Shown here: piece after piece, positions 1 through 64,000 of the stretch
Layout: the number at the start of each line of letters is the position of its first letter
Numbering within the stretch: the stretch's first letter is position 1
From: Candidatus Physcousia equi
GTDB lineage: Bacteria; Bacteroidota; Bacteroidia; Bacteroidales; Bacteroidaceae
DNA length: 64,000 nucleotides
Reading direction: 5' to 3'
NCBI GenBank assembly: GCA_018065005.1
Contig: JAGHUD010000059.1
Span: 31,087-95,086 of the forward strand
Program-made: the position numbers and the translations under genes
Notes under the pieces: model-generated
What the model was told of the DNA's origin: nothing
The model's input: the letters and a program-made list of their open reading frames with translations, nothing else
Database searches by the model: none

Positions 1-193
1 CAGAGTGGAAGGATGGAGCGTTTCATTGATGTGAGTGCTATGAGTGCTAAATGATGTGGCAAAACTATGACTGAAGGAGGATTCTTTCAGTGCATACAAT
101 GCGTTGCAAAGTTACGAATTTGTTTTGAATCATTTGACTTTTATCATAAAAAATTAGGCAATGATATACGATTTGACCCCGAATAGAACTAAA

Positions 194-228
194 AAATCCC
201 ATACTCCGTAATATGGAATATGGGATTT
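194..228. terminator. Stem-loop, bidirectional terminator-like
   Basis: AAATCCCATACTCC-gtaatat-GGAATATGGGATTT, 14-bp stem with one mismatch, flanked by A-run and T-rich tract. Confidence 0.6.
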
Positions 229-395
229 CGTTTATTGTGTGCTTAAAGTCCTTCTTATTATATGACGTATAATCTGTCGCAATCGTGGTTCTGTGACTTT
301 TAATCGTTTATTCTCGTTTACAGTTATGCGTCCGTGTAATGTGCTTTCCTCATCCGCTCTGTTCTGTAGCTTGTCTCGGGATTAAAAAGAGATGC

Positions 396-863
396 TTACT
401 TCTTGAAATAGTAGATAAACGTAGCCAGACCCTCGAGCGTCTTTTTGCCGGTCTCCTTCACCTCAATGGCGAAATGTATGGTAGTTCTGATGGCACCACG
501 CAGGTTGGCAATGTCCTGAAGCTTAGTGGTCATGCGCACGCTCTGTCCAGAGAGTACAGGCTGTGCGAACTTCATCTTGTCCATGCCGTAGTTCATCATG
601 CGCTCCAAGTTGCGCACATCGATAATCTGATCCCACAGAACGGGAAGCAGAGACAAGGTCAAATAGCCATGAGCGATGGTCTGACCAAAGGGACTTTCTA
701 CCTTTGCGCGCTCCGTGTCGACATGAATCCACTGATGGTCGAGTGTGGCGTCAGCAAAAAGGTTGATGCGGTCCTGATCGATTTGTACATAATCGCTTGT
801 TCCAATCTCTTTTCCTACGAAGGGCAGGAAGTCCTCGTAGGACTCAATGATAACTTTTTCCAT
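396..863 (-). CDS. MaoC-like (R)-specific enoyl-CoA hydratase/dehydratase
   Basis: 155 aa hot-dog fold protein; motif FADATLDHQWIHVDTERA...AHGYLTLSLLP typical of MaoC dehydratases. Confidence 0.85.
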   Translation of the reverse strand: MEKVIIESYEDFLPFVGKEIGTSDYVQIDQDRINLFADATLDHQWIHVDTERAKVESPFGQTIAHGYLTLSLLPVLWDQIIDVRNLERMMNYGMDKMKFAQPVLSGQSVRMTTKLQDIANLRGAIRTTIHFAIEVKETGKKTLEGLATFIYYFKK

Positions 864-1055
864 ATATTTTAGGGTTTAAATATAAGACGTACTGTTGTCA
901 GGATGATGAAATCCGATGCAAAATTAACACATTTTTGGGAGAAATGAGCAAAATTCGCACTTGTTTTCTCACAAATTAGCCAAAAAATCGTAAAAGAGTG
1001 CCATTTTGCAGAAGATTTTTGTAACTTTGCAGCGATAAAAGAACAACCAACCACG

Positions 1056-1823
1056 ATGCATGACAATACAAAAAAACCTATATTCATTGCCGGACCTTGT
1101 GTGATTGAGAGCGAGGACGTGATGCAGTGCGTGGCAGAAGAGCTCGTCAGATTGCGCCGAGCGTATGGCTTGGACATCTATTTCAAGGCCTCTTTTGACA
1201 AGGCAAATCGCACCAGCATCTCCTCCTATCGCGGCCCCGGACTCGAAAGGGGGTTGCAAATGCTTGCCGACATCAAGGACAAGTATGGATTGCCACTTCT
1301 GACCGACATCCACGAGAGTTTTCAAGCTGCTCCGTGCGGAGAGGTGGTGGATGTGCTGCAAATCCCTGCCTTTCTCTGCCGACAGACAGACTTGCTCGTA
1401 GCTGCCTCTAAGACGGGACTGCCTGTGAACATCAAAAAGGCACAGTTCCTTTCAGGTCTGGACATGCAGTATCCAGTAGAGAAATGCCGGGAAAGCGGTG
1501 CCAAGGACATCTGGCTCACGGAACGCGGCAACATGTACGGATATAATAATTTGGCGGTTGACTTCCGCAACATTTCCGACATGAAACAATTCACGCCCAC
1601 TGTCATCATGGACTGCACACACTCCGTGCAGCGACCTAGTGCAGCAGGTGGAAAGACGGGAGGCAACCGAGAGTTTGTACCCTCAATGGCACTCGCTGCA
1701 AAAGCCTTCGGCGCCACAGGTTACTTCTTCGAGATTCATCCCGACCCCGATCATGCGCTCTCTGATGGTCCGAACATGTTACACCTCTCCGACTTTGAGT
1801 CGGTCGTTAAATCGCTCATCTAA
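1056..1823 (+). CDS. kdsA: 3-deoxy-8-phosphooctulonate synthase
   Basis: FIAGPCVIES, KASFDKANRTS, TDIHE, DCTHSVQRP motifs of KDO8P synthase. Confidence 0.95.
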   Translation: MHDNTKKPIFIAGPCVIESEDVMQCVAEELVRLRRAYGLDIYFKASFDKANRTSISSYRGPGLERGLQMLADIKDKYGLPLLTDIHESFQAAPCGEVVDVLQIPAFLCRQTDLLVAASKTGLPVNIKKAQFLSGLDMQYPVEKCRESGAKDIWLTERGNMYGYNNLAVDFRNISDMKQFTPTVIMDCTHSVQRPSAAGGKTGGNREFVPSMALAAKAFGATGYFFEIHPDPDHALSDGPNMLHLSDFESVVKSLI

Positions 1824-2777
1824 ATGCAATCGATAAGAAAAATAGCCGAACAATGCCTTCGTGATGAGGCGCAAGCCATTCTCGACATCATATCGCAGCT
1901 CGACGAGGAGTTTGAGCGCGCCGTTGAACTTCTCTTCAAATGCAGTGGAAAGGTTGTCGTGACTGGTGTCGGAAAAAGTGGCCACATAGCAGCAAAAATT
2001 GCAGCTACACTCTCCAGTACCGGAACACCTGCCTTCTACGTCAATCCGCTCGACGTGTTCCATGGTTCATTGGGCGTGATTACGTCCGATGATGTGGCTG
2101 TGCTCATCTCCTACTCGGGACAGACGGACGAGTTGCTGCGTTTCGTCCCCTACCTTCACGAACGACACATCCCCATTGTTGGCATCAGCGGCAACGCGGA
2201 ATCGCTGCTTGCAAGAAACAGCACTTGCCACTTGCTGGTCCACGTTGACCACGAAGCCTACCCACTCAACCTCGCACCTACATGCAGCACCACGGCAACG
2301 CTTGCCATCGGTGACGCCATCGCATCTGCCCTCGTGGGCATACGCAACTTCAGCGAGAGCGACTTTGCCAACTTTCACCCCGGTGGCTCGTTGGGCAAAC
2401 GCCTTCTTTGCCGTGCACGCGATGTGATGCGCAGCAACGACCTTCCTGTCATCTCCCCCAACATGCCCTTGGGCGAAGCCATCATCCACATCTCAAAAGG
2501 TAAATTGGGGCTGGCAGTGATCACAGACACCGAACAAACCGTACAAGGCATCGTTACGGATGGCGACATCCGACGTGCCACAGAGCGGCTGGGCGAGCAA
2601 TTCTTCCACGTGCCTGTGGCAGACATGATGACCATGCACCCCGTTTGTATCAACCCCGACATGCCCATTGAAGACATTTTGCGCATATTGGGTGAGCGTA
2701 AGATTCATGCTGTCATAGTGGAAGACGAAAGCCATCACTTGCTCGGCATCGTCGACAATTTCAGCTGCTATGTCTAA
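1824..2777 (+). CDS. kdsD: KpsF/GutQ family arabinose-5-phosphate isomerase (SIS + CBS domains)
   Basis: VVVTGVGKSGHIAAKIAATLSSTGTPAFYVNPLDVFHGSLG SIS domain followed by CBS pair; immediately follows kdsA. Confidence 0.93.
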   Translation: MQSIRKIAEQCLRDEAQAILDIISQLDEEFERAVELLFKCSGKVVVTGVGKSGHIAAKIAATLSSTGTPAFYVNPLDVFHGSLGVITSDDVAVLISYSGQTDELLRFVPYLHERHIPIVGISGNAESLLARNSTCHLLVHVDHEAYPLNLAPTCSTTATLAIGDAIASALVGIRNFSESDFANFHPGGSLGKRLLCRARDVMRSNDLPVISPNMPLGEAIIHISKGKLGLAVITDTEQTVQGIVTDGDIRRATERLGEQFFHVPVADMMTMHPVCINPDMPIEDILRILGERKIHAVIVEDESHHLLGIVDNFSCYV

Positions 2778-4047
2778 CTGTATGAAATACCTTCTTCTCT
2801 TTTTCCTGATGATCCTCAACACAACTAACACCTATTCACAAAACAACAGTTCGGGTGCTACAGCCGAAACAATGGCTTCGCTTCGTTCTCTCAATGTCCC
2901 ATTCTCTGAAGAAAACAGCGTGGTGCTTCTTCCCTCCGGAACTAAGAAATTCCATGACATGTTTGAGGCTATTCGTCAGGCAAAGAGGTTTGTTCACCTC
3001 GAATACTTTAACTACCGCAATGACAGCATAGGATGGGCGCTTTTTGGACTGCTCGGACAAAAGGCAGCCGAAGGAGTGGAAATCAAGGTCATGTGCGATG
3101 ATTTTGGAAATCGATCTAACGACCACCCGCTCAAACGCCACCACCTCGACTCGATCCGTTCGATGGGCATAGACATCGTCATCTTCGACCCAATGAACTT
3201 CCCATGGATCAACCATTTCTATCATCGCGACCACATGAAGATTGTGGTCATCGATGGCAACATTGCCTACTCGGGCGGCATGAATGTGGCAGACTACTAC
3301 ATACACGGAAAACCGGAAATCGGTTCGTGGCACGACATGCACATGCGCCTGCAAGGACCGGTGGTACAGCACTATGAAGATATCTTCACGCGGATGTGGC
3401 AACAAGAAGCAAAACAAACACTGCAACCTGAACACCACCTGCCTGACACCACTGTCTATCAGAACCTTCCACCTGACACTACACCCGATGCAGGCAAAAA
3501 ACATATTGCCGTGGTGCACCGCCGACCAGGAAAAGACTCCAAACTGATGCGACAAGCCTATGTGGCTGCCATCGACGCTGCCAAGCACCACATACAACTC
3601 GTCAACCCCTACCCTACAGGGGTCTATTCGGTGCGTAGCGCACTCTATCGCGCACTTAAGCGAGGCGTGCGCATTGAGTTTATGGTGTCGGCAAAAAGCG
3701 ATGTCCCCATCACGCCCGACGTTGTGGGCATACAGATGCTCCGTCTCATGAAGCGTGGCTGCGAGGTTTACTACTACGAGGAGGGATTCCACCATTCCAA
3801 ATATATGATTGTGGATGATGAATTCTGCACGATTGGTTCTGCCAACCTTGATGCACGCAGCATGCTCTTCGACTATGAGGTCAACTCATTCATCTTCTCT
3901 CCTTCGACAACGCGCCAGTTGCAGAAACTTTTCGAGCACGACAAGAAGAAATGCACACTGCTGACAAAGGAGGGATGGAAGAAGCGTTTCAACATCTGGC
4001 ATCGCATGCTTGGTCGCATCTTCGGCGCTTTTAGAGGTTTCTTCTGA
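2770..4047 (+). CDS. Exported phospholipase D / cardiolipin synthase-like protein
   Basis: Two HKD motifs (HRDHMKIVVIDGNIAYSGGMN; HHSKYMIVDDEFCTIGSANLD); N-terminal signal-like MKYLLLFFLMILNTTNTYS. Start may be ATG at 2782. Confidence 0.88.
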   Translation: MSNCMKYLLLFFLMILNTTNTYSQNNSSGATAETMASLRSLNVPFSEENSVVLLPSGTKKFHDMFEAIRQAKRFVHLEYFNYRNDSIGWALFGLLGQKAAEGVEIKVMCDDFGNRSNDHPLKRHHLDSIRSMGIDIVIFDPMNFPWINHFYHRDHMKIVVIDGNIAYSGGMNVADYYIHGKPEIGSWHDMHMRLQGPVVQHYEDIFTRMWQQEAKQTLQPEHHLPDTTVYQNLPPDTTPDAGKKHIAVVHRRPGKDSKLMRQAYVAAIDAAKHHIQLVNPYPTGVYSVRSALYRALKRGVRIEFMVSAKSDVPITPDVVGIQMLRLMKRGCEVYYYEEGFHHSKYMIVDDEFCTIGSANLDARSMLFDYEVNSFIFSPSTTRQLQKLFEHDKKKCTLLTKEGWKKRFNIWHRMLGRIFGAFRGFF

Positions 4048-4059
4048 TGGTATTCACTG

Positions 4060-5253
4060 TCATATAAGGAACAAGAGAAAAAGCATCAGAGCAGGTATTG
4101 GCAACAAGTGCAGCAGTTGGGCTCTCGATTCGGCTTTCACCATGTGCAATAGTGAAAGCAAGATGAGATAGACAACCAAGAGGTGGAGTGGACTGATGTT
4201 GCGCACTGCTACCTGCGACATGGGCAACTGGGATGAGACTCGCAAAAGAGTATCGGAAAGGCTCCACGAGACATCGGTACATGATGCCAAAACGTCAGAC
4301 ATCCACCACTGTCCGAACAAGGCACAGAAAAGAAGAAGAACAGAAAGATAGACGGAGAGTGAGATGACGGGGACGAGCACGATGCCTACCAGAGGTTGCC
4401 ACAATTGAAGGGAACCGAAATGGAAGGCAACCAAAGGCATCGTGAAAAACCAGGCAGAGAAAGAAAAGATTGCATACTGAATTGCTCGGTTGTGACTTTT
4501 CGTTTTTTTTCGCAACACACCATAAAAGAGAACTATGCCCAGCATGGCTGCAACACTCATTTGTGTCCCTATGTCATAGAGCGAAAGGGGATCAAAAAGG
4601 AACATCAAGAAGACGGATGAGGACAAGACATCTACAGCATCCGATTCTCTGAACAAATTTCGGTTGAGAGCAAAGAAGCTGCTCATGAGCGCAGCCCGGA
4701 CGAGTGAGTTTGGACTGCCTGTGAGGTAGACATAAAACCAAATGGCAGCCATTAACAACCCGAACTGCAACCATCGACGCCATCGAACAATGGTGTTGCG
4801 AAAGAAAAGGAAATAAAGCAGAACGAGCAAAATGGAAAGGTGCATGCCGGAGAGAGCCAGCATGTGCTGTGCACCCGAACGTCGAAACAGTTGCTTCTGC
4901 TCTGCTGTGAGTTGGCTCCTGTCACCAAGCAGCACCGCTTTTATCTCTGCACTATGCTCACGACTGACAGGAGTGCTGTCAATTGCCGCCTCGGCGTCCA
5001 GGACGTATGGTGTGGGCTTATAAATGCGATGCTTCACATCTGTTTGGTGGAGTTGCTGACGAAGATTGGCATAGGAGGCACCCCCTAAAAGGGATGACGC
5101 GACAAGGGCGAAAACAAAAAAGCGGCTCTTTTGGACAATCAGAACAAGACAGAGTGAGACGATGAACATCGTCACGAGAAGAAGGGTGGCTGATGGAAAT
5201 TCGAGACCCAACAAGGCACCGGCAAGCAATGAAAGCAGAAGATAGCGACTCAT
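4060..5253 (-). CDS. ComEC/Rec2-related competence membrane protein, compact form
   Basis: AEIKAVLLGDRSQLTAEQKQLFRRSGAQHMLALSGMHLSILL is the ComEC competence-domain signature; multiple TM segments. Confidence 0.85.
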   Translation of the reverse strand: MSRYLLLSLLAGALLGLEFPSATLLLVTMFIVSLCLVLIVQKSRFFVFALVASSLLGGASYANLRQQLHQTDVKHRIYKPTPYVLDAEAAIDSTPVSREHSAEIKAVLLGDRSQLTAEQKQLFRRSGAQHMLALSGMHLSILLVLLYFLFFRNTIVRWRRWLQFGLLMAAIWFYVYLTGSPNSLVRAALMSSFFALNRNLFRESDAVDVLSSSVFLMFLFDPLSLYDIGTQMSVAAMLGIVLFYGVLRKKTKSHNRAIQYAIFSFSAWFFTMPLVAFHFGSLQLWQPLVGIVLVPVISLSVYLSVLLLFCALFGQWWMSDVLASCTDVSWSLSDTLLRVSSQLPMSQVAVRNISPLHLLVVYLILLSLLHMVKAESRAQLLHLLPIPALMLFLLFLI

Positions 5254-5930
5254 TTCTTCATTACCTTGACAACTTGAAGCATTCCGGCTGTAGGCACTAC
5301 AAAACTTACTTCATGATGCGCAAAAGAAAAGGTGTAGACACGTTCTGAATCGGTATGGTAGTGAGGACGGGGATCCTGAGAAAGAACCTGTCGCAGCGTT
5401 GCTACCTGTTCGGGGGTGAAGTCGGATGTAGTACCGGGCAGAAAGTCAACATCGAGTGCGGCTTGACTGGATGTAGCCTCTGTGTAGCCAGAGGTGGCTT
5501 CTGGATGACAATCAGCAATGGGGATGTAGGGCTTGATATCATAGATGGGGGTGCCGTCCATCATGTCTGCTCCGGCAACATGCAGTATGGGGCCATCGGA
5601 CGCCGAGAGCTCAACATCAAGAAGGCGCACACAGGTTAATCCTATTGGATTGGGGCGAAATGGGCTTCGGCTGGCAAACACACCGACGCGACGGTTGCCT
5701 CCTAAACGCGGCGGTCGCACCGTAGGCTGAAAATCACTGTCATGCGGCACCTCACTAAAATCCCACAACAACCAGAGGTGGCTGAATTGTTCAATACCAC
5801 GCAGCGCAGACGAGTCGCGATAGGGAGGTTCAAAAACTATCGTGCTGAGAAGCTCTGGAGCGAGTAGACTCTGTCTGGGCAACCCAAACTTGCTGTGAAA
5901 ATCATTTCTTAGCGTTGCTATACATTTCAT
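5250..5930 (-). CDS. trmO: tRNA (N6-threonylcarbamoyladenosine(37)-N6)-methyltransferase TrmO (TsaA family)
   Basis: FGLPRQSLLAP, GIEQFSHLWLLWDFSE, VGVFASRSPFRPNPIGLTCVRLL motifs. Confidence 0.92.
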   Translation of the reverse strand: MKCIATLRNDFHSKFGLPRQSLLAPELLSTIVFEPPYRDSSALRGIEQFSHLWLLWDFSEVPHDSDFQPTVRPPRLGGNRRVGVFASRSPFRPNPIGLTCVRLLDVELSASDGPILHVAGADMMDGTPIYDIKPYIPIADCHPEATSGYTEATSSQAALDVDFLPGTTSDFTPEQVATLRQVLSQDPRPHYHTDSERVYTFSFAHHEVSFVVPTAGMLQVVKVMKK

Positions 5931-5975
5931 GAAAACACCAAAATCAAAGAAAAGAAGAAAAAAACGAAGAAAAAG

Positions 5976-6007
5976 TTTGGTGGGGCCTGTAAATTATATT
6001 ATCTTTG
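5976..6007 (+). promoter_or_regulatory. Bacteroidetes-type promoter (-33 TTTG, N20, -7 TATCTTTG) for tRNA-Thr
   Basis: TTTG at 5976-5979, 20-bp spacer, TATCTTTG at 6000-6007, 23 bp before the tRNA. Confidence 0.75.
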
Positions 6008-6029
6008 CATCCGCAAACAAAAAACTGTT

Positions 6030-6101
<72 letters not shown>

Positions 6102-6190
6102 CAAGAAGACACTCGAGGGTGTCTTCTTTTGTTTTATGACCGATAGGAATGTAAAACGTGCGGCATCGCATGGCGGGCAAAATTCGGCGA

Positions 6191-7126
6191 TCAAAATATC
6201 TTCAGTTCGTCGCCGACTTGTGGTGTATAGTCGAAGTTGAGCTGATTGATTTTATAGAGCTGTTTGAGACGCATGCCATACATCTGGGCAATGTCATACA
6301 TGGACTGCCCACACTGAACGCTATGGGTGTGACCTTTGAAAGCGGGGTCTGCCTTCTTACGTTTCATCTTGAGGTAGACGATACTGCCTGGCTCTGGCTC
6401 GTAGTTTTTGGGCAATTCGTTGTACTTGCGCAGTTTGCTTTCCTTTACTCCTGACTCACGAGCTATGAGGCTAAGATTGTCGCCTGGGAGTACACGGATG
6501 TAGTAATTACGGTTGTTCTCAGCAACAGGATGTGCATCGAAGAATCCGGGTTCGCCACGCGACACCACCTTTTCCATGTCTTTGTCGTGGAATGGTGATT
6601 GGCTTGCTATATGCTTTCCATTGTCATAGCTATAGAGTTCGTACAGCTCAATGATGTTGATAAGTTTGCTGGCATAGGTGGGTGAGGTGGCGTAGCCACA
6701 TGCCTTGAGTCCCTTTGCCCATGATTTATAGTCGTAGGGGGAATTACGGAACAGGGATGCGTAGCGCGGCTTCAGAAGAAAAAGAGAATGATCTTCATAG
6801 CTATCATCTACCGTACGATATTTGCGAAAGTGCTCGTTTGGTTTATCATCGTCGCGCAATACGTATGGTCCATCCCACTGTCCGCCCGTCTTGATACCAA
6901 AATGGTTGTTTGCCTCAGTCGCCAGTTTACTTCTACCTGCTGCACTCTCAAGCAGCGCTTGGGCAAGCGTTATGGAAGCGGGTATGCCATAGCGTCTCAT
7001 CTGTTCGACTGCCATACTGGCATACTTGGCGATATATGTGTCGTACACAGAATTTCTCCTTTGTGCAAAGAGTTCTGTTTGCGCAAAATGTGCAATGAAA
7101 AGGGCAAAAAGAATCTTACGAAACAT
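6191..7126 (-). CDS. Glucosaminidase-domain peptidoglycan hydrolase with LysM repeats
   Basis: GIPASITLAQALLESAAGRSKLATEANNHFGIKTGG glucosaminidase core plus LysM domains; signal peptide from MFRKILFALF (start trimmed from the ORF at 7264). Confidence 0.88.
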   Translation of the reverse strand: MFRKILFALFIAHFAQTELFAQRRNSVYDTYIAKYASMAVEQMRRYGIPASITLAQALLESAAGRSKLATEANNHFGIKTGGQWDGPYVLRDDDKPNEHFRKYRTVDDSYEDHSLFLLKPRYASLFRNSPYDYKSWAKGLKACGYATSPTYASKLINIIELYELYSYDNGKHIASQSPFHDKDMEKVVSRGEPGFFDAHPVAENNRNYYIRVLPGDNLSLIARESGVKESKLRKYNELPKNYEPEPGSIVYLKMKRKKADPAFKGHTHSVQCGQSMYDIAQMYGMRLKQLYKINQLNFDYTPQVGDELKIF

Positions 7127-7343
7127 AAAAATGGGTCGTTTATCGGTACAAAAATAGAAAAAAATTAGTAAAACTGCAAAAAATAGAGTAATTTTGCACA
7201 CTTTTATATATAAATAAGGTATAAAGCAGCATATAATTACCACTCGAGCAAGGGAACGCAGCAAGGAAGAATAGCTCCTTTGTTATTCTGACACAAAAGG
7301 TGTAGCTACCGCTTGAGAGTGATATGTTAACGCTACCGAATAA

Positions 7344-8975
<1,632 letters not shown>

Positions 8976-8999
8976 GCCACAACGAATAAATATAAATGG

Positions 9000-9036
9000 G
9001 TGAGTGCTCTGAATTATTCTATTTCTAAGCACTCAC
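9000..9036 (+). terminator. Stem-loop downstream of ABC-F gene
   Basis: GTGAGTGCT-N19-AGCACTCAC 9-bp perfect stem followed by AT-rich tract. Confidence 0.45.
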
Positions 9037-9105
9037 TTATTATTAAAAACACTCTTTTTGGCACACTTTTTGTATCAGTAAAAGTGTAACTAATTTTTTA
9101 ATGTA

Positions 9106-9666
9106 ATGAGCAACAAAGAACAAGAAAAAACGACAGAGCAGGACGGAATCCGCGAGGAGACCGTTTCAAACGATAACACTCCAGAAACTGGAGAACACAA
9201 AGAGCTGACTATTGAAGAGCAACTTGAAGAGGCTAAGAACGAGATCGAACGACTCAAGACACAGCAGCTTTATAAGCAAGCAGAGTTTGACAACTACCGC
9301 AAAAGAGTCATCGGCGAAAAGGCAGATCTCATCCTCAACGGTGGCCAAAAGGTGCTTGAAGCCATGTTGCCCGTTGTGGACGATCTCGAACGCGCTCTTG
9401 CAAACATGGACAGTGCAGAAGACGTAGCAGCTGTCAGAGAAGGGGTTGACCTCATCAACAAAAAATTCCTTAATGTTTTGAAATCTCAAGGTGTGACCCC
9501 TATTGACACAACGAATGCAGACTTCAACACTGATTTGCATGAAGCTATCGCACAACTGCCTGCGCCTAACGAAGAAATGAAAGGTAAGATAATGGACTGC
9601 ACAGAAAAAGGTTATATGATTAACGACAAGGTGCTGCGATATGCCAAAGTTGTTGTGTGCATCTAA
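9106..9666 (+). CDS. grpE: Nucleotide exchange factor GrpE
   Basis: QAEFDNYRKRVIGEK, LPVVDDLERAL, GKIMDCTEKGYMINDKVLRYAKVVV; upstream of dnaJ. Confidence 0.95.
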   Translation: MSNKEQEKTTEQDGIREETVSNDNTPETGEHKELTIEEQLEEAKNEIERLKTQQLYKQAEFDNYRKRVIGEKADLILNGGQKVLEAMLPVVDDLERALANMDSAEDVAAVREGVDLINKKFLNVLKSQGVTPIDTTNADFNTDLHEAIAQLPAPNEEMKGKIMDCTEKGYMINDKVLRYAKVVVCI

Positions 9667-9801
9667 CGTTGAAACAGGATTACTGAATTTTCCTCTAACC
9701 GCAATCTTCTCACCCACTTCTCATTAAGTGTCCCCCTGGGAAAACAACTGGAAAATTGGAGACAACTGCGGCAACTGAGAGGAATCTATTTTAATAGCAT
9801 T

Positions 9802-10962
9802 ATGGCAAAGAGGGATTATTATGAAGTACTTGGCGTTGAAAAAAACGCTACAGCTCAGGAAATAAAGAAAGCTTATCGTTCCTTGGCTTTGAAATATCAT
9901 CCAGACCGCAACCCTGACAACAAGGAAGCAGAGGAGAAATTCAAGGAGGCAGCTGAAGCTTATAGCGTGTTGAGCGACGACCAAAAGAGGCAACAATATG
10001 ACCAATTCGGACATGCCGGAATGGGCGGACAAGGATTCGGTGGACAAGGATTCGGTGGACAAGGATTCGGTGGCTTCGACATCAACGATATCCTGAACAG
10101 CGTTTTTGGACAGGGGTTTGATTTCGGAGGCGGTTTCGGTGGTTTCAGCGGCGGCGGAAGACCCGCACGCGAGCGAGGCCGTGACCTTAGATTAAAGGTA
10201 CGCCTAACACTTGAAGAAGCTGCTAAAGGTGTTACGAAAAAGTTTAGCATCAAAAAGAACGTAACCTGTAACCATTGTCATGGAAGCGGAAGTGAAGACA
10301 GCCAAACAGAGAAGTGCCCGCAGTGTGGAGGCAGCGGCATGGTTATAAAAACGGTCAACTCGCTTTTCGGGCGTATGCAGACGCAATCACCTTGCCCGCA
10401 CTGTCAAGGTCAAGGCTCTATCATCAAGAACAAGTGTAAGCATTGTCAGGGCGAGGGCGTTGTGGCTGGTCAGGAAACCATTGAGGTGAACATTCCTGCA
10501 GGAGTAGACAACGGCATGGTGGTGAATGTGAGCGGAAAAGGCAATGCAGGTCGACGAAACGGACAACCTGGCGACATACAGGTCTACATTGAAGTAGAAG
10601 ACCATAAAGAGTTCATACGTGAGGACAACAACCTTATCTACAACTTACTGCTCGATTTTCCTACAGCTGCACTCGGAGGCATGGTTGAAGTTCCTACACT
10701 TGACGGAAAAGTCAAGGTAAAGATCGAACCTGGGACCCAACCCGGAAAAGTGCTGCGCCTTCGAGGAAAAGGCATGCCTGCCGTTCAGGGATACGGGTAT
10801 GGTTATGGCGACATCATTGTGCAAGTGAGTGTCTATGTTCCCGAAAAGCTGTCGAGCGAACAGAAAGAGCTGATTGAAAAGATGCAAAAAAGCGAAGAAT
10901 TTAATCCTTCTACGAGCATAAAAGAGCGCATCTTCAACCATTTCAAGCGCATTTTCTCTTAA
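9802..10962 (+). CDS. dnaJ: Molecular chaperone DnaJ
   Basis: J domain with [19 protein letters not shown] region, four CxxCxGxG zinc repeats. Confidence 0.98.
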
Positions 10963-10964
10963 AG

Positions 10965-12224
10965 ATGAACTATCAAGAAACTATAGATTACCTCTTCAAC
11001 GCAGCGCCATTGTTCCAAAACATTGGCGCTGGCGCATATAAAGAAGGTTTGGCAAACACACATGCTTTGGATAACCACTTTGGCCATCCCCATACCTCCT
11101 ACCGCACCATTCATGTAGCAGGAACAAATGGTAAAGGCTCAACGTGTCATACCCTGGCTGCTATCCTACAAAGCGCCGGATATAAGGTAGGACTATACAC
11201 TTCTCCGCACCTCATCGATTTCCGCGAAAGAATACGTGTGAATGGCGAAATGATAAGCAAGGAACGTGTTATTGAATTTGTAGAAAAGGAAAGAACGTTT
11301 TTTGAACCGCTCCACCCCTCTTTCTTTGAATTGGCAACAGCTTTGGCTTTTTTGTATTTCCGTGAGCAAAAAGTAGATGTCGCTATCATAGAAGTTGGGC
11401 TCGGTGGAAGACTCGATTGTACGAATATCATACACCCCGATCTTTCCGTCATTACTAATATCAGTTTCGACCATACCCAGTTTTTGGGTAACACCCTACC
11501 CCTCATTGCAACTGAAAAAGCAGGCATCATAAAGAAAGGGGTACCTGTCGTGATTGGAGAGACAAACGAACATGCTGATGTAAAACAGGTTTTCATTGAT
11601 AACGCGCTAAATGCCAGTGCACCTGTATTTTTTGCTGAAGAATTAGGTGAAGATCTAAAAGACTATCCCAGAGAGTTACAAGGCGACTGCCAAGAAGCCA
11701 ATCAACGCACCATCCTCTGCGCAATTAGGCAACTACAAAAACGCGGTTATAAAATAGAGGAGATGGACATCAAAAGAGGTTTCATGAATGTCACACTACT
11801 GACAGGATTGATGGGACGCTGGCAAGTTATGCAACAAGAGCCATTGGTTATCTGTGATGCTGGGCACAACACTGGAGGTCTTTGCTACACAAAAGAACAA
11901 TTGGCACGCATCATGCATCTCCGCCCTCACGCAATGCTTAGAATGGTAATAGGCATGGTGGGAGACAAGGACGTTGAGGGAAGTCTCGCACTACTCCCAA
12001 CAAAGGCGCTATACTACTTCACACAGGCTTCTGTCAGTCGGGCGATGGGGGCTGATCACATCAGAGAACTGGGCAGACGTCAAGGACTTGATGGAACAGC
12101 CTATGCCACCGTTAAAGAAGCATATTGTGCAGCATTGAGAGAGGCTGCTCCCGAAGATGTTATTTTCGTAGGCGGAAGTTGTTTCGTAGTGGCAGACTTT
12201 TTAGCAGGATTAACGAAAGTATAA
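10965..12224 (+). CDS. folC: Folylpolyglutamate/dihydrofolate synthase
   Basis: HVAGTNGKGSTCHTLAAILQSAGYKVGLYTSPHL, EVGLGGRLDCTN, TNISFDHTQFLGNT. Confidence 0.95.
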   Translation: MNYQETIDYLFNAAPLFQNIGAGAYKEGLANTHALDNHFGHPHTSYRTIHVAGTNGKGSTCHTLAAILQSAGYKVGLYTSPHLIDFRERIRVNGEMISKERVIEFVEKERTFFEPLHPSFFELATALAFLYFREQKVDVAIIEVGLGGRLDCTNIIHPDLSVITNISFDHTQFLGNTLPLIATEKAGIIKKGVPVVIGETNEHADVKQVFIDNALNASAPVFFAEELGEDLKDYPRELQGDCQEANQRTILCAIRQLQKRGYKIEEMDIKRGFMNVTLLTGLMGRWQVMQQEPLVICDAGHNTGGLCYTKEQLARIMHLRPHAMLRMVIGMVGDKDVEGSLALLPTKALYYFTQASVSRAMGADHIRELGRRQGLDGTAYATVKEAYCAALREAAPEDVIFVGGSCFVVADFLAGLTKV

Positions 12225-12501
12225 GACATAAGAGAACTATTTTCACAAGCACGTCATCAGCGTCATTCCTACCATTTCAAACTGCGGCATTGGCACGAAT
12301 TTAATCTATCGATAAAAGAGCGGTGGACGTATATCGTGCCCGGCGAATCAGTCTAAGAATGCGCAAAGCGTGCCTGAATACAAAGACATTCCCACTTTCT
12401 AGACATTTACAAAATAATTTTGAGCACCTACTTATTACCGTCGTCACAAAATTGGGAAATAGTTTTTTTATCGCCCTTTTTGATATTTTTTCATCGAAAT
12501 C

Positions 12502-12533
12502 TTTGCGGGAATAAAAGTTTTTTGCTAAGTTTG
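12502..12533 (+). promoter_or_regulatory. Bacteroidetes-type promoter for galM
   Basis: TTTG (12502-12505)-N20-TAAGTTTG (12526-12533), 34 bp before galM ATG. Confidence 0.75.
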
Positions 12534-12566
12534 CATCACAAAACGAATCTTTAATTTCTAACATCG

Positions 12567-13643
12567 ATGGAAAAGACAAATCTTTCAGGTCTGAAGAGAG
12601 AAAATTTTCAGGCAACGGTACAAGGAAAGCAAACTGATCTATACACGCTAACCAATGCTTCTGGAGCACAAGTACAGATTACAAACTATGGTGGTGCTAT
12701 TGTTGCCATTATGGTGCCCGACAGAAATGGCAATTACGCCAACGTTATCCAGGGCTATAATGACATCCAAGCTTATCTCAATGCGCCCGAACCATTCCTT
12801 TCCACACTGATTGGTCGATTTGGCAACCGCATCTGTAAAGGAAAGTTCATACTTGAAGAGCAAGAATTCCAACTTGCCATCAACAATGGTCCCAACTCCC
12901 TTCATGGCGGACCCACTGGTGTTCATGCTCGTGTTTGGGATGCAGAACAAATTGACGAACAAACACTACAACTTGAATACACATGCAAGGATATGGAAGA
13001 AGGTTTTCCCGGTGACCTTGCCATTACTGTTATATATCAGTGGACAGACGACAACGAGCTTATCATTGAATATGAAGCACACACAAACAAAACAACCGTT
13101 GTCAACCTCACAAGCCATGGCTTTTTCTCGCTCGCAGGCATTGCAAGCCCAACTCCCACAATCGAAGACTTGGAGTGCGAAATAAACGCAGACTTCTACC
13201 TTCCTATCGACGAGACAAGCATACCATATGGTTGTATTCATGCAGTAGAAGGCACTCCTTTTGATTTCCGCATGCCAAAACCCATCGGACGTGATATCGA
13301 TGCAGACGACCAACAGATTAAGCATGGTGCTGGCTACGACCATTGCTTCGTACTCAACAAAAGTGAAGTAGGAGAATTGTCATTTGCAGCCCGCATTTAT
13401 GAGCCAAATAGCGGTCGCTCCATGGAATGCTACACAACAGAGCCAGGAGTACAGGTTTACACCGACAATTGGGCAACCGGTTTTGAAGGACAATGTGGAG
13501 CCACATTCCCTCGTCGTTCAGCTATCTGCTTTGAAGCGCAGCATTTCCCCGACAGTCCAAATCGCAGCCACTTCCCCAGTGTGGTTCTTCATCCTGGTGA
13601 AACTTACAGCCAAACTACAGTTTACGCATTTGGCGTTGAATAG
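12567..13643 (+). CDS. galM: Aldose 1-epimerase (galactose mutarotase)
   Basis: GRFGNRICKGKFILEEQEFQLAINNGPNSLHGG, GYDHCFVLN, YTDNWATGF motifs. Confidence 0.94.
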   Translation: MEKTNLSGLKRENFQATVQGKQTDLYTLTNASGAQVQITNYGGAIVAIMVPDRNGNYANVIQGYNDIQAYLNAPEPFLSTLIGRFGNRICKGKFILEEQEFQLAINNGPNSLHGGPTGVHARVWDAEQIDEQTLQLEYTCKDMEEGFPGDLAITVIYQWTDDNELIIEYEAHTNKTTVVNLTSHGFFSLAGIASPTPTIEDLECEINADFYLPIDETSIPYGCIHAVEGTPFDFRMPKPIGRDIDADDQQIKHGAGYDHCFVLNKSEVGELSFAARIYEPNSGRSMECYTTEPGVQVYTDNWATGFEGQCGATFPRRSAICFEAQHFPDSPNRSHFPSVVLHPGETYSQTTVYAFGVE

Positions 13644-13947
13644 CATAAATAAAGACTAAATACAGAAACTACAAGGAACCAAGGTTCATCATGCGCTTTT
13701 AATCGCACTACAAATAGAGCCCTAACGCTACACATTTTTCATATAAGGTTAATCATACACTTGCTGACTGCACAATTTAATCTGAATAAATGACTGAATC
13801 AAAGTGTAGACTCAATAAGAGGAGCAAAGTGTCTTAGATAGCATATGATTATGCAAAAGTTAGCACTCCGAATTTGTAGATACGTAAAACAGAACTTTTG
13901 AAAACAGGAAAGAAGCAAGTTGTAATCTGAATCGATGGATTAACTGA

Positions 13948-14046
13948 ATCAACAGATTAACCGAATCAATAAATTAGCTAATCAACAGATTAACCGCAAC
14001 AATAAATTAACTAATCAACAGATTAACCGAATCGACAAATTAGCTA
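13948..14046 (+). repeat. Tandem repeat, three 33-bp units
   Basis: atcaacagattaaccgaatcaataaattagcta at 13948, 13981 and 14014 with few substitutions; degenerate copies flank it. Confidence 0.9.
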
Positions 14047-14121
14047 ATCTACAAATTGCCTAAGGCGCTTGATAATCCAAACAACTGAGAAAAATCTAAA
14101 ACTAATTAAATAATTACTATT

Positions 14122-15384
14122 ATGAGTGCAAAACAAAAACAGTGGGGCGCTATTATCGTTATGATTGCCCTGTTTGCCATGATTGCCTTCGTGACGAACC
14201 TCTGCTCACCTATGGCAACCATCATCAAAAATCAGGGAGAAATCTCAAACGTGCTGGCACAGATCGGCAACTATGGAAACTTCATTGCTTACTTAGTTAT
14301 GGGTATACCCGCGGGTATGCTTATCTCTAAGTTTGGCTACAAAAAGACGGCTCTGATCGGTCTATGCGTTGGCGTATTAGGTATCGGTATTCAGTGGCTT
14401 AGCGGACAGTTGGGCGAAAATGCTAGTGTAGGTTCCATCTTCGCTGTATATCTGGCTGGTGCTTTCCTCGCAGGTCTCTGTATGTGTATTTTGAACTGCG
14501 TAGTCAATCCCATGCTCAACCTCCTTGGTGGTGGCGGTAACGGCGGCAATCAGTTGATTCAGATTGGTGGTGTATTCAATAGTGCAGCTGCCGTAGGTTG
14601 CTACATTCTTATGGGTGCGCTTATTGCCGATGCCACCAAAGCAAAGATGGCCGATGCCACTCCAGCCTTGATGATTGCCTTGACTATTTTTGTTGTTGCA
14701 TTCATAGTTATCTGCTTCACAAAGATTGAAGAACCAGAACAAGCTCCAGTTCAACTCAAGATGATTCCCAAGGCCTTGAGTCACCGTCATTTTGCCTTGG
14801 GTGCTCTCGCAATCTTCCTCTATATGGGCATCGAGGTCGGTGTGCCTAACTATGTAAACCTCTACCTCATCGACTCAGGTGTACCCGCTGCTACTGCAGG
14901 TTTGCTCGTTGCCGTATATTGGGCAAGCATGATGATTGGTCGTTTTGTTGGAGCCAGCATTGGCAGCAAGGTAAGCGCTCGTGCAATGATTACAGTAGTA
15001 AGCATTGCCACTTTGATTCTCGTCGGCTTTGGCATGTTTGCTCCAGAGAACACAATGGTAAATTTCCCTGGCGTCGACTGGGGTAAGCTCGAGCTCATTT
15101 GGCAGCCCGTACCTGTTGGAATCTTTGCTATGTTGCTCGTTGGTCTCTGCACTTCTGTTATGTGGGGTGCTATCTTCAACATGGCAGTAGAAGGTCTTGG
15201 AGAGTACACAGCAATTGCTTCAGGTATCTTTATGACAATGGTGTTCGGTTGCGCTGTAATGATGGGTATTCAGGGCTTCGTTGCCGATATGACAAACTAC
15301 CTCACCAGTTTCTGGGTTGTAATGTTCTGCGCTGCCTACCTGCTCTTCTATGCTCAGATTGGAAGCCGCATCTCCAAGAAATAG
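14122..15384 (+). CDS. MFS glucose/galactose (GluP/FucP-type) transporter
   Basis: 12-TM MFS; between galM and galK; GIPAGMLISKFGYKKTALIGL motif. Confidence 0.9.
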   Translation: MSAKQKQWGAIIVMIALFAMIAFVTNLCSPMATIIKNQGEISNVLAQIGNYGNFIAYLVMGIPAGMLISKFGYKKTALIGLCVGVLGIGIQWLSGQLGENASVGSIFAVYLAGAFLAGLCMCILNCVVNPMLNLLGGGGNGGNQLIQIGGVFNSAAAVGCYILMGALIADATKAKMADATPALMIALTIFVVAFIVICFTKIEEPEQAPVQLKMIPKALSHRHFALGALAIFLYMGIEVGVPNYVNLYLIDSGVPAATAGLLVAVYWASMMIGRFVGASIGSKVSARAMITVVSIATLILVGFGMFAPENTMVNFPGVDWGKLELIWQPVPVGIFAMLLVGLCTSVMWGAIFNMAVEGLGEYTAIASGIFMTMVFGCAVMMGIQGFVADMTNYLTSFWVVMFCAAYLLFYAQIGSRISKK

Positions 15385-15393
15385 TTTATACTC

Positions 15394-15427
15394 GTTACCT
15401 CTCATCGCCACTGGCATGAGAGGTAAC
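15394..15427. other. 12-bp perfect stem-loop between sugar porter and galK, no U-tract
   Basis: GTTACCTCTCAT-cgccactggc-ATGAGAGGTAAC. Confidence 0.6.
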
Positions 15428-15537
15428 GTCATAAATACGCAAAACAAAACATTTACAATAACCTCACCTCATATTCCATCTCCCTGATATTAAAAACAGA
15501 AGGGGCAAAATAAGGGGTCATTAAATCTAAAAATATT

Positions 15538-16698
15538 ATGAGACTAACAATTGACGACGTAAGAAGCCGCTTCATCAAGCACTTTGATGGTACAACTGGC
15601 AGTGTTTATGCCTCTCCTGGCCGCATTAACCTCATCGGTGAGCATACTGACTATAATAATGGTTTCGTATTCCCCGGAGCAGTTCAGCAAGGAATGATTG
15701 CCGAGATTAAGCCCAACGGCACTCGCAATGTAAACGCATACTCTATCGACTTGAAGGATAAAGTAACCTTCTCTCTTGACGATCCCAAGGGTCCCAGTGC
15801 AAGTTGGGCTCGCTACATTTTCGGTGTTTGCCGTGAGATGATGGAACTGGGCATCCCCGTAGAAGGTTTCAACACCGCATTTGCCGGCGATGTACCTCTC
15901 GGTGCTGGTATGTCTTCAAGTGCCGCTCTTGAAAGTTGCTTCGCTTTTGCTATTAATGATTTGTGGGGCGACAACAAGATTGAGAAGATGGAGTTGGCAC
16001 GTGTAGGTCAGCGCACAGAGCACAAGTATATCGGTTGCAACTGTGGTATTATGGACCAGTTCGCATCTGTTCATGGCAAGGCTGGAAGCCTCATGCGTCT
16101 TGACTGCCGCAGCGGTGAATTTGCTTATTTCCCTTGGGAGCCTAAAGGCTACAAGCTTGTCCTCGTTAACAGCCAGGTAAAGCACACCTTAGCAGGCTCG
16201 CCCTACAACGATCGCCGTCTCTCTTGCGAGCGTGTAGCAGCCGTTATCGGAAAGCACCATGCAGAAGTTGAAACGCTTCGCGATGCCAACTACGATATGC
16301 TTGAGGAGGTAAAGGCAGAAGTGAGCGATGAAGACTACAAGCGTGCTAAGTATGTCATCGGTGAAGTTGACCGTGTGCTTAAAGTGTGTGATGCACTTGA
16401 GGCTGGGGATTACGAGACTGTTGGTCAGATGATGTATGCCACCCACTATGGTCTGAGCAAGGAATATGAAGTTTCTTGTGAAGAACTCGACTTCCTCAAC
16501 GATGTAGCCAAGGAAGAAGGCGTTACAGGTAGCCGCATTATGGGCGGTGGATTCGGTGGTTGCACCATCAACCTTGTTGCAGACGAACTCTATGACAACT
16601 TCGTAAAAGTTGTAAAGGAGAAATTTGCTGCAAAATATGGCAAGGATCCCATCATCATTGACGTAGTAATAGGTGACGGCAGTCGCAAACTTTGCTAA
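15538..16698 (+). CDS. galK: Galactokinase
   Basis: GRINLIGEHTDYNNGFVFP, VPLGAGMSSSAALE, GGGFGGCTINLV. Confidence 0.97.
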   Translation: MRLTIDDVRSRFIKHFDGTTGSVYASPGRINLIGEHTDYNNGFVFPGAVQQGMIAEIKPNGTRNVNAYSIDLKDKVTFSLDDPKGPSASWARYIFGVCREMMELGIPVEGFNTAFAGDVPLGAGMSSSAALESCFAFAINDLWGDNKIEKMELARVGQRTEHKYIGCNCGIMDQFASVHGKAGSLMRLDCRSGEFAYFPWEPKGYKLVLVNSQVKHTLAGSPYNDRRLSCERVAAVIGKHHAEVETLRDANYDMLEEVKAEVSDEDYKRAKYVIGEVDRVLKVCDALEAGDYETVGQMMYATHYGLSKEYEVSCEELDFLNDVAKEEGVTGSRIMGGGFGGCTINLVADELYDNFVKVVKEKFAAKYGKDPIIIDVVIGDGSRKLC

Positions 16699-16823
16699 TA
16701 CTTTGTGCTACCATCACTTCTTTTAATACTCACACGTTATTTATATAATTCATACATTATTTATAAGCCCCACACATCATTATAAATAAAGACTTGAATT
16801 TATAACATAATGCTCCAACGATT

Positions 16824-16870
16824 CAAACAACACTAGCTGTGGTCATCATGGCCACGCTAGTTGTTGCTTG
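16824..16870 (+). terminator. Long imperfect hairpin downstream of galK
   Basis: CAAACAACACTAGCTGTGGTC-atcat-GGCCACGCTAGTTGTTGCTTG then TTTT. Confidence 0.55.
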
Positions 16871-17353
16871 TTTTAAACCAGAGCGCCTTATAAGCTCAAA
16901 AGAGTCATAGTAAAGAGCAAGTCGTCCCCATTGGCTACATGAACACAGTAGTTACAAAGAAGAGCGACACATCAAGCAATGTTGTATAAGAAGCACCAAA
17001 CTGCCATCACATTGCCCCCAAAAGAGAAAGATACTACCCACGTGCTTGGAGTGCAATTACCACCCCCATACATATTGCCTCACAAGCCACAGAAGGTAAC
17101 AACATATATACAGAATTCAGTTTCTTGAGCCATCGCATCAAGATGACTATTCCAAATACGGAAAGCAGAATAAAGATTGTATAATTACTGAATAGTGATT
17201 GTAAAATGTAAAATTACTGAATATAGGTTATCAAATCATATAATAATAGAATATAGAATACAATATCAAATACAACACATAGACTGACATTACAGGCAGT
17301 TCGAAACAGTTGTAAGATACAAGCAGAAAAAAACTTCGCGAAACAATATAACA

Positions 17354-19381
17354 ATGAGAAACTCTATTGAAGTATTAAACAAGGCAGCCGACAACATCCG
17401 CATCCTGGCAGTAGGTGCAGTTGAAAAGGCAAAAAGCGGTCATCCTGGTGGTTCGATGGGTGGCGCAGACTTTATCAACGTGCTCTATAGCGAGTATCTG
17501 AACCACGATCCAAAGAATCCCGAGTGGGTTGGTCGCGACCGTTTCTTCCTTGATCCAGGTCACATGGCACCCATGCTTTATGCTCAGTTGTGCTTAACCG
17601 GCAAGTACACGCTTGATGAATTGGCACAGTTGCGTCAGTGGGGATCACCCACCACAGGCCATCCTGAATACGAGGTTGCACGCGGTATAGAGAACACCTC
17701 CGGACCGTTAGGACAAGGTCATGCCTATGCAGTTGGAGCTGCTATTGCCGCTAAGTTTTTGGCAGCTCACACAGGCAATCCGACTTTTTCTAAAGAGACC
17801 ATCTACGCCTATATCTCCGATGGTGGCATCCAGGAGGAAGTCAGCCAAGGAGCTGCGCGCATTGCAGGCTTACTTGGACTGGACAACCTTATCATGTTCT
17901 ACGACTGCAACGACATCCAGCTCTCCACCGAGACAAAAGAGGTAATGAACGAAGACACTGCAGCCAAGTATCGTGCACAGGGTTGGGAAGTATTTGAAAT
18001 CAATGGTAATGATGCAGCACAAATCCGTGCAGCCATTGAGAAAGCACAAGCAGTCAAGGGAAAGCCCACATTGATTATCGGCAAGTGCATTATGGGTAAA
18101 GGTGCATTGAAGGCCGATGGTAGTTCTTATGAGTACAGTTGCAAGACACACGGTGCCCCACTCGGTGGTGATGCCTACGTAAACACGATCAAGAACCTTG
18201 GCGGCGACCCAGAGAATCCATTCCAGATATATCCTGAAGTGCAGGAACTCTACGACAACCGCGCCAAAGAGCTTGAAACGATTTGTGGTGCCCGCTATGC
18301 AGAAGAGCAAGCGTGGGCTGAGGCAAATCCGGAGAAGGCAGCCCAGCAGGCAGAATGGTTCTCAGGCCAAGCCCCCAAAGTAGATTGGAGTTCGCTTGTG
18401 CAGAAGAACAACGAAGCAACCCGCACAGCCTCCGCCGCATGTTTAAGTATCTTAGCAAAACAGGTGCCCAACATGATATGTGCTTCAGCAGACCTCTCAA
18501 ATTCAGATAAAACAGATGGATTCTTGAATGAAACCAAGGCACTGAAAGCGGGCGACTTCTCTGGCGCATTTTTACAGGCAGGTGTCGCAGAATTCACCAT
18601 GGCATGCTGCTGTGTCGGCATGTCTCTCCATGGTGGTATTATTGCTGCTTGTGGCACCTTCTTTGTATTCTCACAGTACATGCTACCCGTTGTTCGTATG
18701 GCAGCATTGATGCAACTTCCCGTCAAGTTCATCTGGACTCATGACGCATTCCGCGTAGGCGAGGATGGGCCAACCCACGAGCCAGTGGAGCATGAAGCAC
18801 AAATACGTCTTATGGAGAAGCTCAAGCGTCACGATGGAAAAAATTCGTGCCTTGTTCTTCGTCCAGCCGATGTAAAAGAGACCTCGACAGCTTGGGCAAT
18901 GGCCATGGAGAACATGGAGAGTCCAACAGCCCTCATTCTCTCTCGCCAAGTCATCAACAACTTGCCAGAAGGAAACGACTACGAGCAAGCCCGTAAGGGA
19001 GGCTACATTGTAGCAGGCTCCGACGAGCACCCAGACGTTGTCTGCGTTGCCAATGGTTCGGAAGTGGCAACGCTCGTAAGCGGAGCAGAACTTCTTCGCA
19101 AAGATGGTGTAAAGGTTCGCATCGTGAGCGTGCCTTCGGAAGGTGTTTTCCGTTGTCAGAGCAAGGAGTATCAGCAGAGTATCGTTCCTTCTGGTGCAAA
19201 AGTATTTGGCATGACAGCTGGTCTTCCCGTCAATCTTCAAGGTTTCCTTGTTGGTGCCGCACCTGAGTCCAAGGTATGGGGTCTTGAAAGTTTCGGTTTT
19301 TCTGCTCCCTACAAGGTGCTCGATGAAAAGCTCGGCTACACCGCCCAGAATGTATATGAACAAGTAAAGTCAATGCTCTAA
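17354..19381 (+). CDS. tkt: Transketolase
   Basis: SGHPGGSMGGADF, DGPTHEPVEHEAQIR, full-length 675 aa. Confidence 0.97.
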   Translation: MRNSIEVLNKAADNIRILAVGAVEKAKSGHPGGSMGGADFINVLYSEYLNHDPKNPEWVGRDRFFLDPGHMAPMLYAQLCLTGKYTLDELAQLRQWGSPTTGHPEYEVARGIENTSGPLGQGHAYAVGAAIAAKFLAAHTGNPTFSKETIYAYISDGGIQEEVSQGAARIAGLLGLDNLIMFYDCNDIQLSTETKEVMNEDTAAKYRAQGWEVFEINGNDAAQIRAAIEKAQAVKGKPTLIIGKCIMGKGALKADGSSYEYSCKTHGAPLGGDAYVNTIKNLGGDPENPFQIYPEVQELYDNRAKELETICGARYAEEQAWAEANPEKAAQQAEWFSGQAPKVDWSSLVQKNNEATRTASAACLSILAKQVPNMICASADLSNSDKTDGFLNETKALKAGDFSGAFLQAGVAEFTMACCCVGMSLHGGIIAACGTFFVFSQYMLPVVRMAALMQLPVKFIWTHDAFRVGEDGPTHEPVEHEAQIRLMEKLKRHDGKNSCLVLRPADVKETSTAWAMAMENMESPTALILSRQVINNLPEGNDYEQARKGGYIVAGSDEHPDVVCVANGSEVATLVSGAELLRKDGVKVRIVSVPSEGVFRCQSKEYQQSIVPSGAKVFGMTAGLPVNLQGFLVGAAPESKVWGLESFGFSAPYKVLDEKLGYTAQNVYEQVKSML

Positions 19382-19390
19382 GCCCTTCAT

Positions 19391-19419
19391 ACCCCTCCTC
19401 AAAAGGGAGGGGCTTTTTT
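19391..19419 (+). terminator. Rho-independent terminator of tkt
   Basis: CCCCTCC-tcaaaag-GGAGGGG followed by CTTTTTT. Confidence 0.85.
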
Positions 19420-19421
19420 GT

Positions 19422-19607
19422 ACTATTCAGAACAGCTTTACTAATCAGAACATTTTGTACTAATCAGAACAGCTCGTACTAATCAGAACAGATTGTACTA
19501 ATCAGAACAGCTTGTACTAATCAAAACAGATTGTACTAATCAGAACAGATTTACTAATCAGAACAGATTTACTAATCAGAACAGATTGTACTAATCAGAA
19601 CAGATAG
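19422..19607 (+). repeat. Tandem repeat, about ten 18-19-bp units
   Basis: actaatcagaacag(a/c)ttgt starting at 19422, 19440, 19459, 19478, 19497, 19516, 19535, 19553, 19571, 19590. Confidence 0.95.
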
Positions 19608-19612
19608 AGAAT

Positions 19613-20053
19613 ATGGAAATCAAGACAATAGGACTCGCCTCCGACCATGCCGCCTTTTCGCTCAAACAGTTTGTAAAGAAATACCTTGAGGAGAAAGGCA
19701 TCACATACAAAGACTATGGCACCCGAACCGAAGAGAGTTGCAACTATGCAACCTACGGCCACGCATTAGCAGAAGGCATCGAACAAGAAGAAGTAGAGAT
19801 GGGCATAGCCATGTGTGGCAGTGGCGAAGGCATCTCAATGACGCTCAACAAGCATCAAGGTATTCGTGCGGGACTTGTATGGCGTCCGGATATTGCGCAC
19901 CTCATCCGCGAGCATAACAACGCGAATGTCATAGTGTTTCCCGGACGCTTCATGGACGAAGAGACCTGCCGCCAGTGTCTCGACGAATTCCTCAGTACAG
20001 ACTTTGCAGGCGGACGCCATTTGCAACGCATTGCAGACATCCCCGTCAAATAG
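19613..20053 (+). CDS. rpiB: Ribose-5-phosphate isomerase B
   Basis: IGLASDHAAFSLKQFVKKYL, GIAMCGSGEGISMTLNKHQGIRAGL. Confidence 0.95.
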   Translation: MEIKTIGLASDHAAFSLKQFVKKYLEEKGITYKDYGTRTEESCNYATYGHALAEGIEQEEVEMGIAMCGSGEGISMTLNKHQGIRAGLVWRPDIAHLIREHNNANVIVFPGRFMDEETCRQCLDEFLSTDFAGGRHLQRIADIPVK

Positions 20054-20109
20054 AGATTGGGTCAAAACCTTCGGGTTACACATATTTCCCCCTCATGTTT
20101 TGCACAGCC

Positions 20110-20156
20110 AACGAGGAGATGACAGACGAAAGCATGTCATCTCCTCGTTTTTTTTA
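20110..20156 (+). terminator. Rho-independent terminator of rpiB
   Basis: AACGAGGAGATGACA-N10-TGTCATCTCCTCGTT followed by T-run. Confidence 0.9.
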
Positions 20157-20223
20157 TGCCTACCGAACACACAAAAAGTCATAACGAAACAATAAAATAG
20201 CAATATGTCCGTTATTAGATTGT

Positions 20224-21411
20224 ATGAAAACGAAAATATTCTATAAGAGAACGCTTTTAGCAATACTTCTGGTTCTATGCACGCTCAACGGCACAGCACA
20301 GGACAAGAAGAATATGTTCAACCCAGTTAATTTTGCTGTAACCTCACTCGCCATTGCCCCAGATGCCCGAGCTGGTGCGATGGGCGACGTTGGTGTCGCC
20401 ACGGAAGCCGATGCAAACTCTCAGTATTGGAACCCCGCCAAGTATCCCTTCAACATTGCGCGAGCAGGTGTCTCCGCCAGCTACACCCCTTGGCTGCGCA
20501 AGTTGGTGAACGACATCAATCTTGCCAACGTAGCAGGTTTCTATCGCATCGGCGACTACAGTGCGTTGAGTGCTTCACTGCGTTATTTCTCATTAGGCGA
20601 AGTCATGCTGAGCGAAGCCGAGAATGCCATGAGCATCCGCCCCTACGAATTTGCATTCGATGTAGGCTATAGCCGTATGCTGAGTGAATGCTTCTCAATG
20701 GGTGTGGCCATGCGTTTCATCTTCAGCGACATCACCTACGACTACACGGCAGAGTCCAGTGCTGGCAAAGCATTTGCAGCCGACATCTCAATGTACCGCA
20801 ACGGTTATTTCATGATGGGCAATCGTGAGTGCAGCCTCGGTTGGGGTATCAACCTAAGCAATATCGGTTCAAAGATATCCTATGGTGGAGACGACAACTC
20901 AGAATTCATCCCCACCAACCTTCGTTTGGGTTTGAACCTCACCGTCCCCTTCAATGAATACAACAAATTCTCCGTTACGGCAGAGGCGAACAAATTGCTC
21001 GTGCCCACCTATCCCAAGCAAAACGAGGACGAAGCGGACAACGACTACAAGGATCGTCTTCAGCGCGACTACTACGACCTCTCCCCCATCACAGGAATCT
21101 TCAAATCGTTCTCCGACGCCCCTGGCGGTTTCAAGGAAGAGATGCAAGAGATCCAATGGAGTTTAGGTATGGAGTACACCTACAACGATCGCTTTATGCT
21201 GCGTGCAGGTTATCACCATGAGACTGAAAACAAAGGTAACCGCAAGTACTTCACCGCAGGTGCAGGTTTCCACATGAGCATCTTCACCATCGATGCAGCA
21301 TACGTGTTCTCAACAAGCCAGACCAACCCGCTCGACCAGACCATGCGCTTCTCACTCTCCTTCGACCTCGATGGCATCAAGGACCTCTTCAGCACCAGCC
21401 GACGCCGCTAA
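20224..21411 (+). CDS. porV: Type IX secretion outer-membrane protein PorV (LptO)
   Basis: PDARAGAMGDVGVATEADANSQYWNPAKYPF, beta-barrel C-terminus with RAGYHHET..GNRKYFTAGAGF; signal peptide. Confidence 0.88.
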   Translation: MKTKIFYKRTLLAILLVLCTLNGTAQDKKNMFNPVNFAVTSLAIAPDARAGAMGDVGVATEADANSQYWNPAKYPFNIARAGVSASYTPWLRKLVNDINLANVAGFYRIGDYSALSASLRYFSLGEVMLSEAENAMSIRPYEFAFDVGYSRMLSECFSMGVAMRFIFSDITYDYTAESSAGKAFAADISMYRNGYFMMGNRECSLGWGINLSNIGSKISYGGDDNSEFIPTNLRLGLNLTVPFNEYNKFSVTAEANKLLVPTYPKQNEDEADNDYKDRLQRDYYDLSPITGIFKSFSDAPGGFKEEMQEIQWSLGMEYTYNDRFMLRAGYHHETENKGNRKYFTAGAGFHMSIFTIDAAYVFSTSQTNPLDQTMRFSLSFDLDGIKDLFSTSRRR

Positions 21412-21511
21412 TCGCGTGAAACCGTCAGGGTACGAGCATGGAATGCTGTAGATGTTAGTGTGGCTACATTCTTGATTATAATACTATGCGTCAAAGAAAA
21501 AGGAAGAAAAC

Positions 21512-21994
21512 ATGAAGACAAGAATAGGATTCGGATATGATGTGCATCGTTTAGTAGACGACCGTGCTCTTTGGCTCGGAGGCATAGAGATACCCCACAC
21601 CCAAGGGCTCCTTGGCCACAGTGATGCAGATGTGCTCATCCATGCCATCTGCGATGCACTGCTTGGAGCAGCCAACATGCGTGACATAGGCTACCACTTC
21701 CCCGACAAGGACCCGAACTATAAAGGTGTTGACAGCAAGATACTCCTGCGCAAGACCATCGAACTCATCAGCACGAAAGGCTATCGTCTTGGCAACATCG
21801 ACTGCACAGTATGCGCCGAGCAGCCCAAACTCAATCCTTACATCACGCAAATGCAGCAGACCTTGGCAGAAGTGATGCAAACAGAGCCAGAGAACATATC
21901 CATCAAGGCAACAACAACCGAGCGTCTCGGCTTTACAGGTCGTGAAGAAGGCATATCAGCCTATGCCGTAGCGCTCATAGAAAAAGAGCGTTGA
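21512..21994 (+). CDS. ispF: 2-C-methyl-D-erythritol 2,4-cyclodiphosphate synthase
   Basis: [49 protein letters not shown]. Confidence 0.97.
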
Positions 21995-22040
21995 TGCAAA
22001 CTGTCAGGCAAGAAACAATCAAGAAAAGACGTTCAAGAAG

Positions 22041-22700
22041 ATGAAGAGACACATTTACACCGCATTATACACGCTGCTGTTCTCTCTGTCCGCCACCGCA
22101 CAAGAGACACTCTTGCAGAAATACGAATACGCGCCTCAGGCCTACCAAGAGGTATACATCGACATGATCGAGCACAATCCCTGCCGCACCATCACCACCT
22201 CAAATGGGCAATATGTAGGTCAAGTAGACAGCAAAGGAGCCCTCTACGGCTACGGCATGTTCGTCAACAATGACGGTTCGCAAATCATCGGCCAGTTTCG
22301 CAATGGCAAACTACTCTTCGGCATCTCGCTCACCGCAACGCGCGCCAATGTGGGAGGTACGGATTACTACGCCTCCTACAGTCTGAACACCGGTTTCATG
22401 GAGTACATCTATCGCGGAGTCGACAAGCAATCCACCAATGCCGAGGGGCTCTACGACTACGCCTTCGTCTCGCAGAAGTTCACCAACGGCGACCAGTACA
22501 TCGGAGAGATCTACAAGCGGCAGCGCCACGGCTACGGTGTCTACTACTATGCCGACGGAAGCATCTGGTTCGGTCCCTACAACAACGGAGTCCGCAAGGG
22601 CTATGGTGTTTACATCAATGCCAAGAACGAACTCACGATAGGAGACTGGGATGGTGAAGATGTGCGCCGCAGCATACAAGTGAAGACATCCAAAAAGTAA
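22041..22700 (+). CDS. MORN repeat-containing exported protein
   Basis: YGYGMFVNNDGSQIIGQF, GDQYIGEIYKRQRHGYGVYYYADGSIWFG repeats; signal peptide. Confidence 0.85.
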   Translation: MKRHIYTALYTLLFSLSATAQETLLQKYEYAPQAYQEVYIDMIEHNPCRTITTSNGQYVGQVDSKGALYGYGMFVNNDGSQIIGQFRNGKLLFGISLTATRANVGGTDYYASYSLNTGFMEYIYRGVDKQSTNAEGLYDYAFVSQKFTNGDQYIGEIYKRQRHGYGVYYYADGSIWFGPYNNGVRKGYGVYINAKNELTIGDWDGEDVRRSIQVKTSKK

Positions 22701-22725
22701 ACCTGCAAGACACGCCATAAAACGG

Positions 22726-22763
22726 AATGGACAAGAGACGACACAGCCTCTTGTCCATTTTTT
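22726..22763. terminator. Terminator between convergent MORN and SPOR genes
   Basis: AATGGACAAGAG-N10-CTCTTGTCCATT followed by T-run. Confidence 0.85.
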
Positions 22764-22781
22764 GTTTCTGCTTGTTCCAGA

Positions 22782-23279
22782 TTACTTGAACACATTCACT
22801 TTGCTTCTGACGATGCTTGCACTGGTGAAAGCACCCGTGTTGCGAATCAAATGCAACATCTCGTTCGCTTCCTCACGCGTCTTATAGTCTCCCGCAGCAC
22901 AAATCCAGTGAGGCGAGTTGAAGTAGACATAAGCATTAACCGAAGGGAAGTGCGTCTTGAATTTACGTGCCCAGTTCTTCACCATCGTCTTGTCCTTGGC
23001 GGTATTTCCTGCCATGTAGATCTGCACGCGGTATCCCATGCCCTTATTGAAGCTACCACTCGTCTTTTCTGGATTGAGCACAGCATCCTGCAATTTGGTA
23101 TGTGCGCTGTCCTTCGAGAGCGTCATGGGGCCGTTCACCAGTTCTTCCATTTCTATGTCCTGATGAACAATCACGGCAGCCCCCTTTCCGTTCTGTTGTT
23201 TGAGTTTGTCGGTATACTTCTCCTGAGCGATCGCACAGAGAGGCATCATAAGAAGCAGTAGAAGGTAAAATCTCTTCAT
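22782..23279 (-). CDS. SPOR domain-containing exported protein
   Basis: GYRVQIYMAGNTAKDKTMVKNWARKFKTHFPSVNAYVYFNSPHWICAAGDYKTREEA; signal peptide. Confidence 0.85.
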   Translation of the reverse strand: MKRFYLLLLLMMPLCAIAQEKYTDKLKQQNGKGAAVIVHQDIEMEELVNGPMTLSKDSAHTKLQDAVLNPEKTSGSFNKGMGYRVQIYMAGNTAKDKTMVKNWARKFKTHFPSVNAYVYFNSPHWICAAGDYKTREEANEMLHLIRNTGAFTSASIVRSKVNVFK

Positions 23280-23371
23280 TGTTTGGTTGTTTGTATCAAA
23301 GATACGGGTTGGGAGAGCGCGGCTAAGAAGATCCAGCCCTCCCCCAACCTATTTAATCAGCAAAGTGTGGA

Positions 23372-24130
23372 TTAGTTCCAAGCATCGATGATGCCCTTGA
23401 AGTCGGCGCACTTGAGCGCAGCACCACCGATGAGACCGCCGTCAACGTCGGGCTTAGAGAAGATCTCCTTAGCGTTGCTGGGCTTGCAGCTGCCACCATA
23501 GAGGATAGAGATTTCCTCAGCAGCCTGCTCGCCGAAGTTACCAGCAATGCAACCACGGATGAAGGCGTGCATGTCCTGAGCCTGTTCTGCCGTAGCGGTC
23601 TTGCCCGTACCGATAGCCCAAACGGGTTCGTAGGCGAGGATGACATTTGAGAGTTCCTCAGCAGTGAGGTCGAAGAGGCTGTCAGCGAGCTGTGCACCCA
23701 CCACCTCATTCTGCTTGTTTGCCTCACGCTCTTCGAGCACCTCACCGATGCAGAAGATCACCTTCAGTCCGTTAGCCAACGCAAGCTTGGTCTTCTCCTT
23801 CAAGATTTCAGCCGTTTCGCCATAGTAAGCACGACGCTCGCTGTGACCGAGGATGACGTACTGAGCGCCCGTGCTCTTCACCTGAGCAGCGCTAACTTCA
23901 CCCGTATAGGCACCCTTCTCCTTGTCAGCGCAGTTCTCAGCACCGAGACCGATCACCGTACCTTCCGTGATGCCGGCAACGGTAGCGAGGTGGATAAAGG
24001 GAGTGCAGATGATGACGTCGCAGTTAGGCTTTTCCTGTGCGAGTGCTTCCTTGAGTTCGTTTGCGAGAGCAACACCCTCCTGCAGGTTGAGGTTCATTTT
24101 CCAGTTACCTGCAACAATTTTCTTTCTCAT
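23372..24130 (-). CDS. tpiA: Triosephosphate isomerase
   Basis: [51 protein letters not shown]. Confidence 0.98.
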
Positions 24131-24173
24131 TGTCTTTTTTTGATTTTAAAGAGTTAAACAATATATATTGTCG

Positions 24174-25484
24174 TTATTCTACGTTTTCTTTATCCTGCAG
24201 AATATGCTTTCTGCGTTTTCTTCTACGGTTGAGCAAAATGGTCACCCACCACCAGATACGGTCGAGGAAAGTGACAACGACCAGTGGTATGATGAACCAC
24301 AGGAGCAAGCGCAGCGAACGTTTAGCGTTGCCCGCCTCCTGCTCCTCGATGATGCCCGTTTCCGGTATGCGAGGCGACTCCTCATTGAGTTCGGGCATGT
24401 CGGTGTAGGGCCATTTGGCGCGCACGGTGCCCTCCTCCAGCAGCAGCAGTCCCGGATTGCTTCTCACCATGGTCTTCAGCGTCAGTTCGTCCGTGTGACA
24501 GATGGGATATTCGGCACCTGTCAGGTCCATCCACCTCTTGATGTCTTCCTCGCTGCTGCTCGTGAGCATATAGAAGAGATAGTCGTGTGCCACGCAATAG
24601 TCATAGATGTTGTTATAGGCATCCATGTGACCATCGTTCGCCTCTCTGAGCGACGGAGCCGCCAGGAGGAACACATATCCACGGTGCGCCAACACTCCTT
24701 CGGTGATGTCGTCTCCTTCGGGCAGAAGAAACATCTGAAAGTTGTCGATCTCAGGTTTCTCCACCTCGCCTATCTGCTCTGTTTTCGAATCAACAAACAC
24801 CCAGGTGGAATCCGGATAATCCTCAAGCGAGAACCACCGCTGCTCACCGTCCTTCTCCATCAGGAAGGTCGTCACGAACTTAGCATCATCGCTTGTCTGC
24901 ATCAGCGAAGGCAGATGATTGCCCACTCGGAAGGGGCGGAAGTCCACCACGGGAAGTTTCCACAGTGCATGCAATGCCACACCCAGCGCAAAGAGTTGCG
25001 CAAAGATGAGCACGATCCACTGCCTTCCTTCGCTGATGATGCGAAGTTCGAGTTTGTGATAGCGACAAATGACGAGCACCGCCAGCAGAAGCACAATGTT
25101 CTTCCAGAACGTCTGCCAGTTAGAGAGCACCACCGCATCGCCGAAACAGCCACAATCAGAGATAGGGTTGGCAATGGCGAGCCACAGGGTGATGAGGGTG
25201 AAGACGGCAGTGAAAGCCAGGGCAATGCGTGAGGTAGCCTTTCGGTAGATGCCGAAGAGCGTGCAAAACCCGATTCTGAATTCAAAGACCGCTAATGCAA
25301 TGGAGAGGATGAGCGCCACCATCGACGGCATCAGATGTTCCACATGCAAGGCAGTGGCATAATCCTGAAGTTTGTATTCGGTGCCATGTGGGTCTATGAC
25401 CTTGGTGATGCCCGAAAAGATAAATGCCACAGCCACGAGCAAGCGACAAATATTCACCCCTATCCACTGCAGTTTTCCTTTCAT
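24174..25484 (-). CDS. DoxX-like / BT_3928-type membrane protein
   Basis: N-terminal DoxX/MauE-like TM domain (VAFIFSGITKVIDPHGTEYKLQDY); operonic with DUF1599 and tpiA. Confidence 0.8.
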   Translation of the reverse strand: MKGKLQWIGVNICRLLVAVAFIFSGITKVIDPHGTEYKLQDYATALHVEHLMPSMVALILSIALAVFEFRIGFCTLFGIYRKATSRIALAFTAVFTLITLWLAIANPISDCGCFGDAVVLSNWQTFWKNIVLLLAVLVICRYHKLELRIISEGRQWIVLIFAQLFALGVALHALWKLPVVDFRPFRVGNHLPSLMQTSDDAKFVTTFLMEKDGEQRWFSLEDYPDSTWVFVDSKTEQIGEVEKPEIDNFQMFLLPEGDDITEGVLAHRGYVFLLAAPSLREANDGHMDAYNNIYDYCVAHDYLFYMLTSSSEEDIKRWMDLTGAEYPICHTDELTLKTMVRSNPGLLLLEEGTVRAKWPYTDMPELNEESPRIPETGIIEEQEAGNAKRSLRLLLWFIIPLVVVTFLDRIWWWVTILLNRRRKRRKHILQDKENVE

Positions 25485-26029
25485 GCCTCAGCCTGTTCGT
25501 TCAGTTTGATGACGCCAAATGCAGCATAGTTGAGCATATCCATGTAGTTGGCGTCAATGCCCTCCGACACGAGTGTGCTGCCTTCCAGTTCTTCAATCTG
25601 TTTCGTGCGGAAGATTTTCATGAGGATGAGGTCGGTGTAGCTGCTGATGCGCATGGAGCGCCACGCCTCATCGTAGTCGTGATTCTTGCGCAGCATCAGT
25701 TGCAGGGCATCCTTGGCATGTCGGTCGTATGCCTCCATTGCCTCCTCCAAGGTCATATCATCTCCTTGATCAGCATATCCGAGTTCGAGTTGAATGAGTC
25801 CGATGATGGCGTAGTTGATGATGCCGACGAACTCAGGTCTGATGCCTTCGTCCACCATCGTCACCCCCTTCACCTCGATGCTGCGAATACGATTTGCCTT
25901 GATAAAGATTTGGTCGGTGACGCTGGACGTACGCATAATGCGCCATGCGGCTCCGTAGTCGTGTAGTTTCTTTTCGAAGAGCGCCCTGCACTCCTTCATC
26001 ACCTCCAGGAATTGTTCTTCCGTCTGCAT
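25481..26029 (-). CDS. DUF1599 domain protein (two tandem copies)
   Basis: Internal repeat KKLHDYGAAWRIMRTSSVTDQIFIKANRIRSIE / RKNHDYDEAWRSMRISSYTDLILMKIFRTKQIE; start trimmed to MQTEEQFLEV. Confidence 0.85.
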   Translation of the reverse strand: MQTEEQFLEVMKECRALFEKKLHDYGAAWRIMRTSSVTDQIFIKANRIRSIEVKGVTMVDEGIRPEFVGIINYAIIGLIQLELGYADQGDDMTLEEAMEAYDRHAKDALQLMLRKNHDYDEAWRSMRISSYTDLILMKIFRTKQIEELEGSTLVSEGIDANYMDMLNYAAFGVIKLNEQAEA

Positions 26030-26063
26030 GTGTGTGTGTGAGCAAATGATGTGTTTGATTAAC

Positions 26064-26990
26064 TTAGGAACAACGAATCGCTTGCCCAACTCTGAGGTTA
26101 GCATTTTCCTTGATCAGGTTGAGGCGGCAGAGCTCCTGCACGGTCATACCATGCTTTTTGGCGATAGCCGTCAGCGTGTCACCCTTCTTCACGAGGTAGG
26201 TCTTGGAGGGTCGCTTGACAGGAGCCGATTGTTCGCTGCGCTTGGGCGCCTCATCATTGGCGGCAACGGGCGCCTTGGCACGTGCATTTCCCGCCAATGT
26301 TCCTTTTGCGTTCTTGCGGTAGACATAGTAGTCTGCTCTGACGTCCTGTGCCGCAAAGTCGATGAGCTGCTCGGGGTCGATAAATTCGCCGAGGAAACGA
26401 GTCTCGAAGTGCAAGTGGCTACCCGTAGATCGTCCTGTGTTTCCTCCGAGGCCAATGGGTTCGCCAGCCTTGACCGTTTGGTTTTCACGCACGAGATGCT
26501 TCGACATGTGGCCATAGACCGTTTCGAGTCCGTTGTCGTGTCTGATGATGACATAATTGCCATATCCTCGTCCCTCGTATGCCACCACGCGAATCTTGCC
26601 GTTGAAGGCAGCGCGCACGGTGTCGCCGGTGTAGAGTTTGATGTCCGTGCCGTAGTGGTTGCGCCCGAACTGGCGTCGATAGCCATAATGGCTGGTCACG
26701 AGTCGGCTGTCGCATGGTGCATGGAATTGGCGCAGGTCAATGGTGTACTCGTTGGGCTTCTTCACGTCATAGCTCTTGGCATACTGGTTGTTCCACTCAG
26801 GATAGAGTTCCATGCCGGGATTGGTCAAGTTGAACTCCTGAATGGGCGTGATGCGAAAGAGCGAGATGGAGTCGAGCGCGCGGATGTGTCGGTCGGCAGG
26901 CACATGATCTGCCAACAAGTCTTGTGCCTGGGCGCAGAGGCTTGTTGCCGTGAGCGCTAAGCAAGCGAGAACTGTTCTTATTGTATTCAT
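26064..26990 (-). CDS. M23 family metallopeptidase with C-terminal LysM
   Basis: HYGTDIKLYTGDTVRAAFNGKIRVV, VYGHMSKHLV, GSHLHFETRF; C-terminal LysM; signal peptide. Confidence 0.92.
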   Translation of the reverse strand: MNTIRTVLACLALTATSLCAQAQDLLADHVPADRHIRALDSISLFRITPIQEFNLTNPGMELYPEWNNQYAKSYDVKKPNEYTIDLRQFHAPCDSRLVTSHYGYRRQFGRNHYGTDIKLYTGDTVRAAFNGKIRVVAYEGRGYGNYVIIRHDNGLETVYGHMSKHLVRENQTVKAGEPIGLGGNTGRSTGSHLHFETRFLGEFIDPEQLIDFAAQDVRADYYVYRKNAKGTLAGNARAKAPVAANDEAPKRSEQSAPVKRPSKTYLVKKGDTLTAIAKKHGMTVQELCRLNLIKENANLRVGQAIRCS

Positions 26991-27058
26991 TTGGCTGTTA
27001 TGGGGTTGGTGGGTTGTTGCTGTAAGTCGTATGGTTCGTCATGAAGGCTCGCCGGGGG

Positions 27059-27532
27059 TTACTCGTTGCGGTTGTACTCATCGGGCGCATAGAGGCGGTC
27101 GAGGTTCGTGTTGCCGAAGTCGAAGATCTCTCCATCCTTGAAGAAGCGCTTCAATTCGTCATAGGCAGTGTGTGGTCCATCGCTGGCATGCACTACATTT
27201 TGCTGGTTGCTCACGCAATAGTCACCACGGATGGTGCCTGGGGCTGCGTTTCGGCCGTTGGTGGTGCCAGCCATCATGCGCACCACTCGGATGGCGTCGA
27301 CGCCTTCGATGGCAAGTGCCACAACGGGCGTGATGGTCATGCTCTCCTTGAGCGACTTGAAGAAGGGTTTCTCCGTGAGGTGTGAATAGTGCTCATCGAG
27401 GATTTCGTCGTTGAGCTGCATCATCTTCATGCCAACAATGCGGAGACCGCGTTTCTCAAAACGGTTGATGATTTCGCCCATGAGCTGACGCTGGATGATG
27501 CCAGGCTTGAGCAGTACGAGTGTTCTTTCCAT
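27059..27532 (-). CDS. ndk: Nucleoside diphosphate kinase
   Basis: MERTLVLLKPGIIQRQLMGEIINRFEKRGL, GTTNGRNAAPGTIRGDY, NVVHASDG. Confidence 0.96.
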   Translation of the reverse strand: MERTLVLLKPGIIQRQLMGEIINRFEKRGLRIVGMKMMQLNDEILDEHYSHLTEKPFFKSLKESMTITPVVALAIEGVDAIRVVRMMAGTTNGRNAAPGTIRGDYCVSNQQNVVHASDGPHTAYDELKRFFKDGEIFDFGNTNLDRLYAPDEYNRNE

Positions 27533-27573
27533 AGTGTTAAACGGATTTCATATATTATTATGTATTTCGCGTG

Positions 27574-27581
27574 CAAAGATA
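27574..27581 (-). promoter_or_regulatory. -7 box (TATCTTTG) upstream of ndk
   Basis: Reverse complement of caaagata, within a 22-bp block identical to the glyS upstream region. Confidence 0.55.
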
Positions 27582-27677
27582 CAAAAAAACTGCGAAAAAA
27601 ATGATTTTCGTCACATTTTTTAACTTCGTTTTGTTGTGATTTCACTCAATTACAAAAAAAATGTATAACTTTGTAGC

Positions 27678-28745
27678 ATGTTATTAGTTTTCTTCTTCCG
27701 CGGAGCTTGTTTTTTCATGTTCTGCTCCATTGCCTTCATTGCCTATGCCACCCGAAGCCCAAGGTCACCCTATCGCGATGCCTTCGGGTGGGTCAACTTT
27801 ATCTGCGCCTTGCAGATCATTTTTGGCATCTCCAAGCACATCTTCCCCGACTGCGGTCTGCTGCGTAACGATGTGCTCATAGCCACTGTCGATGCCACCG
27901 TCATCCCCTTCATGTTGCTCGAAGCGGAAGCCATATACCGACAAAGTCTCAAGGAACTCACCTGGCGACAACGATGGACTAAGTTGCTCCTTCAGGAGGT
28001 CCCTTTCTTGGCGCTTATCGTCACGACCATCTGCTACGATGGGCAGCACAGCCTCATCCTTCTTTGTGCCTATGCCCTACCCTTCACCTTGTATTCCTTT
28101 GTGCGCGTGCACTTCCGCCTCAAGGAATACGAGCGCATCATCTCCTACACAAGCAACCAGCGCAACCGCAGTGTGAAATGGGTGAAATGGGTCATCACCT
28201 CCAACCTGCTCATCATATTCACCTACTCGATTCTCTTCCCCTTCTTCCGCGAATTTCATTACCTCCCACTCGTCATCTACTTCTTGCTCAACATCGCCCT
28301 CACCTGCACCCACGCCTATTTCATCTATCAGCAACGACCTGAGAAAACGCGTGAAATCAGGATGATACAAAGCGTCATCACGAAAGAGAAAAAGGACATA
28401 GAAGAGAAGTTGCGCCAGGTGTCACAACTGAGCGAGGAACTGGAGGAGAATGCTAAAAAAATCAAAAGAAAGGCAGACATCAAAGAATACACGGACGCCT
28501 TCATGCTGCAGCATCCGCATTTCTGCAAACGCCTCGACCGCGTTGCCACACACAAACTGACGAAGCATGACCACCTCTTGTGCATGCTCATCTACGACAA
28601 CCACAAAATCCCGGACATTGCCCACATGGTGGGCGTCAACAGCAAGAGCGTGGAGATGGCGCGTAGCCGTCTGCGCAAAAAACTGGAGTTGGACAGTTCG
28701 ACGAACCTCCAACGCCACATCACCAGCATCACCGATGCCGACTAA
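27678..28745 (+). CDS. Membrane-anchored one-component regulator: multi-TM N-terminus, coiled coil, C-terminal LuxR-like HTH
   Basis: About 6-7 hydrophobic segments, EKKDIEEKLRQVSQLSEELEE coiled coil, LTKHDHLLCMLIYDNHKIPDIAHMVGVNSKSVEMARSRLRKKLEL HTH. Confidence 0.75.
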   Translation: MLLVFFFRGACFFMFCSIAFIAYATRSPRSPYRDAFGWVNFICALQIIFGISKHIFPDCGLLRNDVLIATVDATVIPFMLLEAEAIYRQSLKELTWRQRWTKLLLQEVPFLALIVTTICYDGQHSLILLCAYALPFTLYSFVRVHFRLKEYERIISYTSNQRNRSVKWVKWVITSNLLIIFTYSILFPFFREFHYLPLVIYFLLNIALTCTHAYFIYQQRPEKTREIRMIQSVITKEKKDIEEKLRQVSQLSEELEENAKKIKRKADIKEYTDAFMLQHPHFCKRLDRVATHKLTKHDHLLCMLIYDNHKIPDIAHMVGVNSKSVEMARSRLRKKLELDSSTNLQRHITSITDAD

Positions 28746-29060
28746 GACATCCGTCGCAGATGGAAACATCCGGTCTCGCTGCCCTTCATGAACTGACGGT
28801 TGTTGGAGCGGGTGTATGTCCCGCCATTTGTCAAGATTTCAGAAAGTGCGGGTAGGCTGCACTCCTGCTCGTGGCAACCGACTTCATCAGCCATGACAGC
28901 CCGCTGCGTTGGGCTCCCGGCTCCACCGCCGAGCAGAAGAAAGCTGGTTCCACACGCCTTCGTGCCGGTGGTTTGGGCAAGCTCCGATGTATCAAACCTT
29001 TCCCTTTCATTATCAGCATTTTCGCGAGCATCAATTTGGAGCAGTGCGTAGGGTGATTTT
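28742..29060 (-). pseudogene. Possible 3' remnant of a molybdopterin oxidoreductase-like gene
   Basis: Frame reads ...ADEVGCHEQECSLPALSEILTNGGTYTRSNNRQFMKGSETG..., resembling the LPA..x..GTYTNSExR segment of NuoG/Fdh-type proteins; no valid 5' end, since upstream is the palindrome array. Confidence 0.3.
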
Positions 29061-29163
29061 TTTCTGCTCGAGAAACCGAAAGTTTCTGCTCGAGAAACTG
29101 ACAATTTCTGCTGCAGAAACTTTCGGTTTCCGCTGCAGAAAAAATTATTTTCTGCAGCGAAAC
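29061..29163. repeat. Palindromic array A: five units at exact 22-bp period
   Basis: TTTCTGCTCGAGAAAC / TTTCTGCTGCAGAAAC variants starting at 29061, 29083, 29105, 29127, 29149. Confidence 0.93.
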
Positions 29164-29279
29164 TTTTTTGTGCCTGCGCAGACGATTGTGGATGTGTGGT
29201 CGAGAAACGATCGCGAGGCGCACGAAGAGAGCACGTCGGGCGTTGGTGTTTGTAAAAATTCTTTACTTCGCAGCCCCCC

Positions 29280-30503
29280 CTACTCCTTTACCCGTACAAG
29301 AGCACTCACCACAAAGGTGACGAGGCAGGATGCCGAAACCCAAATGAAGAATCCTGCAAAGCCAAACGTATCCGCCAGTTCGCCCGCGAACATGCCAGGC
29401 AGCATCATGCCCAATGCCTGCAAAGCCGTGCAGAGCGAAAACACACTGGTGCTGCGTTCGCCACGCGAAAAATAGACCATGAAGAGAGAATAGGCTGTGA
29501 AGCCAAAGCCATAACCCAACTGTTCGAGCGCCACGCCCGCATAGACGGGGAGCAGGCTGGTCGGTTGATAGAGGGCAAAATAGACGTAGACAAGATCGGG
29601 AATGCTGATGGCGACGACCATAGGCCACCACCATCGACGAAGACCGTGGCGCGATACAAGTATGCCACCCAACACACCGCCCAGAAGAAGGGCGACGGTG
29701 CCCAAAGTGCCATAGATGATGCCTATGTCTTGCGTGCCAAGCGACATGCCTCCCTCCTCAAGGGGGCGCAGCATGAAGGGTTGAGCCATCTTTGCCAACT
29801 GCGCCTCGGGAAAGCGGAAAAGAAGCATGAAGAGGAGGGCAGAAACGAGATGCGGCTTCGCAGCGAAGGCTCGGAAGGTGTCGGCAAAAGCTGACTTTGT
29901 CTTAGGGGCACGAGCCTGTTCCACCTTGGGGGTCGTCCACGCATGCCAAATGCCGAGCAGAACCATCAGGACAGCGGTGACACCGAGCGTCAGCCCCCAT
30001 GCAGGCGCTACCCCATGGCTCCGCTCCAGATGGCCTGCCAGAATGACGAGGACGCCCTGACAGAAAATCATGCCCACACGATAGAACGTGCTGCGAATGC
30101 CCACATAGAGCGCCTGCTGTTTCTCGTCGAGCCCAAGGATGTAGAAACCGTCGGCTGCAATGTCGTGCGTAGCACTCGAAAACGCCATGAGCCAAAAGAA
30201 CACGAGCGAGCCTGTGAGCCACCACGAGGTCTGCAGGGTGAGCGCTACGCTGGCAAGCGACGCGCCGACGAGCAACTGCATACTGATGATCCACCAACGC
30301 TTGGTGCGCAGGGCATCGACGAGCGGACTCCATAGTGGCTTGATGACCCAAGGCAGATAGAGCCAGCCGGTGTAGAAAGTAAGTTCTGCATTGCTGAGCT
30401 TGAGGTTGGTGTAGATGATGACGCTGAGTGTCATCACCATCATATAGGGTATGGCTTCGGTGAAATAGAGCGTGGGCACCCACGCATAGGGACGGTTCTT
30501 CAT
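29280..30503 (-). CDS. MFS transporter, AmpG-like
   Basis: PYAWVPTLYFTEAIPYMMVMTLSVIIYTNLKLSNAELTFYTGWLYLPWVIKPLWSPLVD is AmpG-type; 12 TM. Confidence 0.85.
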   Translation of the reverse strand: MKNRPYAWVPTLYFTEAIPYMMVMTLSVIIYTNLKLSNAELTFYTGWLYLPWVIKPLWSPLVDALRTKRWWIISMQLLVGASLASVALTLQTSWWLTGSLVFFWLMAFSSATHDIAADGFYILGLDEKQQALYVGIRSTFYRVGMIFCQGVLVILAGHLERSHGVAPAWGLTLGVTAVLMVLLGIWHAWTTPKVEQARAPKTKSAFADTFRAFAAKPHLVSALLFMLLFRFPEAQLAKMAQPFMLRPLEEGGMSLGTQDIGIIYGTLGTVALLLGGVLGGILVSRHGLRRWWWPMVVAISIPDLVYVYFALYQPTSLLPVYAGVALEQLGYGFGFTAYSLFMVYFSRGERSTSVFSLCTALQALGMMLPGMFAGELADTFGFAGFFIWVSASCLVTFVVSALVRVKE

Positions 30504-30528
30504 ATCGTTAGCACTTTAAGAAAGCAAA

Positions 30529-30556
30529 AAAAGGCAACCGTTTCTGGTTGCCTTTT
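30529..30556 (-). terminator. Terminator downstream of tRNA-Met
   Basis: AAAAGGCAACC-gtttct-GGTTGCCTTTT with A/T run on the minus-strand 3' side. Confidence 0.85.
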
Positions 30557-30557
30557 G

Positions 30558-30631
30558 TAGCGGGGCCGGGGATTGAACCCGGGACCTCATGATTATGAAT
30601 CGTGCGCTCTAACCAGCTGAGCTACCCCGCC
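30558..30631 (-). tRNA. tRNA-Met (anticodon CAT)
   Basis: Minus strand GGCGGGGTAGCTCAGCTGGTTAGAGCGCACGATTCATAATCATGAGGTCCCGGGTTCAATCCCCGGCCCCGCTA; anticodon loop TTCATAA. An Ile2 (k2C) tRNA cannot be fully excluded. Confidence 0.92.
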
Positions 30632-30761
30632 ATCTTTTCGTTTGCGAGTGCAAAGGTAGAACATTTTTTTGTACCGTGCAAGAAATCTCGGCTTTTTTTT
30701 CAAGAAAAATGAAAAATTGACCTACAAAGCCCCTAAAACACCACAAAAAGTGGGCACCGAC

Positions 30762-30792
30762 TTTGATATTTCGACTTTTCTTCGTAACTTTG
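30762..30792 (+). promoter_or_regulatory. Bacteroidetes-type promoter upstream of the LptG-like gene
   Basis: TTTG (30762-30765)-N19-TAACTTTG (30785-30792). Confidence 0.7.
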
Positions 30793-30870
30793 CATAAATT
30801 TTTTGAGGGGCACAACAGCAAGGAGCCATCCACCTCTTAAATTCTATATTTTTTTATTTATACGCGCGCG

Positions 30871-32370
30871 ATGAGACTGATGAAGCGACTTGACATGTAT
30901 CTGCTGAAAGCCTACCTGCAACTCTTTGCGGGCACTTTCTTCATTTGTCTCTTCATCTTCCTGATGCAGTTCACCTGGAGATATGTCAACGAACTCATCG
31001 GCAAGGGACTGTCCACAGATGTGCTGGCTCAGTTCTTTTGGTATGCCACGCTCACGCTCGTCCCCATGTCGCTGCCTCTTGCCCTCCTGCTTGCAGCGCT
31101 GGTCACCTTCGGCAACCTGGGCGAAAGGCTGGAGTTGCTCTCCATGAAGGCGGCTGGCATCTCACTCGTGCGCGTCCTGCAACCGGTTTTCATCTTTGTC
31201 ATGCTCGTGTGCATAGGCAGCTACTTCTTCCAAAACAAGGTGACACCTGAGGCCACAAAACAATTGGGCGCCTTGGTGTGGAGCATGAAGCAGAAGTCGC
31301 CCGAACTAGAGATTCCGGAAGGACAGTTCTACAACGAGATTCCAGGCTACAACCTTTTCGTGGAGCACAAAGACACGGAGACGGGAATGCTCTATGGCAT
31401 CATGATCTACAGCACGACGAACGGATACGAAGATGCACAAATCGTGCTCGCAGACTCGGGCAAACTGCAAAGCACGGCTGACCGTATGCACCTCAAACTG
31501 ACACTCTACGGCGGCGAACGCTTCCAGAACATGGCGGCACAGGGCGGACAAATGATGCGCGCATCGGTGCCCTACATGCGCGAGACCTTCAACCAGGAGG
31601 TGGACCTCATACAATTTGACGACAACTTCAACGTCCTCGACGCTTCCCTCTTTGCAGGTGATGCTGCCACAAAGGACATCAACTCCATCAGCCGAGGCAT
31701 CGACTCCATCTCCCACCGCATCGACTCCATCGGGCGCTCCATCTATGTCAGCATGGAAGACATGCAAATGCGACGTCGACTCAACCCTGCACGCAAAGAC
31801 TCGGCACAAATCGTGGCAGCACTGCCGCAGCAGATGCCCTACGACTCGCTACTTGCCCAACTCTCTGCCGCACAGAAGAAGGAGGCATGGCAGGCTGCTG
31901 CCACCAAGGCACGACAACAACAGTCTGAATGTGAATTTCGCGCGATGCAGACGACCGAAGAGAACCTGGTGCTGCGCAAACACCGCATCGAGTGGCACAA
32001 GAAATTCACCCTCAGCGTGGCTTGTCTCGTCTTTTTCTTCATCGGTGCTCCGCTCGGAGCCATCATACGCAAGGGTGGACTCGGACTGCCCGTCGTGGTG
32101 AGTGTGCTCATCTTCATCTTCTACTATGTGGTGAATGTGAGCGGAGAGAAGATGGCCAAGTCGGGCGATTGGGACATCACCTTCGGCGTGTGGCTGAGCA
32201 GCATCGTGCTGGCGCCCATAGGCGTGTTCCTTACCTATAAGTCAAACAAAGACTCTACCATGTTCAGCATCGAGGGATATACGCTACCCCTCAAACGGGC
32301 ATGGAAGGCTTACAAGAGATTTAGCATAATTCGTTGGATTCATCACAAGATAAAAAAATGGAAGAAATAA
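30871..32370 (+). CDS. LptF/LptG (YjgP/YjgQ) family permease
   Basis: [43 protein letters not shown], six TM architecture. Confidence 0.9.
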
Positions 32371-33560
32371 ATAGCATTGCTGCTGCCCTCGAGGATTTCC
32401 GCCAGGGCAAGTTTGTCATCGTCGTGGACGATGAGGACCGCGAAAACGAAGGCGACTTCATCACCGCTGCTGAGACCATCACACCAGAAAAGGTGAACTT
32501 CATGCTCCAGGAAGGAAGGGGCGTGCTCTGTGCACCCATCACCATCAGTCGAGCACGCGAACTCGAACTGCAACACCAAGTGCAGGAGAACACCTCCATG
32601 CTCGGTACACCCTTCACCGTCACCGTCGACCTGCTGGAAGGTTGCACAACGGGCGTCAGTGCGCACGACCGCGCTGCCACCATCCGCGCACTGGCTGACC
32701 CCACGCGCAAGCCGTCCGACTTCGGACGTCCCGGACACATCAATCCGCTCTACGCACAAGACAAGGGCGTGCTGCGACGCGCTGGTCACACGGAGGCTGC
32801 CATTGACCTGGCGCGTCTGTCGGGCTTGCAACCAGCTGCTGCGCTCATCGAGATTCTGAATCCCGATGGCACAATGGCACGTATGCCACAACTCCGCGAG
32901 ATTGCCAAAAAGCATGACATGCGCATCATCGCCATCAAGGACCTCATCGCATATCGACTGCAACAGGAATCGCTCGTCGAGAAAGGTGAAGAGGCTGACC
33001 TCCCCACCGAATACGGACACTTCCGCATCATCCCCTTCCTCCAGAAATCTAACGGACTGGAGCACATCGCCATCATCAAGGGCGAATGGGAGAAGGACGA
33101 ACCCATCCTCGTGCGTATGCACTCGAGCTGCGCCACAGGCGACATCTTCGGTTCGTGCCGCTGCGACTGCGGAGAGCAATTGCATCGTGCCATGAAGATG
33201 ATTGACGAGCAGGGCAAGGGTGCCGTCATCTACCTCATGCAAGAGGGACGCGGCATCGGACTGATGAACAAGATTCGCGCCTACAAACTGCAGGAGCAAG
33301 GCGATGATACGGTGGATGCCAACCTCCATCTTGGTTTCCAAGCCGACGAGCGAGACTATGGCGTGGGCGCACAAATCCTGCGATCGCTTGGCATCACCAA
33401 GCTTAAACTCATCACAAACAACCCCATCAAACGTGTAGGGCTGGAGGGCTACGGACTTGAAATCGTGGAAAACATCCCGATGGAAATCACACCCAATGAA
33501 TACAATGCTCGCTATCTGCGCACAAAGAAAGAGCGCATGGGACACACGCTGCACCTGTGA
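32358..33560 (+). CDS. ribBA: Bifunctional 3,4-dihydroxy-2-butanone-4-phosphate synthase / GTP cyclohydrolase II
   Basis: [18 protein letters not shown] and [21 protein letters not shown] motifs; start trimmed to [14 protein letters not shown]. Confidence 0.96.
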
Positions 33561-33654
33561 GACGCCCCTGGCATGACGGTGCTCGTGGCTTGGGGCAGAC
33601 GCAGTTCTCCCCTCTCTTCTCTCAGAACAAACAATCACACAAAACAATATTTCT

Positions 33655-34848
33655 ATGAACAACTTAAGCGAAAGACTTAACCGACTCGCCCCAAGTGCTA
33701 CGCTCGCCATGAGCCAGCGCAGCAGCGAACTGAAGGCGGCAGGCGTAGACGTCATCAACATGAGCGTGGGCGAACCAGACTTCAACACGCCCGACCACAT
33801 CAAGGCTGCAGCCATCAAGGCTGTCGAGGACAACTGGAGTCGCTACTCTCCCGTCCCTGGCTATCCCGAACTGAAGAAGGCTATCGTGGCTAAACTCAAG
33901 AACGAGAACCAACTCGACTATGAGCCTGCACAGATTCTCTGCAGCAACGGTGCTAAGCAGTCTGTCTGCAACGCCATCATGGCGCTCGTCAACCCAGGCG
34001 ACGAAGTCATCATTCCAGCTCCCTACTGGGTGAGCTACCCACAGATGGTGCTCCTCGCAGAAGGTACCCCCGTCTTTGTGGAGGCAAAAATCGAGGCTGA
34101 CTTCAAGATTACGCCCGAACAGCTCGAAGCGGCTATCACACCCAACACACGTGCCATCATCCTCTGCTCTCCCTCCAACCCCACGGGCTCTGTCTACAGC
34201 AAGAGCGAACTGGAGGCTTTGAAGGATGTGCTGCTCCGCCACGATCGCGTCATCGTCATTGCAGACGAGATCTACGAACACATCAACTACGTTGGCGAAC
34301 ATGCTTCTATGGCTCAGTTCCCCGACATCAAGGATCGTGTGGTCATCATCAATGGTGTCAGCAAAGCATACGCCATGACGGGTTGGCGCATCGGCTTCAT
34401 CGCTGCTCCCGATTGGATCGTCAAGGGCTGCAACAAGCTCCAGGGACAGTACACCAGCGGCCCCTGCTCGGTGAGCCAGAAGGCGGCTGAAGCTGCTTTT
34501 GCAGGCGACCAGCAGTGTGTCGAGGACATGCGTCAAGCTTTTGAGCGCCGCAAGAATCTTATTGTCAAACTTGCTAAGGAGATTCCCGGACTGGAAGTGA
34601 ACGACCCTCAGGGTGCCTTCTACCTCTTCCCCAAGTGCTCAAGTTTCTTTGGCAAGAAGGACGGCGACCGCACCATCAACAACTCTACCGACCTTGCCAT
34701 GTACCTGCTTGAAGTGGGACATGTTGCCACCGTGGGTGGTGATGCGTTTGGCTCGCCTGAATGTTTCCGCATGAGCTATGCCACCAGCGACGAGAACATC
34801 ATCGAGGCTATGCGCCGCATCAAAGAGACGTTGGCACGACTGAGCTAA
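33655..34848 (+). CDS. aspC: Pyridoxal phosphate-dependent aspartate aminotransferase
   Basis: SVGEPDFNTPDHIK, CSPSNPTGSVYS, INGVSKAYAMTGWRIGFIAAP. Confidence 0.92.
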   Translation: MNNLSERLNRLAPSATLAMSQRSSELKAAGVDVINMSVGEPDFNTPDHIKAAAIKAVEDNWSRYSPVPGYPELKKAIVAKLKNENQLDYEPAQILCSNGAKQSVCNAIMALVNPGDEVIIPAPYWVSYPQMVLLAEGTPVFVEAKIEADFKITPEQLEAAITPNTRAIILCSPSNPTGSVYSKSELEALKDVLLRHDRVIVIADEIYEHINYVGEHASMAQFPDIKDRVVIINGVSKAYAMTGWRIGFIAAPDWIVKGCNKLQGQYTSGPCSVSQKAAEAAFAGDQQCVEDMRQAFERRKNLIVKLAKEIPGLEVNDPQGAFYLFPKCSSFFGKKDGDRTINNSTDLAMYLLEVGHVATVGGDAFGSPECFRMSYATSDENIIEAMRRIKETLARLS

Positions 34849-34871
34849 AGACGTTGGCACGCCTGAGCTAA
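34826..34871 (+). repeat. 23-bp tandem duplication of the aminotransferase 3' end including its stop codon
   Basis: agacgttggcacgactgagctaa | agacgttggcacgcctgagctaa, one mismatch. Confidence 0.95.
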
Positions 34872-34880
34872 AGAGGTAAT

Positions 34881-34933
34881 AAAAAAGAAAAAGTTCAGTA
34901 ATGGTTTCCACCATTGCTGAATTTTTCTTTTTT
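34881..34933. terminator. Bidirectional-looking terminator after aspC
   Basis: Long imperfect stem AAAAAGAAAAAGTTCAGTAATGG / CCATTGCTGAATTTTTCTTTTTT. Confidence 0.85.
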
Positions 34934-35022
34934 GTGGGAATGCTAATCGAGTAAGAGGTAGCGTCAGGGCTCGTTGGAGACTTGCACCCGTTTGCCAACG
35001 CTCATGCAGAGCATACCCAAAA

Positions 35023-35055
35023 AAAGGCATCGAGTCGCGGGGACTGGATGCCTTT
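35023..35055 (-). terminator. Terminator downstream of rplS
   Basis: AAAGGCATC-N15-GATGCCTTT, A-run on plus strand = U-tract on minus. Confidence 0.8.
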
Positions 35056-35096
35056 GTTGCTTTTCGTTGGAGATGTTCTCTCCAGGGGATTCGCTT

Positions 35097-35465
35097 TTAA
35101 GCTTCTGCCTTAACAGCAACACGCTTCTCTTGGATGCGTGCCTTCTTACCGGTGAGGTTGCGGAGGTAATAGAGCTTAGCGCGACGTACCTTACCTACCT
35201 TGTTCACGGTGATGCTGTCGATGTTGGGAGACTCGATGGGGAAGATACGCTCTACACCCACGGTGCCTGACATCTTGCGAACGGTGAAGCGCTTCTTGTT
35301 GCCACAGCCACTAATCTTGATGCATACACCACGATAGAGCTGGATACGCTCCTTGTTACCCTCGACGATCTTGTAAGCTACGGTGATAGTGTCACCAGCC
35401 TTGAAACTGGGATGCTGCTTACCGGTAGCAAATGCTTCCTCAGCAATTTTGATTAAATCTGCCAT
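35097..35465 (-). CDS. rplS: 50S ribosomal protein L19
   Basis: [71 protein letters not shown]. Confidence 0.98.
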
Positions 35466-35748
35466 AATTGGTTTTTGAGATTATTGAAATTGTTTGTCGT
35501 TCTACCGAGGCATAACAGGCTACTCTTCATCCTGCCAGCGACCTGGGCGGAAAGCGGGTGCAAAGATACGACTTTTTTTTGAACTAAGAAAGTCTTTCTC
35601 GAATTATTTGGCTGAGCACCATCAAAATATCTGTTTTCGGGTGCTTCTTGCACGACTGCATGATGCTTCTTTCGCTATTACGACTAACAAAAAGGCTTTT
35701 CTTGCTTGCAACTATGAGGCGAGGATGAAGGTGGCTGTTGGTTTTGCA

Positions 35749-36417
35749 CTACTTCAAATCGGGCACTCCGGAACCGTTGGCATAGATGCCCTGAATGTAA
35801 ACCCGGTATAGCAGTGTGCTATAGGCTGGAACGGCGTCGCTGGCTTTCGATCCATAGGCTTGCTCCTGAGGGATGTAGATGAGCCAGTCGTCTCCTTCTG
35901 TCATCTGCTGAAGTGCGGTGGAGAATCCTTCCACCGTGCTTGCCACTGCCATGAGAATGGGAGCTGCGGTTGTGGTGCTGAACGCACCATAGTAGGTTTG
36001 ACTGAAAACGCGCTGCTCGGTCCTCAACTGTCCATCGCCTGGATCGTATTGCGTGGGCATGAGCCATGCGCGGTAGGAGAGACGAACAGAGTCGTTGGCA
36101 TTTGGCATGAAGTGCTCGTCGGCTGCGTGCTCACCGGACTGAATGATCTTGACGCAGATGGTGTCAGCCAGATTGCCGCTCTGCACATTCGGATTCTTTT
36201 GTATGGTCTTGAAGCGGCGCCATTCGCAATGTGATGCCCAGTCGTCGCCATACTGTTCCTTTGCTCGCGCGATGGCAGTGCGCGCCGTGTCACTGACCTG
36301 TCTGAACCACTCTGCGTTGCGATTCTGCCAGTTTGCATAGGGGTCCCATGTGGTTATTTCATCCTTGCAGGATGTGGTCAGAGACAGTCCGGCAAGAAGA
36401 AAAAGAAATGTGCGCAT
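35749..36417 (-). CDS. FKBP-type peptidyl-prolyl isomerase, lipoprotein
   Basis: Lipobox LSLTTSC; VEGFSTALQQMTEGDDWLIYIPQEQAYGS is an FKBP signature. Confidence 0.82.
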   Translation of the reverse strand: MRTFLFLLAGLSLTTSCKDEITTWDPYANWQNRNAEWFRQVSDTARTAIARAKEQYGDDWASHCEWRRFKTIQKNPNVQSGNLADTICVKIIQSGEHAADEHFMPNANDSVRLSYRAWLMPTQYDPGDGQLRTEQRVFSQTYYGAFSTTTAAPILMAVASTVEGFSTALQQMTEGDDWLIYIPQEQAYGSKASDAVPAYSTLLYRVYIQGIYANGSGVPDLK

Positions 36418-36534
36418 GATGTGCTTTGAGTCTATGAGTTTCACGCTTGCGTTGTTTGAGGGTTTCAAAAGTATGGCAGGGGCATAGTGACACACAACGG
36501 GGAGACGAGTGCGCCTCCCCATTGCGGATATGCT

Positions 36535-38088
36535 TTAGATGAGGTTCTTGAGAAGAGAGGTGATGCTCACCTTGTCTTCAATGATGCTGCGCAGGTCGCT
36601 GATGGCTACGCGCTTCTGCTCCATGGTGTCACGGTCGCGCAGTGTGACGGTGTTATCCTCGAGCGTCTGCTGATCGACGGTGACACAATAGGGGCAACCG
36701 ATGGCGTCCATGCGGCGATAGCGCTTGCCTATCTGGTCTTTCTCTTCATACTTGCAGTTGAAGTGGAAACGGAGATCGTTGATGATTTCCTGGGCCTTTT
36801 CGGGCAGACCATCCTTCTTTGTGAGGGGGAAGACGGCAAGCTTGACAGGCGCAAGAGCTGCGGGCAGGTGAAGCACCGTGCGGGTCTGTCCGTCGGGAAG
36901 CTTCTGCTCTTCATAGCTGTGGCACATGATGCTGAGGAACATACGATCGACACCAATGGAGGTCTCGATGACGTATGGTGTGTAGCTCTCGTTGCGTTCG
37001 GGATCGAAATACTCGATCTTCTTGCCGCTGAACTTAGCATGCTGACCAAGGTCGAAGTTGGTGCGTGAGTGGATGCCTTCAACTTCTTTGAAGCCGAAGG
37101 GCATGTGGAACTCAATATCCGTGGCTGCGTTGGCATAGTGTGCCAGTTTGTCGTGGTCGTGGAAACGATAGTTCTCAGCGCCAAAACCAAGGTTCTGGTG
37201 CCACTTCATGCGTGTCTCCTTCCACTTGGCAAACCAATCGAGCTCTGTGCCGGGCTGGATGAAGAACTGCATCTCCATCTGCTCAAATTCGCGCATACGG
37301 AAGATGAACTGACGCGCTACAATCTCGTTGCGGAATGCCTTACCTATCTGAGCAATACCGAAGGGAAGCTTCATGCGACCGGTCTTCTGGACGTTGAGAT
37401 AGTTGACAAAGATGCCTTGAGCGGTCTCTGGACGAAGATAGATCTTGCTGGCGCCTTCTGCTGCAGCTCCCATCTCTGTCGAGAACATCAAATTGAACTG
37501 GCGCACGTCGGTCCAGTTGCGGGTGCCGCTGATGGGACATACGATTTCCTCGTCAAGAATAATCTGCTTCATGCCATCGAGATCAATGCCGCCATCTGCA
37601 TTCATGACGGTCTGGAAGCGCTCGTGGAGCTGATCGTATTTTTCCTGATTCTCCAACACACGGGCGTTGGTGGCACGGAACTGTGCTTCATCGAATGTGT
37701 CGCCGAACTTCTTGCGTGCTTTTTCTATTTCCTTCTGAATCTTATCCTCATACTTCGCCATCTGCTCTTCGATGAGAACGTCGGCACGATAGCGCTTCTT
37801 GGAATCACGATTGTCGATGAGGGGATCGTTGAATGCATCTACATGGCCGCTGGCCTTCCATGTGGTGGGATGCATGAAGATGGCTGCATCGATACCGACG
37901 ATGTTCTCGTGCAGCAGCACCATGCTCTGCCACCAGTATTGCTTGATGTTATTCTTCAACTCTACACCATTCTGACCATAGTCGTACACGGCTCCGAGTC
38001 CGTCGTAAATATCACTTGATGGGAAAACAAAGCCGTATTCTTTGCAGTGCGATACGATCTTCTTGAAAACTTCTTCTTGTTGTGCCAT
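36535..38088 (-). CDS. glyS: Glycine--tRNA ligase
   Basis: FPSSDIYDGLGAVYDYGQNGVELKNNI, FLRPETAQGIFVNY-like YLRPETAQGIFVNYLNV, IGKAFRNEI, ETSIGVDRMFLSIM. Confidence 0.95.
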   Translation of the reverse strand: MAQQEEVFKKIVSHCKEYGFVFPSSDIYDGLGAVYDYGQNGVELKNNIKQYWWQSMVLLHENIVGIDAAIFMHPTTWKASGHVDAFNDPLIDNRDSKKRYRADVLIEEQMAKYEDKIQKEIEKARKKFGDTFDEAQFRATNARVLENQEKYDQLHERFQTVMNADGGIDLDGMKQIILDEEIVCPISGTRNWTDVRQFNLMFSTEMGAAAEGASKIYLRPETAQGIFVNYLNVQKTGRMKLPFGIAQIGKAFRNEIVARQFIFRMREFEQMEMQFFIQPGTELDWFAKWKETRMKWHQNLGFGAENYRFHDHDKLAHYANAATDIEFHMPFGFKEVEGIHSRTNFDLGQHAKFSGKKIEYFDPERNESYTPYVIETSIGVDRMFLSIMCHSYEEQKLPDGQTRTVLHLPAALAPVKLAVFPLTKKDGLPEKAQEIINDLRFHFNCKYEEKDQIGKRYRRMDAIGCPYCVTVDQQTLEDNTVTLRDRDTMEQKRVAISDLRSIIEDKVSITSLLKNLI

Positions 38089-38120
38089 TGTTCTAATTGT
38101 ATGAATTCATATTTCGCGTG

Positions 38121-38128
38121 CAAAGATA
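38121..38128 (-). promoter_or_regulatory. -7 box (TATCTTTG) upstream of glyS
   Basis: Reverse complement of caaagata; shares a 22-bp identical block with the ndk upstream region. Confidence 0.55.
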
Positions 38129-38183
38129 CAAAGAAATGATGAAAAATGAGATAAAAGCTGCAAGAAACTTGAAGATAGGACAT

Positions 38184-38231
38184 AAAAAAATGTTTGACAC
38201 TCCCCTTTGAAAAAAGGATGGGTGTCAAACA
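38184..38231 (-). terminator. Terminator downstream of ompA-like gene
   Basis: TGTTTGACACTCCCCTTT..AGGATGGGTGTCAAACA, T-run on minus strand. Confidence 0.85.
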
Positions 38232-38299
38232 TGAATGCGTCAAACGCTCGCTATTTCATTTAGAATATCACTGTGCGCCTGCTACTATACATTATTATA

Positions 38300-39613
38300 T
38301 TATTGCACGCGCACGCGACGCTCGGTGGTTCTGAACTTCTTGTTCACTACCTTCTGAGGATCACTGTAGACGCCGTGACCGGTGATGATGCTCACGCGGT
38401 TCTTGTCGTTGTCTTCGGGATAGGGCTGAACGGTGTCACCCTTCCATTCGACGTTTTTGATAATGCTGGGATCTACACCTTTGTTGATAAGAGCCTGACG
38501 TGTCTTCTCTGCACGCTGCTTTGAGTACTCCATGTTGAGCTTGGGATTACCGGTTCCTTTGTCTGCATAAGAAGTGATGGTGATTTCTGCATTCTTAACG
38601 CCCTTGAGGAACTCTGCCACTGCTGCAATCTGGGCATCTGTACTCTCTACGTCGCTTTCACGGATGGCGAAGAAGATGCGCTTGTCGATTTTGCGGTCCT
38701 TGTAGTCGTCAACATAAGTAACGTCGTCATACCAGGTCGTATCGATAACGGTTTCCCATACTTCTGGTTTGGGAGCTGGCTTCTTCTTGTAGCCAAACTT
38801 GAAGGCAAGACCGAGCTGAGCGGTGATCTGCCAGTCATCCGTGCCACTGATTTTGCTGTTGTAACGGTCAGAGAGGCTATTGGCTGCGACTTCAAGGTTG
38901 AGGCTTACGTTCTTGTGAAGATTCACATCAAGCATAGCTCCAACACGCGCATTGTGGCTGAAGCGTGTGCCATCCCAAGCGAAAGGCATGGTGTTCTTCA
39001 TCGCCAAGGCATCGGCATTGCTCCATGCCGTGTTCAAACCAATACCACCGATAAGGTAGGCGTTGACGGGATAGTAGTCCTTGCGACCAAAAAGGGTGCA
39101 GAGATTCACCATCAAGTCAAGATTCGTGGTGATGTATTTGTACTCGTAAGTCTTGCTCTCACCTGCTACGGTTTCGGTAACGGTCTTGTCCTGGAGCATA
39201 TATAATCTGCCTTGCTCGTCCTCGAACAATTCTACGACATTAGGATTGTCGGGTGTTTGACCAGGAAGGATTTGTCCGTTATTCTGGGTAACATCGACAT
39301 ATACGCGCTCCTGTGTTGTTGACTTAATCAACATGTCGCGACCTTTCACGCCTCCCTTGTTCCAATAGCCATTCACATGCAAACGAGCGCCGATGATGGG
39401 CGTGAACATAGCACCAAAACTGACGCTTGCCGTGGGCGTGATGAGCTTGGTCATGTCGTAGTTGGTCAGTGTGGTTTGAGCTCCACCCTGCAGTCCAACA
39501 AACATGTGTGGATAGGTCTTGCAATCGCGGCTGTCTACCACCTGTGCTGATACGGGAGCAGCAACGCAAGTGGCCATGAGAGCTACAGTTAAGAAATTCT
39601 TAAAGTTTTTCAT
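38300..39613 (-). CDS. OmpA family outer membrane protein (paralogue 1)
   Basis: Signal peptide, beta-barrel N-terminus, OmpA C-terminal EITITSYADKGTGNPKLNMEYSKQRAEKTRQALINKGVD. Confidence 0.9.
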   Translation of the reverse strand: MKNFKNFLTVALMATCVAAPVSAQVVDSRDCKTYPHMFVGLQGGAQTTLTNYDMTKLITPTASVSFGAMFTPIIGARLHVNGYWNKGGVKGRDMLIKSTTQERVYVDVTQNNGQILPGQTPDNPNVVELFEDEQGRLYMLQDKTVTETVAGESKTYEYKYITTNLDLMVNLCTLFGRKDYYPVNAYLIGGIGLNTAWSNADALAMKNTMPFAWDGTRFSHNARVGAMLDVNLHKNVSLNLEVAANSLSDRYNSKISGTDDWQITAQLGLAFKFGYKKKPAPKPEVWETVIDTTWYDDVTYVDDYKDRKIDKRIFFAIRESDVESTDAQIAAVAEFLKGVKNAEITITSYADKGTGNPKLNMEYSKQRAEKTRQALINKGVDPSIIKNVEWKGDTVQPYPEDNDKNRVSIITGHGVYSDPQKVVNKKFRTTERRVRVQ

Positions 39614-39642
39614 ATCGTTTTGTTTATAGTTTATTTAGGTGG

Positions 39643-39956
39643 ACAGATGCTTCTTTTCTCTTATTGCACTTGAGCATCGCTATTCCTATAATTGCTTTTG
39701 CTATTATAATATTGCTTTTGCTATTTTTATAATTGCTCAAAGCCTTTATTATAATAGCTTTTTGCAATAATAAAAATTGCCATTACAATTATTAAGATGA
39801 CGGTTTGCCACTATATAAACTGGCTGCTTGCTACTCATATAGGAATACGGCATGTGAGAAATACATTCGGCCTTTGTGGAAAAGCACAAGATTAAGCACC
39901 GAACTGGAAGGTATCACCCGATAATCACAGAAGTTGATTAAAAGAGAAGCATCTGT
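39643..39956. repeat. ~310-bp AT-rich segment bounded by 12-bp perfect inverted repeats
   Basis: ACAGATGCTTCT at 39643-39654 and AGAAGCATCTGT at 39945-39956; interior contains repeated attgcttttgctat motifs. Confidence 0.6.
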
Positions 39957-39961
39957 ATTGA

Positions 39962-41116
39962 TTACTGTACGCGGACCTTACGTTCCTCGGTTCTGAACTT
40001 GCGGTTCGTCACCTTCTTCTGCTGTTTGTAGACACCATGACCACTGATGATGCTGACACGATTCTTTTCGTTGTCATCGGGATAAGGCTGAACGGTATCG
40101 CCCTTCCAGTCAACAACCTTAATCATGCTGGGATTAACGCCCATGCTAATAAGGACCTCTTGTGTCTTCTGAGCACGAAGCTTCGAATACTCCATGTTGA
40201 TTTTGGGGTTACCTGTACCCTTGTCGGCGTAAGCCGTTATGGTCACTTCGCCATCCTGAACGCCCTTAAGAAATTCTGCTACTGCAGCAAGCTGAGCGTC
40301 TGTGCTCTCAACGTCGCTCTCGCGAAGATCGAAGAATACACGACGGTCGATATTGCCATCCTTGTAGACATCGGTATAGCTGTCCTCGTCATACCAGATG
40401 GTGTCGATAACGGTGGTGTAGACGGGCTCTACTACGTGCTTCTCAACTTTTTTGTGTCCGAATTTTATGTTCAGACCAGCAAGGAGAACAAGCTGGTTGT
40501 TTACGGGCGCGAAAGTCTGGTGACCGCCTGCATGAACATTATAGGTGCCTTCGAGGTTAAGAGCGAGGTTCTTGCAGAGATTAAACTCAAGCTGCAGACC
40601 CGCACGACCGTTGAAAGCATCGCGCTTGTCCTTGTCGGCATGATAGATGTCGTAGATAGGTGCTTCTGTTGTCATGGTCAGCGCTTGCTTATTGTCCCAT
40701 GCATGGTAGTAGCCCAATCCACCAATGAAATACAGATTCACGGGGTAGTAATCCTTCTTGCCAAACAAAGTACAGAGATTCACAAGCACATCAGCACTCG
40801 TTGTGAGATACTTGAAGTCATAATAGTCCTTCTCACGCGAAAGCAAAGCGGTGGCTCCTGACTTGCTCCAGATGCCATTGAAGTTCAGACGGAGACCTAC
40901 AACAGGACTAAAAAAGTGACCAATGCTAAATGCAGCGGTGGGAGTGAAAGTCTTGTTGAAAGGATAGTCACAGTTGAATGTGTTCTGAACTCCTCCCTGA
41001 AGAGTAACAAACGTGTAGGGTGCAGGCTCCCAAGAGCGTTCATTCACTTGTGCAACCGCACTTGTCGACACACAAGTTGCCAATAGGGCTACCGCAATTT
41101 TGGAAAACTTTTTCAT
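39962..41116 (-). CDS. OmpA family outer membrane protein (paralogue 2)
   Basis: Same architecture and near-identical C-terminus to paralogue 1. Confidence 0.9.
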   Translation of the reverse strand: MKKFSKIAVALLATCVSTSAVAQVNERSWEPAPYTFVTLQGGVQNTFNCDYPFNKTFTPTAAFSIGHFFSPVVGLRLNFNGIWSKSGATALLSREKDYYDFKYLTTSADVLVNLCTLFGKKDYYPVNLYFIGGLGYYHAWDNKQALTMTTEAPIYDIYHADKDKRDAFNGRAGLQLEFNLCKNLALNLEGTYNVHAGGHQTFAPVNNQLVLLAGLNIKFGHKKVEKHVVEPVYTTVIDTIWYDEDSYTDVYKDGNIDRRVFFDLRESDVESTDAQLAAVAEFLKGVQDGEVTITAYADKGTGNPKINMEYSKLRAQKTQEVLISMGVNPSMIKVVDWKGDTVQPYPDDNEKNRVSIISGHGVYKQQKKVTNRKFRTEERKVRVQ

Positions 41117-41310
41117 CTTTTTCGTATTTTAAATTTTCAATTTATCGAATTAAAGACTGACAAAATTACGAAATTTAACTATTGCGCGCAAATTTTTCTA
41201 CTTTTTTTTAGATTTTGATGGTAAAAAAAAGATAAAATACATAATGTTATGCATCATTATAAAATAAAATATGTAACTTTGCGTGATATTATATGCACAA
41301 AAGAATAACT

Positions 41311-42471
41311 ATGAGCACATCACAACTCATCGTAAAACCGGTCGAAAACCGCAGAGACCTAAAGAAATTTATTCGATTCAATTACGAGCTTTATAAGAAC
41401 AACCCCTATGCAGTGCCTGATTTGCTGGAGGATTTGCTCGACACATTTAATCCCAAGAAGAACGCCGCTTATGACTTTTGTCGGTCGCAGCTCTTTCTGG
41501 CATGGCGTGATGGGAAAATAGTGGGTCGTGTTGCAGCCATCATCAATGACCGCGCCAACGAAACCTGGAACACCAAGAACGTGCGCTTCGGGTGGATAGA
41601 TTTCATCGACGACATTGAAGTGAGTCGCGCCCTCATTGACGTGGTGAGCGAATGGGGAAAGCAGCAAGGCATGACACACATTGTAGGTCCGCTCGGATTT
41701 ACGGATATGGATCCCGAAGGAATGCTCGTGGAAGGATATGACCGACTTTCCACCATGTCTACGATCTACAACTACCCCTATTACCCCGAGCACATTGCAC
41801 AACTCGGTTTTGAGAAAGAAGTGGGATGGGTGGAACGCCTTGTCACCGTGCCGCACGCCGGCCATCACGCGCAAGACGACAAATACTTCCGCGTAGCAAA
41901 AGTCGTAGAAAAACGTCTCAACCTGAAGACAGTCAAGTTCAGGAACCTCAATGACATCAAGAGGGGAAACTATGCACACAAGATTTTCGACGTCATCAAC
42001 CGGTCGTATGCGCCACTGTATGGTTTCAGCAAGTTGATGGAACGACAGATTGATTCTTACGCCGAAAATTATCTTCGTTTCATCGACATGAGACTGCTGA
42101 CCGTCATTGAAAACGAAGAAGGTGAAGTTGTTGCCATTGGTATCGGCATGGGGTCGCTCTCGCACGCCATCCAAAAAGCAAAATCCAAGATCTTTCCTTT
42201 CGGATGGGTTCCGCTGCTCAAGGCTCTGAAATGCGAGAAGCATCGCTCGGAGTATCTGGACCTTCTGCTCGTAGGCGTTGTGCCCGAATATCAGGGAAAG
42301 GGCGTCAATGCCATGCTTTTCGCCGACCTCATCCCCATTGCTCAAAAGATGGGCTTCAAGTGGGGCGAGACGCACTGTCAGCTCGAAGACAATGACAAGA
42401 GCCAGGATCAATGGGCTTACCTGGAATGCGAGATTCACAAGAGAAGAAATTGCTACAAGAAAAAACTCTAA
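41311..42471 (+). CDS. GNAT-like N-acetyltransferase family protein (conserved hypothetical)
   Basis: FLAWRDGKIVGRVAAIINDRANE, LLLVGVVPEYQGKGVNAMLFADLIPIAQKMGFKWGETHCQLEDN. Confidence 0.75.
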   Translation: MSTSQLIVKPVENRRDLKKFIRFNYELYKNNPYAVPDLLEDLLDTFNPKKNAAYDFCRSQLFLAWRDGKIVGRVAAIINDRANETWNTKNVRFGWIDFIDDIEVSRALIDVVSEWGKQQGMTHIVGPLGFTDMDPEGMLVEGYDRLSTMSTIYNYPYYPEHIAQLGFEKEVGWVERLVTVPHAGHHAQDDKYFRVAKVVEKRLNLKTVKFRNLNDIKRGNYAHKIFDVINRSYAPLYGFSKLMERQIDSYAENYLRFIDMRLLTVIENEEGEVVAIGIGMGSLSHAIQKAKSKIFPFGWVPLLKALKCEKHRSEYLDLLLVGVVPEYQGKGVNAMLFADLIPIAQKMGFKWGETHCQLEDNDKSQDQWAYLECEIHKRRNCYKKKL

Positions 42472-42636
42472 GCTTGCTTAACTACTCTAAGCCAGCCTAA
42501 ACTCTCAAAGCCCGTTTAAACTCTTTAAGCCCGCTTAAACTCCCTAAACCTGCCTAAACTCTCTAAGCCCGCTTAAACTCTCTAAACCTACCTAATCGCC
42601 ATAAACCCTCCTAACCACTCTAAACCTGCCTAAACC
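42466..42636 (+). repeat. Tandem repeat, nine units at exact 19-bp period
   Basis: ctctaagcccgcttaaact-type units starting at 42466, 42485, 42504, 42523, 42542, 42561, 42580, 42599, 42618. Confidence 0.95.
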
Positions 42637-42672
42637 ACCACCGCTACCCTATCCGGTACAGCGAGAAACAGC

Positions 42673-44724
42673 ATGACAATGAAAAAAGACAACGAAACGC
42701 TCGACAACACCCCACTCCCCCTCTCACAAGAAGGAAACGCAGCGTCAGTGGCATACACCGACGACAACATACGCCATCTCTCTGACATGGAGCACATCCG
42801 TCTTCGTCCGGGTATGTATATCGGAAGAATGGGTGACGGATCGCATCAGGAGGATGGCATCTACGTTCTCCTAAAAGAAGTGCTTGATAACTGTATCGAC
42901 GAGTTCAAGATGAATGCAGGCAAACGCATTGAAGTGAACATTGAAGACCAGTTGCGCGTTTCCATCCGCGACTATGGTCGTGGCATACCCTTGGGCAAAC
43001 TCATCGAAGCTGTGTCAAAGCTGAACACCGGTGGCAAGTATGATTCGAAGGCATTCAAGAAGTCTGTCGGACTGAACGGTGTCGGTCTCAAGGCCGTCAA
43101 TGCGCTCAGTCTGAACTTTGAAGTGCGAAGCCACCGAGACGGTCAGATGCGCAGAGCCGTCTTCCATCAGGGTGACCTCCAAAACGACACGACCGAAACA
43201 ACAGAAGAAGAGAACGGAACCTACGTCTTCTTCGAGCCCGATGCTTCGTTGTTCAAGCACTATACGTTCCAGAACGAGTTCATAGAAACACTTCTTCGCA
43301 ACTACACCTACCTGAACACAGGCCTCGCCATCATCATGAATGGTCGGCGCATCATCTCGCGCAACGGTCTTTCCGACCTTCTGTCCGACCGCATGACCTC
43401 CCCCACCCTCTATGATGTGGTCCACCTTTCTGGCGATGACATAGAAATAGCCTTCACACATTGTCGACAGAATGGTGAAGAGTACTACTCCTTCGTAAAC
43501 GGACAGCACACAACTTTGGGAGGAACGCACCAAGCAGCATTCAAGAAATACATTGCAGAAGTCATCAAGGACTACAGTGGAAAGAACTACGAATACCCAG
43601 ACATCCGCAACGGCATCGTCGCAGCCATCTCCATCAACATCCAAGAGCCCCTCTTTGAGTCGCAGACCAAGATTAAGCTTGGATCGACGACCACAGAGCC
43701 TGATGGCGGCATCTCCATAGACAAGTTCATTGGCGATTTCGTGAAAGAGCAAGTCGACAACTTTCTGCATCGCAACACAGACGTTGCCGAAATCATACTG
43801 CAGAAGGTGCAAGAGAGCGAGCGCGAGCGCAAAGCCATGGCGGGAGTTGCCAAGAAAGCCCGCGAGATGTCGAAAAAGGCAAACATGCACAACCGCAAGC
43901 TGCGCGACTGCAGGGTGCACCTCAGCGATGCCAAAGGAGATCTGAAAGAAGAATCGTGCATCTTCATCACCGAGGGAGACTCTGCAAGCGGTTCCATCAC
44001 AAAGAGTCGCGACGTGAACACCCAAGCCGTCTTCTCGCTGCGAGGCAAGCCGCTCAACTGTTATGGCATGACAAAGAAGGTATGCTATGAGAACGAAGAG
44101 TTCAACCTTCTTCAGGCTGCCCTTGACATAGAAGACGGCATCGACACGCTGCGCTACAACAAGGTCATTGTAGCCACTGATGCCGATGTCGATGGCATGC
44201 ACATCCGCCTCCTGATGATCACCTTCTTCCTGCAGTTCTTCCCTGAATTGGTCAAGAAAGGACACGTCTACATCCTGCAAACGCCCCTCTTCCGTGTCCG
44301 CAACCGCAAGACGAAACTCGGCAAGAAACGCGTTGAGCAAATCGAAGCAAGCGTGAAGCAACAAGAGGACGACGATGAAAGCCGCGGTCCAAGACTGAAC
44401 ATCTCCTTCTCTGGCGACCAAGTGACCCAATATTGCTATTCGGAAGAAGAGCGCCTCCAGGCAATCAATGCCCTCGGCCCCGATCCAGAGATCACCCGCT
44501 TCAAAGGTTTAGGTGAGATTTCGCCCGACGAGTTCAAACACTTCATCGGTCCAGACATACGCCTTGAGCAAGTCTCTCTTCTCAAGAGCGACCAGGTTGC
44601 CTCCTTGCTCGAATACTATATGGGCAAGAACACCATGGACCGTCAGAACTTCATCATTGACAACCTTGTCATCGAAGAAGACCTTGCCGAGGAAGAGCAA
44701 GAAGAAAAGGAATACAATATCTAA
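42673..44724 (+). CDS. parE: DNA topoisomerase IV subunit B (type IIA topoisomerase ATPase subunit)
   Basis: [75 protein letters not shown]. Confidence 0.9.
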
Positions 44725-44729
44725 CCGCC

Positions 44730-45173
44730 ATGACCAGAGTGCTCTTTCCGGGAAGTTTCAACCCCTTCACCAAAGGACATGCCGACATTGTAGCGCGAGC
44801 CATGCGTCTCTTCGACGAGGTGATTGTGGCAGTGGGATATAACGAAAACAAGTCAAAGCGTCTTGCTGACATCGAAAGCAGGATGGAAACCATACGCCAT
44901 CTTTATGCCGACAAGACACAGGTACGGGTTGTTTGTTACAGCGGTCTCACCACTGAAATCGCCGCCGAGCTTCATGCCAACGCCATCCTTCGCTCCGTTC
45001 GCTCTGTTAAGGACTACGAATACGAATTGCAGATGGCAGACATCAACCACCGCCTCACGGGCATCGAGACCATTATCCTCTTTGCCCGTCCCGAATATGC
45101 CAGCATTTCATCCTCCGTTGTGCGCGAACTTCAGCACTTCGGACACGACATCACAGAATTTCTTCCAGACTAA
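44730..45173 (+). CDS. coaD: Pantetheine-phosphate adenylyltransferase
   Basis: LFPGSFNPFTKGHADIV, YEYELQMADINHRL, ISSSVVREL. Confidence 0.96.
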   Translation: MTRVLFPGSFNPFTKGHADIVARAMRLFDEVIVAVGYNENKSKRLADIESRMETIRHLYADKTQVRVVCYSGLTTEIAAELHANAILRSVRSVKDYEYELQMADINHRLTGIETIILFARPEYASISSSVVRELQHFGHDITEFLPD

Positions 45174-45183
45174 CAGATAAAAC

Positions 45184-46761
45184 ATGAAAAGAATTGCAAC
45201 CATTCTCTTACTTGTCCTCACATGCAAGTGGGCGCCCATCTTGGCACAAAACGACCAAGAAGCAGCCCTGCGCAAACTGATGATGGCCACCGTGCTGACC
45301 AACCAGTTCTATGTCGACACCGTAAACACCAATAAGCTCATCGAAGATGCCATCAACGGCATGCTTTCGAAACTCGACCCCCACTCACAATACTCCACGC
45401 CGAAAGAGACAAAAGCCTTCACGGAGCCCTTGAGCGGTTCGTTTGAAGGCATCGGAGTTCAGTTCAACATGCTTGAAGACACGCTTGTCATCATCCAGCC
45501 CGTCAGCAAAGGTCCGTCGGAGAAGGTAGGCATTTTGGCTGGCGACCGCATCCTGACGGTCAACGACACCACCATCTCCGGCGTTAAGATGTCTCGTGAA
45601 GACATCATGCAGCGCCTTCGCGGAAAGAAAGGCACAACGGTGAAATTAGGAATCAAGCGCGAAGGCATCAAAGACCTTGTCTATTTCCATGTCGTCCGCG
45701 ACAAGATACCCCTCAACACGCTCGACGCCGCCTTCATCATTCCCAACACGCACATCGGTCTCGTGCGCTTCTCCTCCTTCGGAGCAAAGACACATGAGGA
45801 AGTCACAACCGCCATACGCAAACTGAAGGAACAAGGCATGACAAAACTCATCATCGACCTCCAGCAGAATGGAGGCGGACTGCTCAACATAGCAGCAGAG
45901 CTCGCCAGCGAACTGCTCGCAGCGGGCGATCTCGTCGTCTACACGAAAGGTCGTGCCGTGCCCTATCAGGAATATCGATCGCAGGGGCGCCATCTCTTCG
46001 ATGGTCCCATCGTCGTGCTTGTCGATGAATACACAGCTTCTGCCGCCGAGATTCTCTCCGGCGCTATCCAGGACCAGGACCGCGGACTCGTAGTAGGCCG
46101 CCGCTCTTTTGGAAAAGGACTCGTCCAGCGCCCCATCGACCTCCCCGATGGCAGCATGATACGTCTCACCATCGCCCACTACTACACGCCGTCGGGCCGC
46201 TGCGTGCAGAAGCCGTACGAGATGGGAAACAAGGAAGCTTACAACAAGGACGTCATCAATCGCTACAACAGTGGAGAACTGACCAACGTCGACTCCATGA
46301 AGGCACACGTGCCCGACTCGTTGCAGTTCAAGACACTGCGCAAGGGTCGCACCGTCTATGGCGGTGGTGGCATCATTCCCGACTACTTCGTGCCACTCGA
46401 CACCACCCTCTACACACCGCTCTATCGCGAACTCTCAGCCAAGAGCTATCTCATCAATGCCAACTTGCGCTATATGGACAAAAACCGCAAGCACCTTGCC
46501 AAGCAATGGACAGACATCGCCACGTTCAGCAACAAGTATGAAACGCCAGACGAGGTGGTGGAGAAGATGCTTGCAGACGCAGCCAAGAAAGACATCCAGC
46601 CGAAGAACGAGGAAGAGCGAAAGAAGACCATCGAGCAGGTCAAGTTTACACTCAAGGCACTTGCTGCCCGCGACCTTTGGGACATGAGCGAATACTTCTA
46701 TATCATCTATCAGAACAACGAGATGGTGAAGAAAGCCGTCGAACTGCTCGGAAAAGATTAG
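45184..46761 (+). CDS. S41 family C-terminal processing peptidase
   Basis: PDZ domain plus VDEYTASAAEILSGAIQDQDRGLVVGRRSFGKGLVQ catalytic region; signal peptide. Confidence 0.93.
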   Translation: MKRIATILLLVLTCKWAPILAQNDQEAALRKLMMATVLTNQFYVDTVNTNKLIEDAINGMLSKLDPHSQYSTPKETKAFTEPLSGSFEGIGVQFNMLEDTLVIIQPVSKGPSEKVGILAGDRILTVNDTTISGVKMSREDIMQRLRGKKGTTVKLGIKREGIKDLVYFHVVRDKIPLNTLDAAFIIPNTHIGLVRFSSFGAKTHEEVTTAIRKLKEQGMTKLIIDLQQNGGGLLNIAAELASELLAAGDLVVYTKGRAVPYQEYRSQGRHLFDGPIVVLVDEYTASAAEILSGAIQDQDRGLVVGRRSFGKGLVQRPIDLPDGSMIRLTIAHYYTPSGRCVQKPYEMGNKEAYNKDVINRYNSGELTNVDSMKAHVPDSLQFKTLRKGRTVYGGGGIIPDYFVPLDTTLYTPLYRELSAKSYLINANLRYMDKNRKHLAKQWTDIATFSNKYETPDEVVEKMLADAAKKDIQPKNEEERKKTIEQVKFTLKALAARDLWDMSEYFYIIYQNNEMVKKAVELLGKD

Positions 46762-46763
46762 AC

Positions 46764-47195
46764 ATGGTCACCTATAATGCCATGAACGTCGCACTGCCCA
46801 ACCTCGACCAACAGGCAACAACGCAGTGGCTCGCCCAGGTGGCACAAGGCTATGGGCGGCGATTGGGCGACATCAACTATATCTTCGTGGACGATGAAGA
46901 GATCTTGCGCCTCAACCGTGAGTTCGTCGGACACGACTACTACACCGACCACATCGGATTCGACTACTGCGAAGCAGACATCCTCGCTGGCGACATTTTC
47001 ATCTCGCTCGACACCATCCGCACCAACGCCGAGCTCTTCCATGCCACCTACCAGCATGAGCTCTACCGCGTCATCGCTCATGGTTTGCTCCACCTGTGCG
47101 GCATCGAGGACAAGACGCCAGCCGACCGCATGGTGATGGAAGAAGCAGAGAATAAAGCACTCTCACAAACGGCACTACACACAGAATGGATATAA
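46764..47195 (+). CDS. ybeY: Endoribonuclease YbeY
   Basis: INYIFVDDEEILRLNREFVGHDYYTDHIGFDY, RVIAHGLLHLCGIEDKTPADRMVMEEAE. Confidence 0.92.
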   Translation: MVTYNAMNVALPNLDQQATTQWLAQVAQGYGRRLGDINYIFVDDEEILRLNREFVGHDYYTDHIGFDYCEADILAGDIFISLDTIRTNAELFHATYQHELYRVIAHGLLHLCGIEDKTPADRMVMEEAENKALSQTALHTEWI

Positions 47196-50100
47196 AGGAA
47201 CTCGTAGGACTCTATGCCCACCACCCTAGGGTGAAAGCCTTGAGGGCGGCGCTTTGCAGCGATCGCCATCCACGCATCTTATTGCAGGGCATGCAGGCTT
47301 CTGCCCTACCGCTCTGCTTCGCTGCACTTGCCGTGGGCGAAGAAAAGCGAAGCGCAAAGTCCTGCACGCAGAATGCCCCCTTCGTCTTCGTTGCCGAAGA
47401 CCATGAAAGTGCGGGCTATCTCTACCACGACCTCACGCAGATGATGGGCGAGAACGCTGTCCTCTTCTTCCCCAGTTCCTTCCGTCGAGCCGTCAAGTAT
47501 GGGCAAAAGGACTCCGCCAACGAGATTCTGCGCACTGAAGTGCTGAGCCGCATTGCCAAGAAGACACTGCCTCTGTATATCGTCACGTTTCCCGATGCCT
47601 TGTGCGAACTGGTGGTGAGCCATGACGAACTGGACGACCAAACACTCATCCTGCGGCGCGGCGAGACCACCGACATCAGCCTGCTCCAAGACATGCTGGT
47701 CGGTTTCGGCTTCGAGCGCACCGACTACGTCTACGAGCCAGGACAGTTTGCCGTGCGCGGCAGCATCGTGGACATCTTCAGTTTCTCCTCCGAATATCCC
47801 TATCGCCTCGACTTTTTCGGCGACGAGCTGGACAGCATCCGCACCTTTGAAATAGAGACCCAACTCTCGCAAGGAAAAAAAGAGGAAATCACCATCGTGC
47901 CGCGCCTGCAACACACACGACACACACATGAGAGTGTGCTGCGCTTCCTGCCTCAAGACACGCTTTTCGTGATGAACGACCTCGCCTACCTCTGCGAGTC
48001 GGTGGAGCACATCTTCGAGGAGGGCTTCTCAGCCCAAGCCGTCGTGGAGCAAAATGCTACGGGCGAGCAGAAGGTGTGGGAGCGAGACCAAATGCTCATC
48101 GACGGCGAAGCCTTCAAGCGTGAGATGCTCAACTTCAAGCGCATTGAGGTCATGAGCAGCACGCGCGACACAGAGCATCCCTGCGTCATCCCCTTTGCCA
48201 TCACGCCACAACCCACCTTCCACAAAAACTTCGACCTCGTGCACTCCACCATGCAGCACTACTGCTACGAGGGATACAAAGTCTTTGTTCTGGCAGACTC
48301 GCTCAAGCAGACCGAACGACTCAAAAGCATCTTTGAGGACCAAGGCAGAGCCATCAGTTTCACGCCCATAGAGCACACCCTACATAGCGGATTCGTGGAT
48401 GGAGAACTGAAGCTCTGTCTGTTCACCGACCATCAGATCTTCGACCGCTTCCACAAATACAACCTGCGAAGCGACAAAGCCAGATCGGCAAAAATGGCAC
48501 TCTCGCTCAAGGAACTACAACAGTTCGAGATTGGCGACTATGTGGTGCATGCCGACCATGGAGTGGGCACCTTCGGGGGGTTGAAGACGAAAAAGGTGAA
48601 TGGTGTGATGCAGGAGATCATCCAAATCAACTATGCCGATTCGGGCATGATCTATGTCAGTCTGCACGCCCTCCACAAAGTGAGCAAATACAGATCAAGG
48701 GAAGGCGTCACGCCCCGCATCAACAAACTCGGTTCGGGCGCTTGGGAGCGCATGAAGGAGCGCACCAAGACCAAAATCAAGGACATCGCACGCGACCTTA
48801 TTCGACTCTACGCCCAACGAAAAGAGGAAAAGGGATTTTCCTTTTCGCCCGACAGTTTCATGCAGCACGAACTTGAGGCTTCCTTTCTCTATGAGGACAC
48901 ACCCGACCAGAGCCGAGCCACGCTCGACGTGAAGACCGACATGGAAAAGAGCCGACCTATGGATCGACTCGTCTGCGGTGATGTCGGATTCGGCAAGACA
49001 GAAGTGGCCATACGCGCTGCGTTCAAGGCTTGCAGCGACAACAAGCAGGTGGCAGTCTTGGTGCCCACAACCGTGCTTGCCTATCAGCACTACCACACCT
49101 TCAAGCGCCGCCTCAACGATTTTCCCGTCCGCGTCGAATACCTCTCGCGCGCACGCACTCCCAAACAAGTGAAGGAGGTGATGAAAGGACTGGAAGACGG
49201 CACGGTGAACATCGTCATCGGCACCCATAAGCTCATTGGGAAGTCAGTAAAATTTCACGACCTGGGGCTGCTCATCATCGACGAAGAACAGAAGTTCGGC
49301 GTCTCCACGAAAGAACGCCTGCGCCAGATGCGCACCAACGTCGACACCCTCACCCTCACCGCAACGCCCATACCCCGCACGCTGCAATTCAGCCTTATGG
49401 GTGCACGCGACCTTAGTGTCATCCAGACGCCTCCGCCCAATCGCTATCCCATCCAAACGGAGTTGCACACCTTTCAGGCGAGTGTCATTGCTGATGCCAT
49501 CAATTTCGAGATGAGCAGAAACGGACAGGTCTTCTTCGTCACCCACCGCATAGCCAACCTGCCTGACCTCGTGGCACTCGTCAACAAGTATGTGCCCGAT
49601 GCCCGTGTCTGTGTGGGCCATGGGCAGATGAACAGTGAGGAGCTCGAACGCATCATCTACGACTTCGCCAACTACGACTATGACGTGCTCATCTCCACCA
49701 CCATCGTGGAGAGCGGCATCGACATCCCCAATGCCAACACCATCATCATCAACAATGCCGACCACTTCGGACTTGCCGACCTGCACCAAATGAGGGGGCG
49801 TGTGGGACGCTCCAACAAGAAGGCGTTCTGCTACTTGCTGGCACCTCCGCTCAGTGTCTTGGCGCCCGAAGCGAGACGCCGTCTGCAGGCCGTCGAGAAC
49901 TTCTCCGACTTGGGCAGCGGCATCCACCTTGCCATGCAAGACCTCGACATCAGAGGAGCGGGCAATATGCTGGGGGCTGAACAGAGTGGATTCATAAGCG
50001 ACCTTGGCTACGAAACCTACCAGCGCATCCTCAACGAAGCCGTGAAGGAACTGCGCAACGATGAGTTCAAGCAACTCTATGAACAACAGATTGCAGAAGG

Positions 50101-50590
50101 CGACCAGGTGGACGGTAGCGACTTCGTCGACGAATGCGTCATCGACAGCGACCTCAACGTCTGTTTCTCCGAGCAATACGTCCCCACCAGTGCCGAGCGT
50201 ATGCTGCTCTATCGGGAACTCGACAGTTTGGAAACAGACCTACAGATTGAGCAGTTCCGCAAACGGATGCTCGACCGCTTCGGTCCCATCCCGCCTGAAG
50301 GTGAAGAACTCATCGAGGTGGTGCGTTTGCGTCGCCTCGGCAAACAGTTTGGAGCTGAGCGTGTCGTGCTCAAGGGCAATCGTCTGCGTCTTTTTCTCAT
50401 CAACCGCATCGAGAGTCCTTTCTATCAGAGCGCGGCATTCGACAAGATGATCAACTACACCTTCTCTCATGCTGCCACTTGTGGCATCAACAGAGAACAG
50501 TATTGTTTCCACGCCAAAGACATTGCCACGATTCATCAAGCCGTCGACCTTCTCCTCCAGATGGATAAGGAGCAGGTGACGAGACTCTGA
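47186..50590 (+). CDS. mfd: Transcription-repair coupling factor
   Basis: 1134 aa; VVHADHGVGTFGGL, DRLVCGDVGFGKTEVAIRAAF, LTLTATPIPRTL, DLHQMRGRVGRSNKKAFCY. Confidence 0.97.
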   Translation: MDIKELVGLYAHHPRVKALRAALCSDRHPRILLQGMQASALPLCFAALAVGEEKRSAKSCTQNAPFVFVAEDHESAGYLYHDLTQMMGENAVLFFPSSFRRAVKYGQKDSANEILRTEVLSRIAKKTLPLYIVTFPDALCELVVSHDELDDQTLILRRGETTDISLLQDMLVGFGFERTDYVYEPGQFAVRGSIVDIFSFSSEYPYRLDFFGDELDSIRTFEIETQLSQGKKEEITIVPRLQHTRHTHESVLRFLPQDTLFVMNDLAYLCESVEHIFEEGFSAQAVVEQNATGEQKVWERDQMLIDGEAFKREMLNFKRIEVMSSTRDTEHPCVIPFAITPQPTFHKNFDLVHSTMQHYCYEGYKVFVLADSLKQTERLKSIFEDQGRAISFTPIEHTLHSGFVDGELKLCLFTDHQIFDRFHKYNLRSDKARSAKMALSLKELQQFEIGDYVVHADHGVGTFGGLKTKKVNGVMQEIIQINYADSGMIYVSLHALHKVSKYRSREGVTPRINKLGSGAWERMKERTKTKIKDIARDLIRLYAQRKEEKGFSFSPDSFMQHELEASFLYEDTPDQSRATLDVKTDMEKSRPMDRLVCGDVGFGKTEVAIRAAFKACSDNKQVAVLVPTTVLAYQHYHTFKRRLNDFPVRVEYLSRARTPKQVKEVMKGLEDGTVNIVIGTHKLIGKSVKFHDLGLLIIDEEQKFGVSTKERLRQMRTNVDTLTLTATPIPRTLQFSLMGARDLSVIQTPPPNRYPIQTELHTFQASVIADAINFEMSRNGQVFFVTHRIANLPDLVALVNKYVPDARVCVGHGQMNSEELERIIYDFANYDYDVLISTTIVESGIDIPNANTIIINNADHFGLADLHQMRGRVGRSNKKAFCYLLAPPLSVLAPEARRRLQAVENFSDLGSGIHLAMQDLDIRGAGNMLGAEQSGFISDLGYETYQRILNEAVKELRNDEFKQLYEQQIAEGDQVDGSDFVDECVIDSDLNVCFSEQYVPTSAERMLLYRELDSLETDLQIEQFRKRMLDRFGPIPPEGEELIEVVRLRRLGKQFGAERVVLKGNRLRLFLINRIESPFYQSAAFDKMINYTFSHAATCGINREQYCFHAKDIATIHQAVDLLLQMDKEQVTRL

Positions 50591-50631
50591 ATAGCCCAAA
50601 AGCGTGACTCACCTTCTTGCTGATTTTACAC

Positions 50632-50756
50632 CTCTGCAGAGAAACAAAAAAGTTTCTGCAGCAGAAACTGAAAAGTTCTGCAGCAGAAACTGGAAAGTTC
50701 TGCAGCAGAAACCGGGAAGTTCTGCAGCAGAAACCGGGAAGTTCTGCTGCGGGACC
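50632..50756. repeat. Palindromic array B: six units at 22-bp period
   Basis: TTCTGCAGCAGAAAC units at about 50632 (degenerate), 50654, 50676, 50698, 50720, 50742. Confidence 0.95.
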
Positions 50757-50867
50757 GAAAAAGGTGTCGTCATCGGCACACAATTTCACAGTAGATGGGC
50801 TCGATCATCGCCCTCAATCATCTGATCCGACATCCGATTATGAGATGTGGACAGAGAGAAACAAAAA

Positions 50868-50913
50868 AAAGCATCCTTCGCCATGTCCTAACGACACGGA
50901 TGAAGGATGCTTT
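50868..50913 (-). terminator. Terminator of the small winged-helix gene
   Basis: AAAGCATCCTTC...GAAGGATGCTTT with A8 (U-tract on minus). Confidence 0.88.
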
Positions 50914-50934
50914 GGTATTCCTAAGTAGAGAGAA

Positions 50935-51135
50935 TTACTTCAGAACAACGGTGATTTCCTTACCCTCTTCGGTAACCTCGAGCTTGTCTTCGCGGAGCAA
51001 CCAACCCATAGCAAGGAAAAGCTCCTTGTCAGTCTTGATCTTAGCCACCTTCTTGAGGTCCTTGGTGTTCATTGCACCATTTTCGCTGAGAGCAGTCCAG
51101 ATAGCGCCTGCTACATTTCCAATCTTTTCGTTCAT
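50935..51135 (-). CDS. Small winged helix-turn-helix domain protein (DUF2582-like)
   Basis: MNEKIGNVAGAIWTALSENGAMNTKDLKKVAKIKTDKELFLAMGWLLREDKLEVTEEGKEITVVLK. Confidence 0.8.
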   Translation of the reverse strand: MNEKIGNVAGAIWTALSENGAMNTKDLKKVAKIKTDKELFLAMGWLLREDKLEVTEEGKEITVVLK

Positions 51136-51434
51136 AACTGTACTGTTTTTACCTTGAAAACTATAATTGTAAAATATTACTTTTATCTAAAACCGCTGCA
51201 AAGTTACTATTTTTTCATAAAATGAAACCCTATTTCTTTCACTTGGGGAAGAAAAAAGACTGTTTTCTTGCTTTATATCAATTTTGGTGTTATTTTTGCA
51301 CTATGTATGTGGTTGGACTGTCTTTTCGCGATTCTGCTCATGAATTGATGTAGGACGTAGCAGACAAGCATGAACCACCTGCCACTTGCGCTGCAAGGAC
51401 AGAATTATTTTGAACGACACAAAACCATTGATTC

Positions 51435-52205
51435 ATGAAGAAACCATATAGATATGGCATATTGCTCGTGCTGCTCGCTGCAGGGCTTACAAGTTGCGGA
51501 AGAAAATCGTTTGAAGAGCAAGTTGCCATTCAACTGCAAGAGTTCACCGAGAAACAATGCCCACAAAAGCTGGACGATTTTACGACGCTCGACAGTATGA
51601 GCTTCGACCAGCCGAACAACACCATCAACTACTACTACACCTTCTCTGGTCAGTTGGACAACCCAGATGTCCTTACGAATGGCGTGTTGGAGGACTTCAA
51701 GGAGGACATGATCCTGAAGCTGCACGACGACCTGAAACTCAAGGAGGAGAAGCAACACGGCATCACCTTTGCCTATCACTATCTGTCGCGCTCAACAAGG
51801 AAACCCCTTGTCGAGTTCGTCTTCACGAAGGAAGAATATGGCAAAAAAATAGTGCGCCGCAGCTTCAACTACAAAGAAACGAGAAACTGCCGCGAATACA
51901 CGGCGCACAACTGTCCCGTCAGACAAGACGAGGCAACAACACTCGACAGCATGTGGTATGACAGCATCAGCCGCACCATCACCTACGACTACTCGCTTTC
52001 GGGTCATTTGGACAACGACTCCCTCTTCCTCTCTCCCGACATCACCAAGGAGCAGAAGAAACAACTCATACAGAGCATCAAGAGCAATAAGGAGATCGAC
52101 TACCAGCGCGATGTGGAAAAATTGAATTTTGCGTTCCGCTACTTCTCAAGCACAACACGCAAACTTCTTCTCAACATCACTTTGAAGAACGAGGACCTGA
52201 AGTGA
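51435..52205 (+). CDS. Uncharacterised lipoprotein with internally duplicated domain
   Basis: Lipobox LLAAGLTSC; two related halves (QCPQKLDDFTTLDSMSFDQPNNTINYYYTFSGQLDN / NCPVRQDEATTLDSMWYDSISRTITYDYSLSGHLDN). Confidence 0.8.
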   Translation: MKKPYRYGILLVLLAAGLTSCGRKSFEEQVAIQLQEFTEKQCPQKLDDFTTLDSMSFDQPNNTINYYYTFSGQLDNPDVLTNGVLEDFKEDMILKLHDDLKLKEEKQHGITFAYHYLSRSTRKPLVEFVFTKEEYGKKIVRRSFNYKETRNCREYTAHNCPVRQDEATTLDSMWYDSISRTITYDYSLSGHLDNDSLFLSPDITKEQKKQLIQSIKSNKEIDYQRDVEKLNFAFRYFSSTTRKLLLNITLKNEDLK

Positions 52206-53454
52206 GCGACTCCATATAGGCGCGGAGGCGATCCTCGTGGGCATTGGGCTGAGGCGTCCAGAACTGGGTGCCTTGCAGTGCGTCGGGCAAATACTGCTGC
52301 TCGACAAAGTGCCCCGGATAGTCATGCGAATACTTGTAGCCCTCGCTGTAGCCAAGCTGTGCCATCAACTTGGTGGGCGCATTGCGCAGATGGAGCGGGA
52401 CGGGCAGGTTTCCCGTTTCGCGAACCTTCTGCAGAGCTTCGTTTATGGCAAGATAGGCGCTGTTGCTTTTGGGCGATGAAGCCAGATAGATGGTGGCTTG
52501 AGCCAGCGGTATGCGCCCCTCTGGCCATCCAATTTTCAGCACGGCATCGAAGGCTGCATTGGCAATAAGCATGGCGTTGGGATTTGCCAACCCGATGTCC
52601 TCGCTGGCAGAGATGACCAATCGGCGAGCGATGAAGGCGGGGTCCTCTCCGCCTTCTATCATGCGTGCCAACCAATAGATGGCAGCATCAGGATTGCTGC
52701 CTCGTATGCTTTTTATGAAGGCTGAGATGATGTCGTAGTGCATTTCACCATCTTTGTCGTAGGCAAGAGGATTTTGCTGCAGGCGGTCGTTGACCAAGGC
52801 ATCGGTGACGACGATGTCTCCTGCTGCCGACGATTCAAAGAGAAGTTCGAGGATGTTGAGCAACTTGCGTGCATCGCCGCCACTAAAACGGAGAAGGGCT
52901 GATGTCTCTTCAAACCTCCATGCACGCTGACTCAAATAGAGGTCCTTCTCAACAACACGATGGGCAAGCCTCATCAGGTCGTCCACTTCGAGCGACTTGA
53001 GCACATATACCTGGCAGCGTGAGAGCAAGGGACGAATCACCTCAAAGGATGGATTCTCTGTGGTGGCTCCGATAAGTGTGACGACACCTTGCTCGACAGC
53101 ACCCAAAAGGCTGTCTTGTTGCGATTTTGAGAAACGGTGAATCTCATCGATGAAGAGAATGGGGCTGGGTGCATCAAAGAAACGGTTGGAACGAGCCTTG
53201 TCGATAACTTCTCTCACGTCCTTCACTCCGCTGGTCACAGCCGAAAGCGTGTAGAATGGCGTCTTGAGTTGATGCGCGATGATGCTGGCAAGCGTTGTCT
53301 TGCCAACACCCGGAGGTCCCCAAAGAATGAAACTAGAGATGCGTCCGCTGTCTATCATGCGGCGCAAGATGGCACCTTGACCAATCAGATGTTGTTGGCC
53401 AACGTAGTCGTCGAGCGTCTGAGGACGCATTCTTTCTGCTAAGGGAGCACTCAT
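52177..53454 (-). CDS. rarA: Replication-associated recombination protein A (AAA ATPase)
   Basis: MSAPLAERMRPQTLDDYVGQQHLIG, ILWGPPGVGKTTLASIIA, LFIDEIHRFSKSQQDSLL. Confidence 0.95.
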   Translation of the reverse strand: MSAPLAERMRPQTLDDYVGQQHLIGQGAILRRMIDSGRISSFILWGPPGVGKTTLASIIAHQLKTPFYTLSAVTSGVKDVREVIDKARSNRFFDAPSPILFIDEIHRFSKSQQDSLLGAVEQGVVTLIGATTENPSFEVIRPLLSRCQVYVLKSLEVDDLMRLAHRVVEKDLYLSQRAWRFEETSALLRFSGGDARKLLNILELLFESSAAGDIVVTDALVNDRLQQNPLAYDKDGEMHYDIISAFIKSIRGSNPDAAIYWLARMIEGGEDPAFIARRLVISASEDIGLANPNAMLIANAAFDAVLKIGWPEGRIPLAQATIYLASSPKSNSAYLAINEALQKVRETGNLPVPLHLRNAPTKLMAQLGYSEGYKYSHDYPGHFVEQQYLPDALQGTQFWTPQPNAHEDRLRAYMESLTSGPRSSK

Positions 53455-53523
53455 TGTTGTCGTAAATTTTGAGAAATCAGCGAGCGGATGTAACAAGTCT
53501 GCAGATAAGTCGGGGGCACAGAC

Positions 53524-53901
53524 TCATTTCGTGTCGTGTTTTAGTTTTCGCTCGAAAAACTTCACCTTGACGTCCAGGCGTTCACGCTCCGGCACCACAT
53601 TGAGCGATGTGGGTTCGAGGTCGGCTGGCAGATGGTCCAGACTGTCCTGTGCAGCGAAGAGTTCGATGCTATCGAGCAACAAGATGGCTTGTCGGCGCGC
53701 GTTGATGGCTAAAGGATGATGTTTGCGCAGCGCCATGATGGTGTCGCGAGCCGCATCATAGTTCTTTTGCACCAACGCCCGACGAGCTTCTGCAAGTTGT
53801 CGTGCGCCTTCTCTTTCGTCTATCTCTTGTTGAGAAGCGCCACTGCAAGCAAGAAGAAGCGCCGAAGCGAGAAGCAGTAGGAGGTTGCGAAACTGTGGCA
53901 T
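53524..53901 (-). CDS. Hypothetical lipoprotein
   Basis: Lipobox LLASALLLACSG; start trimmed to MPQFRNLLLLL. Confidence 0.65.
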   Translation of the reverse strand: MPQFRNLLLLLASALLLACSGASQQEIDEREGARQLAEARRALVQKNYDAARDTIMALRKHHPLAINARRQAILLLDSIELFAAQDSLDHLPADLEPTSLNVVPERERLDVKVKFFERKLKHDTK

Positions 53902-53905
53902 AGGC

Positions 53906-54085
53906 TTACCAAAACTTATTTTGTGCAGGGTTATATTCAAAGCCCAGTGAACCGAGTGTCGTCTCTAAGACTTCGCGATTGAGCTGAAGGTCCTGACAAA
54001 GCTCGTCGAGTGAGGCATATTGGTCTCTCAGCTTCATGTTGATGAAACTGAACAGCATGAAAGGGTCGTGTGGAAGTTCGTTCAT
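53906..54085 (-). CDS. DUF4250-like small protein
   Basis: MNELPHDPFMLFSFINMKLRDQYASLDELCQDLQLNREVLETTLGSLGFEYNPAQNKFW. Confidence 0.75.
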   Translation of the reverse strand: MNELPHDPFMLFSFINMKLRDQYASLDELCQDLQLNREVLETTLGSLGFEYNPAQNKFW

Positions 54086-54168
54086 ACGCTGCTTTGGGTG
54101 TATCGTTTTTTTCACAGCAAGCGGCTCGCAGCAAGCTTGACGCAAGACCTAGAACTAAGATTAGGCTG

Positions 54169-55566
54169 TTAGAGAATGAATCGAACAATATCGTTCCAAA
54201 ACGCCCACGCCATCAGCGCAAAGAGTAGTACCATGCCAACGTATTCGGCAATGGTCTGTGCACGAAGAGACAGTGGTCGGCGCGTGATGGCTTCGATGAG
54301 CAGGAACATGACGTGACCGCCATCCAAACCAGGAATGGGGAGTATGTTCATCACAGCGAGAATGATGCTGATGAGCGCGGTGAGTTGCCAAAAACGCAGC
54401 CAATCCCACGAATCGGGGAAGATGCTGCCAATGGTGATGAACGACCCAACGCTCTTTGCACCCTTCGGCTTGACAACATACTGCAGGTCGTGCACGTAGC
54501 CCTTGAGTGTCTCCCAACCATACTGGCAGCCAGCAGGTATGCAAGAGAGGACGTTGTAGGAGAGATGCTCGGTTTTGTAGAGACTGGTATAGCTCTGCTT
54601 GTCAATGCCCATCATGTAGTCCTCGTTGAGTTGCAACTGCACCGTATCTGGCGCTGCATTGACGTTGGCGAAGACAAGAGTCATTTGTCGCAATGCCAAC
54701 GAGTCTGCCTTGGAGCATGTGGCAAGCTTGTCACCCTTGCGCACCATCAGCGAATCGAAATCGCGCCACGAATCGACAGCATTGCCGTCCACAGCAAGCA
54801 GTCTGGCGCCTTTCATCACGCCTGCTTTTGCAGCTGCGCCATCAGGCAGGACACTGTCCACGACGGCGGGCACATAAGGAGTGAGGAAGGCGGGAGTCAT
54901 CTCAGACATGTCGAGCAAGTCAGGGTGTTCGGAAGGAACCTGAAAGGTGACGTCATTGCCAGCGCGTTTAACCGTGATGGTTTCAGCATCGGAGAAAGCG
55001 CGAAGAATGGTGGCATCATAGTATTGGATGCGCTCTCCGTTGACAGCAACGGGTATGTCGCCGTCCTGAAATCCGAGCTTCTTTGCTTCGGAATTATAGA
55101 CGAAGCCCTCGGTGATGTTGGTGATGGGCATCACCTCACGCCCTGAGAAGAGCATGATGCAACTGTAGATGACGAGCGCAGTGATGAGGTTCATCAGAAC
55201 ACCGCCCACCATGATAAAGAAACGTTTCCAGACGGGCTGCGAACGAAATTCGTCTGGCTTGGCAGGCTGCTTCATCTGCTCTTTGTCCATCGATTCGTCA
55301 ATCATGCCAGCTATCTTCACATAGCCGCCCAAGGGAATCCATCCGATGCCGTACTCCGTTTCGTTGGCTGCTATCTTGGGGAATCGCTTGGCAAACCATT
55401 TGTCCTTGGTGGAGAAAAGGTGGAACTTTGGGTTGAAGAACATATAGAACTTCTCTACTCTCACCTTGAAGAGTTTAGAAAAGAGAAAATGTCCGCCTTC
55501 GTGCAGAACGACAAGGAGGCTAAGACACAAGAGTAGTTGCAGGGCTTTTATGAGTATGAGTGACAT
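54169..55566 (-). CDS. rseP: RIP metalloprotease RseP (site-2 protease)
   Basis: LVVLHEGGHFLFSKLFKVRVEKF (HExxH), PDZ region, NILPIPGLDGGHVMFLLIEAI. Confidence 0.94.
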   Translation of the reverse strand: MSLILIKALQLLLCLSLLVVLHEGGHFLFSKLFKVRVEKFYMFFNPKFHLFSTKDKWFAKRFPKIAANETEYGIGWIPLGGYVKIAGMIDESMDKEQMKQPAKPDEFRSQPVWKRFFIMVGGVLMNLITALVIYSCIMLFSGREVMPITNITEGFVYNSEAKKLGFQDGDIPVAVNGERIQYYDATILRAFSDAETITVKRAGNDVTFQVPSEHPDLLDMSEMTPAFLTPYVPAVVDSVLPDGAAAKAGVMKGARLLAVDGNAVDSWRDFDSLMVRKGDKLATCSKADSLALRQMTLVFANVNAAPDTVQLQLNEDYMMGIDKQSYTSLYKTEHLSYNVLSCIPAGCQYGWETLKGYVHDLQYVVKPKGAKSVGSFITIGSIFPDSWDWLRFWQLTALISIILAVMNILPIPGLDGGHVMFLLIEAITRRPLSLRAQTIAEYVGMVLLFALMAWAFWNDIVRFIL

Positions 55567-55639
55567 ATTGTTTGGGGTTTTCTATGCTTTGATTGTTTGT
55601 TTCAGTATTAAGTAGTGTTGTGTTTCTGAGCGAAACGAC

Positions 55640-56803
55640 TCATGCAAGGAGGCTGGCAGCCACGCGCCGTGCTTGCTTGTCCCACTCGACATAATCGTCG
55701 AGTGTGTTGTCTTTTTGGAAAGCAACAGCCGACATGGTCTGTTCGATGACGTCGGACATCTGCAGGAATCCGCATCTTCCTTGGCGGAAAGCTAAGTTGA
55801 CAACTTCATTGGCTGCATTGAGCACACAAGGAGCATTGCCTCCGCAAGCAATGGCTTGATAAGCCAAAGCCAATGGGCGGAAGCGAACCGGATCGGGGGC
55901 TTCAAAACTGAATGTGCCCATCTCAAACCAGTTGAGGCGTGGCACACTGGATGAGATGCGTTCGGGAAAACTCAGCGCCAACTGTATGGGCACACGCATA
56001 TCGGGCATGCCCAACTGTGCCTTTACTGCTCCATCGGTGAACTGCACTGCGCTGTGTATGATGCTCTGCGGGTGCACCACCACTTGTATGTCTTCCGGTT
56101 CCACTCCAAAGAGCCACTTCGCCTCAATCATCTCAAATCCTTTGTTCATCATGGATGCCGAGTCGATGGTTATTTTCGCTCCCATGTCCCAATTCGGGTG
56201 GCGCAGTGCCTGCTCTGACGTGACCTTCGCCAATTCGTCAAGGGAGAACAGCCGAAAGGGACCACCTGAGGCAGTCAGAATGAGTTTCTCTATCTCTGCT
56301 GACTCGCCCATGAGCGATTGGAAGATGGCAGAGTGCTCACTGTCGACCGGCAAGATGGGCACACGATGCTTCTGCGCCAGGCGCGTGATGAGTTCTCCTG
56401 CCACGACCAGCGTTTCCTTGTTGGCAAGCGCGATGGCCTTGCCCGCCTCGATGGCAGCCACCGTGGGGCGTAGACCACTGAATCCCACCAGAGAGGAGAG
56501 CACCATATCGACAGAGGGCAACTGTACGACCTGACAGAGCGCATCGTTGCCCGCATAGACCTGTACGTCGGTGTCGGCAAGTGCTTCATTCACTCGTTCG
56601 TAGAGCGTTTCGTCTGCCACAACGACACATTGAGGCAAGAAGGTGCGTGCCTGCTCGATGAGCAAGTCTGCAGAGCGATGAGCAGTGAGCACACGCACAT
56701 CAAAACGGTCGCTATGCTCAGCTACCACTTGCAGTGCCTGCCTGCCGATGCTTCCGGTCGAACCGAGGATGCACAGTTGTTTTCTGATTCGTTCTTCTTT
56801 CAT
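55640..56803 (-). CDS. dxr: 1-deoxy-D-xylulose-5-phosphate reductoisomerase
   Basis: LGSTGSIGRQALQVV, LANKETLVVAGELI, PVDSEHSAIFQ, HPNWDMGAKITIDSASMMNKG. Confidence 0.97.
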   Translation of the reverse strand: MKEERIRKQLCILGSTGSIGRQALQVVAEHSDRFDVRVLTAHRSADLLIEQARTFLPQCVVVADETLYERVNEALADTDVQVYAGNDALCQVVQLPSVDMVLSSLVGFSGLRPTVAAIEAGKAIALANKETLVVAGELITRLAQKHRVPILPVDSEHSAIFQSLMGESAEIEKLILTASGGPFRLFSLDELAKVTSEQALRHPNWDMGAKITIDSASMMNKGFEMIEAKWLFGVEPEDIQVVVHPQSIIHSAVQFTDGAVKAQLGMPDMRVPIQLALSFPERISSSVPRLNWFEMGTFSFEAPDPVRFRPLALAYQAIACGGNAPCVLNAANEVVNLAFRQGRCGFLQMSDVIEQTMSAVAFQKDNTLDDYVEWDKQARRVAASLLA

Positions 56804-57348
56804 CAGTTGTTCAATTCTATGAGTCCCTCTGGAATGTCCATTTCAATCCATCGTTCTGTCTGGCTAAGGTTATGCACAAGTTCTTCGTTGGCTGGAACAA
56901 TGAGCTCGTCGCCCTGAGGCGTCTGAACGTAGAAAAGCACATTTGCTGTTCCTTCGTCCACCTCACCAATCTTGCCTAATGTTCGCCCATCTTTCATGCG
57001 AAGTTCGTAGCCAACGAAATGGGTCCAACGAAGTTCGTCTTCCGTAGTCTCTGGCGTGAGCGCCTTTGGGAAAAAGACCTCGCTACCGGCAAGCTCTGCG
57101 GCATCATCTGCTTGATCGACTCCCTCAAATTTGACGAGAGCCACGCTGTCGCTGCGAAACCGCCACTCCTCCAGGAAGAAAGGCACGAGTATGCCGTCGA
57201 CGCGCAGTATGAGGTAGGCCGACTCTACGTCGTCACCGCCAAACACATCGTCCCACACATCGTCGGTGAACGAAAAGTTGAGTTCGCCACGCAGCGCATG
57301 AACGCGTGTGAGCGTACCTATTTTATATACTTCCTCTTCGTGAATCAT
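56803..57348 (-). CDS. rimM: Ribosome maturation factor RimM
   Basis: KIGTLTRVHALRGELNF, VGYELRMKDGRTLGKIGEV, IVPANEELV. Confidence 0.92.
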   Translation of the reverse strand: MIHEEEVYKIGTLTRVHALRGELNFSFTDDVWDDVFGGDDVESAYLILRVDGILVPFFLEEWRFRSDSVALVKFEGVDQADDAAELAGSEVFFPKALTPETTEDELRWTHFVGYELRMKDGRTLGKIGEVDEGTANVLFYVQTPQGDELIVPANEELVHNLSQTERWIEMDIPEGLIELNN

Positions 57349-57383
57349 CAGTCACTATCTTATGCTATTTTCTTCAGTCCTTG

Positions 57384-57595
57384 TCTTGAGAGAGAGAGCT
57401 ACTCTTTTCGCCTCGTGCAACCTGAGAGAAAACCTACTCTTTTCGCCTCGTGCGTCCTAAGAGAAGTCTACTCTTTTCACCTCGTGCAACCTAAGAGAAA
57501 ATCTACTCTTTTCACCTCGTGCAACCTAAGAGAGATCTACTTTCTTTCCCTCGTGCAGTCTAAGAGAGAAAACGCTCTCTCCCCCTCGTGCAGCT
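57384..57595. repeat. Tandem repeat, six units alternating 34/35-bp period
   Basis: cctcgtgcaacctaagagaaaatctactcttttca; cctcg anchors at 57411, 57446, 57480, 57515, 57549, 57584. Confidence 0.95.
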
Positions 57596-57602
57596 TGTTT
57601 GG

Positions 57603-58910
57603 CTAATCCTCACGACGTATAGAAGCTCCGAGCGCAGTGAGGCGCGCTTCAAGGTTCTCGTATCCACGATCGATTTGTCCCACATTCTCGATGCGGCTCG
57701 TTCCCTCCGCGCTCATGGCGGCAATGACCAATGCGATGCCTGCACGAATGTCGGGACTCGTCATACGCGCTGCATGGAGCGGGATCTGCTTATCGTGGCC
57801 CACCACAACGGCTCGGTGCGGGTCGCAGAGGATAATTTGCGCTCCCATATCGATGAGTTTATCCACAAAAAAGAGTCGACTCTCAAACATCTTCTGATGG
57901 ATGAGCACAGAACCTTTGGCTTGCGTGCTCACCACAAGCAAGACACTGAGCAAGTCGGGTGTCAATCCAGGCCAGGGCGCGTCGCTGAGCGTCATGAAAG
58001 ACCCATCGATGAAGGAGTCAATCTCGTAATGGTCATGCTTGGGGATGAAGATGTCGTCGCCTTCATGCACCACATTGATGCCAAGGCGCCGGAAGGTGTA
58101 AGGGATGATGCCCAGCTGGTTGTATGCCACATTCTTGATGCGCACGCCCTCGCCACACATGGCAGCCATGCCCATGTAACTTCCCACCTCGATCATGTCG
58201 GGCAACAAGCGATGCTGTGCGCCGTGGAGCTTCTTCACGCCGATGATGGTGACCAAGTTGCTGGCGATGCCGCTGATGTTGGCGCCCATGGCATTGAGCA
58301 GGTGACAAAGTTGTTGGATATAGGGTTCGCAAGCGGCGTTGTAGATCGTGGTGGTTCCTTCTGCCAACACTGCAGCCATGATGATGTTTGCCGTTCCGGT
58401 GATGGACGCTTCATCGAGCAACATATACGTTCCTTTCAGGCTCTTGCTCTCTATATGAAAGACTCCATTCTCGGTGTCGTGGTGGAAGTCAGCCCCCAGC
58501 TTAGATAGTCCCAGGAAGTGTGTGTCCAGCCTTCTTCGTCCAATCTTGTCGCCACCGGGTTTTGCCACAGAAGCCTTTCCGAACCTTGCCACCATGGGAC
58601 CGATGAAGAGCACGCTTCCTCTGCTTTTGGCGCATCTGGTGAGAAACTCTTGGCTCTCTGTGTAGTCGATGTTGACGTTGTCTGCCTGAAACGTAAAGTC
58701 GCCTGGCGCATTCTTCGTCACCTTGACCCCCATGTCGCGCAGCAAGTCAATCTGGTTGTTCACGTCGCTGATGTCGGGCACATTCTTGATGCGCACCTCT
58801 TCATCAGTGAGCAAGGTAGCGCAAAGCACCTGCAGTGCTTCGTTCTTAGCGCCCTGCGGTGTTATTTCGCCTTTCAGTTTGTGTCCGCCTTCTATAATGA
58901 ATGATGCCAT
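57603..58910 (-). CDS. murA: UDP-N-acetylglucosamine 1-carboxyvinyltransferase
   Basis: EGGHKLKGEITPQGAKNEALQVLCATLLTDE, KPGGDKIGRRRLDTHFLGLSKLGA. Confidence 0.95.
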   Translation of the reverse strand: MASFIIEGGHKLKGEITPQGAKNEALQVLCATLLTDEEVRIKNVPDISDVNNQIDLLRDMGVKVTKNAPGDFTFQADNVNIDYTESQEFLTRCAKSRGSVLFIGPMVARFGKASVAKPGGDKIGRRRLDTHFLGLSKLGADFHHDTENGVFHIESKSLKGTYMLLDEASITGTANIIMAAVLAEGTTTIYNAACEPYIQQLCHLLNAMGANISGIASNLVTIIGVKKLHGAQHRLLPDMIEVGSYMGMAAMCGEGVRIKNVAYNQLGIIPYTFRRLGINVVHEGDDIFIPKHDHYEIDSFIDGSFMTLSDAPWPGLTPDLLSVLLVVSTQAKGSVLIHQKMFESRLFFVDKLIDMGAQIILCDPHRAVVVGHDKQIPLHAARMTSPDIRAGIALVIAAMSAEGTSRIENVGQIDRGYENLEARLTALGASIRRED

Positions 58911-58983
58911 TTCTGTGTGTTGTGTTCAGTTTATAATCCCCCAACCTATTTTGTTTTTCGAGCTGAGACTAAACAAGCCCTCT

Positions 58984-59565
58984 TTATTTCTTCTTTTTCT
59001 TTCCCATCGTTTTCGGCGTCTTCACCACCTTGTCGAATGTGAAGTGCTCCAGGTCGAGCTTAACGAGCCCTCCCGTATAGCTCGCCATGTCGCTTGCCAC
59101 CTTGCTGTCGTCGACAGCCTCGCGGTTCCAGTCGTAGAGTGACTGCTTCATCTGGTTTGCCACAACCATGGCCAACTCATCGCGCTGCTTGCTCTTAGGC
59201 ATGGTCGCAAGATGATTGAGGAAAGCCTCGTTCAGATGACCATAGTGGCGGTTATGAATGTGGTTTCTGGGGTAAGCCACGCGCTTTCTGTCCTTGTTCT
59301 TTTCGTCCATTCGGCTCACAGGGTAAGGATAATCCACCTGCAGCTTGTAGTCGGAGATGTAGGCCAGATGATCCCAAAGCTTGTGGCGGAAGTCTTCTTG
59401 GTTCTTCATGCCAGGGTGCATGGATGCCATCACGGCAATGATGTTCCGCGCACAACGCATCCGGCGCTCAGCGTTTGGAATGGAGATGCAGTGCTCCACC
59501 ATCTGCTGCACTGTGCGACCGTATTCGGGCATGGCAATGCGTGCTCGGTTCGTATTGTATTGCAT
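58984..59565 (-). CDS. DUF4290 domain-containing protein
   Basis: MQYNTNRARIAMPEYGRTVQQMVEHCISIPNAERRMRCARNIIAVMASMHP; start trimmed. Confidence 0.82.
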   Translation of the reverse strand: MQYNTNRARIAMPEYGRTVQQMVEHCISIPNAERRMRCARNIIAVMASMHPGMKNQEDFRHKLWDHLAYISDYKLQVDYPYPVSRMDEKNKDRKRVAYPRNHIHNRHYGHLNEAFLNHLATMPKSKQRDELAMVVANQMKQSLYDWNREAVDDSKVASDMASYTGGLVKLDLEHFTFDKVVKTPKTMGKKKKK

Positions 59566-59608
59566 AAGTGATTTTTCTGTTGCTACCGTCTTGGTGGTTC
59601 TTACTTTA

Positions 59609-60310
59609 CTAAACGTGAAGGAGGTCGCGGCTCTTGGTGGTTTGGAACTCTTTGAGATAAAATGGTTCAAAATACGCCACGTCTTCGGGCTTGTCGCCTC
59701 GCAGGAAACTTCCTTCAGCCAAAGGCGTCATGTGCTTTGCCAACGGACAGATGTTGGGCAAGAACAAGGCATTCGGGTGATCGATGACCGCTTTCGTCTT
59801 CATCGCTCCGTCGCCGAAGAAACATACCGGACCGCGATCCAACCACGTCTTGTAGGTTTCGGCATCCACTATGTCGGGCTGAATGCCTCTGAGCTCGTGC
59901 AGCGAGCGGTCGTAGACTGCCGCATAGACCTCCATCCTTCGGGCGTCAATCATCGGCACGAACAGACAGTCTTCAGGCAACTCGTCGTGGTAGAGCAGCA
60001 CGGGCACGCAGAGCGCCTTCATCGTGTCTACGGCATAGAGGGGCACGCCACGTCCATAAGCCACACCCTTTGCCATCGACACACCAATGCGCAAGCCCGT
60101 GTAGCTGCCCGGACCGCGGCTCACTGCCACAGCATCGAGCGGGATGGCATGGCTCTCGGCAAACGAAAGCGCTTCCTCAACGAACACACCCAGACTGACA
60201 GCATGCGAGGGCCCCTCAAGGTCTGCTTTTTCAAAGATGACCTTGCCTGCCTCGCTCACCGCCACAGAGCATACTTTCGTGCTGGTTTCGATATGTAAAA
60301 TGCAAGCCAT
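59609..60310 (-). CDS. tsaB: tRNA t6A37 biosynthesis protein TsaB
   Basis: ILHIETSTKVCSVAVSEAG, VSRGPGSYTGLRIGVSMAKGVAYG. Confidence 0.94.
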   Translation of the reverse strand: MACILHIETSTKVCSVAVSEAGKVIFEKADLEGPSHAVSLGVFVEEALSFAESHAIPLDAVAVSRGPGSYTGLRIGVSMAKGVAYGRGVPLYAVDTMKALCVPVLLYHDELPEDCLFVPMIDARRMEVYAAVYDRSLHELRGIQPDIVDAETYKTWLDRGPVCFFGDGAMKTKAVIDHPNALFLPNICPLAKHMTPLAEGSFLRGDKPEDVAYFEPFYLKEFQTTKSRDLLHV

Positions 60311-60404
60311 TGCAGAAATGATACATTTTTTCGCTGCAAAATTGCAATTTTTTCCTCAATAATGCTTACATTTGCACGAAATTTATTCAAAAAAACGCAA
60401 ACTT

Positions 60405-61286
60405 ATGATTCTATCTATGACGGGCTACGGAAAGATGACCGTAGCATTCGAGGACAAGAAGATCACTGCCGAGATAAAGTCGCTCAACAGTAAAGCACTC
60501 GACCTAAGCACCCGTCTTTCAAGCATCTATCGAGAAAAGGAAATGGAGGTCAGAAGCCTCATCTGTCAGCGGCTCGAACGCGGAAAGGTGGAATTCAGCC
60601 TTTGGTTTGAAAAGGAGGATAAGACAACCGACTCTCCGCTCAACGCACAACTCCTCAACGCCTATCACCACCAGTTGCGCCACATCTGTGCCGCACAAGA
60701 CATACCTATGCCTGCAGATGTCTGGTCCGTACTTATGCGCATGCCAGACGTCATCTCACGCTCCGACCAGCAGACCACCACGCTCTCGTCCGAGGAGTGG
60801 CAAGCTGCGCGCCTAGCTGTCGAGGGTGCTGTGGATGCCCTCATGGCTTTCCGTCAGCAAGAAGGGGCTGCACTGCAGCAAATCTTCGAACAAAAAATCA
60901 ACAACATCGAACAACTGCTCTCACAAATTGAGCCCTACGAAAAACAGCGCACCGACAAGATACGACAGCGCATTGCGGAGGCTCTTGGCAGTCTGAATGG
61001 CATCGAATACGACCGGAACCGCCTCGAGCAGGAGATGATCTACTACATCGAGAAGCTCGACATCAACGAGGAGAAACAACGACTCAGCAACCACCTCAAC
61101 TACTTCCGACAAACCATGAACGAAGGACATGGACAAGGAAAGAAACTTGGTTTCATTGCGCAAGAGATGGGCAGAGAAATCAACACCACTGGAAGCAAGT
61201 CAAACCTTGCTGAGATGCAAAACATTGTCGTCCGCATGAAGGACGAACTCGAGCAAATCAAAGAGCAAGTGCTCAACGTCATGTAG
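60405..61286 (+). CDS. YicC family protein
   Basis: MILSMTGYGKMTVAFEDKKITAEIKSLNSKALDLSTRL ... EMGREINTTGSKSNLAEMQNIVVRMKDELEQIKEQVLNV; start trimmed. Confidence 0.94.
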   Translation: MILSMTGYGKMTVAFEDKKITAEIKSLNSKALDLSTRLSSIYREKEMEVRSLICQRLERGKVEFSLWFEKEDKTTDSPLNAQLLNAYHHQLRHICAAQDIPMPADVWSVLMRMPDVISRSDQQTTTLSSEEWQAARLAVEGAVDALMAFRQQEGAALQQIFEQKINNIEQLLSQIEPYEKQRTDKIRQRIAEALGSLNGIEYDRNRLEQEMIYYIEKLDINEEKQRLSNHLNYFRQTMNEGHGQGKKLGFIAQEMGREINTTGSKSNLAEMQNIVVRMKDELEQIKEQVLNVM

Positions 61287-61367
61287 CTCACCCCGCACAA
61301 CCTTGTTGTCTGACCTTAACAGGCACACCCCCAGAATGTAACGCTAACACCCCAGTCATCAAACATC

Positions 61368-61940
61368 ATGAAGAGAACCATCATCGTCTCAGCTCCTTCA
61401 GGAAGTGGCAAGTCCACTATTATCCATTGGCTCATGAGCGAGCATCCCGAACTTCGTCTCGCTTTCTCCGTGTCTGCCACAAGTCGACCGCCACGAGGCA
61501 ACGAGCAGAACGGCATCGACTACCACTTCCTCTCGCCCCAAGAGTTTCGCAACCACATCGAGCAAGGTGACTTTCTCGAATACGAAGAAGTCTATAAGGA
61601 CCGTTTCTATGGCACCCTGCGCCAGGCGGTCGAACAGCAGCAAGAAGAGGGATACAACGTGGTCTTTGATGTGGACGTAAAAGGTGGCATCAACATAAAA
61701 AAATACTATGGAGACGAGGCACTCAGCCTCTTCATACAACCGCCATCGATCGAAGAGTTGCGGCGCCGTCTCGAAGGACGTGCCACGGACTCTGCCGAGC
61801 AGATTGAAGAAAGACTCGCTAAAGCAGCCTTTGAGATGTCCTTTGCACCTCAGTTCGACCACGTCGTCGTCAACGACAAACTAGAAGACGCTCAAGCAGA
61901 AACACTCAGAATCGTCACTCAATTCCTTCAACAAGCATGA
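61368..61940 (+). CDS. gmk: Guanylate kinase
   Basis: IIVSAPSGSGKSTIIHWLM, SATSRPPRGNEQNGIDYHFLS. Confidence 0.97.
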   Translation: MKRTIIVSAPSGSGKSTIIHWLMSEHPELRLAFSVSATSRPPRGNEQNGIDYHFLSPQEFRNHIEQGDFLEYEEVYKDRFYGTLRQAVEQQQEEGYNVVFDVDVKGGINIKKYYGDEALSLFIQPPSIEELRRRLEGRATDSAEQIEERLAKAAFEMSFAPQFDHVVVNDKLEDAQAETLRIVTQFLQQA

Positions 61941-62164
61941 AAGACATACAAAACGACAAGGCGCTACTTGCCATTGCCCTTTTGGCACTCGTGATGGGCA
62001 TCACCACGTGCATCCTCCGACTCTGGACCATCGGTGGGCTGCTGCTTGCCATGTCGCTCATCATCGGCATCCTTCTCCTCCAAATCCGACGCCGTCGCAA
62101 ACACAAGAAGACACGCTACCATGCTGTGCACTGGAACGACGGACACATCACCAAGGATGAATAG
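61937..62164 (+). CDS. Small two-TM hypothetical protein
   Basis: ATGA overlap with gmk stop; two hydrophobic helices and basic tail. Confidence 0.55.
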   Translation: MKDIQNDKALLAIALLALVMGITTCILRLWTIGGLLLAMSLIIGILLLQIRRRRKHKKTRYHAVHWNDGHITKDE

Positions 62165-62765
62165 CTCCATGCACATCGCCATCTATGGTGGTTCGTTCAA
62201 CCCCATCCATCGTGGCCATGCGAAACTGGCAAAGTGGATCATCCAACAGGACATTGTGGACCAGTTGTGGTTGCTCGTCTCACCGCTCAACCCCCTCAAA
62301 GAGCCAAACCCCGAACTCCTCCCCGACGAGGAGCGTCTCCGCTTGGCACTGCTTGCTGTGAGCGACGACACTTGCTCCGACCGAATCATCGTGAGTGACT
62401 TTGAGATGAAAATGCCACGTCCGTCCTACACCATCGACACGCTGCGCGCATTGCGCACCACACACCCCCAACATCGCTTCTCTCTTCTCATCGGCGCCGA
62501 CAACTGGCTGAGCTTCCCACGCTGGCGAGATCCCGACGAAATCATCGCCCACCACGACATTTTCGTTTACCCCAGACCTGGCTATCAAGTCGATGAGACA
62601 ACCCTCCCGACTGGCGTTCACTATCTTGCTGAAGCTCCCGTCTACGACATCTCGAGCACGCAACTGCGACACGCCATTGCCCACCCCGACAACACGTTCA
62701 ACCCGTCCGACCACCTCTCCCCTTCTGTCTGGGCAGAAATTCAGACGAGAGGCTTCTGGACATAA
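62157..62765 (+). CDS. nadD: Nicotinate-nucleotide adenylyltransferase
   Basis: [49 protein letters not shown]; start could be 62169. Confidence 0.94.
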
Positions 62766-62779
62766 TACTCCACAACCAA

Positions 62780-63634
62780 ATGCGCAACTGGAAGACCATC
62801 AAAGAATATCGAGAAATCCTTCTCGACGAATGGGAAGGAATAGCTCGCATCACCATCAACCGACCACAGGTGAGAAATGCCTTCACACCACGCACCACCT
62901 GGGAACTGAGCGATGCCATGAGCATCTGCCGTGAGAGACCAAACATACGTGTCGTCGTGCTCACGGGAGCTGATAGTCCGCACAGGGAGGGACAGACCGA
63001 AGAAGAATGGATGAAGACCAACGCCTTCTGCTCTGGCGGCGACATGAACGTGAAGGGCAGAGGAGGATACATCGGCGAGGACGGCATACCCCGACTCAGC
63101 GTGCTCGACGTGCAACGACAGATAAGGAGCATACCCAAGCCAGTCATTGCCATGGTCAACGGTTTTGCTGTGGGCGGCGGCCATGTGCTCCACATTGTCT
63201 GCGACCTCACCATTGCTGCCAGCAATGCGAAGTTCGGGCAAACAGGTCCCAAGGTAGGATCCTTTGATGCAGGTTTCGGGTCAAGTTACCTCGCAAGAAT
63301 CGTTGGGCAGAAGAAGGCAAGAGAAATCTGGTTTCTCTGCCAACTCTACACCGCAGAGGAAGCACTCCAGATGGGGCTCGTGAACAAAGTGGTGCCACAC
63401 GACCAACTCGAAGATGCAACCGTCGAGTGGGCTCAGCGCATGATGATGCACTCGCCCATCGCGCTGCGCATGATCAAGCGAGGACTCAACGCTGAACTCG
63501 ACGGGCAAGCCGGCATACAAGAGTTGGCTGGAGATGCCACCATGCTCTACTATTTCTGCGACGAAGCACAAGAAGGCGGTCGCGCCTTTCTTGAAAAAAG
63601 ACGTCCCGAGTGGGGCGACACGTATATCCCGTAA
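62780..63634 (+). CDS. menB: 1,4-dihydroxy-2-naphthoyl-CoA synthase
   Basis: [78 protein letters not shown]. Confidence 0.96.
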
Positions 63635-63647
63635 CACCTCATTTCAG

Positions 63648-63685
63648 TTTCTGCTACAGAAACTGCCGGTTTCTGCTGCAGAAAC
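63648..63685. repeat. Palindromic array C: two units at 22-bp period
   Basis: TTTCTGCTACAGAAAC (63648) and TTTCTGCTGCAGAAAC (63670). Confidence 0.92.
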
Positions 63686-63705
63686 TTTTTTGCCCACACA
63701 AAAAG

Positions 63706-63750
63706 AAAAAGAGCCGCAAACTTTCGAACTGAAAATTTTCGGCTCTTTTT
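63706..63750. terminator. Bidirectional terminator between menB and aspS
   Basis: AAAAAGAGCCG-N23-CGGCTCTTTTT. Confidence 0.85.
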
Positions 63751-63771
63751 CCTATTAGAATGGCGTGGACA

Positions 63772-64000
63772 TTACGCTGTGGGGAGGTTGAGCTGGAGGT
63801 TAAGTTCGTCGAGCTGCTTCTGGTCGATGGCTCCTGGAGCATCAAGCATGACATCACGGCCTGAATTGTTCTTGGGGAAGGCAATGCAGTCGCGGATGGA
63901 ATCAAGACCTGCAAAGAGGCTCACCCAACGGTCGAGACCGTAGGCAAGACCACCATGGGGAGGTGCACCGAAGCGGAAGGCATTCATGAGGAAGCCGAAC
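63772..64000 (-). CDS. aspS: Aspartate--tRNA ligase, C-terminal fragment cut by the window edge
   Basis: [51 protein letters not shown]. Confidence 0.95.

Follow-up and report, generated by a model that had tools for sequence, protein, structure and literature searches.

Among the repeats that lie between bacterial genes, BIME-2 arrays bind gyrase (PMC2817692, PMC6379681), whose motif spans about 130 bp with a 10.75-bp periodicity, and this binding has been proposed to aid genome organization (PMC6379681). The BrickBuilt MITE of Porphyromonas gingivalis consists of a 23-nt unit in 1 to 23 copies, with a leader and a tail that carry terminal inverted repeats, at 19 loci (PMC4596501). REPINs are inverted pairs of REPs moved by a RAYT, and parS and matS are single sites of conserved sequence, bound by an architectural protein. 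The parS site (TGTTTCACGTGAAACA) has 4 bp between its half-sites. Bacterial chromosomes are commonly described as divided into supercoiled domains of roughly 10-20 kb, for which evenly placed sequence marks are, to our knowledge, hardly known. Here we describe a family of phased palindromic arrays, beginning with array B, which lies behind mfd in the window (the whole stretch of 64,000 nucleotides that was analyzed).

Array B is a direct tandem array with a 22-bp period (50633-50757; 92% matches by TRF). As the original prediction had stated, it lies between mfd and a convergent winged-helix gene, and it has the same palindrome and fixed 22-bp phase as array A, a kinship now supported, and the family is found throughout the genome. 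A third array in the window was missing from that earlier account. The features, in window positions, are:

29059-29165: array A, with five units in 22-bp phase that belong to the family of array B
47186-50590, plus strand: mfd (transcription-repair coupling factor), 1134 aa, with UvrB_inter, CarD_TRCF_RID, DEAD, Helicase_C and TRCF
50629-50647: left-hand degenerate unit of array B, CACCTCTGCAGAGAAACAA, in phase, with 8/18 matches to AGTTTCTGCNGCAGAAACT and 75% of the reference repeat
50643-50669, minus strand: terminator-like site leading out of array B towards mfd, the first palindrome followed by TTTTTTGTTTC on the minus strand
50651-50669, 50673-50691, 50695-50713 and 50717-50735: clear palindromic units of array B, in exact 22-bp phase
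50739-50757: right-hand degenerate unit of array B, AAGTTCTGCTGCGGGACCG, in phase, with 12/18 matches to AGTTTCTGCNGCAGAAACT
50868-50913, minus strand: intrinsic terminator of the DUF2582 gene, with 12-nt arms that are 100% complementary and a minus-strand T run
50935-51135, minus strand: DUF2582 small winged-helix gene, convergent to mfd (PF10771, E 9.5e-18)
63646-63686: third array, two units in 22-bp phase, 11 nt past a stop codon

Six positions in strict 22-bp register span 50629-50757, namely four clear units and a degenerate one at each end; the array predicted here is real, but its count of five clear units and one degenerate unit has to be revised. The clear units match AGTTTCTGCNGCAGAAACT at 18, 16, 15 and 15 of 18 positions. 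A perfect palindrome of 19 nt, its arms 9 bp long, had been put forward as the unit; this is true of 50651-50669 only (AGTTTCTGC-A-GCAGAAACT, 18/18), and units 2-4 are imperfect, with 6-7 of 9 self-complementary pairs. The array starts 60 nt past mfd, and its single-strand DNA fold has a z value of -5.3. The separate terminator of the convergent gene was found as predicted, 12-bp arms followed by a T run. The 14-mer AGAGAAACAAAAAA occurs twice, at the left edge of array B (50638-50651) and on the T-run side of the DUF2582 terminator (50855-50868).

The original prediction had also raised a special tie between the arrays and the adjoining winged-helix protein. DUF2582 occurs in 9/9 genomes of the family that were tested, regardless of which arrays they have, and is single-copy in the genome of the window (G000); a special tie is not supported, the gene being ubiquitous. 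Two absences had been named in advance as telling against the prediction. One, the lack of such an array at the mfd locus of relatives, was seen in L031-L034, whereas the other, its lack elsewhere in the genome, is contradicted by a genome-wide family. No array lies behind mfd in the sister species L031, L033 and L034, and L032 has there a different palindromic repeat with an 18-bp period. In the sister genomes there is another array type, in which TCTAGA recurs in 9-bp phase together with a variable NNN, and one such array stands behind mfd (L032:7413-7580); the 9-bp TCTAGANNN arrays were put aside as another kind. Counts of CTAGANNNTCTAG in the sister genomes G151, G152 and G153 are 17, 40 and 65, against 0, 1 and 3 for the reversed controls.

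G000 is a draft MAG of 2.43 Mb in 79 contigs (86% complete), in which the exact 16-mer TTTCTGNNNCAGAAAC occurs 116 times forward and 123 times reverse, its reversed control 0 times. We read 787 kb of it in full and found 39 arrays with 156 units, which extrapolates to about 120 arrays in the whole genome. Steps between units are exactly 22 bp in 113 of 117 cases, 28 of the 39 arrays have 4-5 units, and the palindromes are separated by spacers of 3-5 nt. Such spacers led us to reject a CRISPR array, where they would be unique and of repeat-like length. A 3-unit profile separates the arrays fully, with scores of 12-93 (86 for array B) where Markov-shuffled sequence reaches 2.2 at most, and detected no decayed intermediate arrays in the G000 sequence read. 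The 22-bp GC rhythm of the arrays has a weaker 11-bp harmonic. Gene context was assigned with a simple hexamer-based caller written for this analysis. All 39 arrays lie outside called genes, usually behind stop codons, and every one is at least 100 nt from any start codon; 22 are in tandem, 12 in convergent and 2 in divergent gaps (n=36), compared with 165, 49 and 62 for the background of all gaps between genes that are 100 bp or longer. The sequences around the G000 arrays are unrelated from one array to the next; they have neither a flank nor a terminal repeat in common and show no target duplication. A phage or plasmid origin was dismissed for want of any match. Spacer words are repeated within arrays more often than expected (23 pairs versus 8.6), which indicates that units do duplicate locally. 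Snap-back growth was rejected because it is same-orientation pairs that are in excess, with 3 inverted pairs where 8.4 were expected.

The arrays occur at a density of one per ~20 kb, and the gaps between them are far more even than chance placement would give; neither this regularity nor the 22-bp geometry across the bacterial family had been part of the original prediction. Between multi-unit arrays of G000 the mean gap is 21.6 kb, the minimum 11.0 kb and the CV 0.36, compared with a CV of 0.87 for uniform placement; none of 20,000 simulations reached a CV as low as 0.36 (p<5e-5), and 0 of 23 gaps fell below 10.8 kb where 10.8 were expected to do so (p<5e-5). Adding two solitary units raised the CV to 0.40, and the even spacing also holds against random picks among real non-divergent intergenic regions. 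As some contigs had been picked after their arrays were known, we repeated the test on the exact matches, listed to contig C62 and with two contig ends guessed near the last array. The 27 gaps had a CV of 0.41 versus 0.86, and 2 gaps versus 12 expected were below 10 kb; among those listed is one of 8.4 kb, on contig C33. No assembly artefact is known to us by which long contigs would lose their short gaps. Spacing of this kind could come from selection for domain size or from self-avoiding insertion.

To compare species we used one genome for each. Exact TTTCTGNNNCAGAAAC is nearly confined to G000, with 0-1 copies in each of 150 other family genomes, and the geometry recurs with other sequences. 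G218, a horse-faeces MAG of the same genus (the genome of L034), has CCGCWGCGG cores at exactly 22 bp in arrays of 3-4 units, with different, AT-rich spacers; G266, of the same genus, has a few such arrays. Among the arrays read in G218, about half have a second palindrome, AACCGGCTGACCTAGGGCAGCCGGT, after them (e.g., L178, L179, L187). G373 belongs to another genus, and its arrays consist of about four TTGGCAGCGGCCGCTGCCAA units with a step of exactly 22 bp; their 12 gaps, with single-unit chance matches taken out by hand, average 32 kb with a CV of 0.45 versus 0.85 (p=0.006). Several of the G373 arrays are near-identical along their whole length and have a one-sided flank of ~70 nt in common, so that there the array has spread as a unit; this flank is found at many G373 arrays (e.g., L213-L220), as though the arrays terminated some longer element that is itself dispersed. 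In G011, GCWGC pairs at 22 bp number 307 versus 14 for the control. G010, of the window's genus, has 17-19 intergenic period-22 arrays of several sequences in 400 kb, and their spacing is not clearly even (CV 0.64, p=0.06). Array positions in G000, of which a third was read, are conserved no more than chance in G218, G010 and G373.

A 22-bp-step query led us to G373, G011 and G010, so these cannot show a preference for 22. In the mfd windows of 34 Bacteroidales genomes, chosen without that query, 22 and 44 are jointly the commonest period of at least 14 (9 arrays in 360 kb); other Bacteroidota have one or two arrays of period 22/44 in 491 kb. Pooled over the genomes read, 101 intergenic arrays are at 22/44 bp (~60 of them outside G000), and 26, 10 and 7 at 21, 20 and 23 bp. 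Dyad symmetry is present in 40% of the period-22 arrays as opposed to ~4% of those at 20, 21 and 23.

At one locus we could follow an array between species. A GTAC-type array, AGTACTTC-N4-GAAGTACT at 22 bp, is found in four species, each time 31-74 nt past the 3' end of one and the same DUF6078 gene, at

L045:826, L050:3068, L052:302 and L081:712: arrays of the DUF6078 locus

Between L052 and L081 all 6/6 array substitutions are in palindrome centres, and relative to L050 two units have an arm pair in which both sides are altered, C-G having become T-A. The palindrome is thus conserved, and some arrays stay put across species. GTAC-type arrays are too few in G428 and G422 to show a spacing.

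The reading we tentatively prefer is that these dispersed extragenic palindromic arrays act at the DNA level, in a BIME-2-like manner, as chromosome-wide landmarks of topology or domains. With a step of 22 bp, or two turns, the 4-5 palindromes of an array would form a ladder in helical register and could offer a landing strip of 88-110 bp to a symmetric, multimeric DNA-binding factor, possibly a topoisomerase such as gyrase or a protein that structures the nucleoid. Sited behind genes, in gaps where they do no harm, at intervals of about 20 kb, the arrays might then serve as topology or domain landmarks. That arrays unrelated in sequence keep an exact two-turn step speaks more for DNA read by a symmetric, in-register factor than for RNA. 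In favour of this reading are also the narrow range of unit numbers, the placement outside genes, the even spacing, the lack of decayed arrays, the array retained at the DUF6078 locus and the return of the geometry with other sequences in related species. The fit of 88-110 bp arrays and an 11-bp harmonic to the gyrase motif is only suggestive. Several observations count against a DNA-level landmark: a single sequence-specific protein would not bind all of the several 22-bp sequences inside G010, spacing in that genome is not clearly even, G428 and G422 have few such arrays, positions between genera are not conserved beyond chance, and hairpin and terminator features are present. It is tempting to speculate further that protein docking arrays of fluid sequence but fixed geometry hold DNA loops or supercoiling domains in place at steps of about 20 kb across Bacteroidaceae, as a chromosome ruler whose sequence follows its binder from species to species, though we consider this extension unlikely. 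With gaps rarely below ~11 kb and ~20 kb on average, the arrays are candidate domain marks in abundant gut bacteria.

Selfish miniature elements of the REPIN or MITE kind, in which the whole array is mobile and a resident array excludes new copies nearby, could account for the same spacing, assisted by selection against insertion in genes and promoters; we regard this origin, the strongest of the alternatives, as rather improbable, if not greatly so. Target immunity keeps new copies away in Mu and Tn7, the 11-kb minimum gap resembles such exclusion, copy number is species-specific, and the near-identical G373 arrays have their common one-sided flank. On the other hand, the G000 arrays lack any shared flank, terminal repeat or target duplication, and four species have retained one array beside the same gene. 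The evidence from Y1 transposase genes is divided, as they are present in G000 and G373 and were not found in array-bearing G218, G011 and G324, two of these being only 80% complete; RAYT-driven REPs were rejected on this ground, the transposase not being consistently present. G000 has two Y1 genes, and for the one at C1:49090 the nearest array is 3.6 kb away and another repeat lies beside it. This gene (C1:49090-49431) is of RAYT type, and the nearby repeat (50158-50251, in L113) is a different palindromic one of 44 bp, GATTACGAGGTAATCAGG..., apparently unrelated to the 22-bp family. Were the spacing due to target immunity, the arrays would represent a class of miniature elements whose copies avoid one another over long distances.

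The position of the arrays behind stop codons and their avoidance of divergent gaps would also suit elements of the RNA level, hairpins in tandem that terminate transcripts or protect the 3' ends of mRNA, and so would the terminator-like site at one edge of array B, which faces mfd, and its RNA fold, which is better than that of shuffles (z = -5.0). Hairpins, however, need neither a 22-bp phase nor ~20-kb spacing, and the signals expected of a transcript are weak: G-U exceeds A-C by only 65 to 53 in transcript sense (all pairs), T runs number 15 on the downstream side versus 6 (p=0.08), and arm changes within G000 are mostly uncompensated. The DUF2582 gene by array B has a terminator of its own, and all Rfam matches are sub-threshold, on which basis a known RNA family was rejected. 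A role at RNA 3' ends seems quite unlikely to us. Ordinary, functionless minisatellites produced by replication slippage are a very improbable source, even though intergenic tandem repeats are plentiful in these genomes, the window having 19-, 33- and 35-bp arrays, and spacer words recur within arrays as slippage would have it (23 pairs versus 8.6); slippage leaves unexplained one sequence at ~120 loci, the even gaps, the narrow unit number and the lack of decayed arrays. The other minisatellites of the window lie at 19418-19605 (19-bp units), 42466-42640 (19-bp), 57389-57592 (35-bp) and 13927-14063 (33-bp). As dispersed families they were discarded, three being single-locus in the 787 kb read and the 33-bp one having one further place.

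How, then, do the arrays compare with known systems? With REP and BIME-2 they have in common extragenic palindromes, small arrays, high copy number, species-specific sequence and a place behind genes, and the REP/BIME definition by palindromic, extragenic sequence in at least ~100 copies agrees with 116 exact 16-mers and 39/39 arrays outside called genes. Gyrase, IHF or Pol I binding is a further mark of REP/BIME sequences. They differ in having no GTAG or CGTC tag in the unit profile, the tag being a criterion for REPs (PMC2817692, PMC3733652), and in that the RAYT (a Y1 transposase) is not consistently present, the one whose surroundings were read in G000 not being flanked by these arrays. 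The exact 22-bp phase at all loci and the even ~20-kb spacing also set them apart from REP families, for none of which such spacing is described in the literature searched. Like REPINs they are small dispersed groups of palindromes able to spread as a unit, as seen in G373, although REPINs are pairs and here 4-5 palindromes are in phase. BrickBuilt belongs to the same bacterial order and likewise forms dispersed intergenic arrays with a unit of ~22 bp, but is described neither as palindromic nor as evenly spaced (PMC4596501), and the G000 arrays are without leader, tail or terminal inverted repeats and have steps of 22 bp in 113/117 cases. Like parS and matS, the arrays place short palindromes along the chromosome, and their GTTTC/GAAAC half-sites resemble parS; the half-sites are 7 bp apart instead of 4, and they stand in phased arrays, not as single sites. 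Neither these sequences nor an evenly spaced array family of Bacteroidales is described in the open literature searched, subscription papers and preprints being outside its scope. The family is a variant of extragenic palindromic arrays, and its most surprising feature is the even spacing.
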